DNA from: Candidatus Methanomethylophilaceae archaeon
Lineage (GTDB): Archaea > Thermoplasmatota > Thermoplasmata > Methanomassiliicoccales > Methanomethylophilaceae
DNA length: 64,000 nucleotides
NCBI GenBank assembly: GCA_944322255.1
Contig: CALUOK010000009.1
Coordinates: 1 to 64,000 of the forward strand
Reading direction: 5' to 3'
Numbering within the stretch: position 1 is the first letter of the stretch; every line of letters starts with the position of its first letter. Under the pieces are notes generated by a model. The model saw only the letters and a program-made list of their open reading frames with translations. It had not been told where the DNA came from and ran no database searches. The position numbers were made by a program, and so were the translations under genes. Below are positions 1 through 64,000 of the stretch, piece by piece.

Positions 1-419
1 GGATCTCAATCTGTTCCACCCCTGCCATGGATGGACATCGAATTAATTATTCAAATAAGTTAGGTTCGTGACTATAGAATGGTTAGAAGGATCAGGATCT
101 TTATCGTGTCATAGATAAAGAACTGGACGCTGGACCCAAGCTGGGTAGTTATGTCCATACCCAAGGCGGTTAGAAGGGAACCGATCAATTCGTTCAACCA
201 TTGCATCCCCAGAATCTGATCCTGGATGAAGTCCCATGCACTCACAGGTCATCACCTTCTACACAGTACAGGGGTACATCACCATCGCTCGCATCCGATG
301 GCGCATATCCGATCGACGCTTGCTTCCGCCATTCGCATTTCAATGCCGGGTAAACTGTCATGTCTTACGCATAGACGATTATCTATATAGATACATCGAC
401 AACAATCTATGTAATTTCG
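1..419. other. Non-coding stretch, no gene recognised
   Basis: No convincing gene is visible. The DNA is more AT-rich than the coding DNA to the right. The only open frame (236-472, plus) has no family resemblance, is rich in Arg, Ile and Cys, and runs into the antisense of the ArsR gene, so I do not call it. The right end holds a palindrome (380-393) described separately. The stretch could carry the regulatory end of a gene left of the window or a small RNA; neither can be shown from sequence alone. Confidence 0.5.
380..400. promoter_or_regulatory. Palindrome, candidate ArsR operator (distal copy)
   Basis: TATCTATATAGATA (380-393) is a perfect 14-base palindrome. The stretch ATATAGATACATCGAC (385-400) recurs with one mismatch at 673-688, overlapping the start of the ArsR gene. 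ArsR/SmtB repressors bind AT-rich inverted repeats, so this pair is a reasonable operator candidate. Binding is inferred. Confidence 0.45.
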
Positions 420-674
420 TCACAGCATTTTGTTCAGGAATTCGATCATTTCGCGTACACGGTCCTGATTGATGGAGTAGTGGGTCCACTGCCCCTCCTT
501 TCTGGAGGAAACCAATCCGCATCTGGAGAGGACGGACATGTGATGTGAAAGCGTGGGCTGTGTGAAGTCGAATTCTTCCAGGATTTTGCAAGCGCAGAGT
601 TCTCCATCACTGAGCATCTCCATGATTTTTATCCGGTTGGGATCAGACAATGCTTTGAAAACGTCAGCATCCAT
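420..674 (-). CDS. ArsR/SmtB family transcriptional regulator
   Basis: An 84-residue winged-helix repressor, short even for ArsR proteins. The N-terminus has the family signature of a DVFKALSDPNRIKIMEML helix. It is followed by ELCACKILEEF, which matches the ELCVCDL metal-binding helix of ArsR with two cysteines in a C-x-C arrangement, and then the recognition helix around QPTLSHHMSVL. The wing contains RKEGQWTHYSI. The protein probably senses a metal, metalloid or redox signal through the two cysteines. A TATA-like AT stretch (about 697-706) lies about 27 bases before the start codon, suggesting a leaderless mRNA. A repeated AT-rich element flanks the gene on both sides, consistent with autoregulation. 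The target genes are unknown. Confidence 0.88.
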   Translation of the reverse strand: MDADVFKALSDPNRIKIMEMLSDGELCACKILEEFDFTQPTLSHHMSVLSRCGLVSSRKEGQWTHYSINQDRVREMIEFLNKML

Positions 675-708
675 ATAGATACATAGACATTCATCGATAT
701 ATTTAAAT
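673..708. promoter_or_regulatory. ArsR promoter region: operator repeat and TATA element
   Basis: Bases 673-688 repeat the element at 385-400 (15 of 16 bases) and overlap the ArsR start codon. The AT-rich run at about 696-708 (TATATTTAAAT) can act as the TATA box for the ArsR gene (start 674) and, read the other way, for the gene starting at 745. A repressor bound at 673-688 would sit at the ArsR transcription start. Inferred from position. Confidence 0.45.
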
Positions 709-744
709 CATCCACAGGTTAATTTCAATCAACGAGGCATAATC

Positions 745-1083
745 ATGGCATCTAGTGTGATAGCCAATATGAAGACCTGTGACAAGAGAAGCCGTATCAC
801 CGTGACAGCAAGAGATGATGGTAGCATGGACGTGGACATCCAGACGGATTGCGATCACGTCCGTGAGTACGCTGATCGTCTCAGGACCATATCTATGGAG
901 GATGTTGTTTCCTTCAATGGGAGCAGAATAGTCGATCCCGAAGTTCGGGGAGAGATGTCAGCGACGTGTCTCTGCCCGATAGCAGTTTTCTCTGCGGCCT
1001 GGCAGGAGATGGAGATGCTGTCGAAGAGCACGTGTAGAAAGGTACACACTAACGAGATCATTCTCGACCCCGATTCCGAGTGA
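745..1083 (+). CDS. Small cysteine-rich hypothetical protein
   Basis: A 112-residue soluble protein with seven cysteines, including C-D-H at about residue 36, C-L-C-P at about 77 and a C-terminal STCRK. The cysteine and histidine spacing suggests metal binding or a redox role, but no named family is certain. No signal peptide or membrane segment is seen. It diverges from the ArsR gene and shares the AT-rich promoter stretch at 696-708, so it may be an ArsR target. Start ATG is preceded by ACGAGGC, a plausible ribosome site. Confidence 0.6.
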   Translation: MASSVIANMKTCDKRSRITVTARDDGSMDVDIQTDCDHVREYADRLRTISMEDVVSFNGSRIVDPEVRGEMSATCLCPIAVFSAAWQEMEMLSKSTCRKVHTNEIILDPDSE

Positions 1084-1114
1084 TTGGGATGGATGAGGTC
1101 AGTGATCAGTCAGA

Positions 1115-1447
1115 TCATCTCATCTTGGACTTCTGACGATCGGCCTTGTCCTTCAGGTAGCTCTGTCTCGCTCTCTCCTCAACCGTTTCAGGATCCAGGT
1201 CCTCGTCCTCGAGCTCCTCGGTCTTCGATTTTTCCAGATTGATAAGGTTCTCGCGGATTTCCTCGCCTTCGAAGTCGAACCCGCTGTATTTCTTGGTCTC
1301 CTTGCGGATGATCAGCTCGCCGTTCACGACATGGAACTCCACGTAATCGCCCACTTCCAGGTTCATGACGTCCGGAAGGCCCTCGACCAGACTGATCCTG
1401 TTGTTCTGCCCGAACTTGCTGCGCCCAATCAATACCATTGATACCAT
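1115..1447 (-). CDS. AbrB/SpoVT-type DNA-binding domain protein
   Basis: A 110-residue protein. The first half reads as a swapped-hairpin AbrB fold (GRSKFGQNNRISL, then LEVGDYVEFHVVNGELIIRK). The second half is a highly charged tail, probably coiled or disordered (EELEDEDLDPETVEERARQ). Proteins of this type are small DNA-binding regulators or antitoxins; no toxin partner is adjacent. A TATAAATAGG box (1468-1477, minus strand) lies 21-30 bases before the start at 1447. A second ATG at 1438 is equally plausible from the protein. The start region overlaps a 10-base palindrome, CCATCGATGG (1444-1453), which could be an autoregulatory site. Confidence 0.75.
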   Translation of the reverse strand: MVSMVLIGRSKFGQNNRISLVEGLPDVMNLEVGDYVEFHVVNGELIIRKETKKYSGFDFEGEEIRENLINLEKSKTEELEDEDLDPETVEERARQSYLKDKADRQKSKMR

Positions 1448-1505
1448 CGATGGAATCGCTGGAAAACCTATTTATACGCATCTTGACAATGATGGAACTG
1501 ATAAC

Positions 1506-1742
1506 ATGAATGGAAAGAATGTTATTGATGAGATGGGACGGCGGGAGACCCCGACGACGGACGAGGCGGACAGGTTGAGGGCCATCGACAGGATGGTAAG
1601 CGTCAGCGTTCTCGCCACGTTCCTCCGCGATTTCCCTCTGACGTACCTGACGAAGGACGAGCGCAGGGTCTTCATGGGTTTCCAGAAATACATCATCCAC
1701 CTCGAGGGGCAGCTCTTCGAGGAGGCCGGAGTCAGCAGATGA
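1506..1742 (+). CDS. Small hypothetical protein coupled to the integrase gene
   Basis: A 78-residue charged protein without recognised domains or membrane segments. Its stop codon overlaps the integrase start (ATGA at 1739-1742), so the two are very likely co-translated and functionally linked, for example as an excisionase or recombinase helper (inference). The AT stretch 1468-1477 lies about 30 bases upstream and may serve this gene and the divergent AbrB-type gene. The frame is open further upstream to 1365, but that part overlaps the AbrB gene antisense, so I start at the ATG at 1506. Confidence 0.6.
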   Translation: MNGKNVIDEMGRRETPTTDEADRLRAIDRMVSVSVLATFLRDFPLTYLTKDERRVFMGFQKYIIHLEGQLFEEAGVSR

Positions 1743-2707
1743 GCCGCTATCCGTTCACAGACTGCCTCAACGAGTACATGCCTTTGGAGTACGGGCATAT
1801 CTCATCCAGCACGTACGCCACGACCCGCCGCAAGCTGGTTCAGCTGGGCAAGATCTTCCACGAGCTGAAGCATGACGGCAGGGTCTCCACCGACAACCCC
1901 CGCAAGATCACCGCCAAGGACATCGACGCCTTCGTGGGATACCGCAAGGCCAACGGCGTCGTGGATGCCACGATCCTCAAGGACCTGGGCATCCTGAAGA
2001 AGATGCTCGCGTACTTCGACAACGACGCTGTCTCCGCGTTCAAGTCGAAGTACCCGGCACACTACCCTAAGAAGTACAAGAGGCGCGCACCGGCGATGGA
2101 GGAGTCCGTCGTCGACAGGATCCTCGCACGCGCGATGGAGGTCTCTGAGTTCGACTGGAAGCTCTCCGAGGCCTACGGCATCGTGTGCCTTGCCATCTGC
2201 ACCGGCCTCCGCCCGAAGGAGCTCCGCATGATGTATGTCAGGAACGTCCACATCTCCGGCGACAGCGCCGAGATCCTCGCGGTCCATGTGAAGGGTGAGG
2301 GCTCCTACGGCACCGCCCGCTGGATCCCCGTCCATCCGGACGGAGTCCCTCCCCTCAGGAAGTACCTAGAGGCCAGGGCCTTCAAGCTGGAGATCTCCGG
2401 CAAGACCTCCGACGCCCTCTTCCCTCCGATCAGGGGCAAGGAGGAGTTCATCGGATACAACATGCTGGAGAAGCTGAAGAAGGCGGTCGAGGAGGATATC
2501 GGGGAGACATTCGAGCTTCGCAAGTGCAGACGCACTTTCGGACAGCGCGCACTCGACGAGGGACACGACATTCACAACGTCTCCCTGGTCATGGGACACA
2601 CCACGATCTCCACGACGCAGCGTTACTACTGCGACAAGGACAACCGTTCAGCAACCGACGAAATGCTAGCATTCTGGGAAAACACTAGACAAATGGAGGA
2701 CGCCTGA
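1739..2707 (+). CDS. Tyrosine recombinase / integrase
   Basis: A 322-residue site-specific recombinase. Residues about 1-110 form the helical core-binding (SAM-like) domain and about 115-310 the catalytic domain. Catalytic residues seen are Arg158 (TGLRPKEL), Lys185 (VKGEG), Arg264, His287 (MGHTTI) and the nucleophile Tyr296 or 297 (STTQRYY). The usual HxxR box reads R-K-C-R, so Arg261 replaces the first histidine. The gene ends 51 bases from the 3' end of tRNA-Lys(CTT), a standard attachment position for archaeal integrases, so it may mark an integrated element extending leftward. A housekeeping Xer role is possible but less likely given the tRNA and the small coupled partner. Confidence 0.88.
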   Translation: MSRYPFTDCLNEYMPLEYGHISSSTYATTRRKLVQLGKIFHELKHDGRVSTDNPRKITAKDIDAFVGYRKANGVVDATILKDLGILKKMLAYFDNDAVSAFKSKYPAHYPKKYKRRAPAMEESVVDRILARAMEVSEFDWKLSEAYGIVCLAICTGLRPKELRMMYVRNVHISGDSAEILAVHVKGEGSYGTARWIPVHPDGVPPLRKYLEARAFKLEISGKTSDALFPPIRGKEEFIGYNMLEKLKKAVEEDIGETFELRKCRRTFGQRALDEGHDIHNVSLVMGHTTISTTQRYYCDKDNRSATDEMLAFWENTRQMEDA

Positions 2708-2729
2708 TCTGCAGACGGAAATCCATAGA

Positions 2730-2736
2730 TTTTTTT
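2730..2736 (+). terminator. T-tract terminator after the integrase
   Basis: Seven consecutive T on the plus strand, 22 bases after the integrase stop. Archaeal RNA polymerase terminates at such T-runs. On the minus strand it reads as A, so it does not serve the facing tRNA gene. Confidence 0.6.
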
Positions 2737-2758
2737 CGAGGTGATCTGGATTGAGAAG

Positions 2759-2835
2759 TGGCGGGCCTGAAGGGATTCGAACCCTTGGCCGTTCGATTAA
2801 GAGTCGAACGCTCTACCTAGCTGAGCTACAGGCCC
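2759..2835 (-). tRNA. tRNA-Lys (anticodon CTT), CCA encoded
   Basis: Read on the minus strand, acceptor arms GGGCCTG and CAGGCCC pair perfectly. The D-arm contains AGCTAGGTA, the anticodon stem is TTCGA/TCGAA with loop CTCTTAA (anticodon CTT), and the T-arm is AAGGG-TTCGAAT-CCCTT. The discriminator base is G and the terminal CCA is encoded (2759-2761). No intron. It shares acceptor, D and T arms with tRNA-Lys(TTT) at 13558, so the two are paralogues. Its 3' end faces the integrase gene and is the likely attachment site. Confidence 0.96.
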
Positions 2836-2961
2836 ACTAAACCCCTTGAATACCTACTTGTACATAAAGCTATCCTTGGCTGGAAAGGTGTGCTGGCTGT
2901 TCCGTTCTCATCACCGCCCGAACCAAACCCATATAAGCGCAGTACGGGAATACCCGTCCCG

Positions 2962-3447
2962 ATGTCTAAGTTGAAGGTAAGGGACCTGATGACCACGCAG
3001 GTGGTGACGCTTAAGCCCGACGACACCGTCAAGAAGGCGGTCATAAAGTTCGCGTTGGACAACATCTCCGGCGCACCCGTGGTGGATAACAGGAACCACC
3101 TCCTGGGAATACTCAGCGAGAACGACGTTCTCGGCATGCTTCTCAAGTACCAGGACGAGCTCGACGAGGACAGCCCCGGCAGCGTCATGCTGAACTACCC
3201 CATGGACTCCGCTCTGGAGGAGAGCACAATTCTCAAGAGCGTCTCCGAGGAGATCTCCAACACCCTGGTCTCCGACATCATGACCCGCACCGTCCTCACG
3301 ACGACCCCGGACACGACGATCATGGAGGTCCTGTCGTCCATGCTGGAGATGAAGGTCAACCGCCTCCCCGTCATTGAGAAGGGGGTCGTTGTCGGAATCA
3401 TCTCCAGAGGGGACATCATCTTCGCTCTCTACAAGAAGAAGGCCTGA
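2962..3447 (+). CDS. CBS domain-pair protein
   Basis: A 161-residue protein made almost wholly of two CBS motifs: residues about 3-60 (VRDLMTTQVVTLKPDD, then ISGAPVVDNRNHLLGILSENDVL) and about 95-157 (VSDIMTRTVLTTTPDT, then VNRLPVIEKGVVVGIISRGDII). Stand-alone CBS pairs bind adenosine nucleotides or S-adenosylmethionine and regulate partner proteins; the partner is unknown. I start at ATG 2962 because the box CATATAAG (about 2929-2936) lies 25-30 bases before it. An upstream in-frame start at 2890 would overlap that promoter. Confidence 0.88.
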   Translation: MSKLKVRDLMTTQVVTLKPDDTVKKAVIKFALDNISGAPVVDNRNHLLGILSENDVLGMLLKYQDELDEDSPGSVMLNYPMDSALEESTILKSVSEEISNTLVSDIMTRTVLTTTPDTTIMEVLSSMLEMKVNRLPVIEKGVVVGIISRGDIIFALYKKKA

Positions 3448-3453
3448 AGCCGG

Positions 3454-4212
3454 ATGATAGAGGTCCACGTACTGGCCAGCGGCAGCGATGGCAACTGCAC
3501 CGTCATCGAATGCGACGGCGAGGCCATCATGATCGACGCAGGCGTCAGCTGCAGGAAGATCCTGTCGCTCATGGACCAGGAGGGGGTCGACAGGGACGTC
3601 GTGAAGGCGATCCTGCTCACCCACGAGCACAGCGACCACGTGGTGGGAGCCGGAGCCACGGCCAGGAAGCTGGGCGTGCCGGTGATGTGCAACCCCGCCA
3701 CCTTCTCCCAGCTGAGCCTGGGCAACGTGGACTACATCCCCTTCGACACCGCGGACCCCTTCGACGTGGCCGGCTTCCACGTCACGCCCCTGCCCACGTC
3801 CCACAACGCCATCGAGCCCAACGCGTTCCTCACGCAGAAGGACGATAAGAGCATCCTCCTGGCCACGGACACCGGGAAGATGACGTTCCAGATCGAGGCC
3901 GCCCTGAAGATGGCCGACATCGCGGTCATCGAGTCCAACTACGACAACAAGATGCTGGCGGACGGCCCCTACCCTGTGGCCCTGAAGAGGCTCATAGGCA
4001 GCGAGAGGGGGCATCTGTCCAACGTGGACTGCGCCAACGCCATACGCAGGACCATGTCGGATTCGGCGCGCCAGCTGTTCCTGGCACATCTCAGCAAGAC
4101 CAACAACATACCCGATCTCGCCAGGGACACGGTCTCGGAGATAACGGGCATCAGGCGTCTGAAGATCGACTGCCTGGAGTTCCCCGGCGACACCAGGACG
4201 CTCAAGGCGTAG
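3454..4212 (+). CDS. Metallo-beta-lactamase fold hydrolase (YycJ/WalJ-like)
   Basis: A 252-residue MBL-fold protein, likely a phosphodiesterase or nuclease. The metal motif is HEHSDH (LTHEHSDHV), preceded by the strand GEAIMIDAG. A downstream histidine lies in PLPTSHNAIEP, the aspartate in ATDTGKM, and a further histidine in LAHLSKTNN. Size and the early SGSDGNCTVIE segment fit the YycJ/WalJ group rather than RNase J or CPSF nucleases, since no beta-CASP domain is present. It follows the CBS gene by 6 bases and is probably co-transcribed. Its end overlaps the convergent GINS gene by 11 bases. The substrate is unknown. Confidence 0.88.
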   Translation: MIEVHVLASGSDGNCTVIECDGEAIMIDAGVSCRKILSLMDQEGVDRDVVKAILLTHEHSDHVVGAGATARKLGVPVMCNPATFSQLSLGNVDYIPFDTADPFDVAGFHVTPLPTSHNAIEPNAFLTQKDDKSILLATDTGKMTFQIEAALKMADIAVIESNYDNKMLADGPYPVALKRLIGSERGHLSNVDCANAIRRTMSDSARQLFLAHLSKTNNIPDLARDTVSEITGIRRLKIDCLEFPGDTRTLKA

Positions 4213-5095
4213 GCCTGACAGCCATCGCCTTCTCGGAGTTTATCAGAACGTCCGCCAGGACCTTCGGCAGCATCACCAGGTCCTCCTTCAGCAGCTTGTA
4301 GTCCCTGTCGGGTCCGACGAACTCCGGCAGGTCCTCGAGGACGCGGATCAGGATGGGCTTCAACTCGTCAGCCTCCACAGGCTGCACGGACGCAGGCTCC
4401 GGAGCGGGGGCCGGCTCCGGGATCCTCTCGGGCTCCGCCTTCACGGGTTCGGGAGCGGACACTGTGGGCTTCGGGGGCAGCGGTTCCGGCTCGGCCACGG
4501 GGGCCCCCTCGTCGAAGGACTCCTCCGCGAAACCGTCGAACTCGTCGGGAATCGGCTCGTCCTGGAAGTCGTCGGGCGAGTCGTCGAAGGGGATGTCGTC
4601 CGCACCCTGGGGTGTCGGCTGGGCCTTGGGCGGTTCCGGGACAGGCTCGGGACGCGGGACCGGGGGGACCTCGTCGATGCGGGTGGCCACCGTGTTCCTC
4701 TTCCCGCGGAGACGGTCCACCTCGGACATGTGCACCTTGGAGAGCTCCAGGACCTTCTCGTAGTAGTCCTTCTCCTCGTCGGTCAGCGTGTCCAGCGTGT
4801 TCCTGCCGCCCATCGCACCCCTGATCGCCATCTGGCAGATCTTCTGGGTCCTGATGTGGACGACGTCCTTGGCCAGCCTCTCGGCCTTCTTCCTGCGCTG
4901 CTCGGCCCCCTCGCACATGACGGACTCGGGGTCCAATGCCATCTGGCGGTCGTACTCCAGGCGGAGGGACGTGAGCAGGTTGGCGATCGCCCTGAACAGG
5001 TCCTTCCTGACCTGGGTGATAGCGCTGCTCTTCATCTCCACCCTGTACAACTCCGACAGCTCGTCGAACGACATCGGCTCCAACGCAGGGCTCAT
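4202..5095 (-). CDS. DNA replication GINS subunit, Gins15/51 type
   Basis: A 297-residue protein. The N-terminal helical A-domain spans about residues 8-130 (SFDELSELYRVEM..., LEYDRQMALDPES, DEEKDYYEKVLELSKVH). A proline-, glutamate- and aspartate-rich linker of about 110 residues follows. The last 55 residues are the small B-domain (LKPILIRVLEDLPEFVG ... KEDLVMLPKVLADVLI). A-then-B order is that of Gins15 (Gins51). GINS links MCM helicase with GAN/RecJ-type nuclease and primase at the fork. The linker is long for the family and probably disordered. The frame stays open upstream to 5728 only as antisense to other genes; ATG 5095 gives the natural N-terminus, with a TATA-like ATTATCTA about 26 bases upstream. 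Confidence 0.82.
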   Translation of the reverse strand: MSPALEPMSFDELSELYRVEMKSSAITQVRKDLFRAIANLLTSLRLEYDRQMALDPESVMCEGAEQRRKKAERLAKDVVHIRTQKICQMAIRGAMGGRNTLDTLTDEEKDYYEKVLELSKVHMSEVDRLRGKRNTVATRIDEVPPVPRPEPVPEPPKAQPTPQGADDIPFDDSPDDFQDEPIPDEFDGFAEESFDEGAPVAEPEPLPPKPTVSAPEPVKAEPERIPEPAPAPEPASVQPVEADELKPILIRVLEDLPEFVGPDRDYKLLKEDLVMLPKVLADVLINSEKAMAVRPTP

Positions 5096-5167
5096 CGGAA
5101 GGCCATCAACGGTGCCATAGATAATGGCTCCGACACAGACATATGCGCGTGCGCGGATGCGGAACGC

Positions 5168-5470
5168 ATGAGGGCATCCGATGTCTGCAGGGTCCGCGAC
5201 GGCTGTGTGGAGGTGGACGTGTCCGTCTCCCCCAGGTCCAACCGCTCCGGCCCGGACGGGTACGACGAGTGGAGGCGCAGGATGAACGTCAGGGTCAAGG
5301 CCCCTCCCCTGGACGGCCGCGCCAACAGGGAGGTGGCGGAGCTGTTCCGTGAGATCACCGGATGCAGGTCCGAGGTCACCGCCGGCCAGACGTCCAGGCA
5401 GAAGACCGTGACCGTCCACGGGGACCCCGGGGCCATCATGGCATCCCTGGAGGCGGCCGTCGATGGATGA
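5168..5470 (+). CDS. DUF167 (YggU) family protein
   Basis: A 100-residue alpha/beta protein. Family features seen are VDVSVSPRSNRSG near the N-terminus, VRVKAPPLDGRANREVAELF in the middle and VTAGQTSRQKTVTVHG, which corresponds to the family G-x-x-S-R-x-K core. The biochemical role of DUF167 is unknown. Its end overlaps the Toprim gene by 8 bases, implying co-translation. ATG 5168 is chosen because the upstream continuation lies over the GINS promoter. Confidence 0.85.
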   Translation: MRASDVCRVRDGCVEVDVSVSPRSNRSGPDGYDEWRRRMNVRVKAPPLDGRANREVAELFREITGCRSEVTAGQTSRQKTVTVHGDPGAIMASLEAAVDG

Positions 5471-5867
5471 CGCGGAGCGCCTTGAGCAGATACAGGCCCT
5501 TCTGGACGAACTGAACGACATGTCCGGGACCCACATCATCCTGGTGGAGGGCCTGAAGGACGTGGCGTCCCTGAGGCACGTGGGCGTGGACGGGGAGTTC
5601 TTCTGCGTCCAGAGCGGAGGCGGCCCGGTGAAGGCAGCGGAGCACGTCTGGCACAGCGGCAAGCAGGCGGTCATAATGACGGACTGGGACCGCAGGGGAG
5701 GGACCCTCGCCAGGGCCCTCCGCGACAACCTGTCCGCCCTGGACGTCAGGTACGACGACAGGATCCGCGGGGAGCTGGCGGTGCTGTGCCGCCCCTACGT
5801 GAAGGACGTGGAGTCGGTCGACGCCGTGGTGCTCCTGCTGCAGAGGTCCTGCGGGATGTCCCCCTGA
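5463..5867 (+). CDS. Small Toprim domain protein
   Basis: A 134-residue protein that is essentially one Toprim domain, as in RNase M5 and primases. The motif glutamate lies in IILVEGLKDVASL (about residues 25-37) and the DxD in IMTDWDRRGG (about 70-79). Stand-alone archaeal Toprim proteins are thought to act on nucleic acids by cleavage or strand transfer; substrate unknown. It overlaps the DUF167 gene and precedes tmk by 43 bases, in a run of nucleic-acid and nucleotide genes. Confidence 0.82.
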   Translation: MDDAERLEQIQALLDELNDMSGTHIILVEGLKDVASLRHVGVDGEFFCVQSGGGPVKAAEHVWHSGKQAVIMTDWDRRGGTLARALRDNLSALDVRYDDRIRGELAVLCRPYVKDVESVDAVVLLLQRSCGMSP

Positions 5868-5910
5868 GGGATATGACAATCCTTATGTCGGCGACGCGTA
5901 TCGACATGGG

Positions 5911-6507
5911 ATGAGCGGAGTCTTCATCGTCATCGAGGGGGTGGACGGTTCTGGTAAGTCCACCGTGTGCCGCAGGGTCGCGGAGGCCCTGTCCTCCAGA
6001 GGGGTTCGCGCAGTCGTCACCGCGGAGCCCACCCACGAGGGCATAGGGGCGTTCATACGCTCCGGGGCGGCCGGCCGCATATCCCAGCGCACCGAGGCGC
6101 TGCTGTTCGTGGCGGACCGCAACGACCACACCGAGCGCATAGCCAGGGAGGTGGGGGACGGCGCCGCGGTCATCTGCGACAGGTACTTCGCCTCGACGGT
6201 CGCCTACCAGTCCGCGAAGCTGGACGGCGACAGCTCGGACAGGGACTGGCTCATCCAGATCAATTCGGATTTCAGGGACAGGGCTGACGTCACGATCCTG
6301 CTGGACATCGACCCCCGCGAGGGGCTCTCCAGGGTGGACAGCAGGGGGGAGGGCATCAGCAAGTTCGAGAACCTCGCCTTCCTGGAGCAGGTGCGCGCAA
6401 ACTACCTGCGCCTGGCGGAGGAGTTCGGGTTCCGCGTCGTGGACGCGTCCAGGAGTGCGGACGAGGTGTTCTCGGACGTGATGTCCATCATAGACGAGGT
6501 CGTTTGA
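5911..6507 (+). CDS. tmk: Thymidylate kinase
   Basis: A 198-residue dTMP kinase (dTMP + ATP to dTDP + ADP). The P-loop GVDGSGKST is at about residues 10-18, the DRY/DRYFAS substrate motif at about 90-95 and the lid region near SRGEGISKFE. Length is normal for the family. It is one base from coaBC and in the same transcription unit. Confidence 0.95.
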   Translation: MSGVFIVIEGVDGSGKSTVCRRVAEALSSRGVRAVVTAEPTHEGIGAFIRSGAAGRISQRTEALLFVADRNDHTERIAREVGDGAAVICDRYFASTVAYQSAKLDGDSSDRDWLIQINSDFRDRADVTILLDIDPREGLSRVDSRGEGISKFENLAFLEQVRANYLRLAEEFGFRVVDASRSADEVFSDVMSIIDEVV

Positions 6508-6508
6508 G

Positions 6509-7696
6509 ATGCATCCTTCGGAGGAGATCTACTGCGAGAAGAGCACCAAGCTCAGGGGTAAGACCGTGGTCATGGGGATCACGGGGAGCATTGCCGCGGT
6601 CGAGTGCTTCGGCACGATCAGGGAGCTGATCAGGCACGGCGCCGAGGTGTACCCGGTCCTGACCAGGGAGGCTGCCAAGCTGGTGACCCCGGACGCGCTG
6701 GAGTTCGCCAGCGGCCACAGGCCGGTCACGGACCTCACAGGGAGGACCGAGCACATCACCATGATGGCCGCCCGCTCCGCGGACCTGCTCCTGATCTACC
6801 CAGCCACCGCCAACACCATATCGAAGATCGCCAACGGCATCGACGACACGCCGGTCACGTCCATGGCCACCGTGGCCATCGGGACAGGGATTCCCGTGGC
6901 CATCGCCCCGGCGATGCACGAGTCCATGATCAGGAACCCTGCGGTGGAGGACAACATCGAGCGCCTCAGGAAATGGGGCGTCAGCTTCATCGGCCCCCAC
7001 AGCGACGGGGTCAGGTCCAAGGTGGCCTCCAAGGAGGAGGTCGTCGCCTGGACGTTCAAGATACTGTCGAGGAACTTCTTCCACGGCAAGCGCCTGCTGA
7101 TCATCGGGGGCCGCAGCGAGGAGCCCATCGACTCCATGAGGATCATCACCAACCGCTCCACCGGCATGATGGCCGTGGAGGTCGCCAAGCGCGCCTTCGA
7201 GAGGGGCGCGGACGTGGAGCTGTGGATGGGCGGATGCAGCGTGCCGCTGCCCGACTACATCCCCACCAAGAGGTTCGAGACCGTCGCGGACCTGGTGGAG
7301 ATGGTCCGCGGCATAGACCACGACGCGGTGATCGTGCCGGCGGCTCTGGCGGACTTCGCGCCGCACGACGTGACCGTCGGGAAGATCCCCAGCGACCAGG
7401 GGTTCGGGCTGGACCTGGACCCGGTCCCCAAGGTGCTGCCTCTGATCCGCACCAGGTGCGACGTCGTGATCGGGTTCAAGGCGGAGTCCGGGCTCACCAG
7501 GCAGGAGCTGGTCGAGAAGGCCAGGTCCCGTCTGGAGATGTACAACCTGGCCGCCGTCGTCGCGAACGACATAGATGTCGTGGGGAGGACGTCCTCGTCC
7601 GCCACCCTGGTCACGAGGACCGACGCGAAGGACATATCTGGGACAAAGGCGGAGGTCTCCGACGCCATCCTGGACTACTGTGTGAAGAAGCTATGA
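6509..7696 (+). CDS. coaBC: Bifunctional phosphopantothenoylcysteine decarboxylase / phosphopantothenate-cysteine ligase
   Basis: A 395-residue fusion for CoA synthesis. The N-terminal FMN-binding CoaC half (about 1-190) has GITGSIAAVE, the ATANTISKIANGI segment and the PAMHESM motif with the active-site Asn nearby. The C-terminal CoaB half (about 195-395) has LIIGGRSEEPID, ITNRSTGMMAVEVA and, near the end, AAVVANDIDVVG. The archaeal enzyme makes phosphopantothenoylcysteine with ATP or CTP and then decarboxylates it. The stop overlaps the start of pantoate kinase (ATGA, 7693-7696), so two steps of archaeal CoA synthesis are coupled. Confidence 0.95.
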   Translation: MHPSEEIYCEKSTKLRGKTVVMGITGSIAAVECFGTIRELIRHGAEVYPVLTREAAKLVTPDALEFASGHRPVTDLTGRTEHITMMAARSADLLLIYPATANTISKIANGIDDTPVTSMATVAIGTGIPVAIAPAMHESMIRNPAVEDNIERLRKWGVSFIGPHSDGVRSKVASKEEVVAWTFKILSRNFFHGKRLLIIGGRSEEPIDSMRIITNRSTGMMAVEVAKRAFERGADVELWMGGCSVPLPDYIPTKRFETVADLVEMVRGIDHDAVIVPAALADFAPHDVTVGKIPSDQGFGLDLDPVPKVLPLIRTRCDVVIGFKAESGLTRQELVEKARSRLEMYNLAAVVANDIDVVGRTSSSATLVTRTDAKDISGTKAEVSDAILDYCVKKL

Positions 7697-8556
7697 TCTC
7701 GTCTTTCTGCCCCGGTCACGTCTCCTGCGTATTCCAGCCGATCACATCGTTCGACGCCATGTCGACGGGTTCCCGCGGCATAGGCATCAGGCTCAACAAG
7801 GGCGCCACCGCCACGGTGGAGGAGAGGGACGACGGGGTCGTCAACATCTACCTGGACGGCACCCAGGCCATCGCCCACATCACCAGGATGGTTGCCGAGA
7901 CCCTCGCACCCGGTGTGGGGTTCGACATCCGCATAACCAACGACCTGCCGGTGAGCCAGGGATTCGGGATGAGCGCCGCGGGGGCGGTGGCCACCGCCCT
8001 GTGCATAGCCGGCATGACGGGCCAGTCCCGCACGGCCGCGTTCTCGGCCGCCCACACCGCGGAGGTCATGGGCGGCGGCGGACTGGGGGATGTGGCGGCA
8101 ATCGTCGCCGGAGGGGACGTCCCCGTGAGGACCGTCGCCGGCCTGCCGCCCTTCGGCAGGGTGGAGAACGCGGACTTCTCGATCGAGAACCTGACGCTGG
8201 CCGTCATCGGAGGGGAGCTCAGGACGGATTCCGTACTCGGCGACCCCTACAAGCTGAAGAGGGTGAGGGAGGCGGCGACCGAGTCCATGGACTCCTTCCT
8301 GATGGACCCCAGCTACGAGAACCTGTACGACGTCTCCAACAGCTTCTCATCCAGGTCGGGACTGGAGAGCCCCGCGATAAGGCGCGGCATCGAGCGCCTG
8401 ATGGCCAAGGGCCACCGCGCAGGCATGTGCATGCTGGGCAACAGCCTCTTCACCGACGCGCCCGAGAAGGACGTCTGGGCGGTGTTCGGCAGGGGGCACG
8501 TGAGGACCTTCAGGTGCGCCTCGTCCAGGAAGGAGATAATCACTCGTAGAGCGTGA
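7693..8556 (+). CDS. Pantoate kinase (GHMP family)
   Basis: A 287-residue GHMP kinase. It starts CPGHVSCVFQP and has the ATP-loop motif LPVSQGFGMSAAGAVATAL (GLG/SSA equivalent) at about residues 91-110, with GGGGLGDVAAIVAGG following. This form, next to CoA genes, matches archaeal pantoate kinase, which phosphorylates pantoate before phosphopantothenate synthetase. The partner synthetase is not in the window. The start overlaps the coaBC stop; the end overlaps the convergent DUF357 gene by 17 bases. Confidence 0.9.
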   Translation: MISSFCPGHVSCVFQPITSFDAMSTGSRGIGIRLNKGATATVEERDDGVVNIYLDGTQAIAHITRMVAETLAPGVGFDIRITNDLPVSQGFGMSAAGAVATALCIAGMTGQSRTAAFSAAHTAEVMGGGGLGDVAAIVAGGDVPVRTVAGLPPFGRVENADFSIENLTLAVIGGELRTDSVLGDPYKLKRVREAATESMDSFLMDPSYENLYDVSNSFSSRSGLESPAIRRGIERLMAKGHRAGMCMLGNSLFTDAPEKDVWAVFGRGHVRTFRCASSRKEIITRRA

Positions 8557-8842
8557 ACAGGACGTCGTCCCCGTCCACGTCGAAGAGACCAATCCTGGCG
8601 CCGCAGTCCAGCCAGGCGTGGGCGTAGTTCACCGCGGCGAAGGCCGTGACTATGTCCCCGCACTCCCTGAAGTGCTTGGCGTCGGAGTAGTAGCAGTTTG
8701 CCATCTCCAGGAAGCTGTCCGCGAGCCTGCGGTTGTACGATTTGGCCGGAGTCGCGATCCTGATCTTGGCCAGGGCCCTGGCCGTGATGTCAAGGTACTT
8801 CTCGATGCGCTCCTCGGTGACGACGTCGATCCTCTCGCCCAT
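8540..8842 (-). CDS. DUF357 family protein
   Basis: A 100-residue all-helical protein of an archaeal family of unknown function. Typical segments are TEERIEKYLDITARALAKI at the N-terminus and FLEMANCYYSDAKHF ... AFAAVNYAHAWLDCGARIGLF. These resemble tetratricopeptide- or HEPN-like helical hairpins. The start ATG 8842 gives the family N-terminus. The longer open frame upstream overlaps the prs promoter and is rejected. Confidence 0.85.
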   Translation of the reverse strand: MGERIDVVTEERIEKYLDITARALAKIRIATPAKSYNRRLADSFLEMANCYYSDAKHFRECGDIVTAFAAVNYAHAWLDCGARIGLFDVDGDDVLFTLYE

Positions 8843-8925
8843 GGTCCCCTCCAGGAATCGGACGGTAATGGATGTATCGGTCCGGGGCGCGCGCCTATAA
8901 TAAGGAGGACGCGTTACGAGCAGGC

Positions 8926-9783
8926 ATGATAATCGTAGGCGGGTCGTCATCCAGGGATCTGGCCAAGGAGCTGGCCTCCATCCTCGGATGCAAGTACGTT
9001 CAGGCTGCTTCCACCAGATTCCCCGACGGGGAGTGCTACACCAGGATCGACGAGGAGTCCCTCGACGACGACGTGGTCATCGTCCAGAACACCTACCCCA
9101 ATGACAATCTCATCGAGATGTTCCTCCTGCAGGACGCGGTCCGCAGGATGGGGGCCAAGAAGGTCACCCTGGTGATCCCGTACTTCGGGTACGCCAGGCA
9201 GGACAGGGTGTTCAAGCCCGGAGAGCCCGAGTCCGCCAAGGTCATGTGCAGGCACCTCAACATGGGGTGCGACAGGGTCATCACCATCGACATCCACAAG
9301 GAGGCCGTCCTGGACCACTTCGACTGCCCCCACGTGGACCTGAAGGCCGCGGCCGTCATCGCCGATTACTTTAAGGACAGCAGGATCGACCTGGTCCTCT
9401 CCCCCGACATAGGGGCCGCCGGACGCGCCAAGGACGTCGGCGAGAGGATGGGCGTGCCCTACGACCACCTGGAGAAGACCCGTCTGTCCGGAGTCGACGT
9501 GCGCATCGCCCCCGCCAAGATGGACTGCACCGGCAAGAGGATCCTCATCGTGGACGACATGATCTCCACCGGAGGGACCATCATCGCCGCCGCCCAGGCC
9601 CTCAAGGACGCCGGAGCGGTCAGCGTGTCCGTCGCATGCACACACGGCGTGTTCGTGAACAACGCCCTGGAGAGGCTCACCGGAAGCTTCCTGGACAACG
9701 TCCTCTGCTGCAACACCCTGGACAACGAGGTCTCCCACATCTCCGTGGCCGGGATCATCGCCGACGCCATAAGGAAGGGATGA
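8926..9783 (+). CDS. prs: Ribose-phosphate pyrophosphokinase (PRPP synthetase)
   Basis: A 285-residue enzyme making PRPP from ribose 5-phosphate and ATP, for nucleotide, histidine and tetrahydromethanopterin synthesis. Seen: GGSSSRDLA at the start, the ATP loop region VTLVIPYFGYARQDRVFKPGE, the catalytic ITIDIHKEAVLDHF and the PRPP-binding loop ILIVDDMISTGGTI. Length is typical of the short archaeal class. CCTATAATAAG (about 8893-8903) lies about 25-30 bases before ATG 8926 and fits a TATA box with a leaderless start. Confidence 0.95.
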   Translation: MIIVGGSSSRDLAKELASILGCKYVQAASTRFPDGECYTRIDEESLDDDVVIVQNTYPNDNLIEMFLLQDAVRRMGAKKVTLVIPYFGYARQDRVFKPGEPESAKVMCRHLNMGCDRVITIDIHKEAVLDHFDCPHVDLKAAAVIADYFKDSRIDLVLSPDIGAAGRAKDVGERMGVPYDHLEKTRLSGVDVRIAPAKMDCTGKRILIVDDMISTGGTIIAAAQALKDAGAVSVSVACTHGVFVNNALERLTGSFLDNVLCCNTLDNEVSHISVAGIIADAIRKG

Positions 9784-9787
9784 TGCC

Positions 9788-11191
9788 GTGTCGATGAAAG
9801 AGGACGATTTCGCGGACTGGTACCTGGACATCGTGGAGAAGGCCAACCTCTCCGACAAGAGGTACCCCATCAAGGGGATGAACGTCTGGACCCCCTACGG
9901 CTGGAAGATCATGAGGCAGATCGACTCCTACATCCGCCAGGAGTTCGACGCCACCGACCACGACGAGGTCTGCTTCCCCCTGATGATCCCGGAGGACCAG
10001 TTCGCCAAGGAGAAGGACCACATCAAGGGCTTCGACGAGGAGGTCTACTGGGTCACCCACGCCGGACTCAACGAGCTCGACGTGAGGCTGGTCGTGAGGC
10101 CCACCTCCGAGACCGCCATGTACCCCATGTTCTCCCTGTGGATCAGGTCCCACCAGGACCTCCCCCTGAAGACGTACCAGATCGTCAACACGTTCCGCTA
10201 CGAGACCAAGCAGACCCGTCCGTTCATCAGGGTCCGCGAGATCCACTTCTTCGAGTCCCACACCTGCCACGTGTCCGAGGAGGACGCCCAGTGCCAGATC
10301 GAGGAGGACATCGAGATCCTCGAGAGAATCGCCAAGAAGATCTGCCTCCCGTACATGCTGTGCATCCGCACCGACTGGGACAAGTTCCCCGGGGCGCACT
10401 ACACCGTGGGCATCGACACGTCCATGCCTAACGGGAGGACCCTGCAGATGGGTTCCATTCACCACTACCGCACCAACTTCTCCATCCCCTACGACATCAC
10501 CTACGAGGACGAGAACGGTGAGCACAAGCACGTCCACCAGACCACGTTCGGCATGAGCGAGCGCCTGGTGGGTGCCCTCATCGGGGTGCACGGCGACGAC
10601 AACGGGCTGGTCCTGCCCCCGGGCATCGCCCCGTTCCAGGTGGTCATCATCCCCATCGTCTCCAAGAAGACGACCGTGGACGTCATGGGTGCCGCCAGGG
10701 AGACCGCCAAGGTGCTCGCCGACGCCGGCATCAGGGTCAAGCTGGACGACAGCGACGCCCGCCCCGGCAACAAGTACTACGAGTGGGAGATGAAGGGAGT
10801 GCCCCTCCGTCTGGAGCTGGGAGGCCGCGACATCGAGAACGGCGTGGTCTCCTTCGCCAGGAGGGACACCGGCGAGAAGGGAACCATCGACGCCAAGGAC
10901 CTGGTCCCCGGTGTCAGGATGCTGCTCGACGTGATCTCCGAGGACATGCTCGCCAAGGCCGAGGAGATCCAGAGGTCCAGGATCGCGGAGATCGACTCCA
11001 TGGAGGACATCCCTCAGGACAAGATCCTCAGGCTGGGATGGTGCGGCTGCCCCGAGTGCGGACACAGGTTCGAGGACACCACCGAGTTCAAGATCCTCGG
11101 GTTCCCCTACCACCCCGAGCCCTTCTCCGGCAAGTGCATCGTGTGCGGCAAGCCCGTCGACAAGGCGGCGTACGCGGCACACACGATGTGA
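9788..11191 (+). CDS. proS: Prolyl-tRNA synthetase, archaeal/eukaryotic type
   Basis: A 467-residue class II synthetase. Motif 2 is FRYETKQTRPFIRVREIHF; motif 3 includes the ERLVGALIGVHGDDNGLVLPP segment, and VVRPTSETAMYPMF precedes motif 2. The anticodon domain (VVIIPIV ... GIRVKLDDSDARPGNKYYEWEMKG) is followed by the zinc-type C-terminal domain with CGCPECG and CIVCGKP cysteines. This is the ProS form without the bacterial editing insertion. The start is GTG 9788 or ATG 9794 (two residues later). It follows prs by 4 bases. Confidence 0.95.
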   Translation: MSMKEDDFADWYLDIVEKANLSDKRYPIKGMNVWTPYGWKIMRQIDSYIRQEFDATDHDEVCFPLMIPEDQFAKEKDHIKGFDEEVYWVTHAGLNELDVRLVVRPTSETAMYPMFSLWIRSHQDLPLKTYQIVNTFRYETKQTRPFIRVREIHFFESHTCHVSEEDAQCQIEEDIEILERIAKKICLPYMLCIRTDWDKFPGAHYTVGIDTSMPNGRTLQMGSIHHYRTNFSIPYDITYEDENGEHKHVHQTTFGMSERLVGALIGVHGDDNGLVLPPGIAPFQVVIIPIVSKKTTVDVMGAARETAKVLADAGIRVKLDDSDARPGNKYYEWEMKGVPLRLELGGRDIENGVVSFARRDTGEKGTIDAKDLVPGVRMLLDVISEDMLAKAEEIQRSRIAEIDSMEDIPQDKILRLGWCGCPECGHRFEDTTEFKILGFPYHPEPFSGKCIVCGKPVDKAAYAAHTM

Positions 11192-11208
11192 TCATAAACA
11201 TGATGAAA

Positions 11209-11233
11209 GGGGTCCCGGAGTTCCCGGGGCCCC
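11209..11233. terminator. Strong hairpin between convergent genes
   Basis: Arms 11209-11218 and 11224-11233 pair over 10 positions (one G-T wobble) around loop AGTTC. It lies between the stops of proS (plus) and the DUF1638 gene (minus), so it may end transcription or protect both mRNA ends. Function inferred from position. Confidence 0.5.
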
Positions 11234-11243
11234 GGATTTCCCT

Positions 11244-12074
11244 TTACGACTTTCCTGCGACCAGGTCCAGGTTCCTCTTGGAGGTGCTGTACAGGCGCTC
11301 CATCGGGCCGGTGTCGATGTAGCTCGGGTCCGCCTGGAGGACCTTCAGCTCCAGGGCGTCGCACATCTCCTTCGTGGCCCTGTCGAACTCGTCCCTCGGC
11401 TCCAGGTGGTTGTCGATCTGGACGGCGTTCTCGTAGCCGCACATGTGCAGCAGCGTCTTCATCTTCTCGTTCTTGTCCCCGGGGAATATGTCCATCCCCT
11501 TGGCCATGTCGGATGCGCCCAGGAAGTCCTCCCAGTTGGTGGCCACCGCGGGGGTGACCAGGAGCACCCCGGTGAACTCCTTGATCAGCCTGAGGTATCC
11601 GTCCAGTCCGCCCACCGACACGCCCACGCAGTCGTCGCAGACGCGTCCGTTGCAGTCCCTGAACACCTCTATCGGGAACGAGACGTTCTCCTTCCCCCAC
11701 TTGGTAAGGTCCCAGCCGTAGTTCCCGCACATGCCGTAGTACATCGCGACGGCGTCGACCCTGCCCTGGATCATCACCAGCTCGTTCTGCAGGTCGTCCA
11801 TCAGGACCTTCGGCTCGGCGTGGAGGCCCAGGTTCTTCGATTTGATAACCACGTTGAACCTGTCCCGGTCGATGTCCGCCCCGTGGTTCAGGAAGTCGAA
11901 CTCGTCGATCTCGGTGAACGGCACGTCGTAGTATTCCAGCTTCCTCTTCAGGCTCCCGTTGTAGGGGGTGTCGATGACGTACACCGACTTCTCCTCCGGG
12001 TCCGTGGAGAGGCTGTGGATGAGCTCATCCTCCAGCATCGGGCACACGATGGCGCCCAGTATTCCCTTGGTCAT
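11244..12074 (-). CDS. DUF1638 family protein
   Basis: A 276-residue protein beginning ILGAIVCPMLEDEL. Family-type segments include YYGMCGNYGWDL, FRDCNGRVCDDCVGVSVGG (three clustered cysteines) and LLVTPAVATNWEDFLG. DUF1638 proteins are common in methanogens, often near corrinoid or methylamine genes, and are predicted to bind a metal or cofactor; no activity is known. No methyltransferase genes are adjacent here. I choose ATG 12074, where the family-like sequence begins; a TATA-like CAGTTAAAAAG lies about 30 bases upstream on the minus strand. The 22 upstream residues of the open frame look non-coding. Confidence 0.8.
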   Translation of the reverse strand: MTKGILGAIVCPMLEDELIHSLSTDPEEKSVYVIDTPYNGSLKRKLEYYDVPFTEIDEFDFLNHGADIDRDRFNVVIKSKNLGLHAEPKVLMDDLQNELVMIQGRVDAVAMYYGMCGNYGWDLTKWGKENVSFPIEVFRDCNGRVCDDCVGVSVGGLDGYLRLIKEFTGVLLVTPAVATNWEDFLGASDMAKGMDIFPGDKNEKMKTLLHMCGYENAVQIDNHLEPRDEFDRATKEMCDALELKVLQADPSYIDTGPMERLYSTSKRNLDLVAGKS

Positions 12075-12167
12075 GATGATACAATCCTGTGATCGCTTTT
12101 TAACTGGGCCAGTTCCCGCCATGGAACCGGCGATACCCAATTAAACGGTCAGCCTGTACGGACGTCC

Positions 12168-12947
12168 ATGGCATTCCAAGAGGGCGAGACGGTCTATCTC
12201 GAGGACGCGAACGGAAAGAGGGTGTGGGCCAAGGTGGCCTACGGAATGGTGAAGGTGCAGTCCCTGGGCGCCATAGACGGCACCAGGTTCAGGGACCTGG
12301 ACGACGGGGACAGGCTCACCATAGTCGGAAGGGAGTACACCGTGTTCCGCCCCGGTGTCACCGAGCTCATGGACTCCCTCGAGAGGGGGGCCCAGATTAT
12401 CTCCCCGAAGGATGCGGCCACCATCCTGATGCACTGCGACGTCAAGTGCGGCGACAGGGTGATCGAGGTCGGCGCCGGGTCCGGGGGACTCACCACTGCG
12501 CTGCTCCACGCCGTCGCCCCCGAGGGCAGGGTCCACACGCTGGAGCTCAAGGAGGAGAACGCCCACCGCGCCGGCAGGAACGTGGCCAGGGTCGGCTTGG
12601 ACAGGTACTGGTCCTACGCCATCGGCGACGCCAGGGAGATGGATCCCGGCGTGGACTGGCAGGCCGACGTGCTGACGATGGACATGCCGGACCCGTGGCT
12701 GGCGCTCCCCAATCTGGAGGGCAGCCTCCGCGCCGGTGGCAGGATATGTGCCTACGTGCCTAACATGAACCAGGTGGAGTCCATAGTCGTCGCACTCAGG
12801 GAGGCGGGCTACTCCGACGTCCACGCGCTTGAGAACATACAGCGCTACCTGGAGGTCCATCCCGGCGGGGTGAGGCCGTCGTTCGACACCCTCGGACACA
12901 CGGGGTACCTGGTGTTCGGGAGGAAGAGGTCCGGGAAGAAGGAATGA
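12168..12947 (+). CDS. trmI: tRNA (adenine-N1)-methyltransferase TrmI
   Basis: A 259-residue SAM-dependent methyltransferase that makes m1A at positions 57/58 of archaeal tRNA. The N-terminal small beta domain (about 1-70) precedes a Rossmann domain with motif I VIEVGAGSGGLTTAL (about 96-110), then VHTLELKEENAHRAGRN, and the catalytic-site signature DMPDPW. The C-terminus GHTGYLVFGRK is typical. Enzymes of this family are tetramers. Its stop lies within a short hairpin shared with the convergent MerR gene. Confidence 0.92.
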   Translation: MAFQEGETVYLEDANGKRVWAKVAYGMVKVQSLGAIDGTRFRDLDDGDRLTIVGREYTVFRPGVTELMDSLERGAQIISPKDAATILMHCDVKCGDRVIEVGAGSGGLTTALLHAVAPEGRVHTLELKEENAHRAGRNVARVGLDRYWSYAIGDAREMDPGVDWQADVLTMDMPDPWLALPNLEGSLRAGGRICAYVPNMNQVESIVVALREAGYSDVHALENIQRYLEVHPGGVRPSFDTLGHTGYLVFGRKRSGKKE

Positions 12948-12959
12948 CCGTACCGGTCA
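12945..12959. terminator. Short hairpin spanning both convergent stop codons
   Basis: TGACCG (12945-12950) and CGGTCA (12954-12959) pair around TAC. The first TGA is the trmI stop; the complementary strand gives the TGA stop of the MerR gene. A compact shared end; whether it terminates transcription is unknown. Confidence 0.35.
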
Positions 12960-13349
12960 GGCCTCGAAGTTGGGGTCGTCCCAGCTGAGGACCCCGGTCT
13001 CCACGGCCCTCTCGTAGCAGAAGATCTTGTGCTCCAGCAGCTTCAGGGCCTTCTCGAGGGCGGCCTGCTGCTCCAGCAGGTCCTCCTTCTTCCTCTGCAT
13101 CAGGGCGAGCCTGTCGGGTATGGTCCCGTCGCCGAGGGCGTAGAGCCTGTTGTACTCGACGATCTCCTCCACGGTGAACCCTGCCGCCTTGAGGCACTGG
13201 GCGAACTGGATGGCCTTGCAGTCCTCCTCGGTGTAGTCGCGGATGTGCCCGTTGCCCCTCTTTATGGCGGGGATGACCCCCTCGCGCTCGTAGTAGCGCA
13301 GGGTGTCCTGTGGGATTCCGTACTTCTCGCTGACTTCCGCAATCTTCAT
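12957..13349 (-). CDS. MerR family transcriptional regulator
   Basis: A 130-residue regulator. The N-terminal winged helix has IAEVSEKYGIPQDTLRYYEREGVI, then the wing NGHIRDYTEEDC and helix FAQCLKAAGFTVEEI. The C-terminal coiled coil (about 80-118, KKEDLLEQQAALEKALKLLEHK) is the dimerisation helix. It resembles the aldehyde/redox MerR subgroup rather than metal sensors, since no conserved C-terminal metal cysteines are seen. Its promoter region holds a perfect inverted repeat (13383-13400) overlapping a TATA box, suggesting autoregulation. Confidence 0.9.
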   Translation of the reverse strand: MKIAEVSEKYGIPQDTLRYYEREGVIPAIKRGNGHIRDYTEEDCKAIQFAQCLKAAGFTVEEIVEYNRLYALGDGTIPDRLALMQRKKEDLLEQQAALEKALKLLEHKIFCYERAVETGVLSWDDPNFEA

Positions 13350-13382
13350 CTTACCACGTTCTCGACAGTCGGAGATTAGAGG

Positions 13383-13400
13383 ACCGTTCTATATAACGGT
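13383..13400. promoter_or_regulatory. Inverted repeat over TATA box, candidate MerR operator
   Basis: ACCGTT (13383-13388) and AACGGT (13395-13400) flank CTATAT. The centre reads as a TATA box on the minus strand, about 45 bases before the MerR start. A MerR dimer bound here would cover the TATA box. Inferred. Confidence 0.5.
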
Positions 13401-13557
13401 TGCACGGTGCCCCCTTATGGCGCGCTCCCCGACGTTGGATGGGTCGGGAGGTCGTCGTCGGCGCGTCCGTGCCGTTCCCCGGGCCGCAACCTGGGCCGAA
13501 CAACCTATTATATATGAGGACCGTCTCCACCCCAAATACAGCTTAAAAGCTATCCAT

Positions 13558-13634
13558 GGGCCTGTAGCTCAGCTAGGTAGAGCATCTGACTTTTAATCAG
13601 GTGGTCAAGGGTTCGAATCCCTTCAGGCCCGCCA
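13558..13634 (+). tRNA. tRNA-Lys (anticodon TTT), CCA encoded
   Basis: Acceptor arms GGGCCTG/CAGGCCC, D-arm with AGCTAGGTA, anticodon stem TCTGA/TCAGG with loop CTTTTAA (anticodon TTT), T-arm AAGGG-TTCGAAT-CCCTT, discriminator G and encoded CCA (13632-13634). No intron. TATTATATATG (13505-13515) upstream is a good TATA box. Same body as tRNA-Lys(CTT) at 2759. Confidence 0.97.
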
Positions 13635-13734
13635 TGGACTTCATGAGCGATCGAACGGCAGATCAAGTATGAGGAAGGCATGCAGGGCATTTCTCGAAAA
13701 CTGATTTCCAGCTGACCGGGCTGGGCAAAAGTAG

Positions 13735-14010
13735 GTGAATCACTTGGCAGCAGAAAACATCTCGTTCAACGTACTCAAGCACGTCCTCGTGCCTGAGCAC
13801 CACCTCTTGTCGGAGGATGAGGCGAAGGAGGTTCTTTCCAGGAAGAACATGACTCCCGACCAGCTTCCGAAGATAAGGAAAAGCGATCCGGGAATCAAAG
13901 TTCTGGAGAGCATCCATGGACCCATCGACGAGGGCCGTGTGGTGAAAATCGTCAGGAAGAGCGAAACCGCGGAGGAGTTCGTCGCGTACAGGCTCGTCAT
14001 AAGGGGGTAA
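13735..14010 (+). CDS. rpoH: DNA-directed RNA polymerase subunit H (Rpo5)
   Basis: A 91-residue (or 88) subunit, equivalent to the C-terminal domain of eukaryotic Rpb5. Family segments are [20 protein letters not shown] and the end [23 protein letters not shown]. It binds at the downstream DNA jaw. The start is non-ATG: GTG 13735, or TTG 13744, which has the AGGTGA ribosome site at 13733-13738 ahead of it and may be the better choice. First gene of the RNA polymerase operon; 4 bases from rpoB. Confidence 0.95.
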
Positions 14011-14014
14011 ACAA

Positions 14015-17000
14015 TTGAGGGATCTAGTCAAACTGTACTTCTCCGAGCGTAACATCGTCAACCACCACACATCCTCATTCAACGACTTCCTGGCCACGCC
14101 CGACAATCCCAACAGCAGGATGCAGAGGATCGTCGACGACATCAGGGTCCCCACCGACGACGCCGAGAGGGGGATAATCAAGCTCGACCCCGAGAGGACC
14201 GGCGGAAGGAACATCGAGATCCACATCGGAAGGAAGAGGGACGAGGAGGGCAACATCGACCTCCAGGCCAAGCCCACCATCCGCATCGAGGAGCCCAAGG
14301 TCATGGAGGCCAACGGATACAGCCACGAGCTGACCCCCATGGAGGCCAGGCTCAGGAACCTCAACTACATGTCACCGGTCTACGTGAGGTTCGAGGTCTT
14401 CGAGGACGGAATCGAGAAGGAGATGCCCGAGGGCGAGAAGTGGATCCACGTGGGAGACCTCCCCATGATGGTCAAGTCCAAGGGATGCAACCTCAACAGG
14501 GAGGTCATCGAGAGGCATCTCGAGCGCACGCTCACCGACGCCGAGTACCTCGAGGAGCTCGTCAAGCAGAAGGAGGACCCCAGGGAGCCGGGAGGATACT
14601 TCATCATCGGCGGAACCGAGAGGGTCCTGATCACGCTCGAGGACCTGGCCCCCAACAGGGTCATGGTCGAGTACAACGAGAAGTACGGCGCCGCGGTCGA
14701 GGTCGCCAAGGTGTTCTCCCAGAAGGACGGCTACCGCGCGCTCACCCTCGTGGAGAAGAAGAAGGACGGCATGGTCATGGTCTCCGTGCCCGTCGCCTCC
14801 GGATCCATCCCGCTGGTGGCCCTGATGAAGGCCCTGGGCATGGAGTCCGACGAGGAGATCTTCGAGACCATCGTGTCCGACGAGGCCATGGCGAACATCG
14901 TCTACGCCAACATCGAGGCCTCCTTCGACAAGAAGACCTACGCGCCCAACGGATACCACACCAGGGAGGACGCCATCCTCTTCCTGGAGAGGAACTTCGC
15001 CGCCGGTCAGGCGAAGGAGTACAGGACCAAGAAGGTCGAGAGCATCCTCGACAGGTCCCTGCTGCCCCACCTCGGCGACACCGAGGCGGACCGCATGAAG
15101 AAGGCCATCTTCCTCGGGCGCATCGCGCGCTCCGTCCTGGAGCTGTCCCTGGGCAAGAGGAAGGAGGACGACAAGGACCACTACGCCAACAAGAGGCTCA
15201 AGCTGTCCGGGGACCTCATGGAGGACCTGTTCAGGACCAGCTTCAGCAGCCTCATGAAGGACCTGAAGTACCAGCTGGAGAGGAACTGGGGAAGGAAGAA
15301 GAGCGAGATGAACATCGCCTCCTCCATCCGCCCCGACCTGCTGACGCACAAGCTCCTGCACGCTCTGGCCACAGGGAACTGGGTCGGAGGACGCGCCGGT
15401 GTGTCCCAGCTGCTCGACAGGACCTCCAACCTGTCCGCCATGTCCCACCTCAGGAGGATCACGTCGTCCCTGACCAGGTCCCAGCCCCACTTCGAGGCCC
15501 GTGACCTGCACCCCACCCAGTGGGGAAGGCTCTGCCCCTCCGAGACCCCCGAGGGTCAGAACTGCGGTCTGGTCAAGAACGCCGCGCTCATCATCGACGT
15601 GTCCGAGGGCTTCCCCGAGAACGACATCAAATGGATGCTCAGGGAGCTCGACATCGAGTCCGTCAAATCCGGCAACGGCACCCGTGTCTACGTGAACGGG
15701 GACCTGGTCGGCGTGCACTCCGACGCCAAGAAGCTGGTCAGCGAGATCAGGGAGCGCAGGAGGTGCGGACTCATCTCCAACGAGATCAACATCCGCCACG
15801 ACGAGGAGATGGGCGAGGTCATCATCAACTGCGACGAGGGCCGCCTCAGGAGGCCCCTGCTCATCGTCAAGAACGGAAGGCTCATGATCACCAGGAGGCA
15901 CATCGAGGGCATCCGCGAGGGCAAGGTCAAATGGAACGACCTGTTCCGCGAGGGAATCATCGAGTGGCTCGACGCCGAGGAGGAGGAGGACGCCCTCGTC
16001 CTCGTCGACGCGTACGACACCCCCAAGAGGTGCCCCTGCTGCAACCACGCCCTGTCGCCCATGGACGCCGACTGGATGAACCCCGGCAAGGACGGCGACT
16101 GCGTGCTCCACTGCAGGTGGTGCGGCGAGGACTTCACCGTGCCCAGCAAGGTCGAGCCCAAGTACACCCACATGGAGGTCGACCCCATGGTCATCCTGGG
16201 AGTCGCTTCCGGTATCGTCCCGTACCCCGAGCACAACTCCGCCCCCCGTGTCACCATGGGTGCGGGTATGGGTAAGCAGGCCCTGGGAGTGCCCACCGCC
16301 AACTACAGGATCAGGCCCGACACCAGGGGACACCTGATGCAGTACCCCCAGGTCCCGATGGTCCAGACCCAGACCATGCAGTTCATGGGCTACAGCCACA
16401 GGCCCGCCGGCCAGAACTTCTGCATCGCGGTCCTGTCCTACCACGGCTACAACATCGAGGATGCCCTGGTCATGAACAAGAGCTCCGTCCAGCGCGGACT
16501 CGGAAGGTCCACCTTCATGAGGTCCTACCGCGCGGAGGAGCGCCGCTACCCCGGAGGACAGGAGGACCACTTCGAGATCCCCTCGCCCGACATCATGGGC
16601 GCCCGCGCCGACCTGGCGTACGCGTCCCTCGGCGAGGACGGACTCATCTCCCCCGAGAGCGAGGTCCACGGATCCGACGTCCTCATCGGAAAGACATCCC
16701 CGCCCAGGTTCCTGGAGGAGGAGACCGACTTCCTCACGCCCCAGAAGAGGAGGGAGACTTCGGTCACCGTCAGGCCCGGGGAGAAGGGATACGTCGACTC
16801 CGTCATGATCACCGAGTCCGAGAACGGCTCCAGGCTCGTCCGCGTCAAGGTCAGGGACGAGAGGATTCCCGAGCTGGGCGACAAGTTCTGCTCCAGGTTC
16901 GGACAGAAGGGAGTCGTCGGAAGGCTCGTCGACCAGTGCGACATGCCCTTCACCGCCGACGGAGTCACCCCCGACCTCGTCGTCAACCCCCACGGAATCC

Positions 17001-17617
17001 CGTCCCGTATGACCATCGGGCACGTGCTCGAGATGATCGCGGGCAAGGTCGGATCCATGGAGGGACGCATCATCGACGGTACCGCGTTCTCCGGAGAGAA
17101 CGAGGAGTCCATCCGCGACGGCCTCGTCAGGAACGGGTTCTGCAGGTCCGGGAAGGAGGTCATGTACGACGGAAGGACCGGACGCATGATCCAGGCCGAC
17201 GTCTACACCGGTGTCATCTTCTACGAGAAGCTGCACCACATGGTCAGCGGAAAGATGCACGTCAGGTCCAGGGGACCCGTGCAGATCCTGACCAGGCAGC
17301 CCACCGAGGGACGTTCCAGGCAGGGAGGTCTCAGGTTCGGAGAGATGGAGAGGGACTGTCTGATCGGTCACGGCGCCGCCATGGTCATCAAGGACCGTCT
17401 GCTGGACGAGTCCGACGGAACCCAGCAGTACATCTGCGGCAACCCCAAGTGCGGACACATCGCCATCATGGACAGGCACGGCTCGCTGTACTGCCCGGTG
17501 TGCAAGAACAACACCAACATCTACCTCGTACAGACTTCGTACGCGTTCAAACTCCTCATGGACGAGCTCCTGTCGCTCGGTGTCGCCATGAGGCTTCAGC
17601 TGGAGGACTTGAGATGA
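14015..17617 (+). CDS. rpoB: DNA-directed RNA polymerase subunit B (Rpo2), unsplit
   Basis: A 1200-residue subunit in one piece, whereas many methanogens split it into B' and B''. Seen: the [22 protein letters not shown] region, zinc-binding CPCC...CRWC (about 675-710), the [11 protein letters not shown] block, [12 protein letters not shown], and the C-terminal [15 protein letters not shown] with zinc motif CGNPKCGH...CPVC. It forms the catalytic cleft with A1. Start is TTG 14015, preceded by AAGGGGG at 14001. Overlaps rpoA1 by 4 bases (ATGA). Confidence 0.97.
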
Positions 17618-20421
17618 CAGTTCGCGGAATCACAAAGAGGATCGGATCGATCAAATTCTCCTGCGTCTCCCCCGAGGAGATCAGGAAGATGTCTGCGACC
17701 AAGGTCATTACCGCAGACACCTACGACGAAGAGGGATACCCCATCGAGATGGGACTCATGGACCCCCACATGGGAGTCATCGAGCCCGGTCTGCGCTGCA
17801 AGACCTGCGGATGCAAGGTGGACGAGTGCCCCGGGCACTTCGGACACATCGACCTCGCCCTGCCCGTCATCCACGTCGGGTTCATCAAGGACATCAAGAT
17901 GCTCCTGGAGTCCACCTGCTGCAAGTGCGGCAGGCTGATGCTCTCGGAGGACCAGATCCAGGCCCGCAGGGAGAGCATGGAGAGGATGGAGGAGCTGGGA
18001 GGAGGCACCATCGAGGTGAAGAACTTCTCCAAGGAGACCGCCAAGGACGCGTCCGGAAAGGGCGTCTGCCCCTACTGCGGCGCCGAGCAGATCAAGATCA
18101 AGCTCGACAAGCCCACCACCTTCCGCGAGATCGAGGACAACCACAAGCTCACGCCCAAGGAGGTCCGCGAGAGGCTCGAGAGGATCCCCGACGAGGACCT
18201 CGTCACCCTCGGCATCGAGCCCTCCACATGCAGGCCCGAGTGGATGGTCCTGACGGCCCTGGCGGTCCCGCCGGTCACCGTGAGGCCCTCCATCACCCTG
18301 GACTCCGGAGACAGGTCCGAGGACGACCTGACCCACAAGCTGGTCGACGTCCTGAGGATCAACCAGAGGCTCAGGGAGAACCGTGACGCGGGAGCCCCCC
18401 AGCTGATCGTCGAGGACCTCTGGGAGCTGCTCCAGTACCACGTCACCACCTACTTCGACAACCAGACCTCCGGAATCCCGCCCGCCAGGCACAGGTCCGG
18501 ACGCCCCCTCAAGACCCTGGCCCAGAGGCTCAAGGGCAAGGAGGGACGCTTCAGGTCCAACCTGTCCGGTAAGCGTGTGAACTTCTCCGCCCGTACGGTC
18601 ATCTCCCCCGACCCCCTGCTGTCCATCAACGAGGTCGGAGTGCCCGTCATCGCGGCCAGGGAGCTCACCGTGCCCGTCCACGTCAACGAGCACAACATCG
18701 AGAAGATCAGGGAGATGGTGGCCCGCGGACCCACGCCGGTCCCAGAGAGGCCCTACGTCCCCGGAGTCAACTACGTCATCCGCTCCGACGGCAGGAGGAT
18801 CAGGGTCACCGACAGGAACGCCGCCGACGTCGCGGAGGGAATCGACATCGACTACACCGTCGAGAGGCAGCTGGTGGACGGCGACGTCGTCCTGTTCAAC
18901 AGGCAGCCCTCGCTGCACAGGATGTCCATGATGGCCCACCGCGTTAGGATCATGGAGGGACGCACGTTCAGGTTCAACCTCACCGACTGTCCCCCGTACA
19001 ACGCCGACTTCGACGGTGACGAGATGAACCTGCACGTCCTGCAGTCCGACGAGGCCCGCGCCGAGGCGAGGATCCTCATGCAGGTCCAGGAGAACATCCT
19101 GTCCCCCAGGTACGGAGGACCCATCATCGGTGCCATCCACGACCACATCACCGGAGCGTACTTCCTCACCCACAACAACCCACGCTTCGACAGGTTCCAG
19201 GCCATGAACATCCTGTTCAAGCTGGGCGACATCGAGGTCCCCGAGCCCTACATCGACGAGGCCACCGGGGAGCCCTACTGGACCGGGAAGCAGCTGTTCT
19301 CCATCATCCTGCCCAAGGACTTCCGCACCACCTTCAAGGCGAACATCTGCCAGAACTGCAAGGTGTGCCAGAAGGAGAACTGCGAGTACGACGCCTACGT
19401 CAAGATCCGCGACGGGCAGCTCCTCTGCGGAACCATCGACGTCAAGGGAATCGGAAACAGCAAGGGTAAGATCCTCGACAGGATCGCCAGGGACTACGGG
19501 TCCGCCCGCGCCGCCCAGTTCATCAACCAGGTCACCAGGCTCGTGCTCGGCGCCCTGATGAACCACGGCTTCTCCACCGGAATCGGAGACGAGGACATCC
19601 CCGAGGAGGCCGCCCTGCAGATCAGGAACAACACCCAGGACTGCATCGACAAGGTGACCGAGCTGGTCGAGTCGTACCAGGACGGCACCCTCGAGCAGAT
19701 GCCCGGACGCTCCCTCAGGGAGACCCTGGAGGTCAGCGTCATGGGAGTCCTCGGAAACGCCCGTGACGAGGCCGGTAAGATCGCCGGAAAGCACCTGGGA
19801 ATGAACAACCCCGCGGTCATCATGGCCAAGGCCGGCGCCCGTGGATCCATGCTCAACCTGTCCCAGATGGCGGGTTGCGTCGGTCAGCAGGCCGTCCGTG
19901 GAGAGAGGCTGTCCAGGGGATACTGGAACAGGACCCTGCCCCACTTCGAGAAGGGGGACCTGGGCGCGTACGCCAGGGGATTCTGCTCCAACTCCTACAA
20001 GTCCGGTCTCTCCCCGACCGAGTTCTTCTTCCACGCCATGGGAGGAAGGGAGGGACTGGTCGATACCGCGGTCAGGACATCCAGGTCCGGATACATGCAG
20101 AGGAGGCTCGTCTCCGCTCTGGAGGACCTCAAGCTGACCTCCGACGGAACCGTCAGGAACACCATCGGAACCGTCGTCCAGTTCAAGTACGGAGAGGACG
20201 GGGTCGACCCCGCCAGGACCGTGAGGGGCAAGGCCATCGACCTCGACGACCTGTTCGCCGAGGTCCTGGGAGACCAGGCCGACGAGCTCCTGCACATCGA
20301 CACCAAGGACGTGGGAGGCGACTACGGATCGCTCGAGAAGGACGAGATGGAGTACATCGAGGACGAGGAGAGCGAGGAGTACGACGACCTCGACATGGAC
20401 TTCGACGGAGGAGGTGAGTGA
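17614..20421 (+). CDS. rpoA1: DNA-directed RNA polymerase subunit A' (Rpo1N)
   Basis: A 935-residue largest-subunit N-terminal part. Seen: zinc motif [17 protein letters not shown] (about 67-85), a second zinc site CPYCG, the catalytic [10 protein letters not shown] that holds the three active-site aspartates (about 465), and the bridge/funnel region up to YSPTEF-like [18 protein letters not shown] near residue 800. No intein. A tail of about 40 acidic residues ends the protein. Start ATG overlaps the rpoB stop. Confidence 0.97.
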
Positions 20422-20423
20422 TA

Positions 20424-21860
20424 ATGGCAAGGAAAGACACGATGAAGGCCCTGATCAACAGGGACGTCAGCGAGGAGACGGCCGCACTCCTGCTCACGAA
20501 GTACAGCTCCCTCAGCGCCATCAGCGCCGCCGGTGAGGAGGAGCTCGTGGAGCTCGGACTCATGGAGGAGGAGGCCAGGTCCGTCCTGGCCAAGATCGGC
20601 AAGAGGCCGGCGTCCTCTTCCAAGGTGAAGAAGGAGGTCGAGGAGGTCGTCCCGGTCGAGCCCATGGAGGAGGTCACCAACTTCTACCAGTACAACGAGG
20701 GCGAGCTCAGGCTCAAGGCCATCGCGGAGAGGCTGGAGATCCGCCTCCCCATGAAGATCATCGTCGACATCGCGGCCCGCATCAAGAACGCGGACCTCAG
20801 CGACGAGATCTGCGAGAAGCTCATAACCACCGCCAACAGGATGTACACCGCCCACCTGATGGACCAGAACGAGTCCGCGGGAGTCATGGCGGCGCACTCC
20901 ATCGGAGAGCCCGGTACCCAGATGAACATGCGTACCTTCCACTACGCGGGAGTCGCCAACATCAACGTCACACAGGGACTGCCCAGGCTCATCGAGATCG
21001 TGGATGCGAGGCGCGTGCCCAGCACGCCTTCGATGAACATCCCCCTCACCGGCACGGCGGCGGAGGACGAGAACGTGGCCAGGTACGTGGCGTCCAACAT
21101 CGAGATGACCACGCTCCTGGACATCGCGCGCGTCGAGACCGACATCACCAACATGAGGCTGATCGTCACGCCCGACGCACGCAAGATGGAGGCCAGGGGA
21201 ATCGACATCGACGAACTGGTCGACAGACTGAACAAGGTCAAGGCGGTCCGCGGCATGGTGACCAAATCCGGATACGATGTGGTCATCAACTCCGACGAGC
21301 CGTCTTACAAGAAGCTGCAGACGATGTTCGACGCCATCAAGGGCGCGAAGATCAAAGGGATCGACAACATCACCCGTGCCGTTCTCTCCAAGACCGAGGG
21401 GTCGTGGAAGATCGTCACGGAGGGCAGCAACCTCAAGGAGGTGCTCAAGGTCGAGGGAGTGGATGCTGACAACGTAATGACGAACAGCATCCTGGAGGTC
21501 GCGGACGTCCTCGGAATCGAGGCGGCCAGGAACTCCATCATCCACGAGGCCATGGGGACCCTCGGAGAGGCGGGTCTCGACGTCGACATCAGGCACATCA
21601 TGCTTGTCGCCGACCTCATGACCAACGACGGATACGTCAAAGCGATCGGAAGGCACGGAGTGTCCGGAAAGAAGTCCTCGGTTCTCGCCAGGGCGGCTTT
21701 CGAGATCACCGCCGCGCACCTTCTGCACGCGGCGATGGTGGGCGAGGTGGACCACCTAGAGGGAGTCACCGAGAACATCATCGTCGGACAGCCGGTCACA
21801 CTCGGTACCGGTGCAGTAAACCTTATTTACACACCCAAGAAGAAGGGGGATGAAGAATGA
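20424..21860 (+). CDS. rpoA2: DNA-directed RNA polymerase subunit A'' (Rpo1C)
   Basis: A 478-residue subunit, the C-terminal part of the largest subunit. Residues about 1-75 form an N-terminal helix-hairpin-helix-like addition ([20 protein letters not shown] ... [16 protein letters not shown]). The core follows with the trigger-loop region [21 protein letters not shown] and ends AARNSIIHE ... [16 protein letters not shown]. The HhH-like addition of about 70 residues is worth noting. ATG 20424 has GAGGTGA (20411-20417) as ribosome site; a GTG at 20418 is the alternative. Confidence 0.95.
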
Positions 21861-22144
21861 GCGATGAGAAAATCGACATCAGCAGGGCATTGAAATCCGC
21901 CATCACCACCGGAAAGGTGGAGTTCGGCGTGGACCAGACAACCAAGGCAGTCAAGGACGGAAAGGCGCAGATGGTCGTCATTTCCAGGAACTGCCCCAGC
22001 GCAGAGCTGCGCGGGGACATCGGCGTGAAGGTGCACGTGTTCGAGGGAAACAACATGGAACTCGGCGCGATGTGCGGAAAACCCTTCTCCGTGTCTGCCC
22101 TTGTGATCATCGACAAAGGTAGCTCCAACATCTTAACGCTGTGA
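21857..22144 (+). CDS. rpl30e: Ribosomal protein L30e
   Basis: A 95-residue protein of the L7Ae/L30e RNA-binding fold. Seen: [37 protein letters not shown] and [21 protein letters not shown], characteristic of L30e. Part of the large ribosomal subunit. Overlaps rpoA2 by 4 bases (ATGA), the usual archaeal order. Confidence 0.95.
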
Positions 22145-22149
22145 GGAAC

Positions 22150-22578
22150 ATGTCCGCAGATATCGTACTTACCGAGGACACCCTGAGGTACATCGCTCTC
22201 TTCGAGCAGATCACCAGGGCGAACGCCATCGACTGCATGGACACCGAGGACAAGCTCGTGTTCGTCGTCGAGAAGGGCCAGGGCAACATCGCCGTCGGGA
22301 AGAAGGGCGAGCATGTAATCAAGCTCAAGGAGAAGACCGGGAAGAACATCCAGGTCGTGGAGTACTCCGAGGATCCCGAGCAGTTCGTGAAGAACGTCTT
22401 CCACATCTACAATCCTCAGAAGGTCGTTATCGAGCAGCGCGGAAACATCACGCACGCCACGGTCACCGTTGATCCGAAGCTCAAGGGCCGTGCGATCGGC
22501 AAGGCCGGTAAGAACCTGCGCATTGCCAGGGACATCGTGAACAGGCACCACGAGATCCAGAGCATCAGCGTCGACTGA
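22150..22578 (+). CDS. nusA: NusA-like transcription factor (archaeal, KH domains only)
   Basis: A 142-residue protein with two KH domains and none of the bacterial S1 or N-terminal parts, as usual in archaea. KH1 has GQGNIAVGKKGEHVIKL (GxxG loop) and KH2 KGRAIGKAGKNLRIARDIV. It binds RNA near the polymerase. ATG 22150 is chosen; GTG 22141, overlapping the L30e stop, is possible. The gene order ends here; the usual S12-S7-EF2 genes do not follow. Confidence 0.92.
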   Translation: MSADIVLTEDTLRYIALFEQITRANAIDCMDTEDKLVFVVEKGQGNIAVGKKGEHVIKLKEKTGKNIQVVEYSEDPEQFVKNVFHIYNPQKVVIEQRGNITHATVTVDPKLKGRAIGKAGKNLRIARDIVNRHHEIQSISVD

Positions 22579-22726
22579 GATCGGAGACCCCCTACGATCC
22601 TCTCGTACGGTCGGGCACAAACCACTTACCACGAAACCCCTTATTTCTGATAACATCGGACGGAAGGTCCTCTGCAGGCGCATCGTTTTCCGCATGCTGG
22701 CACATGCGTACGGCGGTTCCCGGGGA

Positions 22727-23776
22727 TCAGTTCAGGGGCGTCCTCTCGACCTCGAGGCCGTCCGCCGTGGGGTACTGCTCGGACAGGAAGCATCTGTACC
22801 CGACATCCGTGGCGATGTCCTCCAGGACCCAGGGCGCCACCTCGATCCTGTTGTCCAGGACCTCGTACAGGTCCTCGGGGACGCCCATCGACCTCAGCTT
22901 ATCCTCCGCCGCGGCCAGGTCCTCAGCGTAGAGGTACCCGCGCACGATGGTGCCGTCCTCCGTGACCTGCTGGTAGGGCTTCGCGGTGTGCTCGGCCCTG
23001 CGTATGAGCCTCCTGCGGAGCTGCACGCCGTCCTTGAACGTGGACGAGCAGAAGTGGACGTTCATCCGCCTGTTGGCCTTCAGGACGGCCATGGCCGTCT
23101 CCCTGGAGCCGGCGACCGCGGAGGACAGCTCGTCCCTCACCCGGTAGCCGTACGCGTCCATCATGTCCCAGTTGCTCTCGGAGAACTCCAGCTCGTTGAG
23201 GTTGACGAAGTCCACGCCCGCGGCCCTGGCGTAGGCCACCAGGGCGTTGAGCTCCCTCTCCTTCCCTGGGAGCGCTGGCACTTCTATCCCGACGTCGATG
23301 CTCAGGGCTGCGACGGTCTCCTTCAGCCTCGTCCTGTCCATGGACTCCCACACGGATTCCGGCGGATGGAAGCGGATCTCGTCCAGCCCCGCCTCCTGCA
23401 GGGCCAGGGCCTTCTCCGGGTCGATGGTCGCCGTGTACAGGTGGATGTGGTGATCCCTGCCGAACCTGTCCTTCAGGAGGCGGATCATGTGCACGGTGCG
23501 GTCCATGTCCAGGAGCGGGTCCCCGCCGGTGATGCCGGTGCCGGTGGCGTCCATCGCCTCGGCCTCCGCGACTATCTCCCCGTCGGTGTGCACCCTGCCC
23601 TCGTTGGCGTACATCACGTCCAGCCCCTTCTTCTCCAGGGACACGGGGCAGTAGTAGCAGTTCCACTTGCAGAGCCCCGTGACGAAGAGGACCATCTTGG
23701 ACCCCTCTATGCAGTGTTTGCATCCCTCGGCCACCCTGCCGGTGCAGGCGGAGTCGCACTCCATCTTCCTGAGCAT
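22727..23776 (-). CDS. Radical SAM protein, function unassigned
   Basis: A 349-residue protein with the iron-sulfur motif CKWNCYYCP (C-x3-C-x2-C) at about residues 35-43. Before it are three more cysteines (CDSACTGRVAEGCKHC), which may bind a second cluster. The SAM-binding strand ITGGDPLLD follows, then barrel segments such as DEIRFHPPESVWE and VPALPGKERELNALVAYA. The last 100 residues are an extra domain. It resembles archaeal radical SAM proteins annotated only as such. ATG 23776 lies 26 bases from the centre of the TATA palindrome 23798-23805, so a leaderless mRNA is likely. Divergent from pyrF. Confidence 0.85.
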   Translation of the reverse strand: MLRKMECDSACTGRVAEGCKHCIEGSKMVLFVTGLCKWNCYYCPVSLEKKGLDVMYANEGRVHTDGEIVAEAEAMDATGTGITGGDPLLDMDRTVHMIRLLKDRFGRDHHIHLYTATIDPEKALALQEAGLDEIRFHPPESVWESMDRTRLKETVAALSIDVGIEVPALPGKERELNALVAYARAAGVDFVNLNELEFSESNWDMMDAYGYRVRDELSSAVAGSRETAMAVLKANRRMNVHFCSSTFKDGVQLRRRLIRRAEHTAKPYQQVTEDGTIVRGYLYAEDLAAAEDKLRSMGVPEDLYEVLDNRIEVAPWVLEDIATDVGYRCFLSEQYPTADGLEVERTPLN

Positions 23777-23797
23777 GCGACCCCATCTGCTGGAACC

Positions 23798-23805
23798 CTT
23801 ATAAG
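23798..23805. promoter_or_regulatory. Palindromic TATA box shared by divergent genes
   Basis: CTTATAAG is its own reverse complement. The radical SAM start codon lies 25.5 bases to the left of its centre and the pyrF start 26.5 bases to the right, both at the spacing expected for leaderless archaeal transcripts. No other TATA-like sequence exists in the 51 bases between the genes. Confidence 0.75.
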
Positions 23806-23827
23806 TGATGGTGCAGGTCCTCCAGGC

Positions 23828-24472
23828 ATGAAGATGGACAGCAGGCTTATCCTGGCATTGGACGAGACAGACGGAGCCAAGGCTCTGAAGGTGGCGGAGT
23901 CGGTCTCCGGCATCGTGGACGCCATCAAGATCAACTGGCCGCTGGTGCTCTCCGAGGGCCCCGGGATGATCACGAAGCTGTCCGAGATGTCCGAGGTCAT
24001 ATGCGACTTCAAGGTAGCGGACATCCCCAACACGGTGAGGCTCATCGTGGAGAACGCCGTCTCCAGGGGAGCGTCCGGCGTGATCGTGCACGCCTTCACC
24101 GGCGACGACTCCCTCAGGGCCGCAGTGGAGGCCGCCGGGGGCGCGGACATCTACGCGGTCACCGAGATGAGCCATCCCGGAGGGAGGATGTTCACCGCCC
24201 TCCACGCCGAGGAGATGGCGAGGCTCGGCGTAGAGTGCGACGTGTCCGGCTTCATCGCCCCCGCCACCCGTCCCGAGAGGATCGCCGCGATCAGGGAGGT
24301 CATCGGCGACCTGAAGATCCTGTCCCCCGGAGTGGGGGCGCAGGGAGGCAAGGCCTCGGACGCCATCAGGGCCGGTGCCGACTACGCCATCGTGGGCCGC
24401 GCCATCTACGGTTCCGAGGATCCGAGGGCGTCCGCGGAGGCCTTCGCCGAGGACATCCGCACCGTCGCTTGA
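23828..24472 (+). CDS. pyrF: Orotidine 5'-phosphate decarboxylase
   Basis: A 214-residue enzyme converting OMP to UMP. Seen: RLILALDETDGAKAL at the start, the catalytic block VICDFKVADIPNT (Asp-x-Lys-x-x-Asp type), GASGVIVHAF, and the phosphate site SPGVGAQGG ... AIVGRAIYGSEDPR. Length fits the short archaeal class. ATG 23828 follows the shared TATA box by 26 bases. After the stop an AT-rich stretch with T-runs (about 24500-24540) probably ends transcription. Confidence 0.95.
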   Translation: MKMDSRLILALDETDGAKALKVAESVSGIVDAIKINWPLVLSEGPGMITKLSEMSEVICDFKVADIPNTVRLIVENAVSRGASGVIVHAFTGDDSLRAAVEAAGGADIYAVTEMSHPGGRMFTALHAEEMARLGVECDVSGFIAPATRPERIAAIREVIGDLKILSPGVGAQGGKASDAIRAGADYAIVGRAIYGSEDPRASAEAFAEDIRTVA

Positions 24473-24534
24473 AACGCAGGGGGCCCTCCCGCCCCTTCCC
24501 TTATAATATAATTAAATAACGCGTGTGTTCCCTT

Positions 24535-24543
24535 TTTATATAA
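24535..24543 (+). promoter_or_regulatory. TATA box of the STT3-like gene
   Basis: TTTATATAA lies about 28-36 bases before ATG 24571, within an AT-rich intergenic stretch (24473-24570). Spacing suggests a very short or absent 5' leader. Confidence 0.65.
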
Positions 24544-24570
24544 CCTCCTTTTATCCACGCCCATTCTAAA

Positions 24571-27500
24571 ATGGAGATTTTTAGAATGAGCAGATTCAGA
24601 AAAGAGTCAACCGCCCCCGAGGAAACGGGGGCCGTCCGCGAAAAAAGCGGTAACGGGTGGTTAAAGAACCACTGGTGTGCGCTCTCGCTCTGCATCATCG
24701 TGATCGTGGCCTTCGCGCTGCGCACGGTGTTCGCATATGGTATCTCCGCCGACGGCGGTTTCGCGCTGTCGGGCGGTTCGAGTGCGCAATATCACCTGCA
24801 CGTGATTGAAAGTATCCTGAACGGCAGCTACTCCATGACGGACTCTGCCGTCAACTATCCAGTCGGAGGACTGAACGTCTATCCGCCCCTCTTCGACTTC
24901 ATCGGAGCCGGGATCGCATCTGTGCTGACCGCGTTCGGCATGGGCACCACCGAGGCCGCATCCGCCGCCATCGGGGCCCTCAACCCGATCATCGGAGCCC
25001 TCACCTGCATCCCCGTCTACCTTGTCGCCAAGGAGATGTTCGACAAGAGGGTCGGAGTCGTCGCGGCTCTCATCTTCGCCTTCCTGGCGCTCCCCATCAG
25101 CACCACCGTCTTCTCCAGCGGGACCGAGTACGGCCTCGCCGCCTTCCTGGTCGCCTTCATGGCCTGGTTCGCAGTCAAGATGGTCAAGGCCGCCGATGCC
25201 GAGGACGCCGACAAGAAGGCCGTCCTGGTCAACGCCCTCATCACCGGCGTGTTCCTGGCCCTCGCGGCCCTGACCTGGAACGGGTTCCGCTTCCTCGTCG
25301 TCATCATGGTCGTCGCCATGGTCCTGCAGATCGTGGTCGACCGCTTCAGGGGAAGGGACTTCCAGACAGTCCTCTTCGGATACATCGTGGCGATCCTCGT
25401 CGGAACGCTCATCCCCGCCGCATACTACCTGCCCGCGGGACTGTGGGACGCGGTCTACTCCGGACCCCTCCTCATGGCGGTCATCTCCGTCGTCCTCTCG
25501 CTCGTGTTCATGGCGATCCGCTCCAAGCCCTGGATCGTCGTCGTACCCGCACTCGTCGTCGTGTTCGTGGTCATCGCCGCCGTCCTTGCGGTCGCCGCCC
25601 CCGGACTCTACAACGCACTCATCTTCGGCAACAGCATCTACACTGGCTCCATCATGGATGAGCTGGCCAGCAGCTACGTCTCCATGTCCAACGTGTCCGC
25701 CTACTACGGCTGGCTCACGATGTGGCTGCCCATCTGCTACGCCCTCTACAGCACATACGTGTACCTCAGGAGGGACCACTCCGCCACCAGGCTGTTCGTC
25801 ACCCTCTGGATGTTCGGAATGTTCTTCGCCGTCTGGACCTCCTACGCCAACGCGGCCGTCGTCGGCTCCGTCTTCGCAGTCGGATCCGCCGTCGTCATCG
25901 TCCGCGTCCTGGAGCAGGCCAACCTGAAGGACTGGTACACGTCCATGAAGACCGCAGGGTTCCCCGGACTCTTCAGGAAGATGATCAAGCCCTTCCCGTT
26001 CGCGTCCGTCATCATCGTGGCCTTCCTCATCGTCGTCCCCAACGTCTCGTTCGCCGTGGACGCCGGAATCTCCAACAACTCCGATGCCGACTACTACTTC
26101 AGCGGCAACACCCAGTACACGATCAAGACCGGCGACTCCTACCCCATCGGAGGGGTCTGGGACGAGTACGGGTCCGTCGAGAAGGACGGCGCCCTCGTCT
26201 CCTGGATCGACTACGCCAACGACGCCGTCGCCCAGGGCGGGTTCGACACAGTCGTCGACTCCGTCGGCGGCGGAACCTCCGCTGTCGCCCAGATGTACAT
26301 GTCCAGCGGCGCAGCCGGATCGGTCGCCGCCATGATGATGCGTCTGATCATGTCCAACGACGTGGACGACTTCGCGTCCTGCTTCGGCGACCACTCCGAC
26401 GTCTTCGCCGACATCAGGTCCTACATCGAGGACCCCTCCAAGGCCGTCGACGTCATTAACGCGAACCCCGAGGCCTTCGGAAGCATCAGGTCCGACATCA
26501 CCGACGAGAACGCCGTGTACCTGGCCGCCATCGAGCGCATCACCGGGTCCATGAGCACCGTGGAGATCATGAACGCCTACGACGCCGTCTGCGACGTCTC
26601 CGGCGAGAAGATCTCCTACGTCATCGCCGACTCCTCCATGCTGCCCCTGCAGTACGGTGACGGCGACACGTTCTCCACCATCGCGTACTTCGGAGACTAC
26701 AAGGTCGACGGCTACGGAGCCGCCACCCAGTTCTACTCCTACAACACCTACTACGGATACACCGTCTACACCGACGCCATGTACGACACCTTCCTGTGGA
26801 GGGCCATGATCGGACCCTCCGCCGCCGAGGCCGGGTTCACCGGCAGCAACGCCTCCTACAACTACCTGGTGGCGCTGTCCTCCAGCGACGGGTCCGAGGG
26901 ATCCGTGAAGGCCATGCCCGGATACGGACTGGCCGGATACGAGGTCGTCTACTGGCAGGTCATGTACAACCCCGACTCCGACGCCCTCGTCACCGACGAC
27001 GGCTGGGAGTACATGGACGCCTACGAGGCCATCGCCAAGCAGGCCGCCGAGGGAGGATCCATCAACTACCTGTCCTCCATCGTCATGCTCCACTACACCG
27101 GGGTCTCCGACGAGCCCACAACCTTCGACGGAACCGTCACCTACTCCGGTCACGCCGTCGACGGGGCCACAGTCTCCGTCTACCAGTACAGCGAGACCTT
27201 CGGACAGTACACCCTCTACTCCGAGTCCAGGACCATCGGTGGGGAGTACAGCGTGCTCGTCCCCTCCGGAGACTACAGGATCCAGATCAGCATCGGAGAC
27301 GTCGTCCTCCAGAGCTTCACCGCAGACAGCGCCGTCCAGAACTACGACATCCCCGCCACCACCGTGGACGGGGCCGTCATGGTCGGAGACGACGTGTACG
27401 ACGCCGAGGACATGATCCTCAAGCTCACCGGCGGAGCCACCCTCGCCGACGACGCCGAGGGCATCGTCGACAGCGACTCCTCCGAGATACCCGTCGTGGA

Positions 27501-30264
27501 CGGAATCGTCGACATCAGCTCCGTCCTCCCCGGAACGTACTCCTACACCCTCTACAACGAGGCCGGAGACGCCATCGGAACCGGAAGCGTGACCATCTAC
27601 CCCGGCAGCAACGTCGGATTCGAGGTCTCCCCCACCACCAGGACGATCACCGTCACCGTCAACGACAACTTCGGCGACCCCGTCACCGACGGAGCGATCG
27701 TCGTCGCCACCAACCAGACCACTATGGCCCAGTTCACCGCCGAGGTCGAGGACGGAAAGGCCGTCATCACGGTCGTCTCCGGACAGTACAACCTCTCCAT
27801 GGGACAGGGCTACGTGTCCATGTACTCCAACAACGTCAACGCCAGTAGCGGCAACAGGACTGCCACCATCACGGCCTACGCCGCCCAGAGCGTCACCGTC
27901 TCCGGAGTCTCCGCCGGAACCGTCCTCATGGTCTCCGCCGGAACCTTCAGCACCGTGTCCTACGAGCTCGGCGGATCCGTCATGTTCGACGTCCCCGTCG
28001 GACTCGCCACCGAGAACATGCACTACACCGTCTACGGCGTCTCCGGCAACAACGTCTACCACGCCGTCTACACCGGAGGAAGCAGCATCTCTGTCGCCAG
28101 CGGCAACGCCGTCACAGTCTCCGGACAGCTCATGGACGGCGACAACAGCGAGGAGGGAACCGTCAGCTTCATCAGCGGCAACGACGAGTACTTCACCGTC
28201 GCCACCGACTCCGAGGGCAAGTTCAACGCCCTCCTGCCCAGCGGAACCTACACCGTCGCGGCCGACAACGGCAGCGACATGGTCTACTTCGGCACCGTCG
28301 GCGCGACATCCAGCACCGACATGGGCGAGATCGACCTCGTGGACGGAAGGAGGATCGGATACACCCTCAGGTACGAGAGCGGTCAGAGCGGCTCCAACCC
28401 CTACCTGCCCTTCGTGATGGGTGTCATCGAGTTCACCTACAACGAGAAGGCCTACACCCTGTACGGAATGACCAACACCAGCGGTGTCGTCAACTTCTAC
28501 ATCCCCGACGACGTCGACTCCGTCATCTCCCTCAACAACGCCGACGGAACCCTGGACAACAGCGTGTTCCACTGCGAGGAGCTGACCAGGGAGGTCTCCG
28601 CAGGAACATCCAACAACACCAGCTCGATCACCATCAGGGTCTACGACGCCGAGGACGAGGACGAGAAGAACTACGTCAAGGAGCAGTCTGTCGAGGCTCC
28701 CTTCGACATGAAGATCCAGTACTATGAGGACGATGACGACGTCACCCAGGACCTCGTGGCTGGTAAGATCTACAACCTCCGCCCCGGATCCTACGATGTC
28801 ACTATCGACGGCTCCACCGGACACTACTTCAAGGGAACCCTGTACCTCTACCCCGGAACCACCGAGTTCTATGGACTCGAGGACGTCGAGAACGTGGTCA
28901 CCGTCGAGGTCGAGAACGCCGAGACCGATGTGGTCTCCGTGTCCACCACCGACGGAACCTACCACAGGTTCGACGGAGGATACTACCTCGAGGTCGGATA
29001 CGAGTACTACCTCACATCCACCAACACCGACAGCGACGGAAAGGCCCTCATCGCATACGGATACGTCGACCTGACCGGAACCACCCAGGCGTCCTACAGC
29101 ATCGACATGACCGCCTCCGAGAAGAGGATGCAGGTCAACGGAAACGTGGGCGTCGTCGCGGACGGAACCATCACCGTCTCATACCAGTACAGGAACGCCG
29201 CGGTCCAGCACGACTTCGAAGTCACCGACGGTGCCTACACGCTCACGCTCCCCGCAGGAGTCTCCTCCGTGGACGTCTCCGTGGAGGTCAGCGCCACCAT
29301 CGACTCCGAGGAGCGCTACTTCGCCGCCACCGGAGAGTTCACCGGACTCGCCCTCGTGGAGAACGACGGAACCGTGACTCCCCAGGTCCGCAACATCGCG
29401 GTGCTCACCACCGACGCCCCCGCCGACGAGGACGAGGAGCAGCCCGGGTTCACCGCAACGATCAGGAACTCCACCTTCGCCGCCGGCAACGCCGAGGTCA
29501 CCGTGGAGATCACCAACAACTCCGGATCCGCCAGGACCTACCTCGTGACCGGAGGCTCCGAGCTCGCGCTCGACCAGGCCTACAGCGTCAACATCCCCGC
29601 AGGCGGAACGCAGACCGTCACCGTCAGGGGATACTACGACGCCAGCCGCGTCGCCCCTGGAACCGACGGTGTCAGCGTCACCGTCGAGGACATCAACGGC
29701 GCCGACTCCCAGACCCTCGACATCACCGACGGCGGAGACACCTCCGGCGCGGTCGACATCGAGATCCTCAAGGCCGGCGACGAGGGTGCCACAAGCAACG
29801 GCGTCTCCGCCTACCAGTACCTGTACGCGATCACCATCGTCAACAACAACGCCTGCACCCGCGACGTCACCGTCAACGTCACCGGAGTACCCTCCGGATG
29901 GTCCGTGACCATCATGGACGAGGACGGAAAGATCGTCGCCGAGAACGGAACCGCGTTCAAGGCCTACGGCCTGCAGACCACCGTCCTCTACGTGAAGCTG
30001 ATGCTCCTCGAGCCCGGACAGGAGTCCACAGCGGTTCCCGACATCACAGCCAGCGTCCAGGCCGGAGGAGTCAGCGAGCAGCTGACCCTGAGCGCCGGAA
30101 ACGTCGAGGTCACCACCGACGACATGTCCGTCTCCGGTGACAACGCGTTCGACGAGAGGTCCGGAGTGCCCGGAGGAATCTGGTTCCTCGTGGCGGTCAT
30201 CCTGCTGATGCTCGTCGCGATATTCTGGCTCGCAAGCAAGAGGGGGGTGTTCTCACGCAGATGA
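24571..30264 (+). CDS. STT3/AglB-like multi-spanning protein with giant beta-sandwich ectodomain
   Basis: An 1897-residue membrane protein. Residues about 35-500 hold a dozen or so hydrophobic segments and resemble the archaeal oligosaccharyltransferase AglB, for example YHLHVIESILNGSY ... VNYPVGGLNVYPPLFDF. The expected catalytic features are altered: the first loop has GSSAQYHL (about 67-74) where AglB has an aspartate, and the WWDYG block reads SWIDYA (about 544-549). Residues about 850-1860 are strings of beta-sandwich repeats resembling carboxypeptidase-regulatory or Ig-like domains (FDGTVTYSGHAVDGATVSVY type), rich in Ser, Thr, Gly and Asp. A final membrane segment (about 1869-1889) ends in KRGVFSRR. 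It may be a divergent transferase or a structural envelope protein. Coupled by ATGA to the next gene. Confidence 0.75.
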   Translation: MEIFRMSRFRKESTAPEETGAVREKSGNGWLKNHWCALSLCIIVIVAFALRTVFAYGISADGGFALSGGSSAQYHLHVIESILNGSYSMTDSAVNYPVGGLNVYPPLFDFIGAGIASVLTAFGMGTTEAASAAIGALNPIIGALTCIPVYLVAKEMFDKRVGVVAALIFAFLALPISTTVFSSGTEYGLAAFLVAFMAWFAVKMVKAADAEDADKKAVLVNALITGVFLALAALTWNGFRFLVVIMVVAMVLQIVVDRFRGRDFQTVLFGYIVAILVGTLIPAAYYLPAGLWDAVYSGPLLMAVISVVLSLVFMAIRSKPWIVVVPALVVVFVVIAAVLAVAAPGLYNALIFGNSIYTGSIMDELASSYVSMSNVSAYYGWLTMWLPICYALYSTYVYLRRDHSATRLFVTLWMFGMFFAVWTSYANAAVVGSVFAVGSAVVIVRVLEQANLKDWYTSMKTAGFPGLFRKMIKPFPFASVIIVAFLIVVPNVSFAVDAGISNNSDADYYFSGNTQYTIKTGDSYPIGGVWDEYGSVEKDGALVSWIDYANDAVAQGGFDTVVDSVGGGTSAVAQMYMSSGAAGSVAAMMMRLIMSNDVDDFASCFGDHSDVFADIRSYIEDPSKAVDVINANPEAFGSIRSDITDENAVYLAAIERITGSMSTVEIMNAYDAVCDVSGEKISYVIADSSMLPLQYGDGDTFSTIAYFGDYKVDGYGAATQFYSYNTYYGYTVYTDAMYDTFLWRAMIGPSAAEAGFTGSNASYNYLVALSSSDGSEGSVKAMPGYGLAGYEVVYWQVMYNPDSDALVTDDGWEYMDAYEAIAKQAAEGGSINYLSSIVMLHYTGVSDEPTTFDGTVTYSGHAVDGATVSVYQYSETFGQYTLYSESRTIGGEYSVLVPSGDYRIQISIGDVVLQSFTADSAVQNYDIPATTVDGAVMVGDDVYDAEDMILKLTGGATLADDAEGIVDSDSSEIPVVDGIVDISSVLPGTYSYTLYNEAGDAIGTGSVTIYPGSNVGFEVSPTTRTITVTVNDNFGDPVTDGAIVVATNQTTMAQFTAEVEDGKAVITVVSGQYNLSMGQGYVSMYSNNVNASSGNRTATITAYAAQSVTVSGVSAGTVLMVSAGTFSTVSYELGGSVMFDVPVGLATENMHYTVYGVSGNNVYHAVYTGGSSISVASGNAVTVSGQLMDGDNSEEGTVSFISGNDEYFTVATDSEGKFNALLPSGTYTVAADNGSDMVYFGTVGATSSTDMGEIDLVDGRRIGYTLRYESGQSGSNPYLPFVMGVIEFTYNEKAYTLYGMTNTSGVVNFYIPDDVDSVISLNNADGTLDNSVFHCEELTREVSAGTSNNTSSITIRVYDAEDEDEKNYVKEQSVEAPFDMKIQYYEDDDDVTQDLVAGKIYNLRPGSYDVTIDGSTGHYFKGTLYLYPGTTEFYGLEDVENVVTVEVENAETDVVSVSTTDGTYHRFDGGYYLEVGYEYYLTSTNTDSDGKALIAYGYVDLTGTTQASYSIDMTASEKRMQVNGNVGVVADGTITVSYQYRNAAVQHDFEVTDGAYTLTLPAGVSSVDVSVEVSATIDSEERYFAATGEFTGLALVENDGTVTPQVRNIAVLTTDAPADEDEEQPGFTATIRNSTFAAGNAEVTVEITNNSGSARTYLVTGGSELALDQAYSVNIPAGGTQTVTVRGYYDASRVAPGTDGVSVTVEDINGADSQTLDITDGGDTSGAVDIEILKAGDEGATSNGVSAYQYLYAITIVNNNACTRDVTVNVTGVPSGWSVTIMDEDGKIVAENGTAFKAYGLQTTVLYVKLMLLEPGQESTAVPDITASVQAGGVSEQLTLSAGNVEVTTDDMSVSGDNAFDERSGVPGGIWFLVAVILLMLVAIFWLASKRGVFSRR

Positions 30265-31103
30265 AGACAGCAACAGCAGCCATCGCCGTCCTGGCGGTGC
30301 TCGCACTCTGTATCGTCCCCATGCAGGGGGTGTACGGAGACTTCGCGGACATAACCGGTGAGAAGAACGTGATCGGCGTCGGAGACGATGCTGACTACCA
30401 GATCATCTACACCAACCACGACTACGACGACGCCGAGACCTATCCGAACCTCAGCATGTCCATCGAGTACGATGCCAAGCTCGTCGACGAGGACGGGGAC
30501 ACCGTGAGCAACGGCGTGAGCCCGAGCTCCGGCGACCTCGACAACGGTACAGCCGAGACGCTGACCGTCTCCGCTCCCGACGACGCCGGCAGGTACAGAC
30601 TGGTCGTCGAGTACACGGTCGACGCATCCTACACCGTCACCGACGAGGAGGGCAACACCACCACCGAGAACCTGGACGTCCCCGTGAGGACCGAGGAGTT
30701 CCCCATCGCGGTCGTCGAGCCCGTCACCCTCTCCGTGACCCTGTCCAACAGCTCCGGGGAGCCCCTCCGCGGCTATGGAGTCTACTTCTACGTGGACGGA
30801 CAGATGATGGAGGACAGCTACACCGTGATCAACCTCGAGGGCGACGGAACGACCACCATCTCCTACGAGTGGATCACCGACGCCGGAAACGGATCCCACG
30901 AGTTCCGTGTCGAGGCGGCCGACGGCGGCAACATGGTGGACATCGTCGGACTCGGAGAGTCCCACACGTTCTACCTGGGCGACAACGACTACACCTGGAT
31001 CATCGTCCTGCTGGTGGTAGTCATCGTCCTGCTGGTCCTGGTCATGGTCTGGGTCTACCGCAAGCCCGTGAAGAACTACGGAAAGCCCAAGTCCAGGCGC
31101 TGA
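30261..31103 (+). CDS. Secreted, C-terminally membrane-anchored beta-sandwich protein
   Basis: A 280-residue protein. Residues 1-26 are a signal peptide (KTATAAIAVLAVLALCIVP), the middle is one or two Ig-like beta-sandwich domains (DDADYQIIYTNHD; DAGRYRLVVEYTV; HEFRVEAADGG), and about 247-269 is a membrane segment followed by a basic tail (YRKPVKNYGKPKSRR). The bulk faces outside. The start overlaps the STT3-like stop, so the two are made together and may form a cell-surface complex. No known enzyme motif. Confidence 0.75.
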   Translation: MKTATAAIAVLAVLALCIVPMQGVYGDFADITGEKNVIGVGDDADYQIIYTNHDYDDAETYPNLSMSIEYDAKLVDEDGDTVSNGVSPSSGDLDNGTAETLTVSAPDDAGRYRLVVEYTVDASYTVTDEEGNTTTENLDVPVRTEEFPIAVVEPVTLSVTLSNSSGEPLRGYGVYFYVDGQMMEDSYTVINLEGDGTTTISYEWITDAGNGSHEFRVEAADGGNMVDIVGLGESHTFYLGDNDYTWIIVLLVVVIVLLVLVMVWVYRKPVKNYGKPKSRR

Positions 31104-31117
31104 AAACCTGAATAAAC

Positions 31118-31137
31118 GGGAGGGCTCCGGCCCTCCC
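31118..31137. terminator. Hairpin with TCCG loop between convergent genes
   Basis: GGGAGGGC (31118-31125) and GCCCTCCC (31130-31137) form a perfect 8-base stem around loop TCCG (an UNCG-type tetraloop when transcribed from the plus strand). It lies between the secreted-protein gene (plus) and the translin-like gene (minus). Confidence 0.6.
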
Positions 31138-31141
31138 CACT

Positions 31142-31741
31142 TCAATGAGTTTCTCGGGCCTCCATGCCGAGGCCCATAACCGACGCCGTGGTCATGTCGG
31201 ACCTGGTGCGGTCCATTATCCCGCGCACGATGTCCTGCTTCCTCCTGACCGGCGCGATCGCATCGGGGACGTCTAGCTGCATGAACTCGCCGCTCACCTC
31301 CTCCATGACGGAGAAGAAGCGTCTGGCGCCCTCCATGTCGCCGTCCATGAGCCTGGCGGTGACGATCCTCCTGAGCTCCCCGACGCAGTCCCCCAGACCG
31401 AGGACCCACGCCGGCGCGGTCACCCCCAGGTCGGACCCGGAGGGTACGCGGCCCTCGGACACGATGGACTCGAGGATGGACGCCTCGGCGTACTCCATCA
31501 TGGCGTCCTGTACCACTGCGGACACAAGGACCTCGGGGGTCTCTGCGGAAAGGAGCTCCTCCAGGGCCTGGCGCATCTCCCCAAGGTATCCGCCGCGGTC
31601 CTCGCCGACGTGCACGGCGTGGATGACCCTCTTGCTCAGTCTGATGACCCTGCGGGACCTGGCGACCGCCAGCTCCCTGTCCCTCTCGATCCTGTCGAAC
31701 TCCTCCGCCGCCGAGCGGACGTTCTCCGCGATGCCTTCCAT
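31142..31741 (-). CDS. Translin family RNA-binding protein
   Basis: A 199-residue all-helical protein matching archaeal translin-like proteins. Seen: EEFDRIERDRELAVARSRRVIRLSKRVIHAVH (the basic nucleic-acid helix), LLSAETPEVLVSAVVQDAMMEYAEASI with acidic residues that in the nuclease relatives bind metal, and the C-terminal LDVPDAIAPVRRKQDIVRGIMDRTRSDMT. Archaeal members may be ribonucleases on tRNA or other RNA; the catalytic set cannot be judged here. 28 bases upstream of truA and on the same strand. Confidence 0.8.
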   Translation of the reverse strand: MEGIAENVRSAAEEFDRIERDRELAVARSRRVIRLSKRVIHAVHVGEDRGGYLGEMRQALEELLSAETPEVLVSAVVQDAMMEYAEASILESIVSEGRVPSGSDLGVTAPAWVLGLGDCVGELRRIVTARLMDGDMEGARRFFSVMEEVSGEFMQLDVPDAIAPVRRKQDIVRGIMDRTRSDMTTASVMGLGMEARETH

Positions 31742-31769
31742 GGAGGGGTGATGGCGGTACGGAGATATA

Positions 31770-32546
31770 TCAGAGCGAGCGGAAGAAGCCCCCGACGAGC
31801 CCGGCGGAGAAGATGCCCTCGTCCCTCTTAGCGGAGAGAACGCCGCTGGACGACGGGGTGAAGACGACGCCCTCGTAGGAGACGTCGGTGAGAGTCAGCG
31901 CGTCCGCCCTGGCCACGCCGAAGTTCACGTCCCTGCCGTCCAGCGCGTCGCGGACGTCCTGCAGGGTGCTGTGGCCGGAGGCGACCTCCCTGATGGCGGA
32001 CGCCGTCCTGCGGACCATGTTCCACAGGAAGAACCTGGCGCGGTACGTCAGGATCAGCGCATCCCCGTCCTCGGACACGTCTATGGAGTCTATCGTGACG
32101 ACGGTCGGCTTCCCGTCCGGGCGGCAGAACCTGGCGAAGTCGTGCTCGCCCACGAAAAGTCCCGCGCACTCCCTCGCCAGTTCCGGATCCAATCCTTCCG
32201 ACGGAAGGACGTACCTGTACTCCCTGGACGAGGCGTGGCGGGGGTAGAAGTCGTCGCCCACCCAGGAGTACGCCGTGTAGTACACGCCATCCGAGACGGC
32301 GTTGAGCGCCCTGAGGAGCGCATCCGGGTCCTCGAACCCGGTGTTGAAGGCCGCGACGTTGCCGAGGGCGTTGACCCCCTTGTCCGTGCGGCTGGCTATG
32401 CTCAGGCCGAGGTCGTCCCCCTCGAGGTGGCAGACCCTGAGGAGGGCGGACCTCATCTCGCCCTCCACGGTCCTGGCGCCCGGTTGCATCTGCGAGCCGG
32501 AGAATCCATCCCCGAGGTAGGCGAACCTGACGGCTATGCGCCTCAT
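31770..32546 (-). CDS. truA: tRNA pseudouridine synthase A
   Basis: A 258-residue pseudouridine synthase for tRNA anticodon-arm positions 38-40. The catalytic aspartate is in SIASRTDKGVNALGNVAAF, and further TruA segments are FYPRHASSREYRYVL, ARFFLWNMVRR and the N-terminal FAYLGDGFSGSQMQPG. Start ATG 32546 is chosen for the N-terminus and overlaps the purD stop by 4 bases. Confidence 0.94.
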   Translation of the reverse strand: MRRIAVRFAYLGDGFSGSQMQPGARTVEGEMRSALLRVCHLEGDDLGLSIASRTDKGVNALGNVAAFNTGFEDPDALLRALNAVSDGVYYTAYSWVGDDFYPRHASSREYRYVLPSEGLDPELARECAGLFVGEHDFARFCRPDGKPTVVTIDSIDVSEDGDALILTYRARFFLWNMVRRTASAIREVASGHSTLQDVRDALDGRDVNFGVARADALTLTDVSYEGVVFTPSSSGVLSAKRDEGIFSAGLVGGFFRSL

Positions 32547-33865
32547 GCTGAACGGAGTTCCCTCATGTGGTCGACCCTGCGCTGAACCAGCGCGCGGGTG
32601 CCGATGTCGTGGCGGACGGCCATGGCGTCGCACTTCACGTTCTTGAGGGCGGCCTCGCAGTTGGACTCGGCCTCCTCCAGGGTGTCGGCCACACCGACGA
32701 TCCCCAGGGACCTGGAGGTCCCGGTGACGAGCTTCCCGTCCCTCATGTCGACGTTCGCGTAGTACACGACCGCTCCGGCGGCCCTGACGGCGTCCTCGTC
32801 CACGGAGATCTCGTGTCCGGACTCGGACTTCACCCCGTATCCCCTGGGCACGACGTACTTGCACACGGTCGCCTTCTCGGCGAAGCGCACGTCCCTGTCC
32901 AGGGTGCCGGTGGCCATCATGCGGCACACGTCCTCGAAGTCGTCCCCGATGAGTGAGAGCACGTTCATGGCCTCGGGGTCACCGAACCTGGCGTTGATCT
33001 CGATGATCCTGGGTCCGTTCACGGTCAGCATGAACTGGCCGTACATGGTGCCCCTGTAGGGGCAGCCCTCCTCGGCCATGGCGTCGACGATGGACTGCAG
33101 GATGGCCAGGGCCTGCTCCCTCTCCTCCTGGGTGATGAAGGGCAGGAGGTGGTCCGCGTCGGTGTACGAGCCCATGCCGCCGGTGTTGGGTCCCACGTCG
33201 CCCTCGTAGGCGCGCTTGTGGTCCTGGACCAGCGGGAGCGGGACGATCCTCTTCCCGTCCACGAAGACCATCTGGGTGAACTCCTCGCCCACGGCCTTCT
33301 CCTCCAGGATGACGCCGGCTCCGCCGATGTTCTGGTCAAAGATCTCGTTGATGTACTCCATCGTCTCCTCGAAGGAGTGCAGGTGCTCGCCCTGGACCTT
33401 GACGCCCTTGCCGCCGGTGAGCCCGACGGGCTTGACGACGATCTCGTGGTCCACGGTTTTGATGTATTCCTCGGCGTCCTTCGCGTTGTCGAAGTGGGCG
33501 AAGTCGAGGTTGCCGGCGATGCCGTGCCTGGCCACCAGCTCCCTCATGAAGGTCTTGGAGGTCTCGATCCTGGCGGCGGCCTTTGTTGGCGCGGCGCAGG
33601 GGATGCCCTCGGCCTCGAGGGCGTCGACGATGCCCACCTCGAGGGGGGCCTCGGGCCCGATGAACGCGAGCTCGACCCCTTTCTCCTTCGCGAAGGCGAC
33701 GACCTTCGCGATGTCCTTCTCGTCGCAGAGCAGATGCTCCTTCGACCTGGCGATGATGCCCGGATTGGCGTTCTTCATCACGGCGTAAATCTCGGAGCCG
33801 GAGCGGGACAGCGCCTCCACGGCGGCGTGCTCCCTGCCCCCTCCTCCAACGGCGAGGACCTTCAT
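32543..33865 (-). CDS. purD: Phosphoribosylamine-glycine ligase (GAR synthetase)
   Basis: A 440-residue ATP-grasp enzyme of purine synthesis. Seen: VLAVGGGGREHA at the N-terminus, FIGPEAPLEVG, PTKAAARIETSKTFM, the ATP-grasp lysine block VVKPVGLTGGKGVKV, NTGGMGSY, and the metal-binding IIEINARFGDPEAM. Normal length. ATG 33865 (MKVLAV) has GGTG just upstream; a second ATG three codons earlier (33874) is possible. Confidence 0.96.
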   Translation of the reverse strand: MKVLAVGGGGREHAAVEALSRSGSEIYAVMKNANPGIIARSKEHLLCDEKDIAKVVAFAKEKGVELAFIGPEAPLEVGIVDALEAEGIPCAAPTKAAARIETSKTFMRELVARHGIAGNLDFAHFDNAKDAEEYIKTVDHEIVVKPVGLTGGKGVKVQGEHLHSFEETMEYINEIFDQNIGGAGVILEEKAVGEEFTQMVFVDGKRIVPLPLVQDHKRAYEGDVGPNTGGMGSYTDADHLLPFITQEEREQALAILQSIVDAMAEEGCPYRGTMYGQFMLTVNGPRIIEINARFGDPEAMNVLSLIGDDFEDVCRMMATGTLDRDVRFAEKATVCKYVVPRGYGVKSESGHEISVDEDAVRAAGAVVYYANVDMRDGKLVTGTSRSLGIVGVADTLEEAESNCEAALKNVKCDAMAVRHDIGTRALVQRRVDHMRELRSA

Positions 33866-33876
33866 TTGATGCACCT

Positions 33877-34527
33877 TCAGAGCTTGAGGGCCGCGAGGAT
33901 CTCGTCGAGCCCCTGCTCCTTCTTAACGCTGCATTTGTAGATGTTCTTTGTGCCGCCCATGAGCTTGTTGTAGTCCCTGGCGATGACCTCGGGGTCCACG
34001 TCCACGGCCTCGGCGATGTCGATCTTGTTGAGGACGGCCACGTCGGAGTGGATGAAGATGTCGTGGTGCTTCCTGACCATGTCGTCCCCCTCGGTGGTGG
34101 AGATGACGACGACCCTGTAGTCGGTTCCCAGGGGGAAGTCGGCGGGGCACACAAGGTTCCCGACGTTCTCGATGAAGATGACGTCGTAGTCGTCCAGGTC
34201 GATCTCGGCCAGGGTCTTCTTGACGAGGTTGGCGTCGAGGTGGCACTCGTGGCCGGTGTTGCAGTTCACGGAGTGCAGCCCGGACTTCTCGAACCTGGTG
34301 TAGTCGTCGGCACCGGTGACGTCCCCCGCGATGGCGCACACGCGGACGCCCTTGGCCCTGAGCTTCTCGGCCAGTTTGATGATGAGGGCGGTCTTCCCGG
34401 CTCCGATGGATCCCATGAAGTCGACGGACTTGATGCCCTTGCTCCTCATGAGGCGGTAGTTCTCATGGGCGATCTTGTTGTTCTCCTTCAGGACATCGAT
34501 TTCCATTCCGGGCTGTACTATGTGCAT
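33877..34527 (-). CDS. hypB: Hydrogenase nickel-incorporation GTPase HypB
   Basis: A 216-residue SIMIBI GTPase that delivers nickel to NiFe hydrogenases. The P-loop GSIGAGKTAL is at about residues 39-48. The dimer-interface metal site is CNTGHECHLDANLV, the G3 region FIENVGNLVCP and the G4 motif NKID. It lacks the N-terminal CxxCGC nickel site of some bacterial HypB, as is usual in archaea. CTAAATAG (34550-34557, minus) lies 23-30 bases before ATG 34527 and supports this start over an upstream one. No hypA or hydrogenase genes are in the window. Confidence 0.94.
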   Translation of the reverse strand: MHIVQPGMEIDVLKENNKIAHENYRLMRSKGIKSVDFMGSIGAGKTALIIKLAEKLRAKGVRVCAIAGDVTGADDYTRFEKSGLHSVNCNTGHECHLDANLVKKTLAEIDLDDYDVIFIENVGNLVCPADFPLGTDYRVVVISTTEGDDMVRKHHDIFIHSDVAVLNKIDIAEAVDVDPEVIARDYNKLMGGTKNIYKCSVKKEQGLDEILAALKL

Positions 34528-34592
34528 GGTTCGCCGTAGCCGGTGCATACTATTTAGCTTGTTCGTGCTACTCTAGTTTCTTAAGTAAGAAT

Positions 34593-34615
34593 AAAAGGAA
34601 GGGGCCCGGAGGCCC
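34593..34615 (-). terminator. Hairpin with TCCG loop plus T-rich tail
   Basis: Read on the minus strand, GGGCC-TCCG-GGCCC (34602-34615) is followed by CTTCCTTTTATT. It directly follows the small membrane-protein gene ending at 34623. It looks like an intrinsic terminator with a UNCG-type loop. Confidence 0.65.
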
Positions 34616-34622
34616 AGTGTTT

Positions 34623-35027
34623 TCAGTTGGTGACGATTCCAAACTCGGAGCCGTAGGTCTCCTTGGCCACGGACGACACCCCGTCGAGCTCCAGGGCCGC
34701 GTCGACGATTGAGTCCACGTCGGAGCCGCCAGCATCCAGGAGGACGATGACCAGGGTGCGGTTCTCGAACACCTTTCCGCCGTCGACGTAGGCGCCGTTG
34801 GCCCAGTACATGGTGTATCCCATCTTGTGGTCCCCTGAGATCAGGTTCTTCAGCTGGGACTCCACGGAGTCCATCTGGCTCTGGGTGGCGTCGCCGTCCA
34901 TCCCGACGTAGATCCTGTAGCGGTCGTCGGCTCCGTCGGTGGCGACCATGGTCACCGCAGCGGCGGCGATTATGACGGCCACGACCGAGAACACGATCGC
35001 TGCTTTCGGCACTGTGTCGTAGTCCAT
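34623..35027 (-). CDS. Small membrane-anchored protein of unknown function
   Basis: A 134-residue protein with one N-terminal membrane segment (about 9-28, AAIVFSVVAVIIAAAAVTMV) and a soluble alpha/beta domain outside (YVGMDGDATQSQMDSVESQL ... TLVIVLLDAGGSDVDSIVDAALEL). The domain could be a ferredoxin-like fold, but I do not recognise the family. ATG 35027 gives a compact protein; the open frame extends 18 codons upstream without a good site. Confidence 0.65.
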   Translation of the reverse strand: MDYDTVPKAAIVFSVVAVIIAAAAVTMVATDGADDRYRIYVGMDGDATQSQMDSVESQLKNLISGDHKMGYTMYWANGAYVDGGKVFENRTLVIVLLDAGGSDVDSIVDAALELDGVSSVAKETYGSEFGIVTN

Positions 35028-35199
35028 GGTCCCGGCAGGGCGACCCCTTGATAAACAGTGCGGAAGGGATGCTCGGTGCATGGGGCAGGCCTGTAGGGAT
35101 CCGATGTCGCCAACCGGGGTGATGGATCTCCGACAGGGGTACGGAGAGTCCGTAATCTACTTCGGTGTCGGTTAAGACGGCCGACGACGATTACACATC

Positions 35200-35871
35200 A
35201 TGTCCCCGGACCCCCGCAGGGAGCTCAGGCGCCTACAGGATTCCCCCGTTTTCAAGACCTACACCGAACTCAGGCGCATGTCCATGTGCTACGGGATGAT
35301 GGACGCGAAGCTCTCGGAGCTCCAGGAGGCGGTCCGCCGCGTGAGGTGCTCCGGGCCGGCCCGCTGGAGCAGCTACGACGCCATAGAGTCGGAGACCATG
35401 GAGGTGTGCCAGCTACTGGCGGACTTCCTGTCCAGGATGTACTCGTGCAAGAACCTGGCGTCCGTCATGGCCAAGAGGCACGGCATCGACCGCGAGTTCA
35501 GGTCGTTGAAGCATGACTGCCTGGGCTTCGAGGCGTCGGTGGTCGTGAACCTCAGGAACTACGTGGTCCACGTGGACATGATGCCCCTGGAGATCGACGT
35601 CAGGGACGGCAGGATCCTCTTCACGAGGAGGTGCAGAGGGGACGATATCTGGAGCGTCAGCCAGAAGGTGTTCCTCCGGGAGACGGACCTGGAGTCCCTG
35701 CTGACGACGTACTCGGAGGAGGTCTCGGTGTTCTACGCCAGGTTCTTCGGGATGCTCACGGAGTCCATGCGCTCCAGTCTGGGGGAGTGCAGGCGGGAGG
35801 TCGGGGAGCTCAACCGCAGGCTGGGGTACGAGATGGTCAGGTTCGACCCCATGGCTGGGATCAGGGCTTGA
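35200..35871 (+). CDS. Hypothetical protein with HEPN-like R-x4-H motif
   Basis: A 223-residue, mostly helical protein. Residues 117-125 (VNLRNYVVH) contain Arg119-Asn-x3-His124, the R-N-x3-H pattern of HEPN ribonucleases, at the end of a long helix as expected. The rest (LSELQEAVRRVR; CQLLADFLSRMYS) is not recognised. HEPN proteins are common RNases in toxin-antitoxin and defence systems. No nucleotidyltransferase partner is adjacent. It lies 170 bases before the conflict-type cluster and on the same strand, but a separate promoter is likely. Confidence 0.55.
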   Translation: MSPDPRRELRRLQDSPVFKTYTELRRMSMCYGMMDAKLSELQEAVRRVRCSGPARWSSYDAIESETMEVCQLLADFLSRMYSCKNLASVMAKRHGIDREFRSLKHDCLGFEASVVVNLRNYVVHVDMMPLEIDVRDGRILFTRRCRGDDIWSVSQKVFLRETDLESLLTTYSEEVSVFYARFFGMLTESMRSSLGECRREVGELNRRLGYEMVRFDPMAGIRA

Positions 35872-36041
35872 GCGGCTGTCCGGTCTGTTCGCTGGGTCAC
35901 AGCGGATTCATCTCTTCTGTACACTAACCTGTTCATATGTGTATGTCGCAGTGAATCCCTGGGTCTTTTCAAGCAGGGCATCGGTGTCAGGACCTATTAC
36001 CAAATATATCCCAACTGGGATTATGGACAGGTAGGGGTAAG

Positions 36042-37733
36042 ATGGACCGCAAGCATGCTATCAAGAACTTCTTCAGAATCATGGAGCAGGAGCCAACCGA
36101 GGCTTGGACCAAGCATCTGAACTACCTGCAGACCTCTCTTCTGAACTTCTCCGAAAAGGAGACCGAGTTCAACGCCAACATGGTGTACGACATGTACACA
36201 GAGTTGAACCGTTTCGAGGACACAGAGGGAAGGCCCCTGCGCAATCTCATGGATACCATGAAGGTGTATGAGAAGCGTGCTTCCACATTCACAGAGAGTC
36301 AGAGGGATCATTTCGTGCACTCTGTCAACGTGTTCCTTCTGGGTCTCCAGATCTACATGGGCAGCAAGGAGTTCAGAAAGATCTTCGAGGAATCCGATCC
36401 AGAGACGACGTTCAACAACCCTCACGAGCGCTTCCTGTTCGTATGGGGGCATGCAGCCCTTTTCCATGACATCGGCTACCCCATCGAGATCGCCTCCAAC
36501 CAGGCAAAGACGTTCGCCCGCACTATAGAAGGGATTGGTAGCACAGGCCCTGATCGCAGCACCAACGTGTCCCTGTTCGTGTGGAACTTCGACGCCATCT
36601 CCAACGTCCCTGCCGAAGTTTGGGTCGGAGCAGGGGAGAACATCGATCTGGTGGGTGTGCTGGCCAGACGCATATCCGAGAGAATCGGAACGGACCCGGA
36701 GGATGTCCGTGAACTCATATCGGGCTATGTGGCAACAATGCGCGATGCGAGGTTCGTCGATCACGGGTTCTACAGTGCAATGATTCTTCTGCGTTCCATG
36801 GCAACGTCCATGCAGGCCGCAGGATACACGAGCACCCGTTTCGATGACGAGATCGTCGAAGCCGCCGCCGCGATACTGCTGCACAACATGTACCGGGGCG
36901 TCTTCACCAGCAACAGGTACACATTCAACTGCAAGCCCATGGAAGTCCGCTGGTTCCCAGTCGCGTTCCTTCTGATCCTCTGTGACGAACTCCAGGACTG
37001 GAACAGGAAGAAGTACGGGATTAAGACAAAGGATGCTGTCTATCCGGACAACAGCCGTGCTTCCCTGGACAATGGCGTCTTCACGATCAACTACTACACC
37101 GCGGACAGTGCCATATGCTCCACCTTCGTGGGTGACAAGGTCGCCTTGCTCGGGACGCTTCTGAATCTGAAAAGCATCTTCGACGATTTCCGTGTCACAT
37201 GCTCCTGCGACAGATCGGCCGATCTGCTAATGGCCTCACTGGAAGATACTGTCGGAGAAGATTTCCCGCGTCCGATGATGGAGCGCATGGAGGAGATAGC
37301 CAAGGCCATCCATGCCGACTACAACCGCAGACGTCGCATGGAGAACCCCGATGAGCCTCTGGAGTACCCAACATGGGATGGGCTCCCACAGGACCTCAAG
37401 TACTCCAACATGAGCCAGGCCATCGCCATCCCGGACAAGCTCAATGCCATCGGCTGTCACATAGGGGAACCTGGACAGGGTATGGAGGTCGATTCCTTCA
37501 CGCCGGAGGAGACCCTTCTGATGGCGATGATGGAGCACGACCGCTGGAGGGCGGAGCGCGAGTCGAACGGATGGATCTGGGGCCCGCAGAAGGATGTGGA
37601 GAGACGCATCTCCCCATACATAGCCGACTGGGACAGGATCCCGAAGGATATCCAGAAGTACGATATCGAGGCGGTGGAGAACATCATCCCTCTTCTAGAT
37701 CACATCGGGTTGAAGGTGCTCAGGAATGAGTGA
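36042..37733 (+). CDS. HD-domain phosphohydrolase fused to RyR domain
   Basis: A 563-residue protein. Residues about 85-320 look like an HD metal phosphohydrolase: His90/His93 (RDHFVHSV), His142-Asp143 (AALFHDIGYP), His241 (VDHGFYSA) and Asp315 (ILCDELQDW). Residues about 450-560 are a RyR domain (ryanodine-receptor-type repeat), with MEHDRWRAERESNGWIWGP (498-516) and ENIIPLLDHIGLKV. RyR domains of prokaryotes occur in nucleotide-signalling and conflict systems and are predicted ligand sensors; HD domains hydrolyse nucleotides or cyclic nucleotides. The gene overlaps the next by 8 bases. A TATA-like AATATATCC (36003-36011) lies about 32 bases upstream, with AGGGGTAAG just before the ATG. Confidence 0.8.
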   Translation: MDRKHAIKNFFRIMEQEPTEAWTKHLNYLQTSLLNFSEKETEFNANMVYDMYTELNRFEDTEGRPLRNLMDTMKVYEKRASTFTESQRDHFVHSVNVFLLGLQIYMGSKEFRKIFEESDPETTFNNPHERFLFVWGHAALFHDIGYPIEIASNQAKTFARTIEGIGSTGPDRSTNVSLFVWNFDAISNVPAEVWVGAGENIDLVGVLARRISERIGTDPEDVRELISGYVATMRDARFVDHGFYSAMILLRSMATSMQAAGYTSTRFDDEIVEAAAAILLHNMYRGVFTSNRYTFNCKPMEVRWFPVAFLLILCDELQDWNRKKYGIKTKDAVYPDNSRASLDNGVFTINYYTADSAICSTFVGDKVALLGTLLNLKSIFDDFRVTCSCDRSADLLMASLEDTVGEDFPRPMMERMEEIAKAIHADYNRRRRMENPDEPLEYPTWDGLPQDLKYSNMSQAIAIPDKLNAIGCHIGEPGQGMEVDSFTPEETLLMAMMEHDRWRAERESNGWIWGPQKDVERRISPYIADWDRIPKDIQKYDIEAVENIIPLLDHIGLKVLRNE

Positions 37734-39696
37734 AGCCCGCAAGTGGGACGACGGTCTGGACGTTCCGATAATGGTGTCCGTCACGGGCCATGTGGATCTG
37801 GTGGACGAGGAGGTCCCAGGAATCAGGGAGAAGGTCAGGAGGTTCCTCGAGAACCTCAGGCGCGAGTACCCCAACACCCGTGTGATCGTCATGTCGGCAC
37901 TCGCCAGAGGTGCAGACCTGCTCGTGTCGGAGGAGGCTCTGGACATGAACATCCATGTGGCGCCGGTGCTCCCGATGCCAATGGCCGAGTACAGGGGGAC
38001 CATCGGGGATCCAGATGCTCTTCGCAGATTCGATGCTGTCCTGTCGAACCCGCTCACGTACACGCCCTATCTTCTGGAGACGGAGTCGACCGATGAGAGG
38101 GACAGCTTCAGGAACCTGTCATCATTCCTGATATTCAACTCCCACATCATGCTCGGTCTGTGGGACGGGAGGGAGTACGACCGCAACGGTGGTACCTACG
38201 ACACCCTCCGTATGGCCTACAGCGGAGTGGACGCGGGAATCCGTGCCAGATACCTCGACACCGTGGTCCGTTCCAGGAAGGGCTCGGACAGGGTCCGTTA
38301 CCTGGACTCCGCCGAGGACTGTCTGATATACCGTATAGCAGTGGGCAGGACGCTCTCGGAGGACCAGCTGAGGGAACGCGGATGCGCTGATCCGGGCAGG
38401 ATGGTGTCCGGGGACGGGTACATCGTTCCGCAGATGGTCAGCTACGATCTGGATCAGGATTCGCTGTTCGAGGCGGACATGTTCCCGACCATCCCTCCCA
38501 TGTACGATTCGGCGTTCAGGCGCATGGATGCGATGAACAGGGACATGGGCGTCGAGGTAAGGGGTGCTGACGTCGTGTACAAGCCCGGGTCGGTGGCGGA
38601 GCTGACCGCCGGACACGAGCAGCGCGAGTCGAGATTCTACCTCCTGGACACAGACGGGGTGTCGGAGGACGTATGCAGGTATATCGAGGAGGTCAAATCA
38701 AAAGGCGTCATGGATGCCGCGGCTGACAGGTACCACGTCGCGGACCAGATGGCTCTCGGATATCAGAATCGCAGTTTCAGCAGGATTCACACGATGATCA
38801 TGGTCGCCGTCCTCACCAGCCTGTCATTCAGCGTGTTCATCCTCACCGGCGGGTCCCTGATAGTCAACCTGATCTACACGGTGCTGATGCTTGCAGGGAT
38901 ATTCCTGTCGAGGATGCATGCCCGTCGCAAGACGTATTCCAAGTTCATAGAGTACCGCGCGCTGGCAGAATCGATGCGCGTGGAGTACTACCGCGGCCTC
39001 ATGGGGTCCAGGGAGCCAGTCCCGGAGCTCTGCTACGGATACATGAAGAACGAGCTCTTCTGGATCAGAGGGGTTCTTAAGGCTTGGAACTCCAATTTTC
39101 TGAACGATTACGAACGTGTCACAGCGATCGAAGGCTATGAAGGCAAGGCCATGGCCATAGCGGAGAGCTGCTGGATGGCTGGCCAGAAGCGCTATCATGC
39201 ATCCAAGAGAGTCAAGAACGAGAGGCTCTACCGCCGCAACTTCGGGATCTCGAAGATACTGGTCAGCGCAACAACAGCCATTTCCGCCGCACTGATAGTC
39301 ACGATGGCCGTGTTTCCGAGCATCCTGGGGCAGACAGTGACCACGGTGGATCCGGTGTATGCGGGAGGAACATGTCTTATCCACGGTCTGGACATCACCA
39401 TGTCCACTGTCATCAGAATCGTGATGATCGCACTGGTGGCTCTCACCTCCTATGAGTCCATGGGTTCCAGCCAGATACATGGCGGCACCCCGGAGCAGAT
39501 CGATGCCAAGAGACAGATGTTCGCCATCGCCGAGATGCGTATGAGGGAGGCCGAAGACCCCGAGGTCCGCAGGGAGATTCTGTGGGAGCTCGGCGACCAA
39601 TGCATCGATGAGATGAACGACTGGGTCTTCGAGCACAAGGCTAAGGATTTCAAGGGTGGGACCCTGAATGCGAATCCCATGGATACGGATGCGTGA
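37726..39696 (+). CDS. SLOG nucleotide-sensor domain fused to four-TM (SLATT-like) membrane region
   Basis: A 656-residue protein. The N-terminal Rossmann-like SLOG domain spans about residues 12-200: SVTGHVDL (18-25), VIVMSALARGADLLVSEEAL (53-72), VLPMPMAEY (81-89) and LGLWDG (143-148). Membrane segments lie at about 354-373, 377-395, 510-533 and 560-576, with YRALAESMRVEYYRGL (410-425) between the pairs, a pattern like SLATT (DUF4231) proteins. SLOG domains bind nucleotide-derived ligands and SLATT proteins are predicted pore-forming effectors, so this could be a ligand-gated membrane effector. The RyR partner gene overlaps upstream. Domain calls are by eye; residues 200-340 are unassigned. 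Confidence 0.75.
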   Translation: MSEARKWDDGLDVPIMVSVTGHVDLVDEEVPGIREKVRRFLENLRREYPNTRVIVMSALARGADLLVSEEALDMNIHVAPVLPMPMAEYRGTIGDPDALRRFDAVLSNPLTYTPYLLETESTDERDSFRNLSSFLIFNSHIMLGLWDGREYDRNGGTYDTLRMAYSGVDAGIRARYLDTVVRSRKGSDRVRYLDSAEDCLIYRIAVGRTLSEDQLRERGCADPGRMVSGDGYIVPQMVSYDLDQDSLFEADMFPTIPPMYDSAFRRMDAMNRDMGVEVRGADVVYKPGSVAELTAGHEQRESRFYLLDTDGVSEDVCRYIEEVKSKGVMDAAADRYHVADQMALGYQNRSFSRIHTMIMVAVLTSLSFSVFILTGGSLIVNLIYTVLMLAGIFLSRMHARRKTYSKFIEYRALAESMRVEYYRGLMGSREPVPELCYGYMKNELFWIRGVLKAWNSNFLNDYERVTAIEGYEGKAMAIAESCWMAGQKRYHASKRVKNERLYRRNFGISKILVSATTAISAALIVTMAVFPSILGQTVTTVDPVYAGGTCLIHGLDITMSTVIRIVMIALVALTSYESMGSSQIHGGTPEQIDAKRQMFAIAEMRMREAEDPEVRREILWELGDQCIDEMNDWVFEHKAKDFKGGTLNANPMDTDA

Positions 39697-41035
39697 CGAC
39701 ATGTACGGGGGAATGTGTCCGACTTGCAAGAGGGACCTGACCGACGGGGTCTGTCTATACTGCATCTCAGCCGCCGAGCTCCGTGACGCGATGAACTACA
39801 CCCCGCATCGTATCAGGATACCAGACGACTGCGTCGTGGAGATGACAGTCCCCCTGGATGACAGCGAGAAAGCATCGGATTCGACACGCGATCGGCAGTC
39901 CGAGCAGGCACCGGAAGACGGGTCGAGAACGTCTCCCGACATCCCCCTGGTGACCTGTGTGATGCAGGACGAGGTCATCACCAACACGTCACTCAATCCC
40001 GTGATAGGGGTGCTGGACGTGGACAACGCTGGGGATGCGGCCCTCCTCACCGTCAACCTCCTTCTGGAGGACAGGAGGGTGTACAGGAGCACATTCCGTG
40101 CACAAGGTGGCAGGAGCCGTCTGGACCTCCGCCTGAGTGCGAGCCTGATACGTTCATCGGATTCCAACATCCGTACCGTCACTGTCATCGTGGAGGCGGA
40201 TGGCCGTGAAATCGCCCGTCAGACCTCGGCCATAAGGGTCAGGGCGGTGAATGATCTGCCTTTGACGAGGATGCAGGACGAGATCCCCCGCTGCATCACA
40301 CCCTCATGCAGGGAGATAAGGGAGATGCTGGCAGGGGACGGGCCGATCATGGCCGCCCTCCAGCGGATCCGCCCCGATGACATCAGAGGTCTCGAGATGG
40401 GCTGCATAGACAAGGTCTCCGATGAGTTGACAACGGACTCACTGCAGGCGTACCAGTTCAGCAATCCCGTCGAGAGGTTGGCCAATGTCATGGCACAGGC
40501 CATGGCGGTTTTCAACGCCCTGTCCGAGATGGGGCTGAAGTACGTCGATTTCACATCATCGGAAGGGTCGGGCCAATATGAGTTCCAGAGGGTGAACCTT
40601 CCCCGCGAGACCCTGAGGGAGAAGAGGGGCGTATGCCTGGACTTCTCCTGTCTGGTCGCATCGGTTCTGGAAGGGATGGGTCTGAACCCGGTACTCGTCT
40701 TCCCACCCGGACATGCGATGGTCGGGGTCATCGTGTCATCGGACAGGATCCCGTATGTCGGTAACGTCGATTACAGCAGGTGCAGGTTCATCCATGAGAT
40801 GGAGGTGGAGACGGGTGACGGTCACAAGGACAGGATCCAGGCGGTGTTCATGGAGTCGACACTCATCGGAAGAAGCAGTTTCGCATATTCTCTGAAGAGA
40901 GCGGACGAGAAGATCGAGGAGTCCATGAAGGCCATAATGTCGAAGCGTAGGTACACGGTGGTGTACTTCAGGCGTCGCTACGGCGGGGTGCTTCCGCTCG
41001 AATCGTCGCCCCGTGACATCGGAGGGAGGAAATGA
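39689..41035 (+). CDS. Transglutaminase-like protein with N-terminal zinc ribbon
   Basis: About 448 residues. An N-terminal four-cysteine zinc ribbon (CPTCKRDL...CLYC) is followed by a low-complexity linker, a beta-sandwich (about 90-200: VLDVDNAGDAALLTVNLLLEDRRVY) and a transglutaminase-like cysteine protease fold. The putative triad is Cys316 (REKRGVCLDFSCL), His342 (FPPGHAMVGV) and Asp361 (YVGNVDYSR), numbered from ATG 39689. In this superfamily such domains cleave or crosslink peptides. The start is uncertain: 39689 overlaps the previous stop, 39701 is the next ATG. It overlaps the Sel1 gene by 4 bases. Confidence 0.72.
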   Translation: MRDDMYGGMCPTCKRDLTDGVCLYCISAAELRDAMNYTPHRIRIPDDCVVEMTVPLDDSEKASDSTRDRQSEQAPEDGSRTSPDIPLVTCVMQDEVITNTSLNPVIGVLDVDNAGDAALLTVNLLLEDRRVYRSTFRAQGGRSRLDLRLSASLIRSSDSNIRTVTVIVEADGREIARQTSAIRVRAVNDLPLTRMQDEIPRCITPSCREIREMLAGDGPIMAALQRIRPDDIRGLEMGCIDKVSDELTTDSLQAYQFSNPVERLANVMAQAMAVFNALSEMGLKYVDFTSSEGSGQYEFQRVNLPRETLREKRGVCLDFSCLVASVLEGMGLNPVLVFPPGHAMVGVIVSSDRIPYVGNVDYSRCRFIHEMEVETGDGHKDRIQAVFMESTLIGRSSFAYSLKRADEKIEESMKAIMSKRRYTVVYFRRRYGGVLPLESSPRDIGGRK

Positions 41036-42048
41036 CGATTGATTCGGAATCCGAATTCGATGTGGGGATGGATCTGTTCACAGGAGCAGGCGGAACCTAC
41101 GACACCGTGAAAGCGTACACGGTCTTCGCGAAAGGGGCTGCAAGAGGGCATTCGAAATCGCAGGCCATGTGCGAGATAATGAAGGCAATGTCCGCTGGTA
41201 AGGCATCCTATGCGGACCGGGAGGTCGTGAAGGCGGCCATGGGCCGCGGAATCTCAGGAAGGCATGTCGAATGGATCCTCGGAAAGATTCTGGAACTGGG
41301 CATAATAGATAAACCGTCCAATGCCGAGGCCCTTGACATGTACCGCAAGGCGGCGGACAAAGGGTCATGCATGGGCGTGTACGAACTCGGCAGCAGGACC
41401 AGGTCCAGAACAGACCTGGCCAGAGCCGTGGACATGGGGTGTGTGCCTGCCATGGGCTGTCTTGCCGACATCCTTCTCGGAGGGGATGAGGGGGATGTCC
41501 GCCGTGCGGAGGAGCTCTATCGCGAGGGCCTATCCCGTGGATCCGAGGATTGCGGTGTGGGGCTCGCATGGATGAGGGTGGCGGGTCTGGACTCGCGTAG
41601 CGAGGGGATCGATCCGTCCGGCCTGCTGGAGGGGCCGGCGGAGAAGGGGGACGTTATCGCGCAGTGCCTTCTGGGCTTCATCTACCGTTACGGGGTCTGT
41701 GTCCCGACATCCTATGAAAGGGCCCTGTACCATTTCCTGCAGGCATCGGACCAGGGGTCGTCATTCGCACGGTGCCAGTTGGGTCTGATGTACGAGTTCG
41801 GGGTCGGCGTCGAGGAGTCTGTGGAGATGGCCCGTTACTTCTACAAGCAGTCCAGTACCGGCCTGGCCCGTTGCAGGCTGGGTCTGATGTACGAGGAAGG
41901 AATCGTAGACGAAAACGAGTTGGAGTTCACCACTCTGAACGATCTGACTCTCAGAATGTACCTGATGAACAATCTCGAGGAGCTGGCGCAGTACCGCATT
42001 GCCGTGATGCGCGAGGACGGCAGATACGTCTGTATTGACTGCCACTGA
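41032..42048 (+). CDS. Sel1-repeat protein, main part (probably frameshifted)
   Basis: 338 residues of Sel1-type helical repeats (variants of A-x-x-x-Y-x-x-A-A-x-x-G), for example NAEALDMYRKAADKGS, RRAEELYREGLSRGS, YERALYHFLQASDQGSSFARCQLGLMYEFGVGVEES and ELAQYRIAVMREDGRYV. Such solenoids mediate protein binding. The reading frame stops 10 residues into a repeat (GRYVCIDCH), and the rest of that repeat continues at once in the +1 frame (42035 onward). I read the two pieces as one gene broken by a one-base change or a sequencing error. Starts ATGA-overlapped with the transglutaminase-like gene. Confidence 0.75.
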   Translation: MTIDSESEFDVGMDLFTGAGGTYDTVKAYTVFAKGAARGHSKSQAMCEIMKAMSAGKASYADREVVKAAMGRGISGRHVEWILGKILELGIIDKPSNAEALDMYRKAADKGSCMGVYELGSRTRSRTDLARAVDMGCVPAMGCLADILLGGDEGDVRRAEELYREGLSRGSEDCGVGLAWMRVAGLDSRSEGIDPSGLLEGPAEKGDVIAQCLLGFIYRYGVCVPTSYERALYHFLQASDQGSSFARCQLGLMYEFGVGVEESVEMARYFYKQSSTGLARCRLGLMYEEGIVDENELEFTTLNDLTLRMYLMNNLEELAQYRIAVMREDGRYVCIDCH

Positions 42049-42349
42049 TTACTACAAAGAGGCCGCAGAGGCGGGGAACCCCATCGCGATGTACCGTCTG
42101 GCCCGGACATATATGGAGTCCCGTTCGAAACGCAAGCACGCCTTCAGGCTCTGCTCTCAGGCGGCGGACTGCTGTCTGCCGGAAGCCGAGATGATGATGG
42201 CCGAGTTCTATGCGGAGGGGATCGTGGTCAGGAGAAGCAAGGACATCGCCAGGATGTGGTTGGAGCGCGCCAAGATACATGGGCATCCGGACGCTGATAG
42301 GATGATGCAGAAGTTGGAGTCCAAAGGAATCCTGGACCGTCTGAGGTGA
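42035..42349 (+). pseudogene. Sel1-repeat protein, C-terminal continuation in +1 frame
   Basis: This frame supplies the missing half repeat (ATDYYKEAAEAGNPIAMYRLA) and two further ones (RKHAFRLCSQAADCCLPEAEMMMAEFYAEGIVV; KDIARMWLERAKIHG), ending the solenoid. The only start is TTG 42035 with no ribosome site. The in-frame upstream stop is at about 42004, so any frame change must lie between there and 42048. No homopolymer run marks a slippery site. Confidence 0.65.
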
Positions 42350-42497
42350 CGTTCGACCGAAGCAATTCTAAAAAGATGAAAGCGATTTCCCGATAGGATA
42401 TGCAGCCTGCATCCACAGGGTGCATCGTCTCTTCGCATCAGGTGTGTTCCGGCCGTATCGCCCATGACAAACCCAGAGGATAAGGTGTGGTGTAGAA

Positions 42498-43226
42498 ATG
42501 TTCCTAGATCCAAACGAGGACCCTCAGAGTCGCAGGCAGATCCGTGAGGCGAAGGTACGTACCCATCTGGATCTGGTGCTCTCGCCGTCGAACTACATGT
42601 TCTCATGCCGTGAGGTCGGTATCAATGTGCCGAGAGGCACGTCTTATGACAAGTTCCAGGGATGGTTGCCCGAGTATCTAGGGGGACTTTCCGATGAGGA
42701 CCTGGTGGCTCTCATGAACAGACTGGGCCTTACCGTGGTGTCAACTTCGGACAGATGGAACGGCGTCTTCATAATCCACAGCAGTAGGGACGAGAGGTTC
42801 GCGGAATCCATAAGGTTCGGTCTGAACTGCATCAACATCCCGGACACCAACATCTACTGCTCGTCCATAGAGGAGACCGGCACCACGCTAGGGGACTCTT
42901 TCTGCGATATAATTAAGAAATGTCTGCGCAACGCCATCCTGGTCATATGCATCATGAGCGACCACAGTGTCGCCAGCAAATACTGTCTGCAGGAGATGGG
43001 TGCCGTTTTCGTCATGGACACGCCGATGATCCCGGTGCTCGTAGGTGGATTCGACCCCCAGGCGATGCCGGGGTTCATAGACAACAGCCGTTACCAGGCG
43101 ACCACGATATCGTCTGCGGAGTCGGCGGAGATATTCCTCGGGCAGGTATGCAGGAAGTGCGGAATCGAATGCAGCCATGCGGATCTGCTGAACGGTGTCA
43201 GAGCAATACTCACAGGAGGGAGATGA
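42498..43226 (+). CDS. TIR domain protein
   Basis: A 242-residue protein. Residues 1-85 are a helical region of unknown type; residues about 88-200 form a TIR domain: GVFIIHSSRDERFAESI (89-105), NIPDTNIYCSSIEETGTTLGDSF (box 2 area), ILVICIMSDHSVASKYCLQEMGAV with candidate catalytic Glu166, and IPVLVGGFDP. TIR domains of this group cleave NAD and make signalling nucleotides in bacterial and archaeal defence. A 148-base gap precedes it. The stop overlaps the eIF2B-like gene region, so the two are probably co-translated. Confidence 0.85.
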   Translation: MFLDPNEDPQSRRQIREAKVRTHLDLVLSPSNYMFSCREVGINVPRGTSYDKFQGWLPEYLGGLSDEDLVALMNRLGLTVVSTSDRWNGVFIIHSSRDERFAESIRFGLNCINIPDTNIYCSSIEETGTTLGDSFCDIIKKCLRNAILVICIMSDHSVASKYCLQEMGAVFVMDTPMIPVLVGGFDPQAMPGFIDNSRYQATTISSAESAEIFLGQVCRKCGIECSHADLLNGVRAILTGGR

Positions 43227-43228
43227 AG

Positions 43229-44176
43229 ATGGGAAAGAACGTGGACATGCTGATAGACGACATAGTCGCTGCGCGTCTGAAGGGGGCATCGCCGGTGGCC
43301 ATACGCACCGCGGAGGCAATACTCGCCGACACGGAGGCGGAGTTCGATTCCGGCACATCCAGGGGCCATCTCAAGATGACCGTCCAGAGGCTCGGTGCCG
43401 AGGTCATCAAATCGAGGCCGACCAACACCTCTCTCCGCAACGCGGTGAAGAACACCCTCTATAAGATAGAGAAGATCGACGATGAGGATGATGAGAAGGT
43501 CCTGGAGGTCATACGCGGTAATGTGGCGGCATTCACGGAGACTGTCAACACCGCCGCCGACAGGATAGCCAAGCTGGGTGCAAACATAATCCGTGATGGA
43601 ACGACCATTCTGACGGGAAGCTACAGTTCGATGGTGAAAGGCATCCTCGACACGGCCTACAATGTCCTGGGCAAGGACATCCAGGTCTATGTCACGGAGA
43701 CGAGGCCCCGCTACCAGGGAGTGAAGATGGTAAGGGAGCTGCTCAACCTGGGCATCCCGACCACGCTCATAGTGGACTCATCCGCCCGGCATCTGATGAA
43801 GGACGTGGACCTGGTCATAATAGGGGCGGACACCGTGAGCTCGGACGGGTCGGCGATCTCGAAGATAGGTGCATCCCTCATCGCGCTGGCCGCCCATGAG
43901 GCGAGAGTGCCGCTGTACGTGGCCACCCCAACCTTCAAGTTCTCCGAGGAGACCCTTTCGGGGGTCATGATCGCCATCGAGGAGGCCGCCGCATCCCAGA
44001 TAGTCGACGGCAGCGGTCTGGAGGATTGCATGGACAATCCTCTGTTCAAGGTCAGGAATCCGGCGTTCGACGCCACACCGCCCGAATACATCCGCGGTCT
44101 CATCACGGAACTGTACATAATGTCCCCGTATTCTGTCGGGGACTATCTTGCCAAGATGTCGGGGGTCATAGACTGA
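43229..44176 (+). CDS. eIF-2B alpha/beta/delta-like protein (ribose 1,5-bisphosphate isomerase relatives)
   Basis: A 315-residue protein of the family that includes aIF2B and ribose-1,5-bisphosphate isomerase. Seen: SRPTNTSLRNAVKN, DGTTILTGSYSSMVKGIL, VYVTETRPRYQGVKMVREL, IVDSSARHLM and LVIIGADTVSSDGSAISKIGA. The isomerase uses a cysteine in the loop after strand TILT; here that position is Ser131, while the catalytic-type Asp201 remains. So isomerase activity is doubtful. ATG 43229 has AGGAGG upstream at good spacing; ATG 43223, overlapping the TIR stop, is the alternative. Its place between a TIR gene and a HAD phosphatase gene is unusual. Confidence 0.82.
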   Translation: MGKNVDMLIDDIVAARLKGASPVAIRTAEAILADTEAEFDSGTSRGHLKMTVQRLGAEVIKSRPTNTSLRNAVKNTLYKIEKIDDEDDEKVLEVIRGNVAAFTETVNTAADRIAKLGANIIRDGTTILTGSYSSMVKGILDTAYNVLGKDIQVYVTETRPRYQGVKMVRELLNLGIPTTLIVDSSARHLMKDVDLVIIGADTVSSDGSAISKIGASLIALAAHEARVPLYVATPTFKFSEETLSGVMIAIEEAAASQIVDGSGLEDCMDNPLFKVRNPAFDATPPEYIRGLITELYIMSPYSVGDYLAKMSGVID

Positions 44177-44850
44177 ACCTATCCGGCATCCGTGCAGTCA
44201 TCTTCGATATGGACGGCACCCTCATCGACACGGAGAAGCTCAACGTCAGGTTCTGGATCCAGGCGGGCAGGAACATGGGGTTCGACATCTCCGAGGACGA
44301 GGTCTTGCACATCCGCAGCTTGGATTCACGTCTCGTACGCGAGTATCTGGAGAAGAACCATCCCGGGATGGATTTTCAGGCTGTGAGGGAGGAACGTCGC
44401 AGGCTCATGAAGGGGCATGTGGATTCGGAGGGTCTCGAACTGAAACCCGGAGTGAACAGAATCCTCGATCTGCTTGCCGACAAGGGAATCAAAACAGCCG
44501 TCGCAACAGCATCCCGGCCCGATCATGCCAACGGCTACCTGGACATGTTAGGCATCCACGGGAAGTTCGAGAGGATAATATGCACATCATCGGTGGAGAA
44601 CGGGAAGCCCAGTCCCGACGTGTATCTCTACGCATGTGAGCAGATCGGGGAGAGGCCCCAGGACTGTCTGGCGGTGGAGGATGCCCCCAACGGTGTCAGA
44701 TCGGCGTTTGCTGCGGGATGCAGGGTGGCCTTCGTGCCGGATCTTACGGAAGCGGATGATGAGATACGCTCGAAGGCGGATGTGTTTTCCAGTCTGGAGG
44801 ATCTGGCGGAGTGCTTCGATCGGTTACGGACTCGATGTGACAGGTTCTAG
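44173..44850 (+). CDS. HAD-superfamily phosphatase, beta-phosphoglucomutase type
   Basis: About 225 residues. Motif I VIFDMDGTLIDTE, motif II VATASRPDHA, motif III lysine in NGKPSPDVYLYA, motif IV VEDAPNGVRSA. The helical cap follows motif I, as in phosphoglycolate phosphatase and beta-phosphoglucomutase. The substrate is unknown; a sugar phosphate is likely. No ATG, GTG or TTG lies at the natural N-terminus. The best-placed start is CTG 44173, overlapping the previous stop (CTGA); the next ATG is inside motif I. Translation may depend on coupling to the eIF2B-like gene. Confidence 0.8.
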   Translation: MNLSGIRAVIFDMDGTLIDTEKLNVRFWIQAGRNMGFDISEDEVLHIRSLDSRLVREYLEKNHPGMDFQAVREERRRLMKGHVDSEGLELKPGVNRILDLLADKGIKTAVATASRPDHANGYLDMLGIHGKFERIICTSSVENGKPSPDVYLYACEQIGERPQDCLAVEDAPNGVRSAFAAGCRVAFVPDLTEADDEIRSKADVFSSLEDLAECFDRLRTRCDRF

Positions 44851-44912
44851 GTGTTATGGGCCAGCCTATGCTTATCATTATTATGTACTAATCTGATTAT
44901 GCATCGATTCCG

Positions 44913-46901
44913 ATGGCCACCAGGGATGAAATCACCTCTATTGCGAGCACTGTCAAGGATTCGCTTCTTGATTCTTGGAGCGAAGGCGGCTGTTTCACAG
45001 ACGAGGACAAAATGAGGAACAAGGGGATGATGTCCGAAGCTATCGGACTTACATCCATGCTTTTGATAGGAGTTTCATTCGATGATGAACCATCGTTTTG
45101 GAACGACAGCGATAAGGCGAAGTATTCAGAGATTGTCGCCAACTGTGTGGATTATCTTTACTCCGAGGTCTCCAACAAAGGATTCACCGCGGAACCGTTG
45201 GTAACGGCAAAGGCATCCTCTATGCTGTTCAATAAAGATTCTGGATATGTGGATGCCATCACATGGGTCCTTTCATCCATGATTCTGACGCGGTACTCCC
45301 AGAGAAAGGGCATAATCGAGATCTCACAGCAGACAAAGGAGCAGATGATGGAGCTGATTGCCAAAGCCTTCGGCATGCTTCTCAGCTCCCAGCGTGATGA
45401 CGGAACATGGGGATTCATGACCGATCCGAAATCCAAGATCGCCATCTACTTCACATATTCGGCAAATGCGACGATTGCAGACTTCTTCGACTACATCGTG
45501 GGGGAGATCGAGAGTGTCGAAGTGGACTCCGAGAAGGCGGGTTTCCAGTACAGGGACGAGGAGGTCTTGGACTACCTCAATTCCTCCCTGGGGTACGATG
45601 TGGAGGTCCGTGCCTCAGAAGCCAGGAGGAAGACGGCGATATGGTTGGTCCGTGAATGCATCCCGTTGCTCTCGAAGTTATCCGAATGCATATACAAGGA
45701 GGGCCAGGACTACTCGGACATAGGGATATGGGAGCAGCGCGCACGCATCAACGACGAGTATTACGACGATGTGAACTTCATTCAGCTCTACTACGTGTAC
45801 TACATAGTAGACATGCTCACGCTGACATATTCCGATGATGTCTTCAAGGAGATCATCGCAGATCCTGAGAAACTGAAGGACCTGGCCTCGAAGTACGCAA
45901 CGCGTATGCCGAAGCCGGAAATCAGATACTTCTTCAAGGAGATTCCCCCGTCCGAGCTGTACGAACAGATGTACAAGGCGATCATAGAGCAGTCCATCCA
46001 AGCTGCCAGAAACAACTTCATGATAGCTTCCAGGACCGGTAACGAGTTCTGGAGCAGCGAACAATCCGAGCTGAGGGTCCAATGGGACCATGAGGATGAG
46101 GACGTTCACTACAACATCCAGGGTGCACTGAACAAAGCGCGTGACATCACAGATCCCGCACTCGTACCCATGTCGCTGAGAGCGAACACATGTTTCTGCT
46201 ACTACATCTCGAACGAGAAGGATTTCTCGCTGGATAGGTTGTATCAGATGATCATTGACTCCAGGGCCAAGGAAGACGATGGCGGATGCCGCATCAACCT
46301 CTGGGACGATATGAGCTACAACCTGCAGGTCACCGAACGTTGTATAGAGGCCATCGTGGACTACCATGATTACATCCTCAAGTTCGGAGAAGACGATGCA
46401 CAGGAGGTCACCAAACACGCTGAGGTCGCGCAGGTCATAAGAGAAGTCTCAAAATCCGATCTAGACCTGGCCGTTGAGAAGAAGATAGAGGAGTATCTCG
46501 CAGAGCACAATGTCTCCACCCCGGGCGTGAACTGCAGTGAGGCCCCTGTGGCCACGGCGACCATGTCCCAGGAGGCGTTCAACGAGATGGCAGAGTGCTA
46601 TCTCAGGGATCTTTTCGTGGACTTGGACAACGTCGGCGACATCTATTCCGCCTTCGACGAGGAGCATTTCCTCCGCAAACTTCTGGACGCATGGTGCAAA
46701 CTGAAGTCTCAGGCGTACATGAGGGAGATCAAGGAACAGCGCGATCTCGAACAGAAGGAGTACAGCACAGGTGTTGCCGAGAGGAACCTGGTCCACTTCC
46801 TGGATAAGAAGAGGAAACTGGACGTCCGTATGATCGACGATTACGAGGATACCCGTGCCGACCTCGTCGAGATTTACGAGAATATGAAGACACGCAGGTG
46901 A
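44913..46901 (+). CDS. Large uncharacterised protein with QW-like (alpha/alpha toroid) motif
   Basis: A 662-residue soluble helical protein with no certain family. Residues 158-168 (SSQRDDGTWGF) match the Q-x-x-D-G-x-W motif of squalene cyclase and prenyltransferase toroids; a weaker copy is near 454-490 (EDDGGCRINLWDDMSYNL, then TERCIEAIVDY). Helices with alternating Trp, Tyr and acidic residues fit such a barrel. The C-terminal third (about 490-662) is charged and may be coiled coil. It starts a four-gene unit with an ATPase, a TIR protein and a cysteine-cluster protein, 4 bases before the ATPase gene. Known toroid proteins include cyclases and sensors; its role here is unknown. Confidence 0.65.
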   Translation: MATRDEITSIASTVKDSLLDSWSEGGCFTDEDKMRNKGMMSEAIGLTSMLLIGVSFDDEPSFWNDSDKAKYSEIVANCVDYLYSEVSNKGFTAEPLVTAKASSMLFNKDSGYVDAITWVLSSMILTRYSQRKGIIEISQQTKEQMMELIAKAFGMLLSSQRDDGTWGFMTDPKSKIAIYFTYSANATIADFFDYIVGEIESVEVDSEKAGFQYRDEEVLDYLNSSLGYDVEVRASEARRKTAIWLVRECIPLLSKLSECIYKEGQDYSDIGIWEQRARINDEYYDDVNFIQLYYVYYIVDMLTLTYSDDVFKEIIADPEKLKDLASKYATRMPKPEIRYFFKEIPPSELYEQMYKAIIEQSIQAARNNFMIASRTGNEFWSSEQSELRVQWDHEDEDVHYNIQGALNKARDITDPALVPMSLRANTCFCYYISNEKDFSLDRLYQMIIDSRAKEDDGGCRINLWDDMSYNLQVTERCIEAIVDYHDYILKFGEDDAQEVTKHAEVAQVIREVSKSDLDLAVEKKIEEYLAEHNVSTPGVNCSEAPVATATMSQEAFNEMAECYLRDLFVDLDNVGDIYSAFDEEHFLRKLLDAWCKLKSQAYMREIKEQRDLEQKEYSTGVAERNLVHFLDKKRKLDVRMIDDYEDTRADLVEIYENMKTRR

Positions 46902-46905
46902 TCTC

Positions 46906-48171
46906 ATGGTCCAGTGCTACACATTCTACTCCTACAAGGGAGGTTCGGGTCGTTCCACTACACTCCTAAACACGGTCAAGTGTCTCATAAAGGATCTCGA
47001 TGCCAATCCGGAGCATCCCATCCTCGTCGTGGATGCCGATCTGGAAAGCGCCGGACTCACATACTACTTCGGTTTTCAGGACAAATTCAAAGGTACCCTC
47101 AACACGGGGTCGGTCCTCAGTTCATACGAAGCTGTGTTCCAGAGCGATATGAGGGATGTCGTGTTCTCTCTGAAGAGACCGAACGACAAGCTCTACACCT
47201 GCAAAGGCTCGGAAGCATGGGGCGATCTGCAGAAACTCGATGCGAAGGATCCGTCCGGTGGTAGGAAGATCTCAGATGTGTTCAGCGGAATAAAGCTGTC
47301 CGGTAGGCACATCAGGATGCTCCGCAACATCATCGACGCCACGCTTCACAACAACAACAGGTATTTCTCCCATGGCAAATCGATATGGTCCTTGGTCAAC
47401 GATCTCAAGAAGATCCTGGACTCGGACATGGACGATGCGAAGAAATCCGAGGCCCTGTCTGATGCTGTGGTGCAGTTCCTTCCCGCGATATCGTACATGG
47501 ATGTGTCCAAGTACTTCTGTGATGCCGACTCTCCGCTCGATTCCGGGACCGTAAGATTCCTGGGGACGGATGTGAGCAACGAGTCCAGGGTCACAAGGGC
47601 TGATGCAGAGGGGTCCATCTCCAGATTCCTTGATCTATGTGATTCATACGGCTACAGGGCAGTCGTATTCGACAGCGGTGCCGGAACCCAGGCAAGCGCT
47701 TACGTGCTGCACAGTGCATCAGACGTCATAGTGTACTGCATGCGTCCGACGTTGCAGTTCATAGACGGTACCTGGGACAACCTCTACAGATTCCAGGAGA
47801 TCCTGAGAAGCAATCTGAACGACGATCCCGAGAAGAAGAAGGTAATCCTGTTCCCCAACGCGGTTCCCGACGTCTCGGAGAGTGAAAAGCCGTTTTGCGA
47901 TTACAGCTTCAGATACATAGCCGATATGGCGGACACGTTCAGAGAGTTCGTGGACAGCACCTTCTGCACATACGATGAGTGTCTGCATGAAGTCCCCCTG
48001 TTCAAGTGGCGTGAGAAGATCCTCGGATGCACCGACTACCATGATTCAGCCAACATTCCCGAACTGTCTGAGGCAGTCCGGAAGTACTCCTTCGAGAAAG
48101 AGATCGGAGACCTTGAGAGATACACCAAGGTGTATTCGAAGCTGGCCGAACGCCTGATACACAACGCGTGA
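46906..48171 (+). CDS. KGGxGR-motif MinD/ParA-like ATPase
   Basis: A 421-residue P-loop ATPase. The deviant Walker A reads SYKGGSGRSTTLLN (residues 9-22), with the signature lysine at 11 and Arg16 where ParA/MinD have Lys. Walker A' is VVDADLESAGLTYYFG (43-58) and the later strand VVFDSGAGTQ has the Walker B aspartate. Between them lies an insertion of about 150 residues. ATPases of this KGGVGR variant type are associated with TIR and other conflict-system genes. It is 4 bases from the genes on either side, so complex formation is likely. No DNA-segregation partner (ParB, centromere repeats) is seen. Confidence 0.82.
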   Translation: MVQCYTFYSYKGGSGRSTTLLNTVKCLIKDLDANPEHPILVVDADLESAGLTYYFGFQDKFKGTLNTGSVLSSYEAVFQSDMRDVVFSLKRPNDKLYTCKGSEAWGDLQKLDAKDPSGGRKISDVFSGIKLSGRHIRMLRNIIDATLHNNNRYFSHGKSIWSLVNDLKKILDSDMDDAKKSEALSDAVVQFLPAISYMDVSKYFCDADSPLDSGTVRFLGTDVSNESRVTRADAEGSISRFLDLCDSYGYRAVVFDSGAGTQASAYVLHSASDVIVYCMRPTLQFIDGTWDNLYRFQEILRSNLNDDPEKKKVILFPNAVPDVSESEKPFCDYSFRYIADMADTFREFVDSTFCTYDECLHEVPLFKWREKILGCTDYHDSANIPELSEAVRKYSFEKEIGDLERYTKVYSKLAERLIHNA

Positions 48172-48175
48172 TGAC

Positions 48176-50755
48176 ATGGCATCCCTGTATGACACAATCG
48201 CAGACAGGAATCTGGTCACACCATCTCTCTCCAGACTCCTTTTCGGTGATTCGAAATCGAGATCCGCGGTGCTCAAGCAGACCCTGTCGCTGCCCAAGAC
48301 CATGCACGAGGTCTGTCTGTTCTATTCGTCGCTGATACAGATGAATCTGCTCAAGACGGCTTTCGACAGGGACTCGAAGGTAATGGACCTCTGCGATGAC
48401 CGCTTGGCAAGGACTATCGGTGCCATCTGGGGTGGGGGAGGCACCGACCTCTCAGAGGACATGAGGGTCTTTTCATTCCTCAGGGACTGCATATCGACCG
48501 GTGTCCTCCCGGGTGCGTTCAACGAGGATTCCGAAACGATGATCGGACGTGCCAATGCCTATTACAACACGTTCACGAGAAACGGCATGATGATGAATGT
48601 GGAGGACTGCAAAGCGGATTTCATCGGACTCATCGAGTCCATGCCGATGTTGGCTAAGATCGGATATGATGAGGAGCTGCAGTGTCTCGTCTCCGATGCG
48701 GGCTACTCCATGCCACTCTCTCCGTTTTTCACGATGACCGGTGATGGCCTGTACATCACGACATCCGTTGTTCGTGGAGAACAGAACAACAGTCTCAGGC
48801 TCAAGCAGGTCAAGTACAATTCGACGGACATCCGGGCAGTTCGCAGGAAGGAGGATCTCTGTGTCGCCAACGACGAGTATCTCCATGCACTGTGCCTGGC
48901 TTTCGGTATAGACACGTATTGGTATCCTCAGGAGGAATATCTGGGCACATGCATGTTCGTCGTCCGGTTGTCGGAGGTCCTGTCCAAGGCCGTTCTCAAC
49001 AATCTCCGTAACGACCTAGGTGTCCTGAGTCAGATAAACGGCCCCCTCAAAGGCTACTTCCATGGAAACGCCGACATGGTGAGGACCATCAACAATGTGG
49101 GATACCCGATAGACGGCAACGGTCACGGCAATGGGAACAAGCAGGCACTGCAGAACCTGTTCATGGGGCTGATCATCACATACGGCGCTTTCGTCACCAC
49201 ACACAATCTCATCTTGGAGAACAACGTGCTTGACAAGCTCGGAGATTCGGATCCCAATAAGACGACGATCAACCGGGACAGAGCGAAGGTGATCTTCGAG
49301 GACATCGTCAAGGTGATAGTCGAATCAGGATACTCTTCGGGAGATGCAGAGAAGGAGGTGGCTCTGTGCTACTCCCGTATCGACGCGCATCTGGCCCAGC
49401 TCGCCCGCATTGTTCCTCCGGGTTCCGCGTCGTACCTGGTCAGAAAGGATCACATCTGCGCCGAACAGAAGGCGGCCACGGTGTTGGAGTTGCTCGGTCT
49501 CCAGAATTCGGACCTTTTCGCAGACAAGGAATCCATGCTGTCCGTACGTGACTATTTTGACATGCTCATAAACAACAGTGTGCCTCTCGATGAGATGATC
49601 CGGGGCATAACACGGTTCCTGATCGCGTTCTACTCCAGGTTCGGGGGAGAGCATGGTGAGATCAGGGACGATTCCGATCCTGTCGAATGCTTGGAGACGT
49701 TCAGGGACTTCTGCATCTCCACCGAAAAGACGTTGAACGATGTCGGTTCGAACGTGATAAAGGAGCAGATCGGCCGCAACATCTGTGACATAGACATCCT
49801 CAACAACTACATCGAGAACTTCAGGAGAGTGGACAACTGGAAGGGGGACGGCGTCAGGACAATGAGTCGCGGCTACTTCTTCATCAGCTACGATCATGAC
49901 GATTCCGATTTCGTCAAGAGCTGTGTCAGACAGTGGAGGTCGATGGGGTTCAACATACACTTCGATGGCACCCAGTTCGAAGCCGGAGACAACTGGTCCA
50001 CCCGCGCCATCGAGGAGATCAGAGGGGATGACTGCCAGGGCGTCATACTGTTCCTGAGCGAGTACTCCGCCACAAGCTCTCCCTGTTCGGAGGAGATCAA
50101 GGCCGCCCACAGTGTGGCTTCGAACAGATTCGACAACGACTACCGCAGAGTCAACCAGTTCCTCACGGTAATAAACATGGAGGAGACGCCCATAGGCCAG
50201 TGGACGGCGGATCTTCTGAGCACCTGCGAAGGCGAGGAGCTAGTCTGTGTGAACACCGTTCGCAGATACATCCACGAGGACAAGATCTTCATCAGTCGCT
50301 ACGATACGAACATGATCAACACGGTGGCGGGGGTCATGGACACCCGGAACACCGAGAAGCTAAGCAGGACTCTGGATCTGGACACGATGTCCGAAGCCGA
50401 GTATGCGTTCGCCTCGTATCTCGCATTCCTAAAGACAGGGAAGTTCTGGAGATTCACCAGCGACCAGTCGGAGGAAATGAGAGCGGTGTTCGATGCGGGA
50501 TGGTCAGACACCAACCATTGCGTCTATCCGCTCACGGTATCCGTCAAGGAAGCCAGGATCAAGAGGGACAGCGTGACCATCCTCGGATACGAAGTGCTGA
50601 ACGGGAAGAGCGACATGTCCGAAGGACGTGTGATGATATCTTCGGACTCGATAAAGACGGGAGACTACTACTGCATACCGGACATCCGCAGTTGCGGGGA
50701 GTGCGGGGAGTGGATGGTCAATCCTCTTCTGGTGTCGTTCGAGAGCATCAGGTGA
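48176..50755 (+). CDS. Multidomain protein with internal TIR domain
   Basis: An 859-residue soluble protein. Residues 1-560 are not recognised; they are mixed alpha/beta with a Gly/Asn-rich stretch (GYPIDGNGHGNGNK, about 305-318). Residues about 566-700 form a TIR domain: GYFFISYDHDDSDFVKSCV (566-584), GFNIHFDGTQFEAGDNW, GVILFLSEYSATSSPCSEEI with candidate catalytic Glu639 or 640, and FLTVINME. Residues 700-859 are a further unknown region ending in CGECGEWMVNPLL. A TIR NADase embedded in a large sensor-like protein and coupled to an ATPase suggests a regulated effector. 4 bases after the ATPase gene. Confidence 0.75.
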   Translation: MASLYDTIADRNLVTPSLSRLLFGDSKSRSAVLKQTLSLPKTMHEVCLFYSSLIQMNLLKTAFDRDSKVMDLCDDRLARTIGAIWGGGGTDLSEDMRVFSFLRDCISTGVLPGAFNEDSETMIGRANAYYNTFTRNGMMMNVEDCKADFIGLIESMPMLAKIGYDEELQCLVSDAGYSMPLSPFFTMTGDGLYITTSVVRGEQNNSLRLKQVKYNSTDIRAVRRKEDLCVANDEYLHALCLAFGIDTYWYPQEEYLGTCMFVVRLSEVLSKAVLNNLRNDLGVLSQINGPLKGYFHGNADMVRTINNVGYPIDGNGHGNGNKQALQNLFMGLIITYGAFVTTHNLILENNVLDKLGDSDPNKTTINRDRAKVIFEDIVKVIVESGYSSGDAEKEVALCYSRIDAHLAQLARIVPPGSASYLVRKDHICAEQKAATVLELLGLQNSDLFADKESMLSVRDYFDMLINNSVPLDEMIRGITRFLIAFYSRFGGEHGEIRDDSDPVECLETFRDFCISTEKTLNDVGSNVIKEQIGRNICDIDILNNYIENFRRVDNWKGDGVRTMSRGYFFISYDHDDSDFVKSCVRQWRSMGFNIHFDGTQFEAGDNWSTRAIEEIRGDDCQGVILFLSEYSATSSPCSEEIKAAHSVASNRFDNDYRRVNQFLTVINMEETPIGQWTADLLSTCEGEELVCVNTVRRYIHEDKIFISRYDTNMINTVAGVMDTRNTEKLSRTLDLDTMSEAEYAFASYLAFLKTGKFWRFTSDQSEEMRAVFDAGWSDTNHCVYPLTVSVKEARIKRDSVTILGYEVLNGKSDMSEGRVMISSDSIKTGDYYCIPDIRSCGECGEWMVNPLLVSFESIR

Positions 50756-50759
50756 TTAT

Positions 50760-51242
50760 ATGGGCGACGGAGTCAGAATCGTCAACGGGAAGATCAATTT
50801 CGAGTGCAAGATGGAGTCTTGCAAGAACTGTTGCTGCGGAGTCTTCAAAGGGATAACAAACAGGCTGTCCAATGTCGACCACCGTCCGTTCGACGAAATC
50901 GTTCTTACTGAGGAGGATTATGAGAATCTGTATCGTTGCGGACGTTCGGATCTCATAGAGGAAGGCTACTCTGAACAGATGGGCAAGAAGTATTTCCGCA
51001 TGGCTCTGGAGGATGATGGATCCTGTAAGGCTCTTGTGGATGGGAAATGTTCCATCAATCAATACAAGCCGACGCTCTGCAGGGCATTCCCGTTCTACTT
51101 CGACATGTTCTCAGGTCTCTGTGCGGTCAATTGCGAAGGCTTCTCCGATGAACACATGACTGATCTGAAAGACAGTCTTCCATCCTTTGAAGCCGCCCGG
51201 AAGATGTACACGTTCTGGATCGACTTCTACTCAGACATATGA
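50760..51242 (+). CDS. YkgJ-type cysteine-cluster protein
   Basis: A 160-residue protein with the cysteine-cluster signature of the YkgJ/UPF0153 family: C16-x4-C21-x2-C24-C25-C26 (FECKMESCKNCCCGVF), then DGSCKALVDGKCSINQYKPTLCRAFPFYF. These proteins bind zinc or an iron-sulfur cluster; activity is unknown. The gene starts 4 bases after the TIR protein stop and ends the module. It may be a redox sensor or a metal-dependent modifying factor (inference). Confidence 0.8.
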   Translation: MGDGVRIVNGKINFECKMESCKNCCCGVFKGITNRLSNVDHRPFDEIVLTEEDYENLYRCGRSDLIEEGYSEQMGKKYFRMALEDDGSCKALVDGKCSINQYKPTLCRAFPFYFDMFSGLCAVNCEGFSDEHMTDLKDSLPSFEAARKMYTFWIDFYSDI

Positions 51243-51348
51243 GTGTGACCGCAGGTCTCCTATGCAGGGATAGATCTGTTTAGGAGTGTCTCACGCGCGC
51301 GTACAGAAACCAATCTAAACGATAAGGGGATACCATCGTCCGAGCAGC

Positions 51349-52641
51349 ATGTACTCCGAATCGCTTTCCAAAACCCTGGAGTCCCTCGGCGCGGTCGAGG
51401 GCACCAGGCTGTCCGTCTCGAGGGACGGCAGGACGTACGTCGGGACCCTCATGCCCCACCACGCGTTCAGCGGCCCGGACATAATCATCCTGAAGATGAA
51501 GTCCGGATACAACGTGGGTGTCAGGATCACCGATTCCACCGAGATCTCGGTCCTGGAGGCCCCCGTGGAGAGGGTCAAGCCCGAGACCGAGGTTGAGTTC
51601 AAGAAAGGCCTCCCCAAGCTGGTCCTTATCGGCACCGGAGGGACCATCGCGTCCTACGTCGACTACAGGACCGGGGCCGTCCACCCCGCGCTGTCCACCT
51701 CCGACATGGTCAACGCCGTCCCGGAGGTCAGGGAGATCGCCAACATCGACGCCAAGGTGCTCTTCTCCATCTTCTCGGAGAACATGAACGTGGAGCACTG
51801 GCAGGCACTGGCCAAGGCGGTCGCCGACGAGATCAACGACGGCGCCGACGGCATCATCATCCCCCACGGCACCGACACCATGGGCTACACCGCCGCCGCG
51901 CTGTCATTCATGCTCGGCGACGTGACCAAGCCCGTGGTCCTCGTGGGAGCGCAGAGGTCCTCGGACCGTCCGTCCTCCGACGCCAGCAGCAACCTCATGG
52001 CCTGCGCCAGGTTCTGCAGGGCCGGCAAGGCCGGAGTGTACGTGGTCATGCACGACACCCCCGGGGACGACTCCTTCGCCGTCCACTTCGGGACCCGCGT
52101 CAGGAAGATGCACACCTCCCGCAGGGACGCCTTCCACAGCATCAACGCCCTCCCAGTCGCCCACCTGGACAAGGACGGAAAGATCACATTCAACACCGAG
52201 CTGCCCGACGCCTCCGACGAGAGGGCCGTCGCCAGCACCGACATGGAGAGGGCCTGCGTCCTGCTCCAGTACTACCCCGGCATGGACCCCGCCCTCTTCG
52301 AGGACATCTTCATGAGGTCCAAGGGAGTGGTCATCGCCGGGTCCGGTCTGGGACACGTGAACGAGAACATGATTCCGCTGATCAGGAGGGCCTGTGACAA
52401 CGGCACCGTGGTCGTCATGACCAGCCAGTGCCTCAACGGAAGGACCAACCTCAACGTGTACAACACCGGAAGGGACATGCTGAACGCCGGCGTCGTCACC
52501 GTGTACGACATGCTGCCCGAGACCGCCTACGTCAAGCTGATGTGGGCCCTGGCCAACTCCTCGTCCCTCGAGGAGGCCAGGGACGTGATGAGGGTCCCGC
52601 TCGCCAACGAGCTGTCCGACAGGAGGACCATCGATGAGTGA
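51349..52641 (+). CDS. gatD: Glu-tRNA(Gln) amidotransferase subunit D
   Basis: A 430-residue asparaginase-like subunit that releases ammonia for the archaeal GatDE pathway, which converts Glu-tRNA(Gln) to Gln-tRNA(Gln). The N-terminal GatD-specific beta domain (about 1-75) precedes the asparaginase fold with LIGTGGTIASYVDY, HGTDTMGYTAAAL and VLVGAQRSSDRPSSDA. The presence of GatDE implies there is no GlnRS. It overlaps gatE by 8 bases. Confidence 0.96.
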   Translation: MYSESLSKTLESLGAVEGTRLSVSRDGRTYVGTLMPHHAFSGPDIIILKMKSGYNVGVRITDSTEISVLEAPVERVKPETEVEFKKGLPKLVLIGTGGTIASYVDYRTGAVHPALSTSDMVNAVPEVREIANIDAKVLFSIFSENMNVEHWQALAKAVADEINDGADGIIIPHGTDTMGYTAAALSFMLGDVTKPVVLVGAQRSSDRPSSDASSNLMACARFCRAGKAGVYVVMHDTPGDDSFAVHFGTRVRKMHTSRRDAFHSINALPVAHLDKDGKITFNTELPDASDERAVASTDMERACVLLQYYPGMDPALFEDIFMRSKGVVIAGSGLGHVNENMIPLIRRACDNGTVVVMTSQCLNGRTNLNVYNTGRDMLNAGVVTVYDMLPETAYVKLMWALANSSSLEEARDVMRVPLANELSDRRTIDE

Positions 52642-54505
52642 AGACTACGAGATGATGTGCGGTATCGAGATCCACCAGCAGCTCGACACCAAGAAGCTGT
52701 TCTGCTCCTGCGACAGCCACCTGTGCGACGACGGGCAGGGAGCCTACTTCAGGAGGCTCAGGCCCACCACCAGCGAGATGGGCGAGGTCGACAGGGCCGC
52801 GCTGGCACAGTTCCAGAGGCACTCCGGCTACAGGTACCAGTGCTGCAAGGGCACCACCTGCCTGGTGGAGCTGGACGAGGAGCCTCCCCACGACGTCAAC
52901 CCCGACGCGATGCAGATCGCGCTCACCTTCTCCGAGATGCTCGGAGCCAACATAATCGACGAGATCCACTTCATGAGGAAGATCGTGGTGGACGGATCCA
53001 ACACCTCCGGTTTCCAGAGGACCGCCCTCATCGCCACCGACGGCTCGGTGGACGTGGGCGACAGGAAGATCTCCATCCTCTCCGTGTGCCTGGAGGAGGA
53101 CGCCGCCAGGAAGGTGGAGACCACCAAGAACGACGAGGTCCTCTACAGGCTGGACCGCCTGGGCATCCCGCTGATCGAGGTCGCCACCGGCCCCGACATG
53201 CGCACCCCCGAGGAGGTCATGGAGGTCGCGTACCGCCTGGGCACCCTGCTCAGGGCCACCAGGAGGGTGAAGAGGGGTATCGGCACGATCCGCCAGGACC
53301 TGAACATCTCGATCCCGGGAGGCGCCCGCATCGAGCTGAAGGGCGTAGGGGAGCTGAAGATGATACCCGACTACGTCAGGAACGAGGTCAACAGGCAGAG
53401 GATGCTCATCAGAATCAAGGGCATACTGAACGACAGGGGCGTGCAGCCCGCGGAGTTCGAGCCCGTGGACGTTACCGACATCTTCGCCGACTGCGAGTCC
53501 AAGGTCATCAAGGGGGCCCTCGACGACAAGGGAAGGGTCATCGCCGTCAGGCTCCCGGGATTCGCCGGCATCATGAACGGTGACAACAAGACACTCAGGC
53601 TGGGGTCGGAGATGGCCCAGCGCGCACGCACCAAGGGCGTCAAGGGTATATTCCACTCCGACGAGCTGCCCAACTACGGCATCGAGCAGTCCTATGTGGA
53701 CAGGCTCAGGGAGTTCCTCGGCATGACCGGGGAGCATGACGCCTTCGTGATCTGCGCGGCGAGGGAGAAGAAGGCCACGGACGCCCTCGAGGCGGCGGTC
53801 GTGAGGGCCAACGAGGCCCTTGTCGGCGTCCCCGAAGAGACAAGGGACCCGCTCCCCGACGGCACCACGAAGTACTCCAGGCCTCTGCCCGGAGCCGCGA
53901 GGATGTATCCCGAGACCGATGTCCCCCCGACCCCGATCACGGACGAGAGGATGCAGGACATCAGGGACAACATGCCCGAGTTCCCGGAGCAGATCGAGGC
54001 CAGGCTGGTCAACGACTACGGCATAAACGCTCAGCAGGCCAGGCAGATCGTCAGGCAGAGCAACGACGAGCTCTTCGAGAAGATCGCCGCTGACAGGGCG
54101 ATGGCCCCGGTGGCCGCGACCATGTTCCTGAACACCTACGGCGAGCTGGAGCACGACGGCATCGATGTGGGCGTCTTCACCGACGACGCGATCCTCGGCG
54201 TGTTCGCCATGCTGAAGGAGGGGCGCTTCGCCAAGGAGGCCCTCCCAGCGCTGCTCAGGGAGATGGCGGTCGGCACATCCGCCGAAGATGCGATCAAGAA
54301 GCTCGGTCTGGAGGCCATGGATTCGGACGAGGCCGCCAAGGTCATAGAGCAGATTGTCAACGAGCGCGCCGACTTCGTCAGGTCCAAGGGCATGGGGGCC
54401 ATCGGTCCCCTCATGGGTCCCGTCATGGGCGCCCTCAGGGGAAAGGTCGACGGTAAGCAGGCCAACGAGCTGCTGACGGCCGCGATCAAGAAGCTCCTGG
54501 GCTGA
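52634..54505 (+). CDS. gatE: Glu-tRNA(Gln) amidotransferase subunit E
   Basis: A 623-residue GatB-like subunit that phosphorylates and amidates Glu-tRNA(Gln). Seen: MCGIEIHQQLDTKKLFCSC at the N-terminus (zinc site with CDSHLCDD), EVATGPDMRTPEEV, TIRQDLNISIPGGARIELKGV, and the GatE-specific AspRS-like insertion (IIKGALDDKGRVIAVRLPGFAG ... HDAFVICA). The YqeY-type helical tail domain ends the protein. Length is typical. Followed by a hairpin terminator. Confidence 0.96.
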   Translation: MSEDYEMMCGIEIHQQLDTKKLFCSCDSHLCDDGQGAYFRRLRPTTSEMGEVDRAALAQFQRHSGYRYQCCKGTTCLVELDEEPPHDVNPDAMQIALTFSEMLGANIIDEIHFMRKIVVDGSNTSGFQRTALIATDGSVDVGDRKISILSVCLEEDAARKVETTKNDEVLYRLDRLGIPLIEVATGPDMRTPEEVMEVAYRLGTLLRATRRVKRGIGTIRQDLNISIPGGARIELKGVGELKMIPDYVRNEVNRQRMLIRIKGILNDRGVQPAEFEPVDVTDIFADCESKVIKGALDDKGRVIAVRLPGFAGIMNGDNKTLRLGSEMAQRARTKGVKGIFHSDELPNYGIEQSYVDRLREFLGMTGEHDAFVICAAREKKATDALEAAVVRANEALVGVPEETRDPLPDGTTKYSRPLPGAARMYPETDVPPTPITDERMQDIRDNMPEFPEQIEARLVNDYGINAQQARQIVRQSNDELFEKIAADRAMAPVAATMFLNTYGELEHDGIDVGVFTDDAILGVFAMLKEGRFAKEALPALLREMAVGTSAEDAIKKLGLEAMDSDEAAKVIEQIVNERADFVRSKGMGAIGPLMGPVMGALRGKVDGKQANELLTAAIKKLLG

Positions 54506-54518
54506 CAGAATCCATTTA

Positions 54519-54534
54519 CCCGCCTTCGGGCGGG
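54519..54534 (+). terminator. UUCG-loop hairpin terminator after gatE
   Basis: CCCGCC-TTCG-GGCGGG is a perfect 6-base stem with the extra-stable UUCG tetraloop, followed by ATTTCCTTCCCATTCT. It begins 13 bases after the gatE stop. Confidence 0.75.
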
Positions 54535-54642
54535 GATTTCCTTCCCATTCTGGTAGAACGGTACGGCTTAAATCCAACCTCAATTTCCGAGAGACCGACG
54601 GCCAGGCTGATCGCGAGACCACGTCCGACCGGGGTGGTTGAG

Positions 54643-55848
54643 ATGAACGCGAGAAACGCCATCGGATTCGTAGGTGCGGCGGGGGCACTCATCGTGCTCT
54701 ACTTCGCATCCGGGTCCCCCATACCGTTGTATTCAGTGTATCAGGAACAGCTCGGGCTCTCCCACGGGGACCTCTCGATGGTGTCGATGTACTATCTCCT
54801 CGGGACGGTCATCCCGCTCATGTTCCTTCCCCGCATATCCGACCATCTGGGGAGGCGTCCCGCCACCGTGATGATCCTCCTCGTGTCGATATGCGGATGC
54901 ATCACGTTCGCGTACCTCTCCAACCCGGAGATGCTCATGATCGGAAGGCTGATCCAGGGCATCGCCAGCGGTCTGGGGTCCAGCACGATCGCGGCGTATG
55001 TGGTCGACCTGTCCGCCGACATGCCAAGGTGGATCGGTCCGATGATAACCAGCAGCGCCCCGACCCTTGGGCTGTCGACGGGATGCTTCGTCTCAGGAGG
55101 GATCATCAACTACACGTCCGTCTCCTCCACGTCGTACTTCGAGGCGGTGGCGGTCATCGTGGTTGTGTTCATCGTCCTGGTGCTCTTCGCCAGGGAGACG
55201 ATGCAGAGGAAGCCCGGGCTCATCAGATCGCTGAGGCCGAGGTTCATGCTGCCGCCGAACTCCCTGAGGCTCTTCGCCGCATCGTCCATGGCGTTCGTCG
55301 GTACATGGGCGCTGGGAGGTTTCGCCCAGTCCTTCAGCTCGACCCTGGTGGCCGAGCAGTTCGGCATCCACGACACGTTCATCGCGGCCGCGGTGTACAC
55401 GTCCCTCCTCCTGCCCAACGTCGTCGGCAGCTTCTTCGCCAAGAGGTTCGACGTCAGGGTCGCTCAGAGATGGGGGTTCGGACTCTTCGCACTGTGCGCG
55501 GTGATGATGCTGGTCTCGCTGACCGTATTCGACAGCCTCTCCATGTACGTCGTGTTCAGCATCGTCGCCGCCGTGTGCCAGGGCATAGCGTTCACAGGCA
55601 GCGTCACAGAGCTGCTAGGCAGGTCCAGCCAGGCCCAGAGGTCGGGCGTGTTCTCGCTCATCTACCTCACATCATACGGGGGTTCGGCCATACCCAACCT
55701 GGTGGTCGGTCTGATCCCGGGGGAGTACAGCCTCTACACGATCCTCACAGGATATGTGGTGCTCGTTGTCGCCATGTACATCGTGATGTTCGTGCTGTCC
55801 GCGAAGCCCTATCCGAAGGTCGAGGCAAGGGACGTCCCGATCCAATGA
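54643..55848 (+). CDS. MFS transporter
   Basis: A 401-residue inner-membrane protein with about 12 hydrophobic segments. The MFS loop between helices 2 and 3 reads PRISDHLGRRPATV (a D-x-x-G-R-R type motif), and a second such loop is at KRFDVRVAQRWG. Size and layout fit drug or small-solute exporters; the substrate is unknown. ATG 54643 follows GGTTGAG; GTG 54634 is possible. CGGCTTAAATCC (about 54564) may be its TATA element. Lies alone between gatE and the redox genes. Confidence 0.88.
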   Translation: MNARNAIGFVGAAGALIVLYFASGSPIPLYSVYQEQLGLSHGDLSMVSMYYLLGTVIPLMFLPRISDHLGRRPATVMILLVSICGCITFAYLSNPEMLMIGRLIQGIASGLGSSTIAAYVVDLSADMPRWIGPMITSSAPTLGLSTGCFVSGGIINYTSVSSTSYFEAVAVIVVVFIVLVLFARETMQRKPGLIRSLRPRFMLPPNSLRLFAASSMAFVGTWALGGFAQSFSSTLVAEQFGIHDTFIAAAVYTSLLLPNVVGSFFAKRFDVRVAQRWGFGLFALCAVMMLVSLTVFDSLSMYVVFSIVAAVCQGIAFTGSVTELLGRSSQAQRSGVFSLIYLTSYGGSAIPNLVVGLIPGEYSLYTILTGYVVLVVAMYIVMFVLSAKPYPKVEARDVPIQ

Positions 55849-55947
55849 TGTTCCGGGCACCTGCAAGTGTCGGCCGATGCACGGGCCGTCCATTCTGGAA
55901 AGGCGTCCCGGCCGCGCCATGAACCTCGGCGGCGACCGGGGGCCCGA

Positions 55948-56580
55948 TCACTCGGGCTTGATGAAGTTCGTCATCGTGGGCGTCTCGCGCTCCGGGAGCG
56001 GGACGCCTGCGGCCTTGCCGGCGTCGATGCATTTGATGAGCCAGGCCATGTTGCGGGCCAGGGTGCGCATCGTCTGCAGACCTTCCAGGTCCTGGCGGAC
56101 CTCGTCCGGGGTGTTCCCGTGGACCTGGTTCCAGTATTGGGAGGACACGATCGGCATGCTGGTGATGCTGAAGTACTTCAGAAGGCGGTCGTAGGATGAC
56201 GATGCACCGCCCCTGCGGCAGGAGACGATGGCTGTTCCGGGCTTGTTGATGAGTTTGGATTTGTCGGCGGAGTAGAACAGCCTGTCCATGAACGCGCATG
56301 ACTGTCCGGAGGGTCCGGCGTAGTACACCGGGGCGCCGATGACGATGCCATCGAACTCGTCCAGCCTGGTGGCAAGGGCGTTCACCTGATCGTCTATGAC
56401 ACACTTCCCTTTCTTCTTGCAGTAGCGGCAGGACTTGCATCCGGGGACGTCTCCCTTGCCGATCCAGTAGATCTCGCTTTCGACACCCTCCTTCTCGAAG
56501 GTGGAGGCCATCTCAGACAGGGCGGTGTATGTGCACCCGTGCTCGTTGGGACTGCCGTTGATCAGAAGCACTTTGCTCAT
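55948..56580 (-). CDS. Flavodoxin-fold iron-sulfur flavoprotein, copy A
   Basis: A 210-residue NAD(P)H-dependent FMN reductase-like protein. It has the FMN phosphate loop LINGSPNEHGCT, the compact cysteine motif C-x2-C-x2-C-x5-C (CKSCRYCKKKGKC) seen in the 4Fe-4S flavoprotein Isf of methanogens, and the flavin-binding GAPVYYAGPSGQ. The start ATG 56580 is the natural one. It is closely similar to copy B next door (long shared runs such as YWNQVHG and DLEGLQTMRTLARN), a tandem duplication. Likely electron carrier or oxidative-stress reductase; partner unknown. Confidence 0.85.
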   Translation of the reverse strand: MSKVLLINGSPNEHGCTYTALSEMASTFEKEGVESEIYWIGKGDVPGCKSCRYCKKKGKCVIDDQVNALATRLDEFDGIVIGAPVYYAGPSGQSCAFMDRLFYSADKSKLINKPGTAIVSCRRGGASSSYDRLLKYFSITSMPIVSSQYWNQVHGNTPDEVRQDLEGLQTMRTLARNMAWLIKCIDAGKAAGVPLPERETPTMTNFIKPE

Positions 56581-56673
56581 CTCAATCACTCCTGGACGCG
56601 GTCGGACTTCGACCGGCGTCGATATCAACGTGAAGAGGGGAATGGGTTATGAAGCCATCGCCTCTGCACGCTC

Positions 56674-57303
56674 TCATTCCGAGGGCATTATGAAATGGGT
56701 CCACAGGTGTGGCTCGTACACGGGCCTGTCGATGCCTTTGTCCCTTCCAGCTTCGATGCACTTCAGGAGCCAGGCAATGTTGCGGGCCAGGGTGCGCATC
56801 GTCTGCAGACCCTCCAGGTCCCTGCGAACGTCATCCGGGGTGAAGCCGTGGACCTGGTTCCAGTACTGGGACGGTACCACCGGCATGTTGCAGACGGTGA
56901 AGTACTTGTTAAGGCGGTCGAAGGCGGCCGAGGCCCCTCCTCTTCTGCACGAGACGACAGCCGCACCCAGCTTCCCGGCCATGCGGTCGGCGTTACTGTA
57001 GAAGAGCCTGTCGGCGAACGCACATACCTGTCCGGAGGGTCCGGCGTAGTACACCGGGGATCCCAGAACGATGGCGTCGAACTCGTCGAGTCTGTCGGCG
57101 ACGGCGTTCACATCGTCCTTGATCGAGCACCGGCCTTTCTTGGCGCAGTATCCGCAGTCTCTGCATCCGGGTGCATCGCTCCTTACATGGAAGATCTCAC
57201 ACTCAACGCCCTCATTGGCGAGGGTGTCGGCGATCTCCTTCAGCGCGGTGTACGTGCAGCCTTTCTCCTTGGGACTGCCGTTGATCAGGAGTACCTTGTG
57301 CAC
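56674..57303 (-). CDS. Flavodoxin-fold iron-sulfur flavoprotein, copy B
   Basis: A 209-residue paralogue of the neighbouring copy A: same FMN loop (LINGSPKEKGCT), same cysteine motif (CRDCGYCAKKGRC) and same YYAGPSGQVCAF and SCRRGGASAAFDRL blocks. The start is GTG 57303, since no ATG is in frame nearby. Probably one operon with the two genes upstream (57313-58246). Confidence 0.85.
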   Translation of the reverse strand: MHKVLLINGSPKEKGCTYTALKEIADTLANEGVECEIFHVRSDAPGCRDCGYCAKKGRCSIKDDVNAVADRLDEFDAIVLGSPVYYAGPSGQVCAFADRLFYSNADRMAGKLGAAVVSCRRGGASAAFDRLNKYFTVCNMPVVPSQYWNQVHGFTPDDVRRDLEGLQTMRTLARNIAWLLKCIEAGRDKGIDRPVYEPHLWTHFIMPSE

Positions 57304-57312
57304 CCCATCACC

Positions 57313-57858
57313 TCAGATGGAAGCTCCGAGGTTCCTCGCCTCGTCCAGGTCCCCGTGTCCCTCGATGTCCCCGACTTTAAGGACCCCACCGCAGAGCACC
57401 TTCCCGCGGTCGGTCCAGCCCATATGTCCCATGAGCTTGTCGTAGTAGTTCTCCACCTCTGCGAAGTCGTCACCTTCCGCTGCCATAAGCAGAACACACT
57501 CCTTCCTAGGGTTGGCGTAGTCGGGGTCGCACTCCGCCACGGCGAACAGCCTGTCGAACGCCGTCCTGAGCTGGCCGCTCAGGTTCCAGTAGTAGAGCGG
57601 TGAAGCCAGAACGACCACGTCGGCCTCCTTGTATGCAGGGTAGATCTCATCCATCCCGTCCCTCTGCACACATGGATGCTCGGGGTCCTTCCCTCCGCCG
57701 AAGCATCCGCGGCATCCGTGGATGTCCATTCCCTGGAGGAAGAACACCTGCACAGTGTTGCCGGTCGATTCGGCGCCTTCCGTGAAGGCCTCTATCAGGC
57801 AGGAGGTGTTCCCGTTCCTTCTGGGGCTTCCGTTGAGGACCACTATCCTCTTCGCCAT
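57313..57858 (-). CDS. NAD(P)H-dependent flavodoxin-fold oxidoreductase
   Basis: A 181-residue protein with the FMN loop VLNGSPRRNGNTS, HGCRGCFGGGKDPEHPC (only three cysteines, spaced differently from copies A and B, so probably no 4Fe-4S site) and the flavin contact ASPLYYWNLSGQLRTAFDRL. A redox enzyme of the broad flavodoxin-like NADPH reductase group. It overlaps nothing but sits 1 base from the NTF2-like gene upstream and 9 bases from copy B downstream. Confidence 0.85.
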   Translation of the reverse strand: MAKRIVVLNGSPRRNGNTSCLIEAFTEGAESTGNTVQVFFLQGMDIHGCRGCFGGGKDPEHPCVQRDGMDEIYPAYKEADVVVLASPLYYWNLSGQLRTAFDRLFAVAECDPDYANPRKECVLLMAAEGDDFAEVENYYDKLMGHMGWTDRGKVLCGGVLKVGDIEGHGDLDEARNLGASI

Positions 57859-57859
57859 C

Positions 57860-58246
57860 TCAGTCCCTCCTTATGGTGTCGGAGTTCTGGTTGTAGACCT
57901 TGGCCACTGCTTTCCACTCGCCATCCATCTTGATAAGCAGCAGGAAGTCGCTGAAGTCGATGCGCCCTCCCCAGTTGTCCTCCAGTACACGGACGATCGC
58001 CACGGTCTCCTCGATGCAGAGGACGTCGATCCTAGCTCTGTAGCCGGGGTCCGCCCCCACGGTGTCGATGTTGTCGTACAGGTTCTGGATGGGTCCGTGT
58101 TCCAGCTTCCCGTCAAGGTAGCCGAACATGACCGCCTCGTCGTAGAACAGTTCCTTGGCCGGTGTGCTGTCGCCTGAACCGACGCTGTCCACGAACTTCT
58201 GTGCCGCCCTTTCTACTGCTTCATACTCGCTCATATCAGATCTCAT
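57860..58246 (-). CDS. NTF2-like (SnoaL/DUF4440-type) protein
   Basis: A 128-residue cone-shaped alpha+beta protein of the NTF2-like superfamily. Seen: AAQKFVDSVGSGDSTPAKELFYDEAVMFGYLDG at the N-terminal helices and strand, then VAIVRVLEDNWGG and DFLLLIKMDGEWKAVAKVY. Such proteins are small-molecule isomerases, binding proteins or accessory factors. ATG 58246 is chosen because AGGAG lies 8 bases ahead; a second ATG is at 58234. GCTTATATTC (about 58296-58305, minus) may be its TATA box. First gene of a four-gene redox operon. Confidence 0.78.
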   Translation of the reverse strand: MRSDMSEYEAVERAAQKFVDSVGSGDSTPAKELFYDEAVMFGYLDGKLEHGPIQNLYDNIDTVGADPGYRARIDVLCIEETVAIVRVLEDNWGGRIDFSDFLLLIKMDGEWKAVAKVYNQNSDTIRRD

Positions 58247-58382
58247 TGCCGATTCTCCTGCGACATGGTCGCTTGAGTACCATCATGCTTGGAGTGAATA
58301 TAAGCCGGACACTTTCGCCCGTTTCAGGTACTTTCCAGCACTCCAGATACTTACCCGGAGTGAAGTTTCGGGTCCGAGGGGG

Positions 58383-58401
58383 CACTTCACAAAATGAAGT
58401 G
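58383..58401. promoter_or_regulatory. Inverted repeat, candidate HxlR operator
   Basis: CACTTCA (58383-58389) and TGAAGTG (58395-58401) are perfect inverted arms around CAAAA. The site lies in the 200-base gap between the NTF2-like/flavoprotein operon and the HxlR gene, 47 bases before the HxlR start. A related half-site (AGTGAAGT) occurs at about 58359-58366. Binding inferred. Confidence 0.6.
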
Positions 58402-58447
58402 TGGGGGGTTTTTGAACCTGCATGGTATAACGGCAGGCGGTGAGACG

Positions 58448-58783
58448 ATGGTCCAATGCAGCATAGTGGAGGCAGACATAGACGAGACCGGGTTCAGCTA
58501 CACCCTGTCCCTCATCAACGGGAAGTACAAGATGTTCATCCTCTACGCTCTGATGGAGTTCGGGACGGTGCGCTTCAATGAGATGAAAGGATATATCAAG
58601 GGCATATCGTTCAAGACGCTCAGCGCCAACCTGAAGGAACTGGAGGCGGATGGGCTGGTCCACAGGGAGGAGTATCCGCAGGTTCCTCCAAAGGTGGAGT
58701 ACTCCCTCACCGAGACTGGCAAATCCCTGATACCGATACTGGACTCCATGTGCGAATGGGGCGATGTGCATCGCAGGGCATGA
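58448..58783 (+). CDS. HxlR family winged-helix regulator
   Basis: A 111-residue regulator. HxlR features: LSLINGKYKMFILYALMEFGTVRFNEMK, then the recognition region ISFKTLSANLKELEADGLVHREEY and the wing PPKVEYSLTETGKSL. The N-terminal Cys4 is a possible redox sensor, as in some HxlR proteins that respond to aldehydes or disulfides. It diverges from the flavoprotein operon and the intervening gap holds a perfect inverted repeat, so it probably controls that operon and itself. ATG 58448 gives the natural N-terminus. Confidence 0.9.
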   Translation: MVQCSIVEADIDETGFSYTLSLINGKYKMFILYALMEFGTVRFNEMKGYIKGISFKTLSANLKELEADGLVHREEYPQVPPKVEYSLTETGKSLIPILDSMCEWGDVHRRA

Positions 58784-58934
58784 CATCGGCAGCCGTCCTG
58801 ATGGAATCCGGGTGTCCATGACTTCGAAGGGTGTATCGGATTCGGAGTGTCGATCGTCTTTCCCCAGCTTTAACAAAGTGCCTCTCCGTCTGATCTTTAA
58901 ATACAGCGTCCAGGATTGATTTCCGGGCATAACC

Positions 58935-59468
58935 ATGCAGATAACAGTCATCGAGGGGAGCCCCCATATCAAAGGGGCGTCGAGCGCAATCGCGCAGAGG
59001 TTCGTGGACGGTGCCACGGAGGCAGGCCACTCCGTGGATGTCGTGGAGGTCGTACGTCTCAAGGTAGGGGCGTGCAGGGCGTGCAACGCGTGCGGGACCT
59101 CAGGCCCATGCATACAGCAGGACGATATGTCCGGCATCCGCTCCAAGATCATGTCGTCCGACATGGTCGTCTTCGTGACCCCCGTGTACTTCTGCGGATT
59201 CTCGGCGCAGCTCAAGACTGTCATAGACAGGTTCTACAGCTTCAGCTCCAACCTCCGCACACGTGGCACCAAGGCGGTCCTGATCGCATCATCCGCCGAC
59301 AAGGAGGACTGGACGATGGACGCCGTCAGGATACAGTACGACTCGCTGTGCCGCTATCTCAATCTCCAGGACTGCGGGAGGATCCTCGCGACCGGATGCG
59401 GCGGAGCCGATGCCGCATCGGCCGTCAGGTTCAAGGACGAGGCATATCAGCTCGGGAAATCGCTCTGA
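58935..59468 (+). CDS. Flavodoxin-fold iron-sulfur flavoprotein
   Basis: A 177-residue protein with FMN loop VIEGSPHIKGASS, the Isf-type cysteine motif C-x2-C-x2-C-x5-C (CRACNACGTSGPC) and the flavin contact VTPVYFCGFSAQLKTVIDRF. A fourth flavodoxin-type gene in this 4-kb stretch, more distant from copies A and B. TTTAAATA (58896-58903) lies 31-39 bases before the ATG. Its end overlaps the convergent methyltransferase gene by 22 bases. Confidence 0.85.
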   Translation: MQITVIEGSPHIKGASSAIAQRFVDGATEAGHSVDVVEVVRLKVGACRACNACGTSGPCIQQDDMSGIRSKIMSSDMVVFVTPVYFCGFSAQLKTVIDRFYSFSSNLRTRGTKAVLIASSADKEDWTMDAVRIQYDSLCRYLNLQDCGRILATGCGGADAASAVRFKDEAYQLGKSL

Positions 59469-60040
59469 CCTCGGAATCCCCTTATCTCCAGGACGGAGAG
59501 CCTCTCGAAGAACAGCTTGAGCTCCCCCAGGGTCCTGACGTCGTAGGGAGCGAGGGCCTCGTGGAGCGCATGGGGCTCGATGAGGGATGACACCACCACG
59601 ACCACCCTCCCGTCGTGGTCCAGATGTCCGGGTGCACCCTCGAGCAGTCTCGGCAGGGGCCCCAGGCCATCCGGTCCTCCGGACCATGCCTTGGCCAGTA
59701 GGCCCTCCTCGTCCACCGGCAGGTATGGGAGATTGAAAACAATGGTGTCGAAGGTCCCGGTCACGCACCCGTAGACATCGCTCTCAATGACAGGGATCGA
59801 TGCGCCGTTCGCCTCCGCGTTCCTGCGTGCAAGGTCGACAGCCTTGGGGTTGATATCCACGGCGGTCACCTCGCATCCGTTCAGGGCGCAATGGATGGAG
59901 ACCACTCCCGAGCCGCATCCGACTTCCAGGACCCTCTCCCCGGGGTGCACGTCGAGTGATTCGATCAGCAGGATGCTGTCGTCAGAGGGCGGATACACGT
60001 CCGGATCCTCGGCGATCTTTATCGACGGGTCGTATTCCAT
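59447..60040 (-). CDS. HemK2/Mtq2-like N5-glutamine methyltransferase
   Basis: A 197-residue SAM-dependent methyltransferase. It starts YPPSDDSILLIESL, typical of archaeal and eukaryotic HemK2, which methylates the GGQ glutamine of release factor aRF1. Motif I is VLEVGCGSGVVSIH, motif II VTAVDINPKAVDLA. The catalytic NPPY block reads NLPYLP, so the second residue differs. The C-terminus is shorter than in PrmC. It is 4 bases from the DoxX gene. Confidence 0.85.
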   Translation of the reverse strand: MEYDPSIKIAEDPDVYPPSDDSILLIESLDVHPGERVLEVGCGSGVVSIHCALNGCEVTAVDINPKAVDLARRNAEANGASIPVIESDVYGCVTGTFDTIVFNLPYLPVDEEGLLAKAWSGGPDGLGPLPRLLEGAPGHLDHDGRVVVVVSSLIEPHALHEALAPYDVRTLGELKLFFERLSVLEIRGFRGQSDFPS

Positions 60041-60044
60041 AAGG

Positions 60045-60554
60045 TCACCTCAGTATCGGGAATCTCTTCACTATGGACAGCTCCGACCATCTCCCATCCA
60101 AGCCGAGGACGCCGTAGCCTCCCAGGTAGTAGATGACGATGGATGCCAGGATGTACACGATATGGTAGTCCACGAGAGGATTGTCGTCAGGCGGCATCTC
60201 CAGGGAGAACATCAGCGCCATCATCACGCACATCCCGACCGTCGAGAGTCTGGATGCCACGCCCAGGATCATCGCTGCACCCACCAGGAGCAGACCCGCC
60301 ATGAGTAGGAGGTCCAGTGCGGGGTTCCCTGCAAGCGAGGAGTAGAATCCTTCGAGCGGACCGCTCACGAGGTTCGACAGATAGTATTCTGTCGGGGATC
60401 CACCGTTGATCATGGCCGCTTCAGGGGTCGTCGGCATGCCGAGGCCCAGGAGCTTGTCGAGGAACGCCCAGATGAGCATGAAGCCCAGTACGATGCGCAG
60501 GATCCCGAGGACGAGCTCGCCCCTCCCCCTGTCGGATTCCAGGTCCAAAACCAT
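60045..60554 (-). CDS. DoxX-like membrane protein
   Basis: A 169-residue protein with four hydrophobic segments at about 17-35 (LGILRIVLGFMLIWAFLDKL), 78-98 (LDLLLMAGLLLVGAAMILGV), 104-118 and 130-148. The first carries the DoxX-type R-x-x-x-G and F-x-D-K pattern. DoxX proteins relate to a thiosulfate:quinone oxidoreductase subunit but most are of unknown role. Co-directional with and 4 bases upstream of the HemK2-like gene. Confidence 0.8.
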   Translation of the reverse strand: MVLDLESDRGRGELVLGILRIVLGFMLIWAFLDKLLGLGMPTTPEAAMINGGSPTEYYLSNLVSGPLEGFYSSLAGNPALDLLLMAGLLLVGAAMILGVASRLSTVGMCVMMALMFSLEMPPDDNPLVDYHIVYILASIVIYYLGGYGVLGLDGRWSELSIVKRFPILR

Positions 60555-60611
60555 GCGCCGTAATGCCGGTATCAGCTTTAACGTATTTTGTCTGCATTCC
60601 GGCGGGCTGCA

Positions 60612-61973
60612 TCAGGAGGCCGAGGGATCCCTGCCGGCCCTGTAATGCCTGAATCCCTCCCTGGCCAGCCACATCATCAGTGCGCCGCCTATGACCTCCG
60701 CCACGAAGAGGCTCCAGTATATCGCGTCCAACGACACCGAGCTGGCGAAGAACAGCATGACGACTATCAGAATGTTCCTGGCGAATGATGACAGCATCGA
60801 GATCTGCGCCAGGCGGAGCGACTGCAGGATGGATGAGCCGATGTCGATCAACCCTATGAACGGTATCAGGAGGGCGTAGATCCTCAGGACATGTGCGAAT
60901 TCGGGTCTGAACTCGATCATGCTCTCCGAGTATGTGAACGGGATTATCACCCAGTCCGCGAATATGAAGAGGACGGCGGCGATGGTGATCATCACGATCA
61001 TCGTCAGGGTCAGCGAGTACCTGTAACCGGCCTCGGCCTTGGCGAAGTCCCTTCTCCCCAGTGCTGCCGAGCATACAGGGATGAGGGCTGATCCCACCGC
61101 CTGGGACACGACCTCGCTGATGGAGACGAATCTCCAGGGTATGTTGTAGAACATGGCGGCGGATGTGCCCCCACAGGCGATGACGAAGATCCTCTGGACC
61201 ATGGACATCACGCTGATGAGCATGGATTCCGTGCCCCTCGGGATCCCGACGTACAGGATCTCCTTCATGTCTGCCCAGTTCGGCCTCATGTCGGCGAGGG
61301 ACATCGTCAGATAGAGCCTTCCGCGATGGTACCACCACAGTCCGAGGGCGGCTGAGGACGCGGATGCGATCGCAGTCGCCCATCCGGCTCCCGCCAGGCC
61401 GAGGTCCAGACCGTAGATCAGAATAGGGTCCAGGATCATGTTGACCGCCGCTGCGACCAGCAGCACGACCATCGACCTCTTGGCGGCGCCCTCGGACCTG
61501 ATGACCCCGGAGACGGTCCCGTCCAGGATGACGACGGTGCCCGCCAGGATCTGCGGGAGGATGTATTCGCGGCACTCCTCGGCGATGTCCTGGGCACCCA
61601 TCATCGAGAGGGCGGGGTCAACGGCGAGGAGCAGGACGGGGGTGCTGATGACGCCTATGATCACAGACAGCACCACGGTCTGGGATGCCAGCCTGTCCGC
61701 GTTGTGCTTCTCGCCCCTCCCCAGGTACCTGGCTATGGCCGTCGCGGCGCCGATCCCCAGTCCTGTGCCGAGCCCCGAGACGATCCAGTAGAACGGGGAG
61801 ATCGTGGACACGGCGGAGCTCGCGTCGGCACCCAGTCCGGAGCACCAGGATGTGTCGGCGAACAGGTTGATCTGGACCACAAGATATGAGATGATCAGGG
61901 GGAGCAGCATGGAGCGTATCGCGCCCTTCGGGTCGCCAAGCATCCTCTCCAGGTCTTTGCTCTCTCCCGCCAT
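60612..61973 (-). CDS. MATE family efflux transporter
   Basis: A 453-residue membrane protein with about 12 hydrophobic helices in two halves. Typical MATE features: the N-terminal MLLPLIISYLVVQINLFADTSW, AIARYLGRGEKHNADRLASQ (half 1) and SAALGRRDFAKAEAGYRYSL (half 2). Exports cationic drugs or metabolites against Na+ or H+. It has its own promoter region; TATATA-like sequence at about 62013-62018 lies upstream on the minus strand. Confidence 0.9.
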   Translation of the reverse strand: MAGESKDLERMLGDPKGAIRSMLLPLIISYLVVQINLFADTSWCSGLGADASSAVSTISPFYWIVSGLGTGLGIGAATAIARYLGRGEKHNADRLASQTVVLSVIIGVISTPVLLLAVDPALSMMGAQDIAEECREYILPQILAGTVVILDGTVSGVIRSEGAAKRSMVVLLVAAAVNMILDPILIYGLDLGLAGAGWATAIASASSAALGLWWYHRGRLYLTMSLADMRPNWADMKEILYVGIPRGTESMLISVMSMVQRIFVIACGGTSAAMFYNIPWRFVSISEVVSQAVGSALIPVCSAALGRRDFAKAEAGYRYSLTLTMIVMITIAAVLFIFADWVIIPFTYSESMIEFRPEFAHVLRIYALLIPFIGLIDIGSSILQSLRLAQISMLSSFARNILIVVMLFFASSVSLDAIYWSLFVAEVIGGALMMWLAREGFRHYRAGRDPSAS

Positions 61974-62063
61974 CGTCGGTCGAGCACAATGGGAAGTATT
62001 TACGGTGTCGGTCGTATATAGAGCTGGATTAAGGTCTAATACTGCCTTCGCATAGGAATCAGA

Positions 62064-62642
62064 ATGGCAGAGAAGGACATATTCGAGCGCGACAGGTCAG
62101 GGGAGATCGTGGACATGAACGACCCTGAGTTCTACAGGATCTACGATGTCATCCACGATACCATGGCGAAGCTGCAGAGGATGAACTCGTCGGTCATGAG
62201 CGCTGAGGAGGTCAGACAGGGGTTCGCCGATGTGACCGGGACCGAGGTCGACGACACGCTCACGCTGTTCCCGCCGTTCTATATGGATTTCGGGAAGAAC
62301 CTGAGGGTCGGGAAGAACGTGCTCATACAGCAGTGTTGCACGTTCTTCGACCGTTGCGACATCACGATCGGCGACAACACGTTCATCGCCCCGAAGGTGA
62401 ACCTGATAACGATCAACCATCCGGCCGACCCGACGAAGAGGAACTGCACATACGGCGCCCCGATCACCATCGGTAGGAACGTATGGATCGGGATCGCGTC
62501 CACTGTGCTCCCGGGTGTGACCATAGGCGACAACTCCATCGTGGGTGCCAACTCCGTGGTCACCCATGACGTGCCTCCGAACACCATCGTGGCAGGGTCT
62601 CCCGCCAGGAAGATCGGCGACGTCCCGGTCCCGGAGGAGTGA
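62064..62642 (+). CDS. Sugar O-acetyltransferase (maltose acetyltransferase-like)
   Basis: A 192-residue acetyltransferase. A short helical N-terminal segment (FYRIYDVIHDTMAKLQRMN) precedes left-handed beta-helix hexapeptides: IGDNTFIAPKVNLITINHPADP with the catalytic His, IGRNVWIGIASTVLPGVTIGDNSIVGANSVVTHDVPPNTIVAGSPARKIG. It transfers acetyl from CoA to a sugar or related hydroxyl; the acceptor is unknown. Length is normal for the family. Confidence 0.92.
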   Translation: MAEKDIFERDRSGEIVDMNDPEFYRIYDVIHDTMAKLQRMNSSVMSAEEVRQGFADVTGTEVDDTLTLFPPFYMDFGKNLRVGKNVLIQQCCTFFDRCDITIGDNTFIAPKVNLITINHPADPTKRNCTYGAPITIGRNVWIGIASTVLPGVTIGDNSIVGANSVVTHDVPPNTIVAGSPARKIGDVPVPEE

Positions 62643-62673
62643 GATTATTAATTGCGGCGGGGATGACATCGGC

Positions 62674-63252
62674 ATGATCCAGCTGGACATCCTCGCCGTG
62701 GGCAATCTAGAGCGTGACGAAGAGGGCAAGATCCTAGAGGCCAACTCCACCTCCGTGCTCATCCGCACACCCGACCGTCTGATCGTCGTGGATCCGAGCA
62801 CGAAGTACATGAAGCCGATGGTGAAGACATCTTTCAAGCAGATCGGCGTGTTCCCCAAGGATGTGGACACGGTCATCCTCACGCACTCGCACAGGGACCA
62901 TGTGGAGAACCTCGGTTTCTACAAGAACGCGAAGGTGTACATCCACTCCGGCGCATCCGAGGAGATCCCCGGTGCCACGGTCATCGACGAGGAAGAGTTC
63001 AGGATATGTGAGGGGGTCACAATGGTCCACACGCCCGGGCACTGCCCTGAGGAGTGCAGCGTGTTCGTGGAGGCCGACAGGCGCTACGTGATCGCAGGGG
63101 ATACGATCCCCCTGGAGGACAACTTCCGCAAGAACGTCCCTCCGGCGCTGAACTCGGACCCGGATCTGGCCTTGGAAAGTATTAAAAGGGTCAGGAAGTA
63201 CGCGGACGTGGTCATCCCGGGGCATGGCTTCCCGTTCATGGCCGAATGGTGA
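62674..63252 (+). CDS. Metallo-beta-lactamase fold hydrolase
   Basis: A 192-residue compact MBL protein. Metal motif LTHSHRDHVENL (about 67-78; HxHxDH), further ligands HTPGHCPEE, AGDTIP and the final PGHG. The N-terminal strand LIVVDPST is typical. The size matches small hydrolases of the MBLAC1/glyoxalase II type; substrate unknown. ATG 62674 is the natural start; the upstream frame runs over the acetyltransferase end. 4 bases ahead of the zinc-finger gene. Confidence 0.88.
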   Translation: MIQLDILAVGNLERDEEGKILEANSTSVLIRTPDRLIVVDPSTKYMKPMVKTSFKQIGVFPKDVDTVILTHSHRDHVENLGFYKNAKVYIHSGASEEIPGATVIDEEEFRICEGVTMVHTPGHCPEECSVFVEADRRYVIAGDTIPLEDNFRKNVPPALNSDPDLALESIKRVRKYADVVIPGHGFPFMAEW

Positions 63253-63256
63253 TAAC

Positions 63257-63943
63257 ATGATCCAGAGGGAGATGCCCGACACGATATTCTACGAGTGCCC
63301 CGTGTGCGACGAGGAGACGGAGCACCAGATCCTCAAAGGCAGGATGGGCAAGGCCACCATCGAAGGCACATTCAGGTGCAACTCCTGCGGCCGCGTGACC
63401 AGCGAGACCATCAAGATCCCGGAGCTCATCGAGGTCCCTGTCGTGTTCAGCGACGGTGAGGTCTCCGAGACGACGAGGACGACCATCGAGAGCAACGACA
63501 TCATCGCCATAGACGACGAGTTCGAGCTCGACGACGGCAGGAAGGTCTGCGTCACCCATATCGATGTGGACAACGACAGGAAGGTCAAGAAGGCCCTGGC
63601 CACGGACGTCAGGAAGCTGTGGGTCAAGAGGTTCGATATCCTCAGCGTGAAGGTGTCCGTCAACGACGGTGGGAAGACATACTCCCTCAGGGTGGAGGCG
63701 GAGCCCGATGACGAGTTCGTCGTCGGCACCCAGCTTGAGTTCGAGGACTTCGACTGTCTGATCCACGCGATAAAGACCAAGCACAGCCTGGTCAGGCGCG
63801 GCGTCGCCGAGGCCAGGGACATCACCAGGATCTACGGCAAGATCAGGAAGAAGAGGTACGACGTGCTCGACTTCGACGACGATGACGAGTTCGATGAGGC
63901 GGAATACATCATCGACGACGATGACGACGACTACGACGAGTGA
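63257..63943 (+). CDS. HVO_0476-type zinc-finger protein
   Basis: A 228-residue archaeal protein. The N-terminal zinc ribbon is CPVCDEETEHQIL...CNSCGR (about 14-45). The middle is a beta-rich domain (VPVVFSDGEVSETTRTTIES; IIAIDDEFELDDG; VCVTHIDVDNDRKVKKA) and the last 25 residues are almost all acidic. The family is widespread in Euryarchaeota and thought to act with RNA or transcription; function unproven. The end overlaps the next gene. Confidence 0.85.
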   Translation: MIQREMPDTIFYECPVCDEETEHQILKGRMGKATIEGTFRCNSCGRVTSETIKIPELIEVPVVFSDGEVSETTRTTIESNDIIAIDDEFELDDGRKVCVTHIDVDNDRKVKKALATDVRKLWVKRFDILSVKVSVNDGGKTYSLRVEAEPDDEFVVGTQLEFEDFDCLIHAIKTKHSLVRRGVAEARDITRIYGKIRKKRYDVLDFDDDDEFDEAEYIIDDDDDDYDE

Positions 63944-64000
63944 CCTCCCGGTGCTCGAGCTGGACAGGGCGGGCTGGAGGGCCTGGCTGTCCGAGAACCA
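63921..64000 (+). CDS. Partial gene running off the window, possibly YdeI-like
   Basis: Only about 26 codons are seen. The frame from 63921 reads TTTTTSDLPVLELDRAGWRAWLSEN, with GTG 63951 an alternative start (beginning LELDRAG). The RAGWRAWLSEN segment resembles the start of YdeI/OmpD-associated proteins, which have a W-x-x-W-L-x-E-N-H pattern. With so little sequence this is a guess. Confidence 0.35.
   Translation, partial: MTTTTTSDLPVLELDRAGWRAWLSEN

What the first reader, a model, noticed from the sequence alone, without database searches (positions are those of the whole stretch)
42498..44850. TIR gene coupled to an eIF2B-like protein without the catalytic cysteine and to a HAD phosphatase
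The eIF2B-like protein has the isomerase-family loops and Asp201 but Ser131 where ribose-1,5-bisphosphate isomerase has its cysteine. It lies directly between a TIR protein, whose family can release ADP-ribose-type products, and a sugar-phosphate-type phosphatase. The trio could process or sense ribose phosphates made from NAD.
Basis: partly seen in the sequence, partly recalled or inferred. Interest (0 to 1): 0.62.

Follow-up and report, generated by a model that had tools for sequence, protein, structure and literature searches.

The report
TIR cassette with cysteine-less sugar-phosphate isomerase
In a few methane-producing archaea, a predicted NAD-cutting immune-type protein always comes with a sugar-phosphate isomerase relative that has lost its catalytic cysteine but kept its phosphate-binding residues, which suggests that an old metabolic enzyme was turned into a sensor in what looks like a virus-defence gene set.

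Summary
TIR (42498-43226), eIF2B-like (43223-44176) and HAD (about 44173-44850) are real, overlapping, same-strand genes. The eIF2B-like protein is a third paralogue: the genome also has a normal ribose-1,5-bisphosphate (R15P) isomerase beside RuBisCO and AMP phosphorylase, and an MtnA. It has Ser at the catalytic Cys, as do its only two close relatives found, both in other Methanomassiliicoccales genomes and both beside the same TIR. All 71 other family members compared have Cys. TIR and Ser-type genes occur in exactly the same 3 of 102 genomes of the archaeal family. All three loci also carry a SLOG-SLATT membrane protein and RyR domains, so the trio is part of a larger predicted cADPR-signalling cassette. 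The HAD is adjacent in all three loci, but its tree says it was recruited more than once. R15P phosphate ligands are kept; Cys, one sugar-binding Asn and the AMP site are lost. The published engineered Cys-to-Ser mutant binds R15P without converting it. Best reading: a catalytically dead sugar-phosphate sensor in a TIR-based, probably antiviral, system. The biochemistry is untested.

The parts
36042..37733 (+). HD-type phosphohydrolase with a C-terminal RyR domain; first gene of the cassette
   Evidence: Pfam RyR 1.9e-7; HD-like FHDIGYP and DHGF motifs and homology to L067:11131-13107; H499/W502/D541 at the spacing of the cADPR-glycosidase RyDEP residues H75/W78/D117 (PMC13232231)
37726..39696 (+). 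SLOG (nucleotide-sensing) plus SLATT-type transmembrane protein, predicted membrane effector
   Evidence: Pfam SLATT_3 and DUF4231, NCBIfam SLATT_3; SLOG part: top PDB fold match YpsA 2nx2, then DprA and TRPM2 (SLOG part of model pLDDT about 70-85, whole model low); four hydrophobic segments; homologues in both other cassettes
39668..41035 (+). transglutaminase-like protein related to anti-phage ProA; present only in this copy of the cassette
   Evidence: Pfam DUF553; NCBIfam antiphage_ProA 7.2e-25 over part of the model, below cut-off; absent from L067 and L068
41032..42048 (+). Sel1-repeat protein; a second Sel1-like frame follows at 42035-42349 (possible frame break); only in this copy
   Evidence: Pfam Sel1 8.5e-23; frames
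42498..43226 (+). SpbK-like TIR protein: N-terminal helical domain (about residues 9-75) plus TIR (88-242), conserved Glu166 at the usual TIR NADase position
   Evidence: TIR_2 1.2e-8; PADLOC spbK 2.8e-19; AlphaFold model with four N-terminal helices plus TIR, top PDB match SpbK 9phb; 58% and 43% identical in the two other cassettes
43223..44176 (+). IF-2B family protein, derived from R15P isomerase, lacking the catalytic Cys
   Evidence: IF-2B 1.2e-67; TIGR00511 247 bits against cut-off 314 while the genome's own R15P isomerase scores 391; Ser clade 100/99 on the tree
43619..43621 (+). codon AGC, Ser133 at the position of the catalytic Cys (Cys135 of PH0208)
   Evidence: Ser in 3/3 of the clade, Cys in 71/71 others
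43829..43831 (+). codon GAC, Asp203 at the position of catalytic Asp204 of PH0208, kept
43859..43861 (+). codon TCG, Ser213 where R15P isomerase and MtnA have the sugar-binding Asn (Asn214 of PH0208)
44173..44850 (+). HAD phosphatase of the beta-phosphoglucomutase / sugar-phosphatase group; start uncertain (CTG at 44173 overlapping the upstream TGA)
   Evidence: HAD_2 2.3e-34; closest PDB relative the MtlD phosphatase domain; D11, D13, T111, K144, E168, D169 conserved in all homologues

Best explanation
The locus is a mobile, probably antiviral, NAD-signalling cassette. Steps, all inferred from domains unless stated. (1) A SpbK-like TIR protein senses infection through its N-terminal helical domain and cuts NAD+ to ADPR and/or cADPR. 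(2) A SLOG-SLATT membrane protein reads an ADPR-type signal and perturbs the membrane; RyR domains (one on an HD phosphohydrolase) bind or hydrolyse cADPR-type signals and limit the response. (3) The eIF2B-like protein, a descendant of R15P isomerase, no longer catalyses isomerisation but still binds a ribose (bis)phosphate, probably R15P or a 1-substituted ribose-5-phosphate. It acts as an oligomeric metabolite sensor that gates or reports on the TIR step, much as eukaryotic eIF2B-alpha became a sugar-phosphate sensor. (4) The neighbouring HAD phosphatase removes the ligand or a related sugar phosphate and resets the sensor. What the sequences show directly: gene order and co-occurrence, Ser for Cys in all three copies, retained phosphate ligands, lost AMP site, and the presence of AMP phosphorylase and R15P isomerase in the same cells.
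For: TIR and Ser-type IF-2B occur in exactly 3 of 102 family genomes, the same three. Adjacency and order are conserved in all three despite different flanks. The Ser clade is monophyletic (100/99) within the R15P-isomerase half of the family. Kept: Arg65, Ser135, Gln165, Asp203, Lys214, Lys239. Changed: Cys to Ser, Asn to Ser, AMP-site residues. Published PH0208-C135S is inactive yet binds R15P, Kd 13.8 uM, while C135A does not bind R15P (PMC5789824). eIF2B-alpha binds sugar phosphates in the ancestral catalytic pocket (PMC8187479). TIR matches SpbK, an NADase with a 4-helix N-terminal domain making ADPR and N1-cADPR (PMC12847820). RyR residues H/W/D are conserved at the spacing of the cADPR glycosidase RyDEP. 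SLOG fold match. TIR-SLATT pairs are a known antiviral theme (PMC9503650). AMP phosphorylase is present in all three genomes, beside R15P isomerase and RuBisCO in this one. The HAD subfamily was recruited to this position more than once. Nonsynonymous change is lower than synonymous in IF-2B (pN/pS 0.30-0.38).
Against: Only three copies are known, all in draft assemblies of one archaeal family. No biochemistry exists for any member. Asn214 to Ser and Arg22 to Lys (2 of 3) could weaken R15P binding or change the ligand. SLOG-SLATT also occurs without the trio in two relatives. The HAD is convergent rather than co-directional in one genome, and its subfamily is found elsewhere in unrelated settings. 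The SLOG-SLATT model has low overall confidence. Synonymous sites are near saturation, so the pN/pS values are rough. Nothing shows physical contact between TIR and the eIF2B-like protein.
Confidence: 0.5

Rival explanations
1. The eIF2B-like protein is still an enzyme, with changed chemistry or substrate: it acts on a TIR-derived ribose phosphate using Ser/Asp and the HAD removes a phosphate next, giving a short clean-up or recycling pathway for NAD-derived ribose phosphates.
For: Asp203, Lys214 and the phosphate ligands are kept; HAD catalytic motifs are intact; the HAD lies next to it in all three genomes.
Against: The same Cys-to-Ser change abolished activity in PH0208 (PMC5789824); the sugar-binding Asn is also lost; Cys is invariant in the 71 other homologues compared.
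Confidence: 0.18
2. The eIF2B-like protein is a decoy or modulator of host metabolism: it forms mixed hexamers with the host R15P isomerase, or mimics it, so that the AMP-to-RuBisCO pathway is blocked or guarded during the TIR response.
For: It is derived from R15P isomerase, and all three hosts have R15P isomerase and AMP phosphorylase. R15P isomerase is a hexamer whose AMP site bridges three subunits (PMC5789824); the AMP-site residues are lost here.
Against: Only about 37% identity to the host isomerase; no interaction data; no known precedent for TIR systems.
Confidence: 0.17
3. Passenger genes: the locus is a defence island where the eIF2B-like and HAD genes hitchhike without a shared function with the TIR.
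For: The island holds several other defence-like genes (a second TIR gene at 48176-50755, ProA-like 39668-41035), and HAD homologues occur in unrelated settings.
Against: Same neighbours in three genomes with different flanks; ATGA-type overlap in two of them; perfect TIR/IF-2B co-occurrence in 102 genomes.
Confidence: 0.1

Closest known systems
[quoted passage not shown]
   Same: IF-2B fold, best sequence match (PDB 3vm6, 3a11, 5yfs); phosphate ligands and catalytic Asp kept; tree places it in this half of the family
   Different: Catalytic Cys is Ser, sugar-binding Asn is Ser, AMP-activator site lost, score below the family cut-off, separate locus from RuBisCO and AMP phosphorylase
Eukaryotic eIF2B-alpha regulatory subunit
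   Same: Same fold, catalytic Cys lost, published sugar-phosphate sensor using the old active site (PMC8187479)
   Different: Cys is replaced by Ala/Gly there, not Ser; 1-phosphate ligands are absent there but largely kept here; only distant sequence match
SpbK antiphage TIR protein of Bacillus subtilis
   Same: N-terminal helical domain, linker and TIR; best PADLOC and PDB match
   Different: SpbK works as a single gene; here the TIR comes with IF-2B-like, HAD, RyR and SLOG-SLATT partners; N-terminal domains share no detectable sequence
Thoeris (TIR signal maker plus SLOG-containing ThsA effector)
   Same: TIR plus a SLOG-containing predicted effector at one locus
   Different: SLOG is fused to a SLATT-like membrane module, not SIR2; TIR matches ThsB models only weakly; extra IF-2B, HAD, RyR and HD parts
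TIR-SLATT gene pairs and RyR-domain cADPR enzymes (RyDEP)
   Same: TIR near SLATT is a described theme (PMC9503650); the cassette RyR domains keep the ligand/catalytic His, Trp and Asp spacing of RyDEP (PMC13232231)
   Different: RyDEP is a phage counter-defence protein; here RyR sits in the host cassette, and the phosphate-contacting His is Ser

Membership tests
Ribose-1,5-bisphosphate isomerase (TIGR00511) | score above the curated family cut-off (314 bits) | tested here: not met
   247, 244 and 242 bits for the three Ser-type proteins; the genome's own isomerase scores 391
Ribose-1,5-bisphosphate isomerase (TIGR00511) | catalytic Cys135 and Asp204 (PH0208 numbering) | tested here: not met
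   Asp kept, Cys is Ser in 3/3; Cys in 71/71 other homologues
Ribose-1,5-bisphosphate isomerase (TIGR00511) | ligands of the two phosphates and the sugar | tested here: inconclusive
   Arg65, Gln166, Lys215, Ser137, Lys240 kept; Arg22 is Lys in 2/3; Asn214 is Ser in 3/3
Ribose-1,5-bisphosphate isomerase (TIGR00511) | R15P isomerase activity | not testable with these tools
   needs an enzyme assay
Methylthioribose-1-phosphate isomerase (MtnA) | family score and catalytic Cys | tested here: not met
   TIGR00512 141 bits against cut-off 279; Cys absent; a separate MtnA exists (L003)
aIF2B-alpha (PRK08335, PH0440 type) | family score | tested here: not met
   148 bits against cut-off 339
SpbK-type TIR NADase | N-terminal helical domain plus TIR with catalytic Glu | tested here: met
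   model has four N-terminal helices then TIR, best match SpbK, Glu166 invariant in all three copies
SpbK-type TIR NADase | NADase activity triggered by a phage portal protein | not testable with these tools
   needs an assay
Thoeris | ThsB TIR plus ThsA effector (SIR2-SLOG or another described type) | tested here: not met
   no SIR2 or Macro effector beside the TIR; weak ThsB scores; SLOG-SLATT instead
RyR-domain cADPR hydrolase/sponge (RyDEP-like) | His75, Trp78, His100, Asp117 pattern of RyDEP | tested here: inconclusive
   His, Trp, Asp at the right spacing in all cassette RyR domains; His100 position is Ser (by spacing only)

The most novel reading that the evidence does not exclude
An archaeal TIR immune system is gated by a metabolic pseudo-enzyme: a Cys-to-Ser R15P isomerase that senses a ribose (bis)phosphate produced when NAD or AMP is broken down, with a dedicated phosphatase to switch it off. 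This would be a second, independent case, after eIF2B, of this enzyme family becoming a sugar-phosphate sensor in a stress response.
Probability: 0.3. Interest if true: 0.85.

Novelty: new variant of a known kind. Interest (0 to 1): 0.64.

Why it matters
TIR, SLOG, SLATT and RyR domains are known parts of NAD-derived immune signalling, but the literature searches here found no described system that includes an eIF2B/R15P-isomerase relative. If it is a sensor, it would tie antiviral NAD cleavage to pentose-phosphate metabolism in archaea. It would also give a testable parallel to the old question of why eukaryotic eIF2B was built from a sugar-phosphate enzyme: a naturally occurring counterpart of the engineered Cys-to-Ser mutant, kept by selection next to a TIR.

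Tried and rejected
Housekeeping aIF2B or a redundant R15P isomerase: rejected because the genome has both normal isomerases elsewhere and the window protein misses their family cut-offs. TIR as a late insertion into an eIF2B-HAD pair: rejected; the pair was not found without the TIR. HAD as a cassette-specific orthologous member: rejected by the tree (an earlier tree with wrong reading frames was discarded, and searches failed part-way). Viral or plasmid origin: no close relative of TIR or eIF2B-like in IMG/VR, and no close eIF2B-like relative in plasmid or phage records. Wider species: only the same two other genomes plus one unrelated TIR (L078, Flexithrix, no IF-2B neighbour) among 84,980 species. 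SLOG-SLATT in G010 and G318: present without the trio; the HAD near G010's copy is unrelated. Promoter/terminator scan gave nothing above chance, and archaeal promoters are not covered by it.

Full report
What is there. The window lies on contig C9 of a 1.88-Mb archaeal genome; its close relatives in the public record are titled Thermoplasmatales archaeon AS10tlH2TH_373 and Methanomassiliicoccaceae archaeon UBA404. The TIR gene (42498-43226), the eIF2B-like gene (43223-44176) and the HAD gene (about 44173-44850) are real by Pfam. The first two overlap as ATGA. The HAD frame has no ATG, GTG or TTG between its far-upstream TTG at 44026 and its conserved core; a CTG at 44173 overlaps the upstream stop codon and is the likeliest start, by inference. 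The G290 homologue starts with a normal ATG about 10 bases after the eIF2B-like stop.

The missing cysteine. Against Pyrococcus R15P isomerase PH0208 (PDB 5yfs, aligned), the window protein keeps Arg65, Gln166, Lys215, Ser137, Lys240 and Asp204 (window Arg65, Gln165, Lys214, Ser135, Lys239, Asp203). It has Ser133 for Cys135, Ser213 for Asn214 and Lys20 for Arg22, and it loses the AMP-site residues Arg124, Asn209 and Asp290 (ligand list from PMC5789824). Two close relatives, G290 (69%) and G298 (53%), share the Cys-to-Ser and Asn-to-Ser changes. In 71 other IF-2B proteins of this phylum the Cys, Asn and Arg22 are invariant. The entries 3vm6 and 5yfs in the PDB comparison carry Ser at this position. 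For PH0208, the Cys-to-Ser mutant is inactive but holds R15P with Kd 13.8 uM, while Cys-to-Ala does not bind it (PMC5789824). So Ser is a published substitution that kills turnover and preserves binding. That this natural protein behaves likewise is inference, and the Asn change is a caution.

Not a housekeeping copy. The genome has three IF-2B genes. One, at C12:1475, passes the R15P isomerase cut-off (391 bits against 314) and is followed by a type III RuBisCO and an AMP phosphorylase. A second is MtnA. Nearly all relatives have just these two. The window copy scores 247 and fails. On a tree of 75 sequences the three Ser-type proteins form a clade (100/99) inside the R15P-isomerase half with a long stem, that is, a fast-evolving offshoot; its exact sister is not resolved.

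Conserved cassette. In G290 (L067) the order on one strand is HD-RyR, RyR-SLOG-SLATT, TIR, eIF2B-like, HAD. In G298 (L068) it is RyR-SLOG-SLATT, TIR, eIF2B-like, with the HAD convergent. In the window the order is HD-RyR, SLOG-SLATT, a ProA-like transglutaminase protein, Sel1, TIR, eIF2B-like, HAD. The flanking genes differ: transposase-like genes and an inositol-monophosphatase gene in G290, HtpG and an AroA-like gene in G298 (flank names read from the translations). This fits a unit that moves. Across all 102 held genomes of the archaeal family, the TIR and the Ser-type eIF2B-like gene occur in the same three; if independent, the chance of this is about 1 in 170,000 (one over the number of ways to choose 3 of 102, ignoring shared ancestry). 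Neither was found in viral contigs, and in 84,980 species only the same two other genomes appeared.

The HAD is the weakest member. It is adjacent in all three loci, with intact HAD motifs, and belongs to a sugar-phosphatase group. But its subfamily is present in 9 of 102 family genomes, including settings beside a phenylacetate-CoA-ligase-like gene, an aminotransferase and others. The G298 cassette HAD is closest to a second HAD of G298 (72% against 46% to the other cassette HADs), and a tree holding the three cassette HADs together is rejected (AU p 5.8e-9; part of the G298 second copy is missing). So related HADs seem to have come to this position more than once, or were converted locally. 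Repeated recruitment is mild evidence for a shared function; it also means the HAD is not strictly part of the cassette's line of descent.

The partners. The TIR protein matches SpbK in PADLOC (2.8e-19). Its model has an N-terminal helical domain and a TIR whose best PDB match is SpbK. SpbK is an NADase with a 4-helix N-terminal domain that makes ADPR and N1-cADPR (PMC12847820). The neighbouring SLOG-SLATT protein has a SLOG fold (YpsA, DprA and TRPM2 matches) and about four hydrophobic segments. SLATT beside TIR is a described theme, with SLATT predicted to be an ADPR-regulated membrane effector (PMC9503650). RyR domains were recently shown, in phages, to cleave or sequester cADPR isomers (PMC13232231, preprint); the cassette's RyR domains keep the His, Trp and Asp at the published spacing but have Ser at the phosphate-contacting His (by spacing only). 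SLOG-SLATT also occurs without the trio in two relatives, so it is a reusable module.

Mechanism. My best reading is a TIR-based NAD-signalling defence with a metabolite input: the TIR makes ADPR or cADPR; SLOG-SLATT and RyR read and limit the signal; the eIF2B-like pseudo-isomerase binds a ribose (bis)phosphate and gates or reports; the HAD removes the ligand. A source of such a ligand exists in these cells: AMP, one product of ADPR breakdown, can be turned to R15P by AMP phosphorylase, present in all three genomes. The parallel with eIF2B-alpha, which binds sugar phosphates in the old active site (PMC8187479), is one of function, not membership. Shown by computation: positions, conservation, co-occurrence, residue changes, tree. 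Inferred: antiviral role, NADase activity, ligand, gating, HAD role.

Limits. Three loci, draft genomes, one archaeal family; models built from three-row alignments; synonymous sites near saturation; no interaction or activity data. Literature searches found no paper joining a TIR with an IF-2B relative, but only open-licence papers were searchable, and a key 2015 paper on nucleotide-centred conflict systems was not held.

Noticed in passing
window 44913-50755: Three same-strand genes right after the HAD: an unknown 662-aa protein, a KGGVGR-type ATPase and an 859-aa protein with a second, SAVED/TIR-like TIR domain; looks like another defence operon.
   Followed up: partly
window 39668-41035: Transglutaminase-like protein with a partial match to the anti-phage protein ProA family (7e-25), inserted in this copy of the cassette only.
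   Followed up: partly
window 41032-42349: Sel1-repeat gene followed by an overlapping second Sel1-like frame (42035-42349), possibly a frame break or assembly error.
   Followed up: no
L067:4096-5948: Next to the G290 cassette, convergent with the HAD: a gene with a TIR-like start and a DUF5919 match, overlapping an inositol-monophosphatase-family gene; a second pairing of a possible TIR-like protein with a sugar-phosphatase-type enzyme.
   Followed up: no
L100:9759-14279: In G318 a SLOG-SLATT protein follows a protein that looks like a membrane protein with a C-terminal RyR-like stretch, without any TIR or IF-2B; the RyR ligand residues differ there.
   Followed up: partly
L002:1376-3597: Canonical R15P isomerase, type III RuBisCO and AMP phosphorylase lie in a row in this genome, so the archaeal AMP-to-RuBisCO pathway is probably complete.
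   Followed up: partly
L099:12757-15825: In G010 a large protein resembling DUF4062-type NTPases sits divergently beside RyR-SLOG-SLATT; DUF4062 was recently reported as a TIR-like NADase family (PMC13174449).
   Followed up: no
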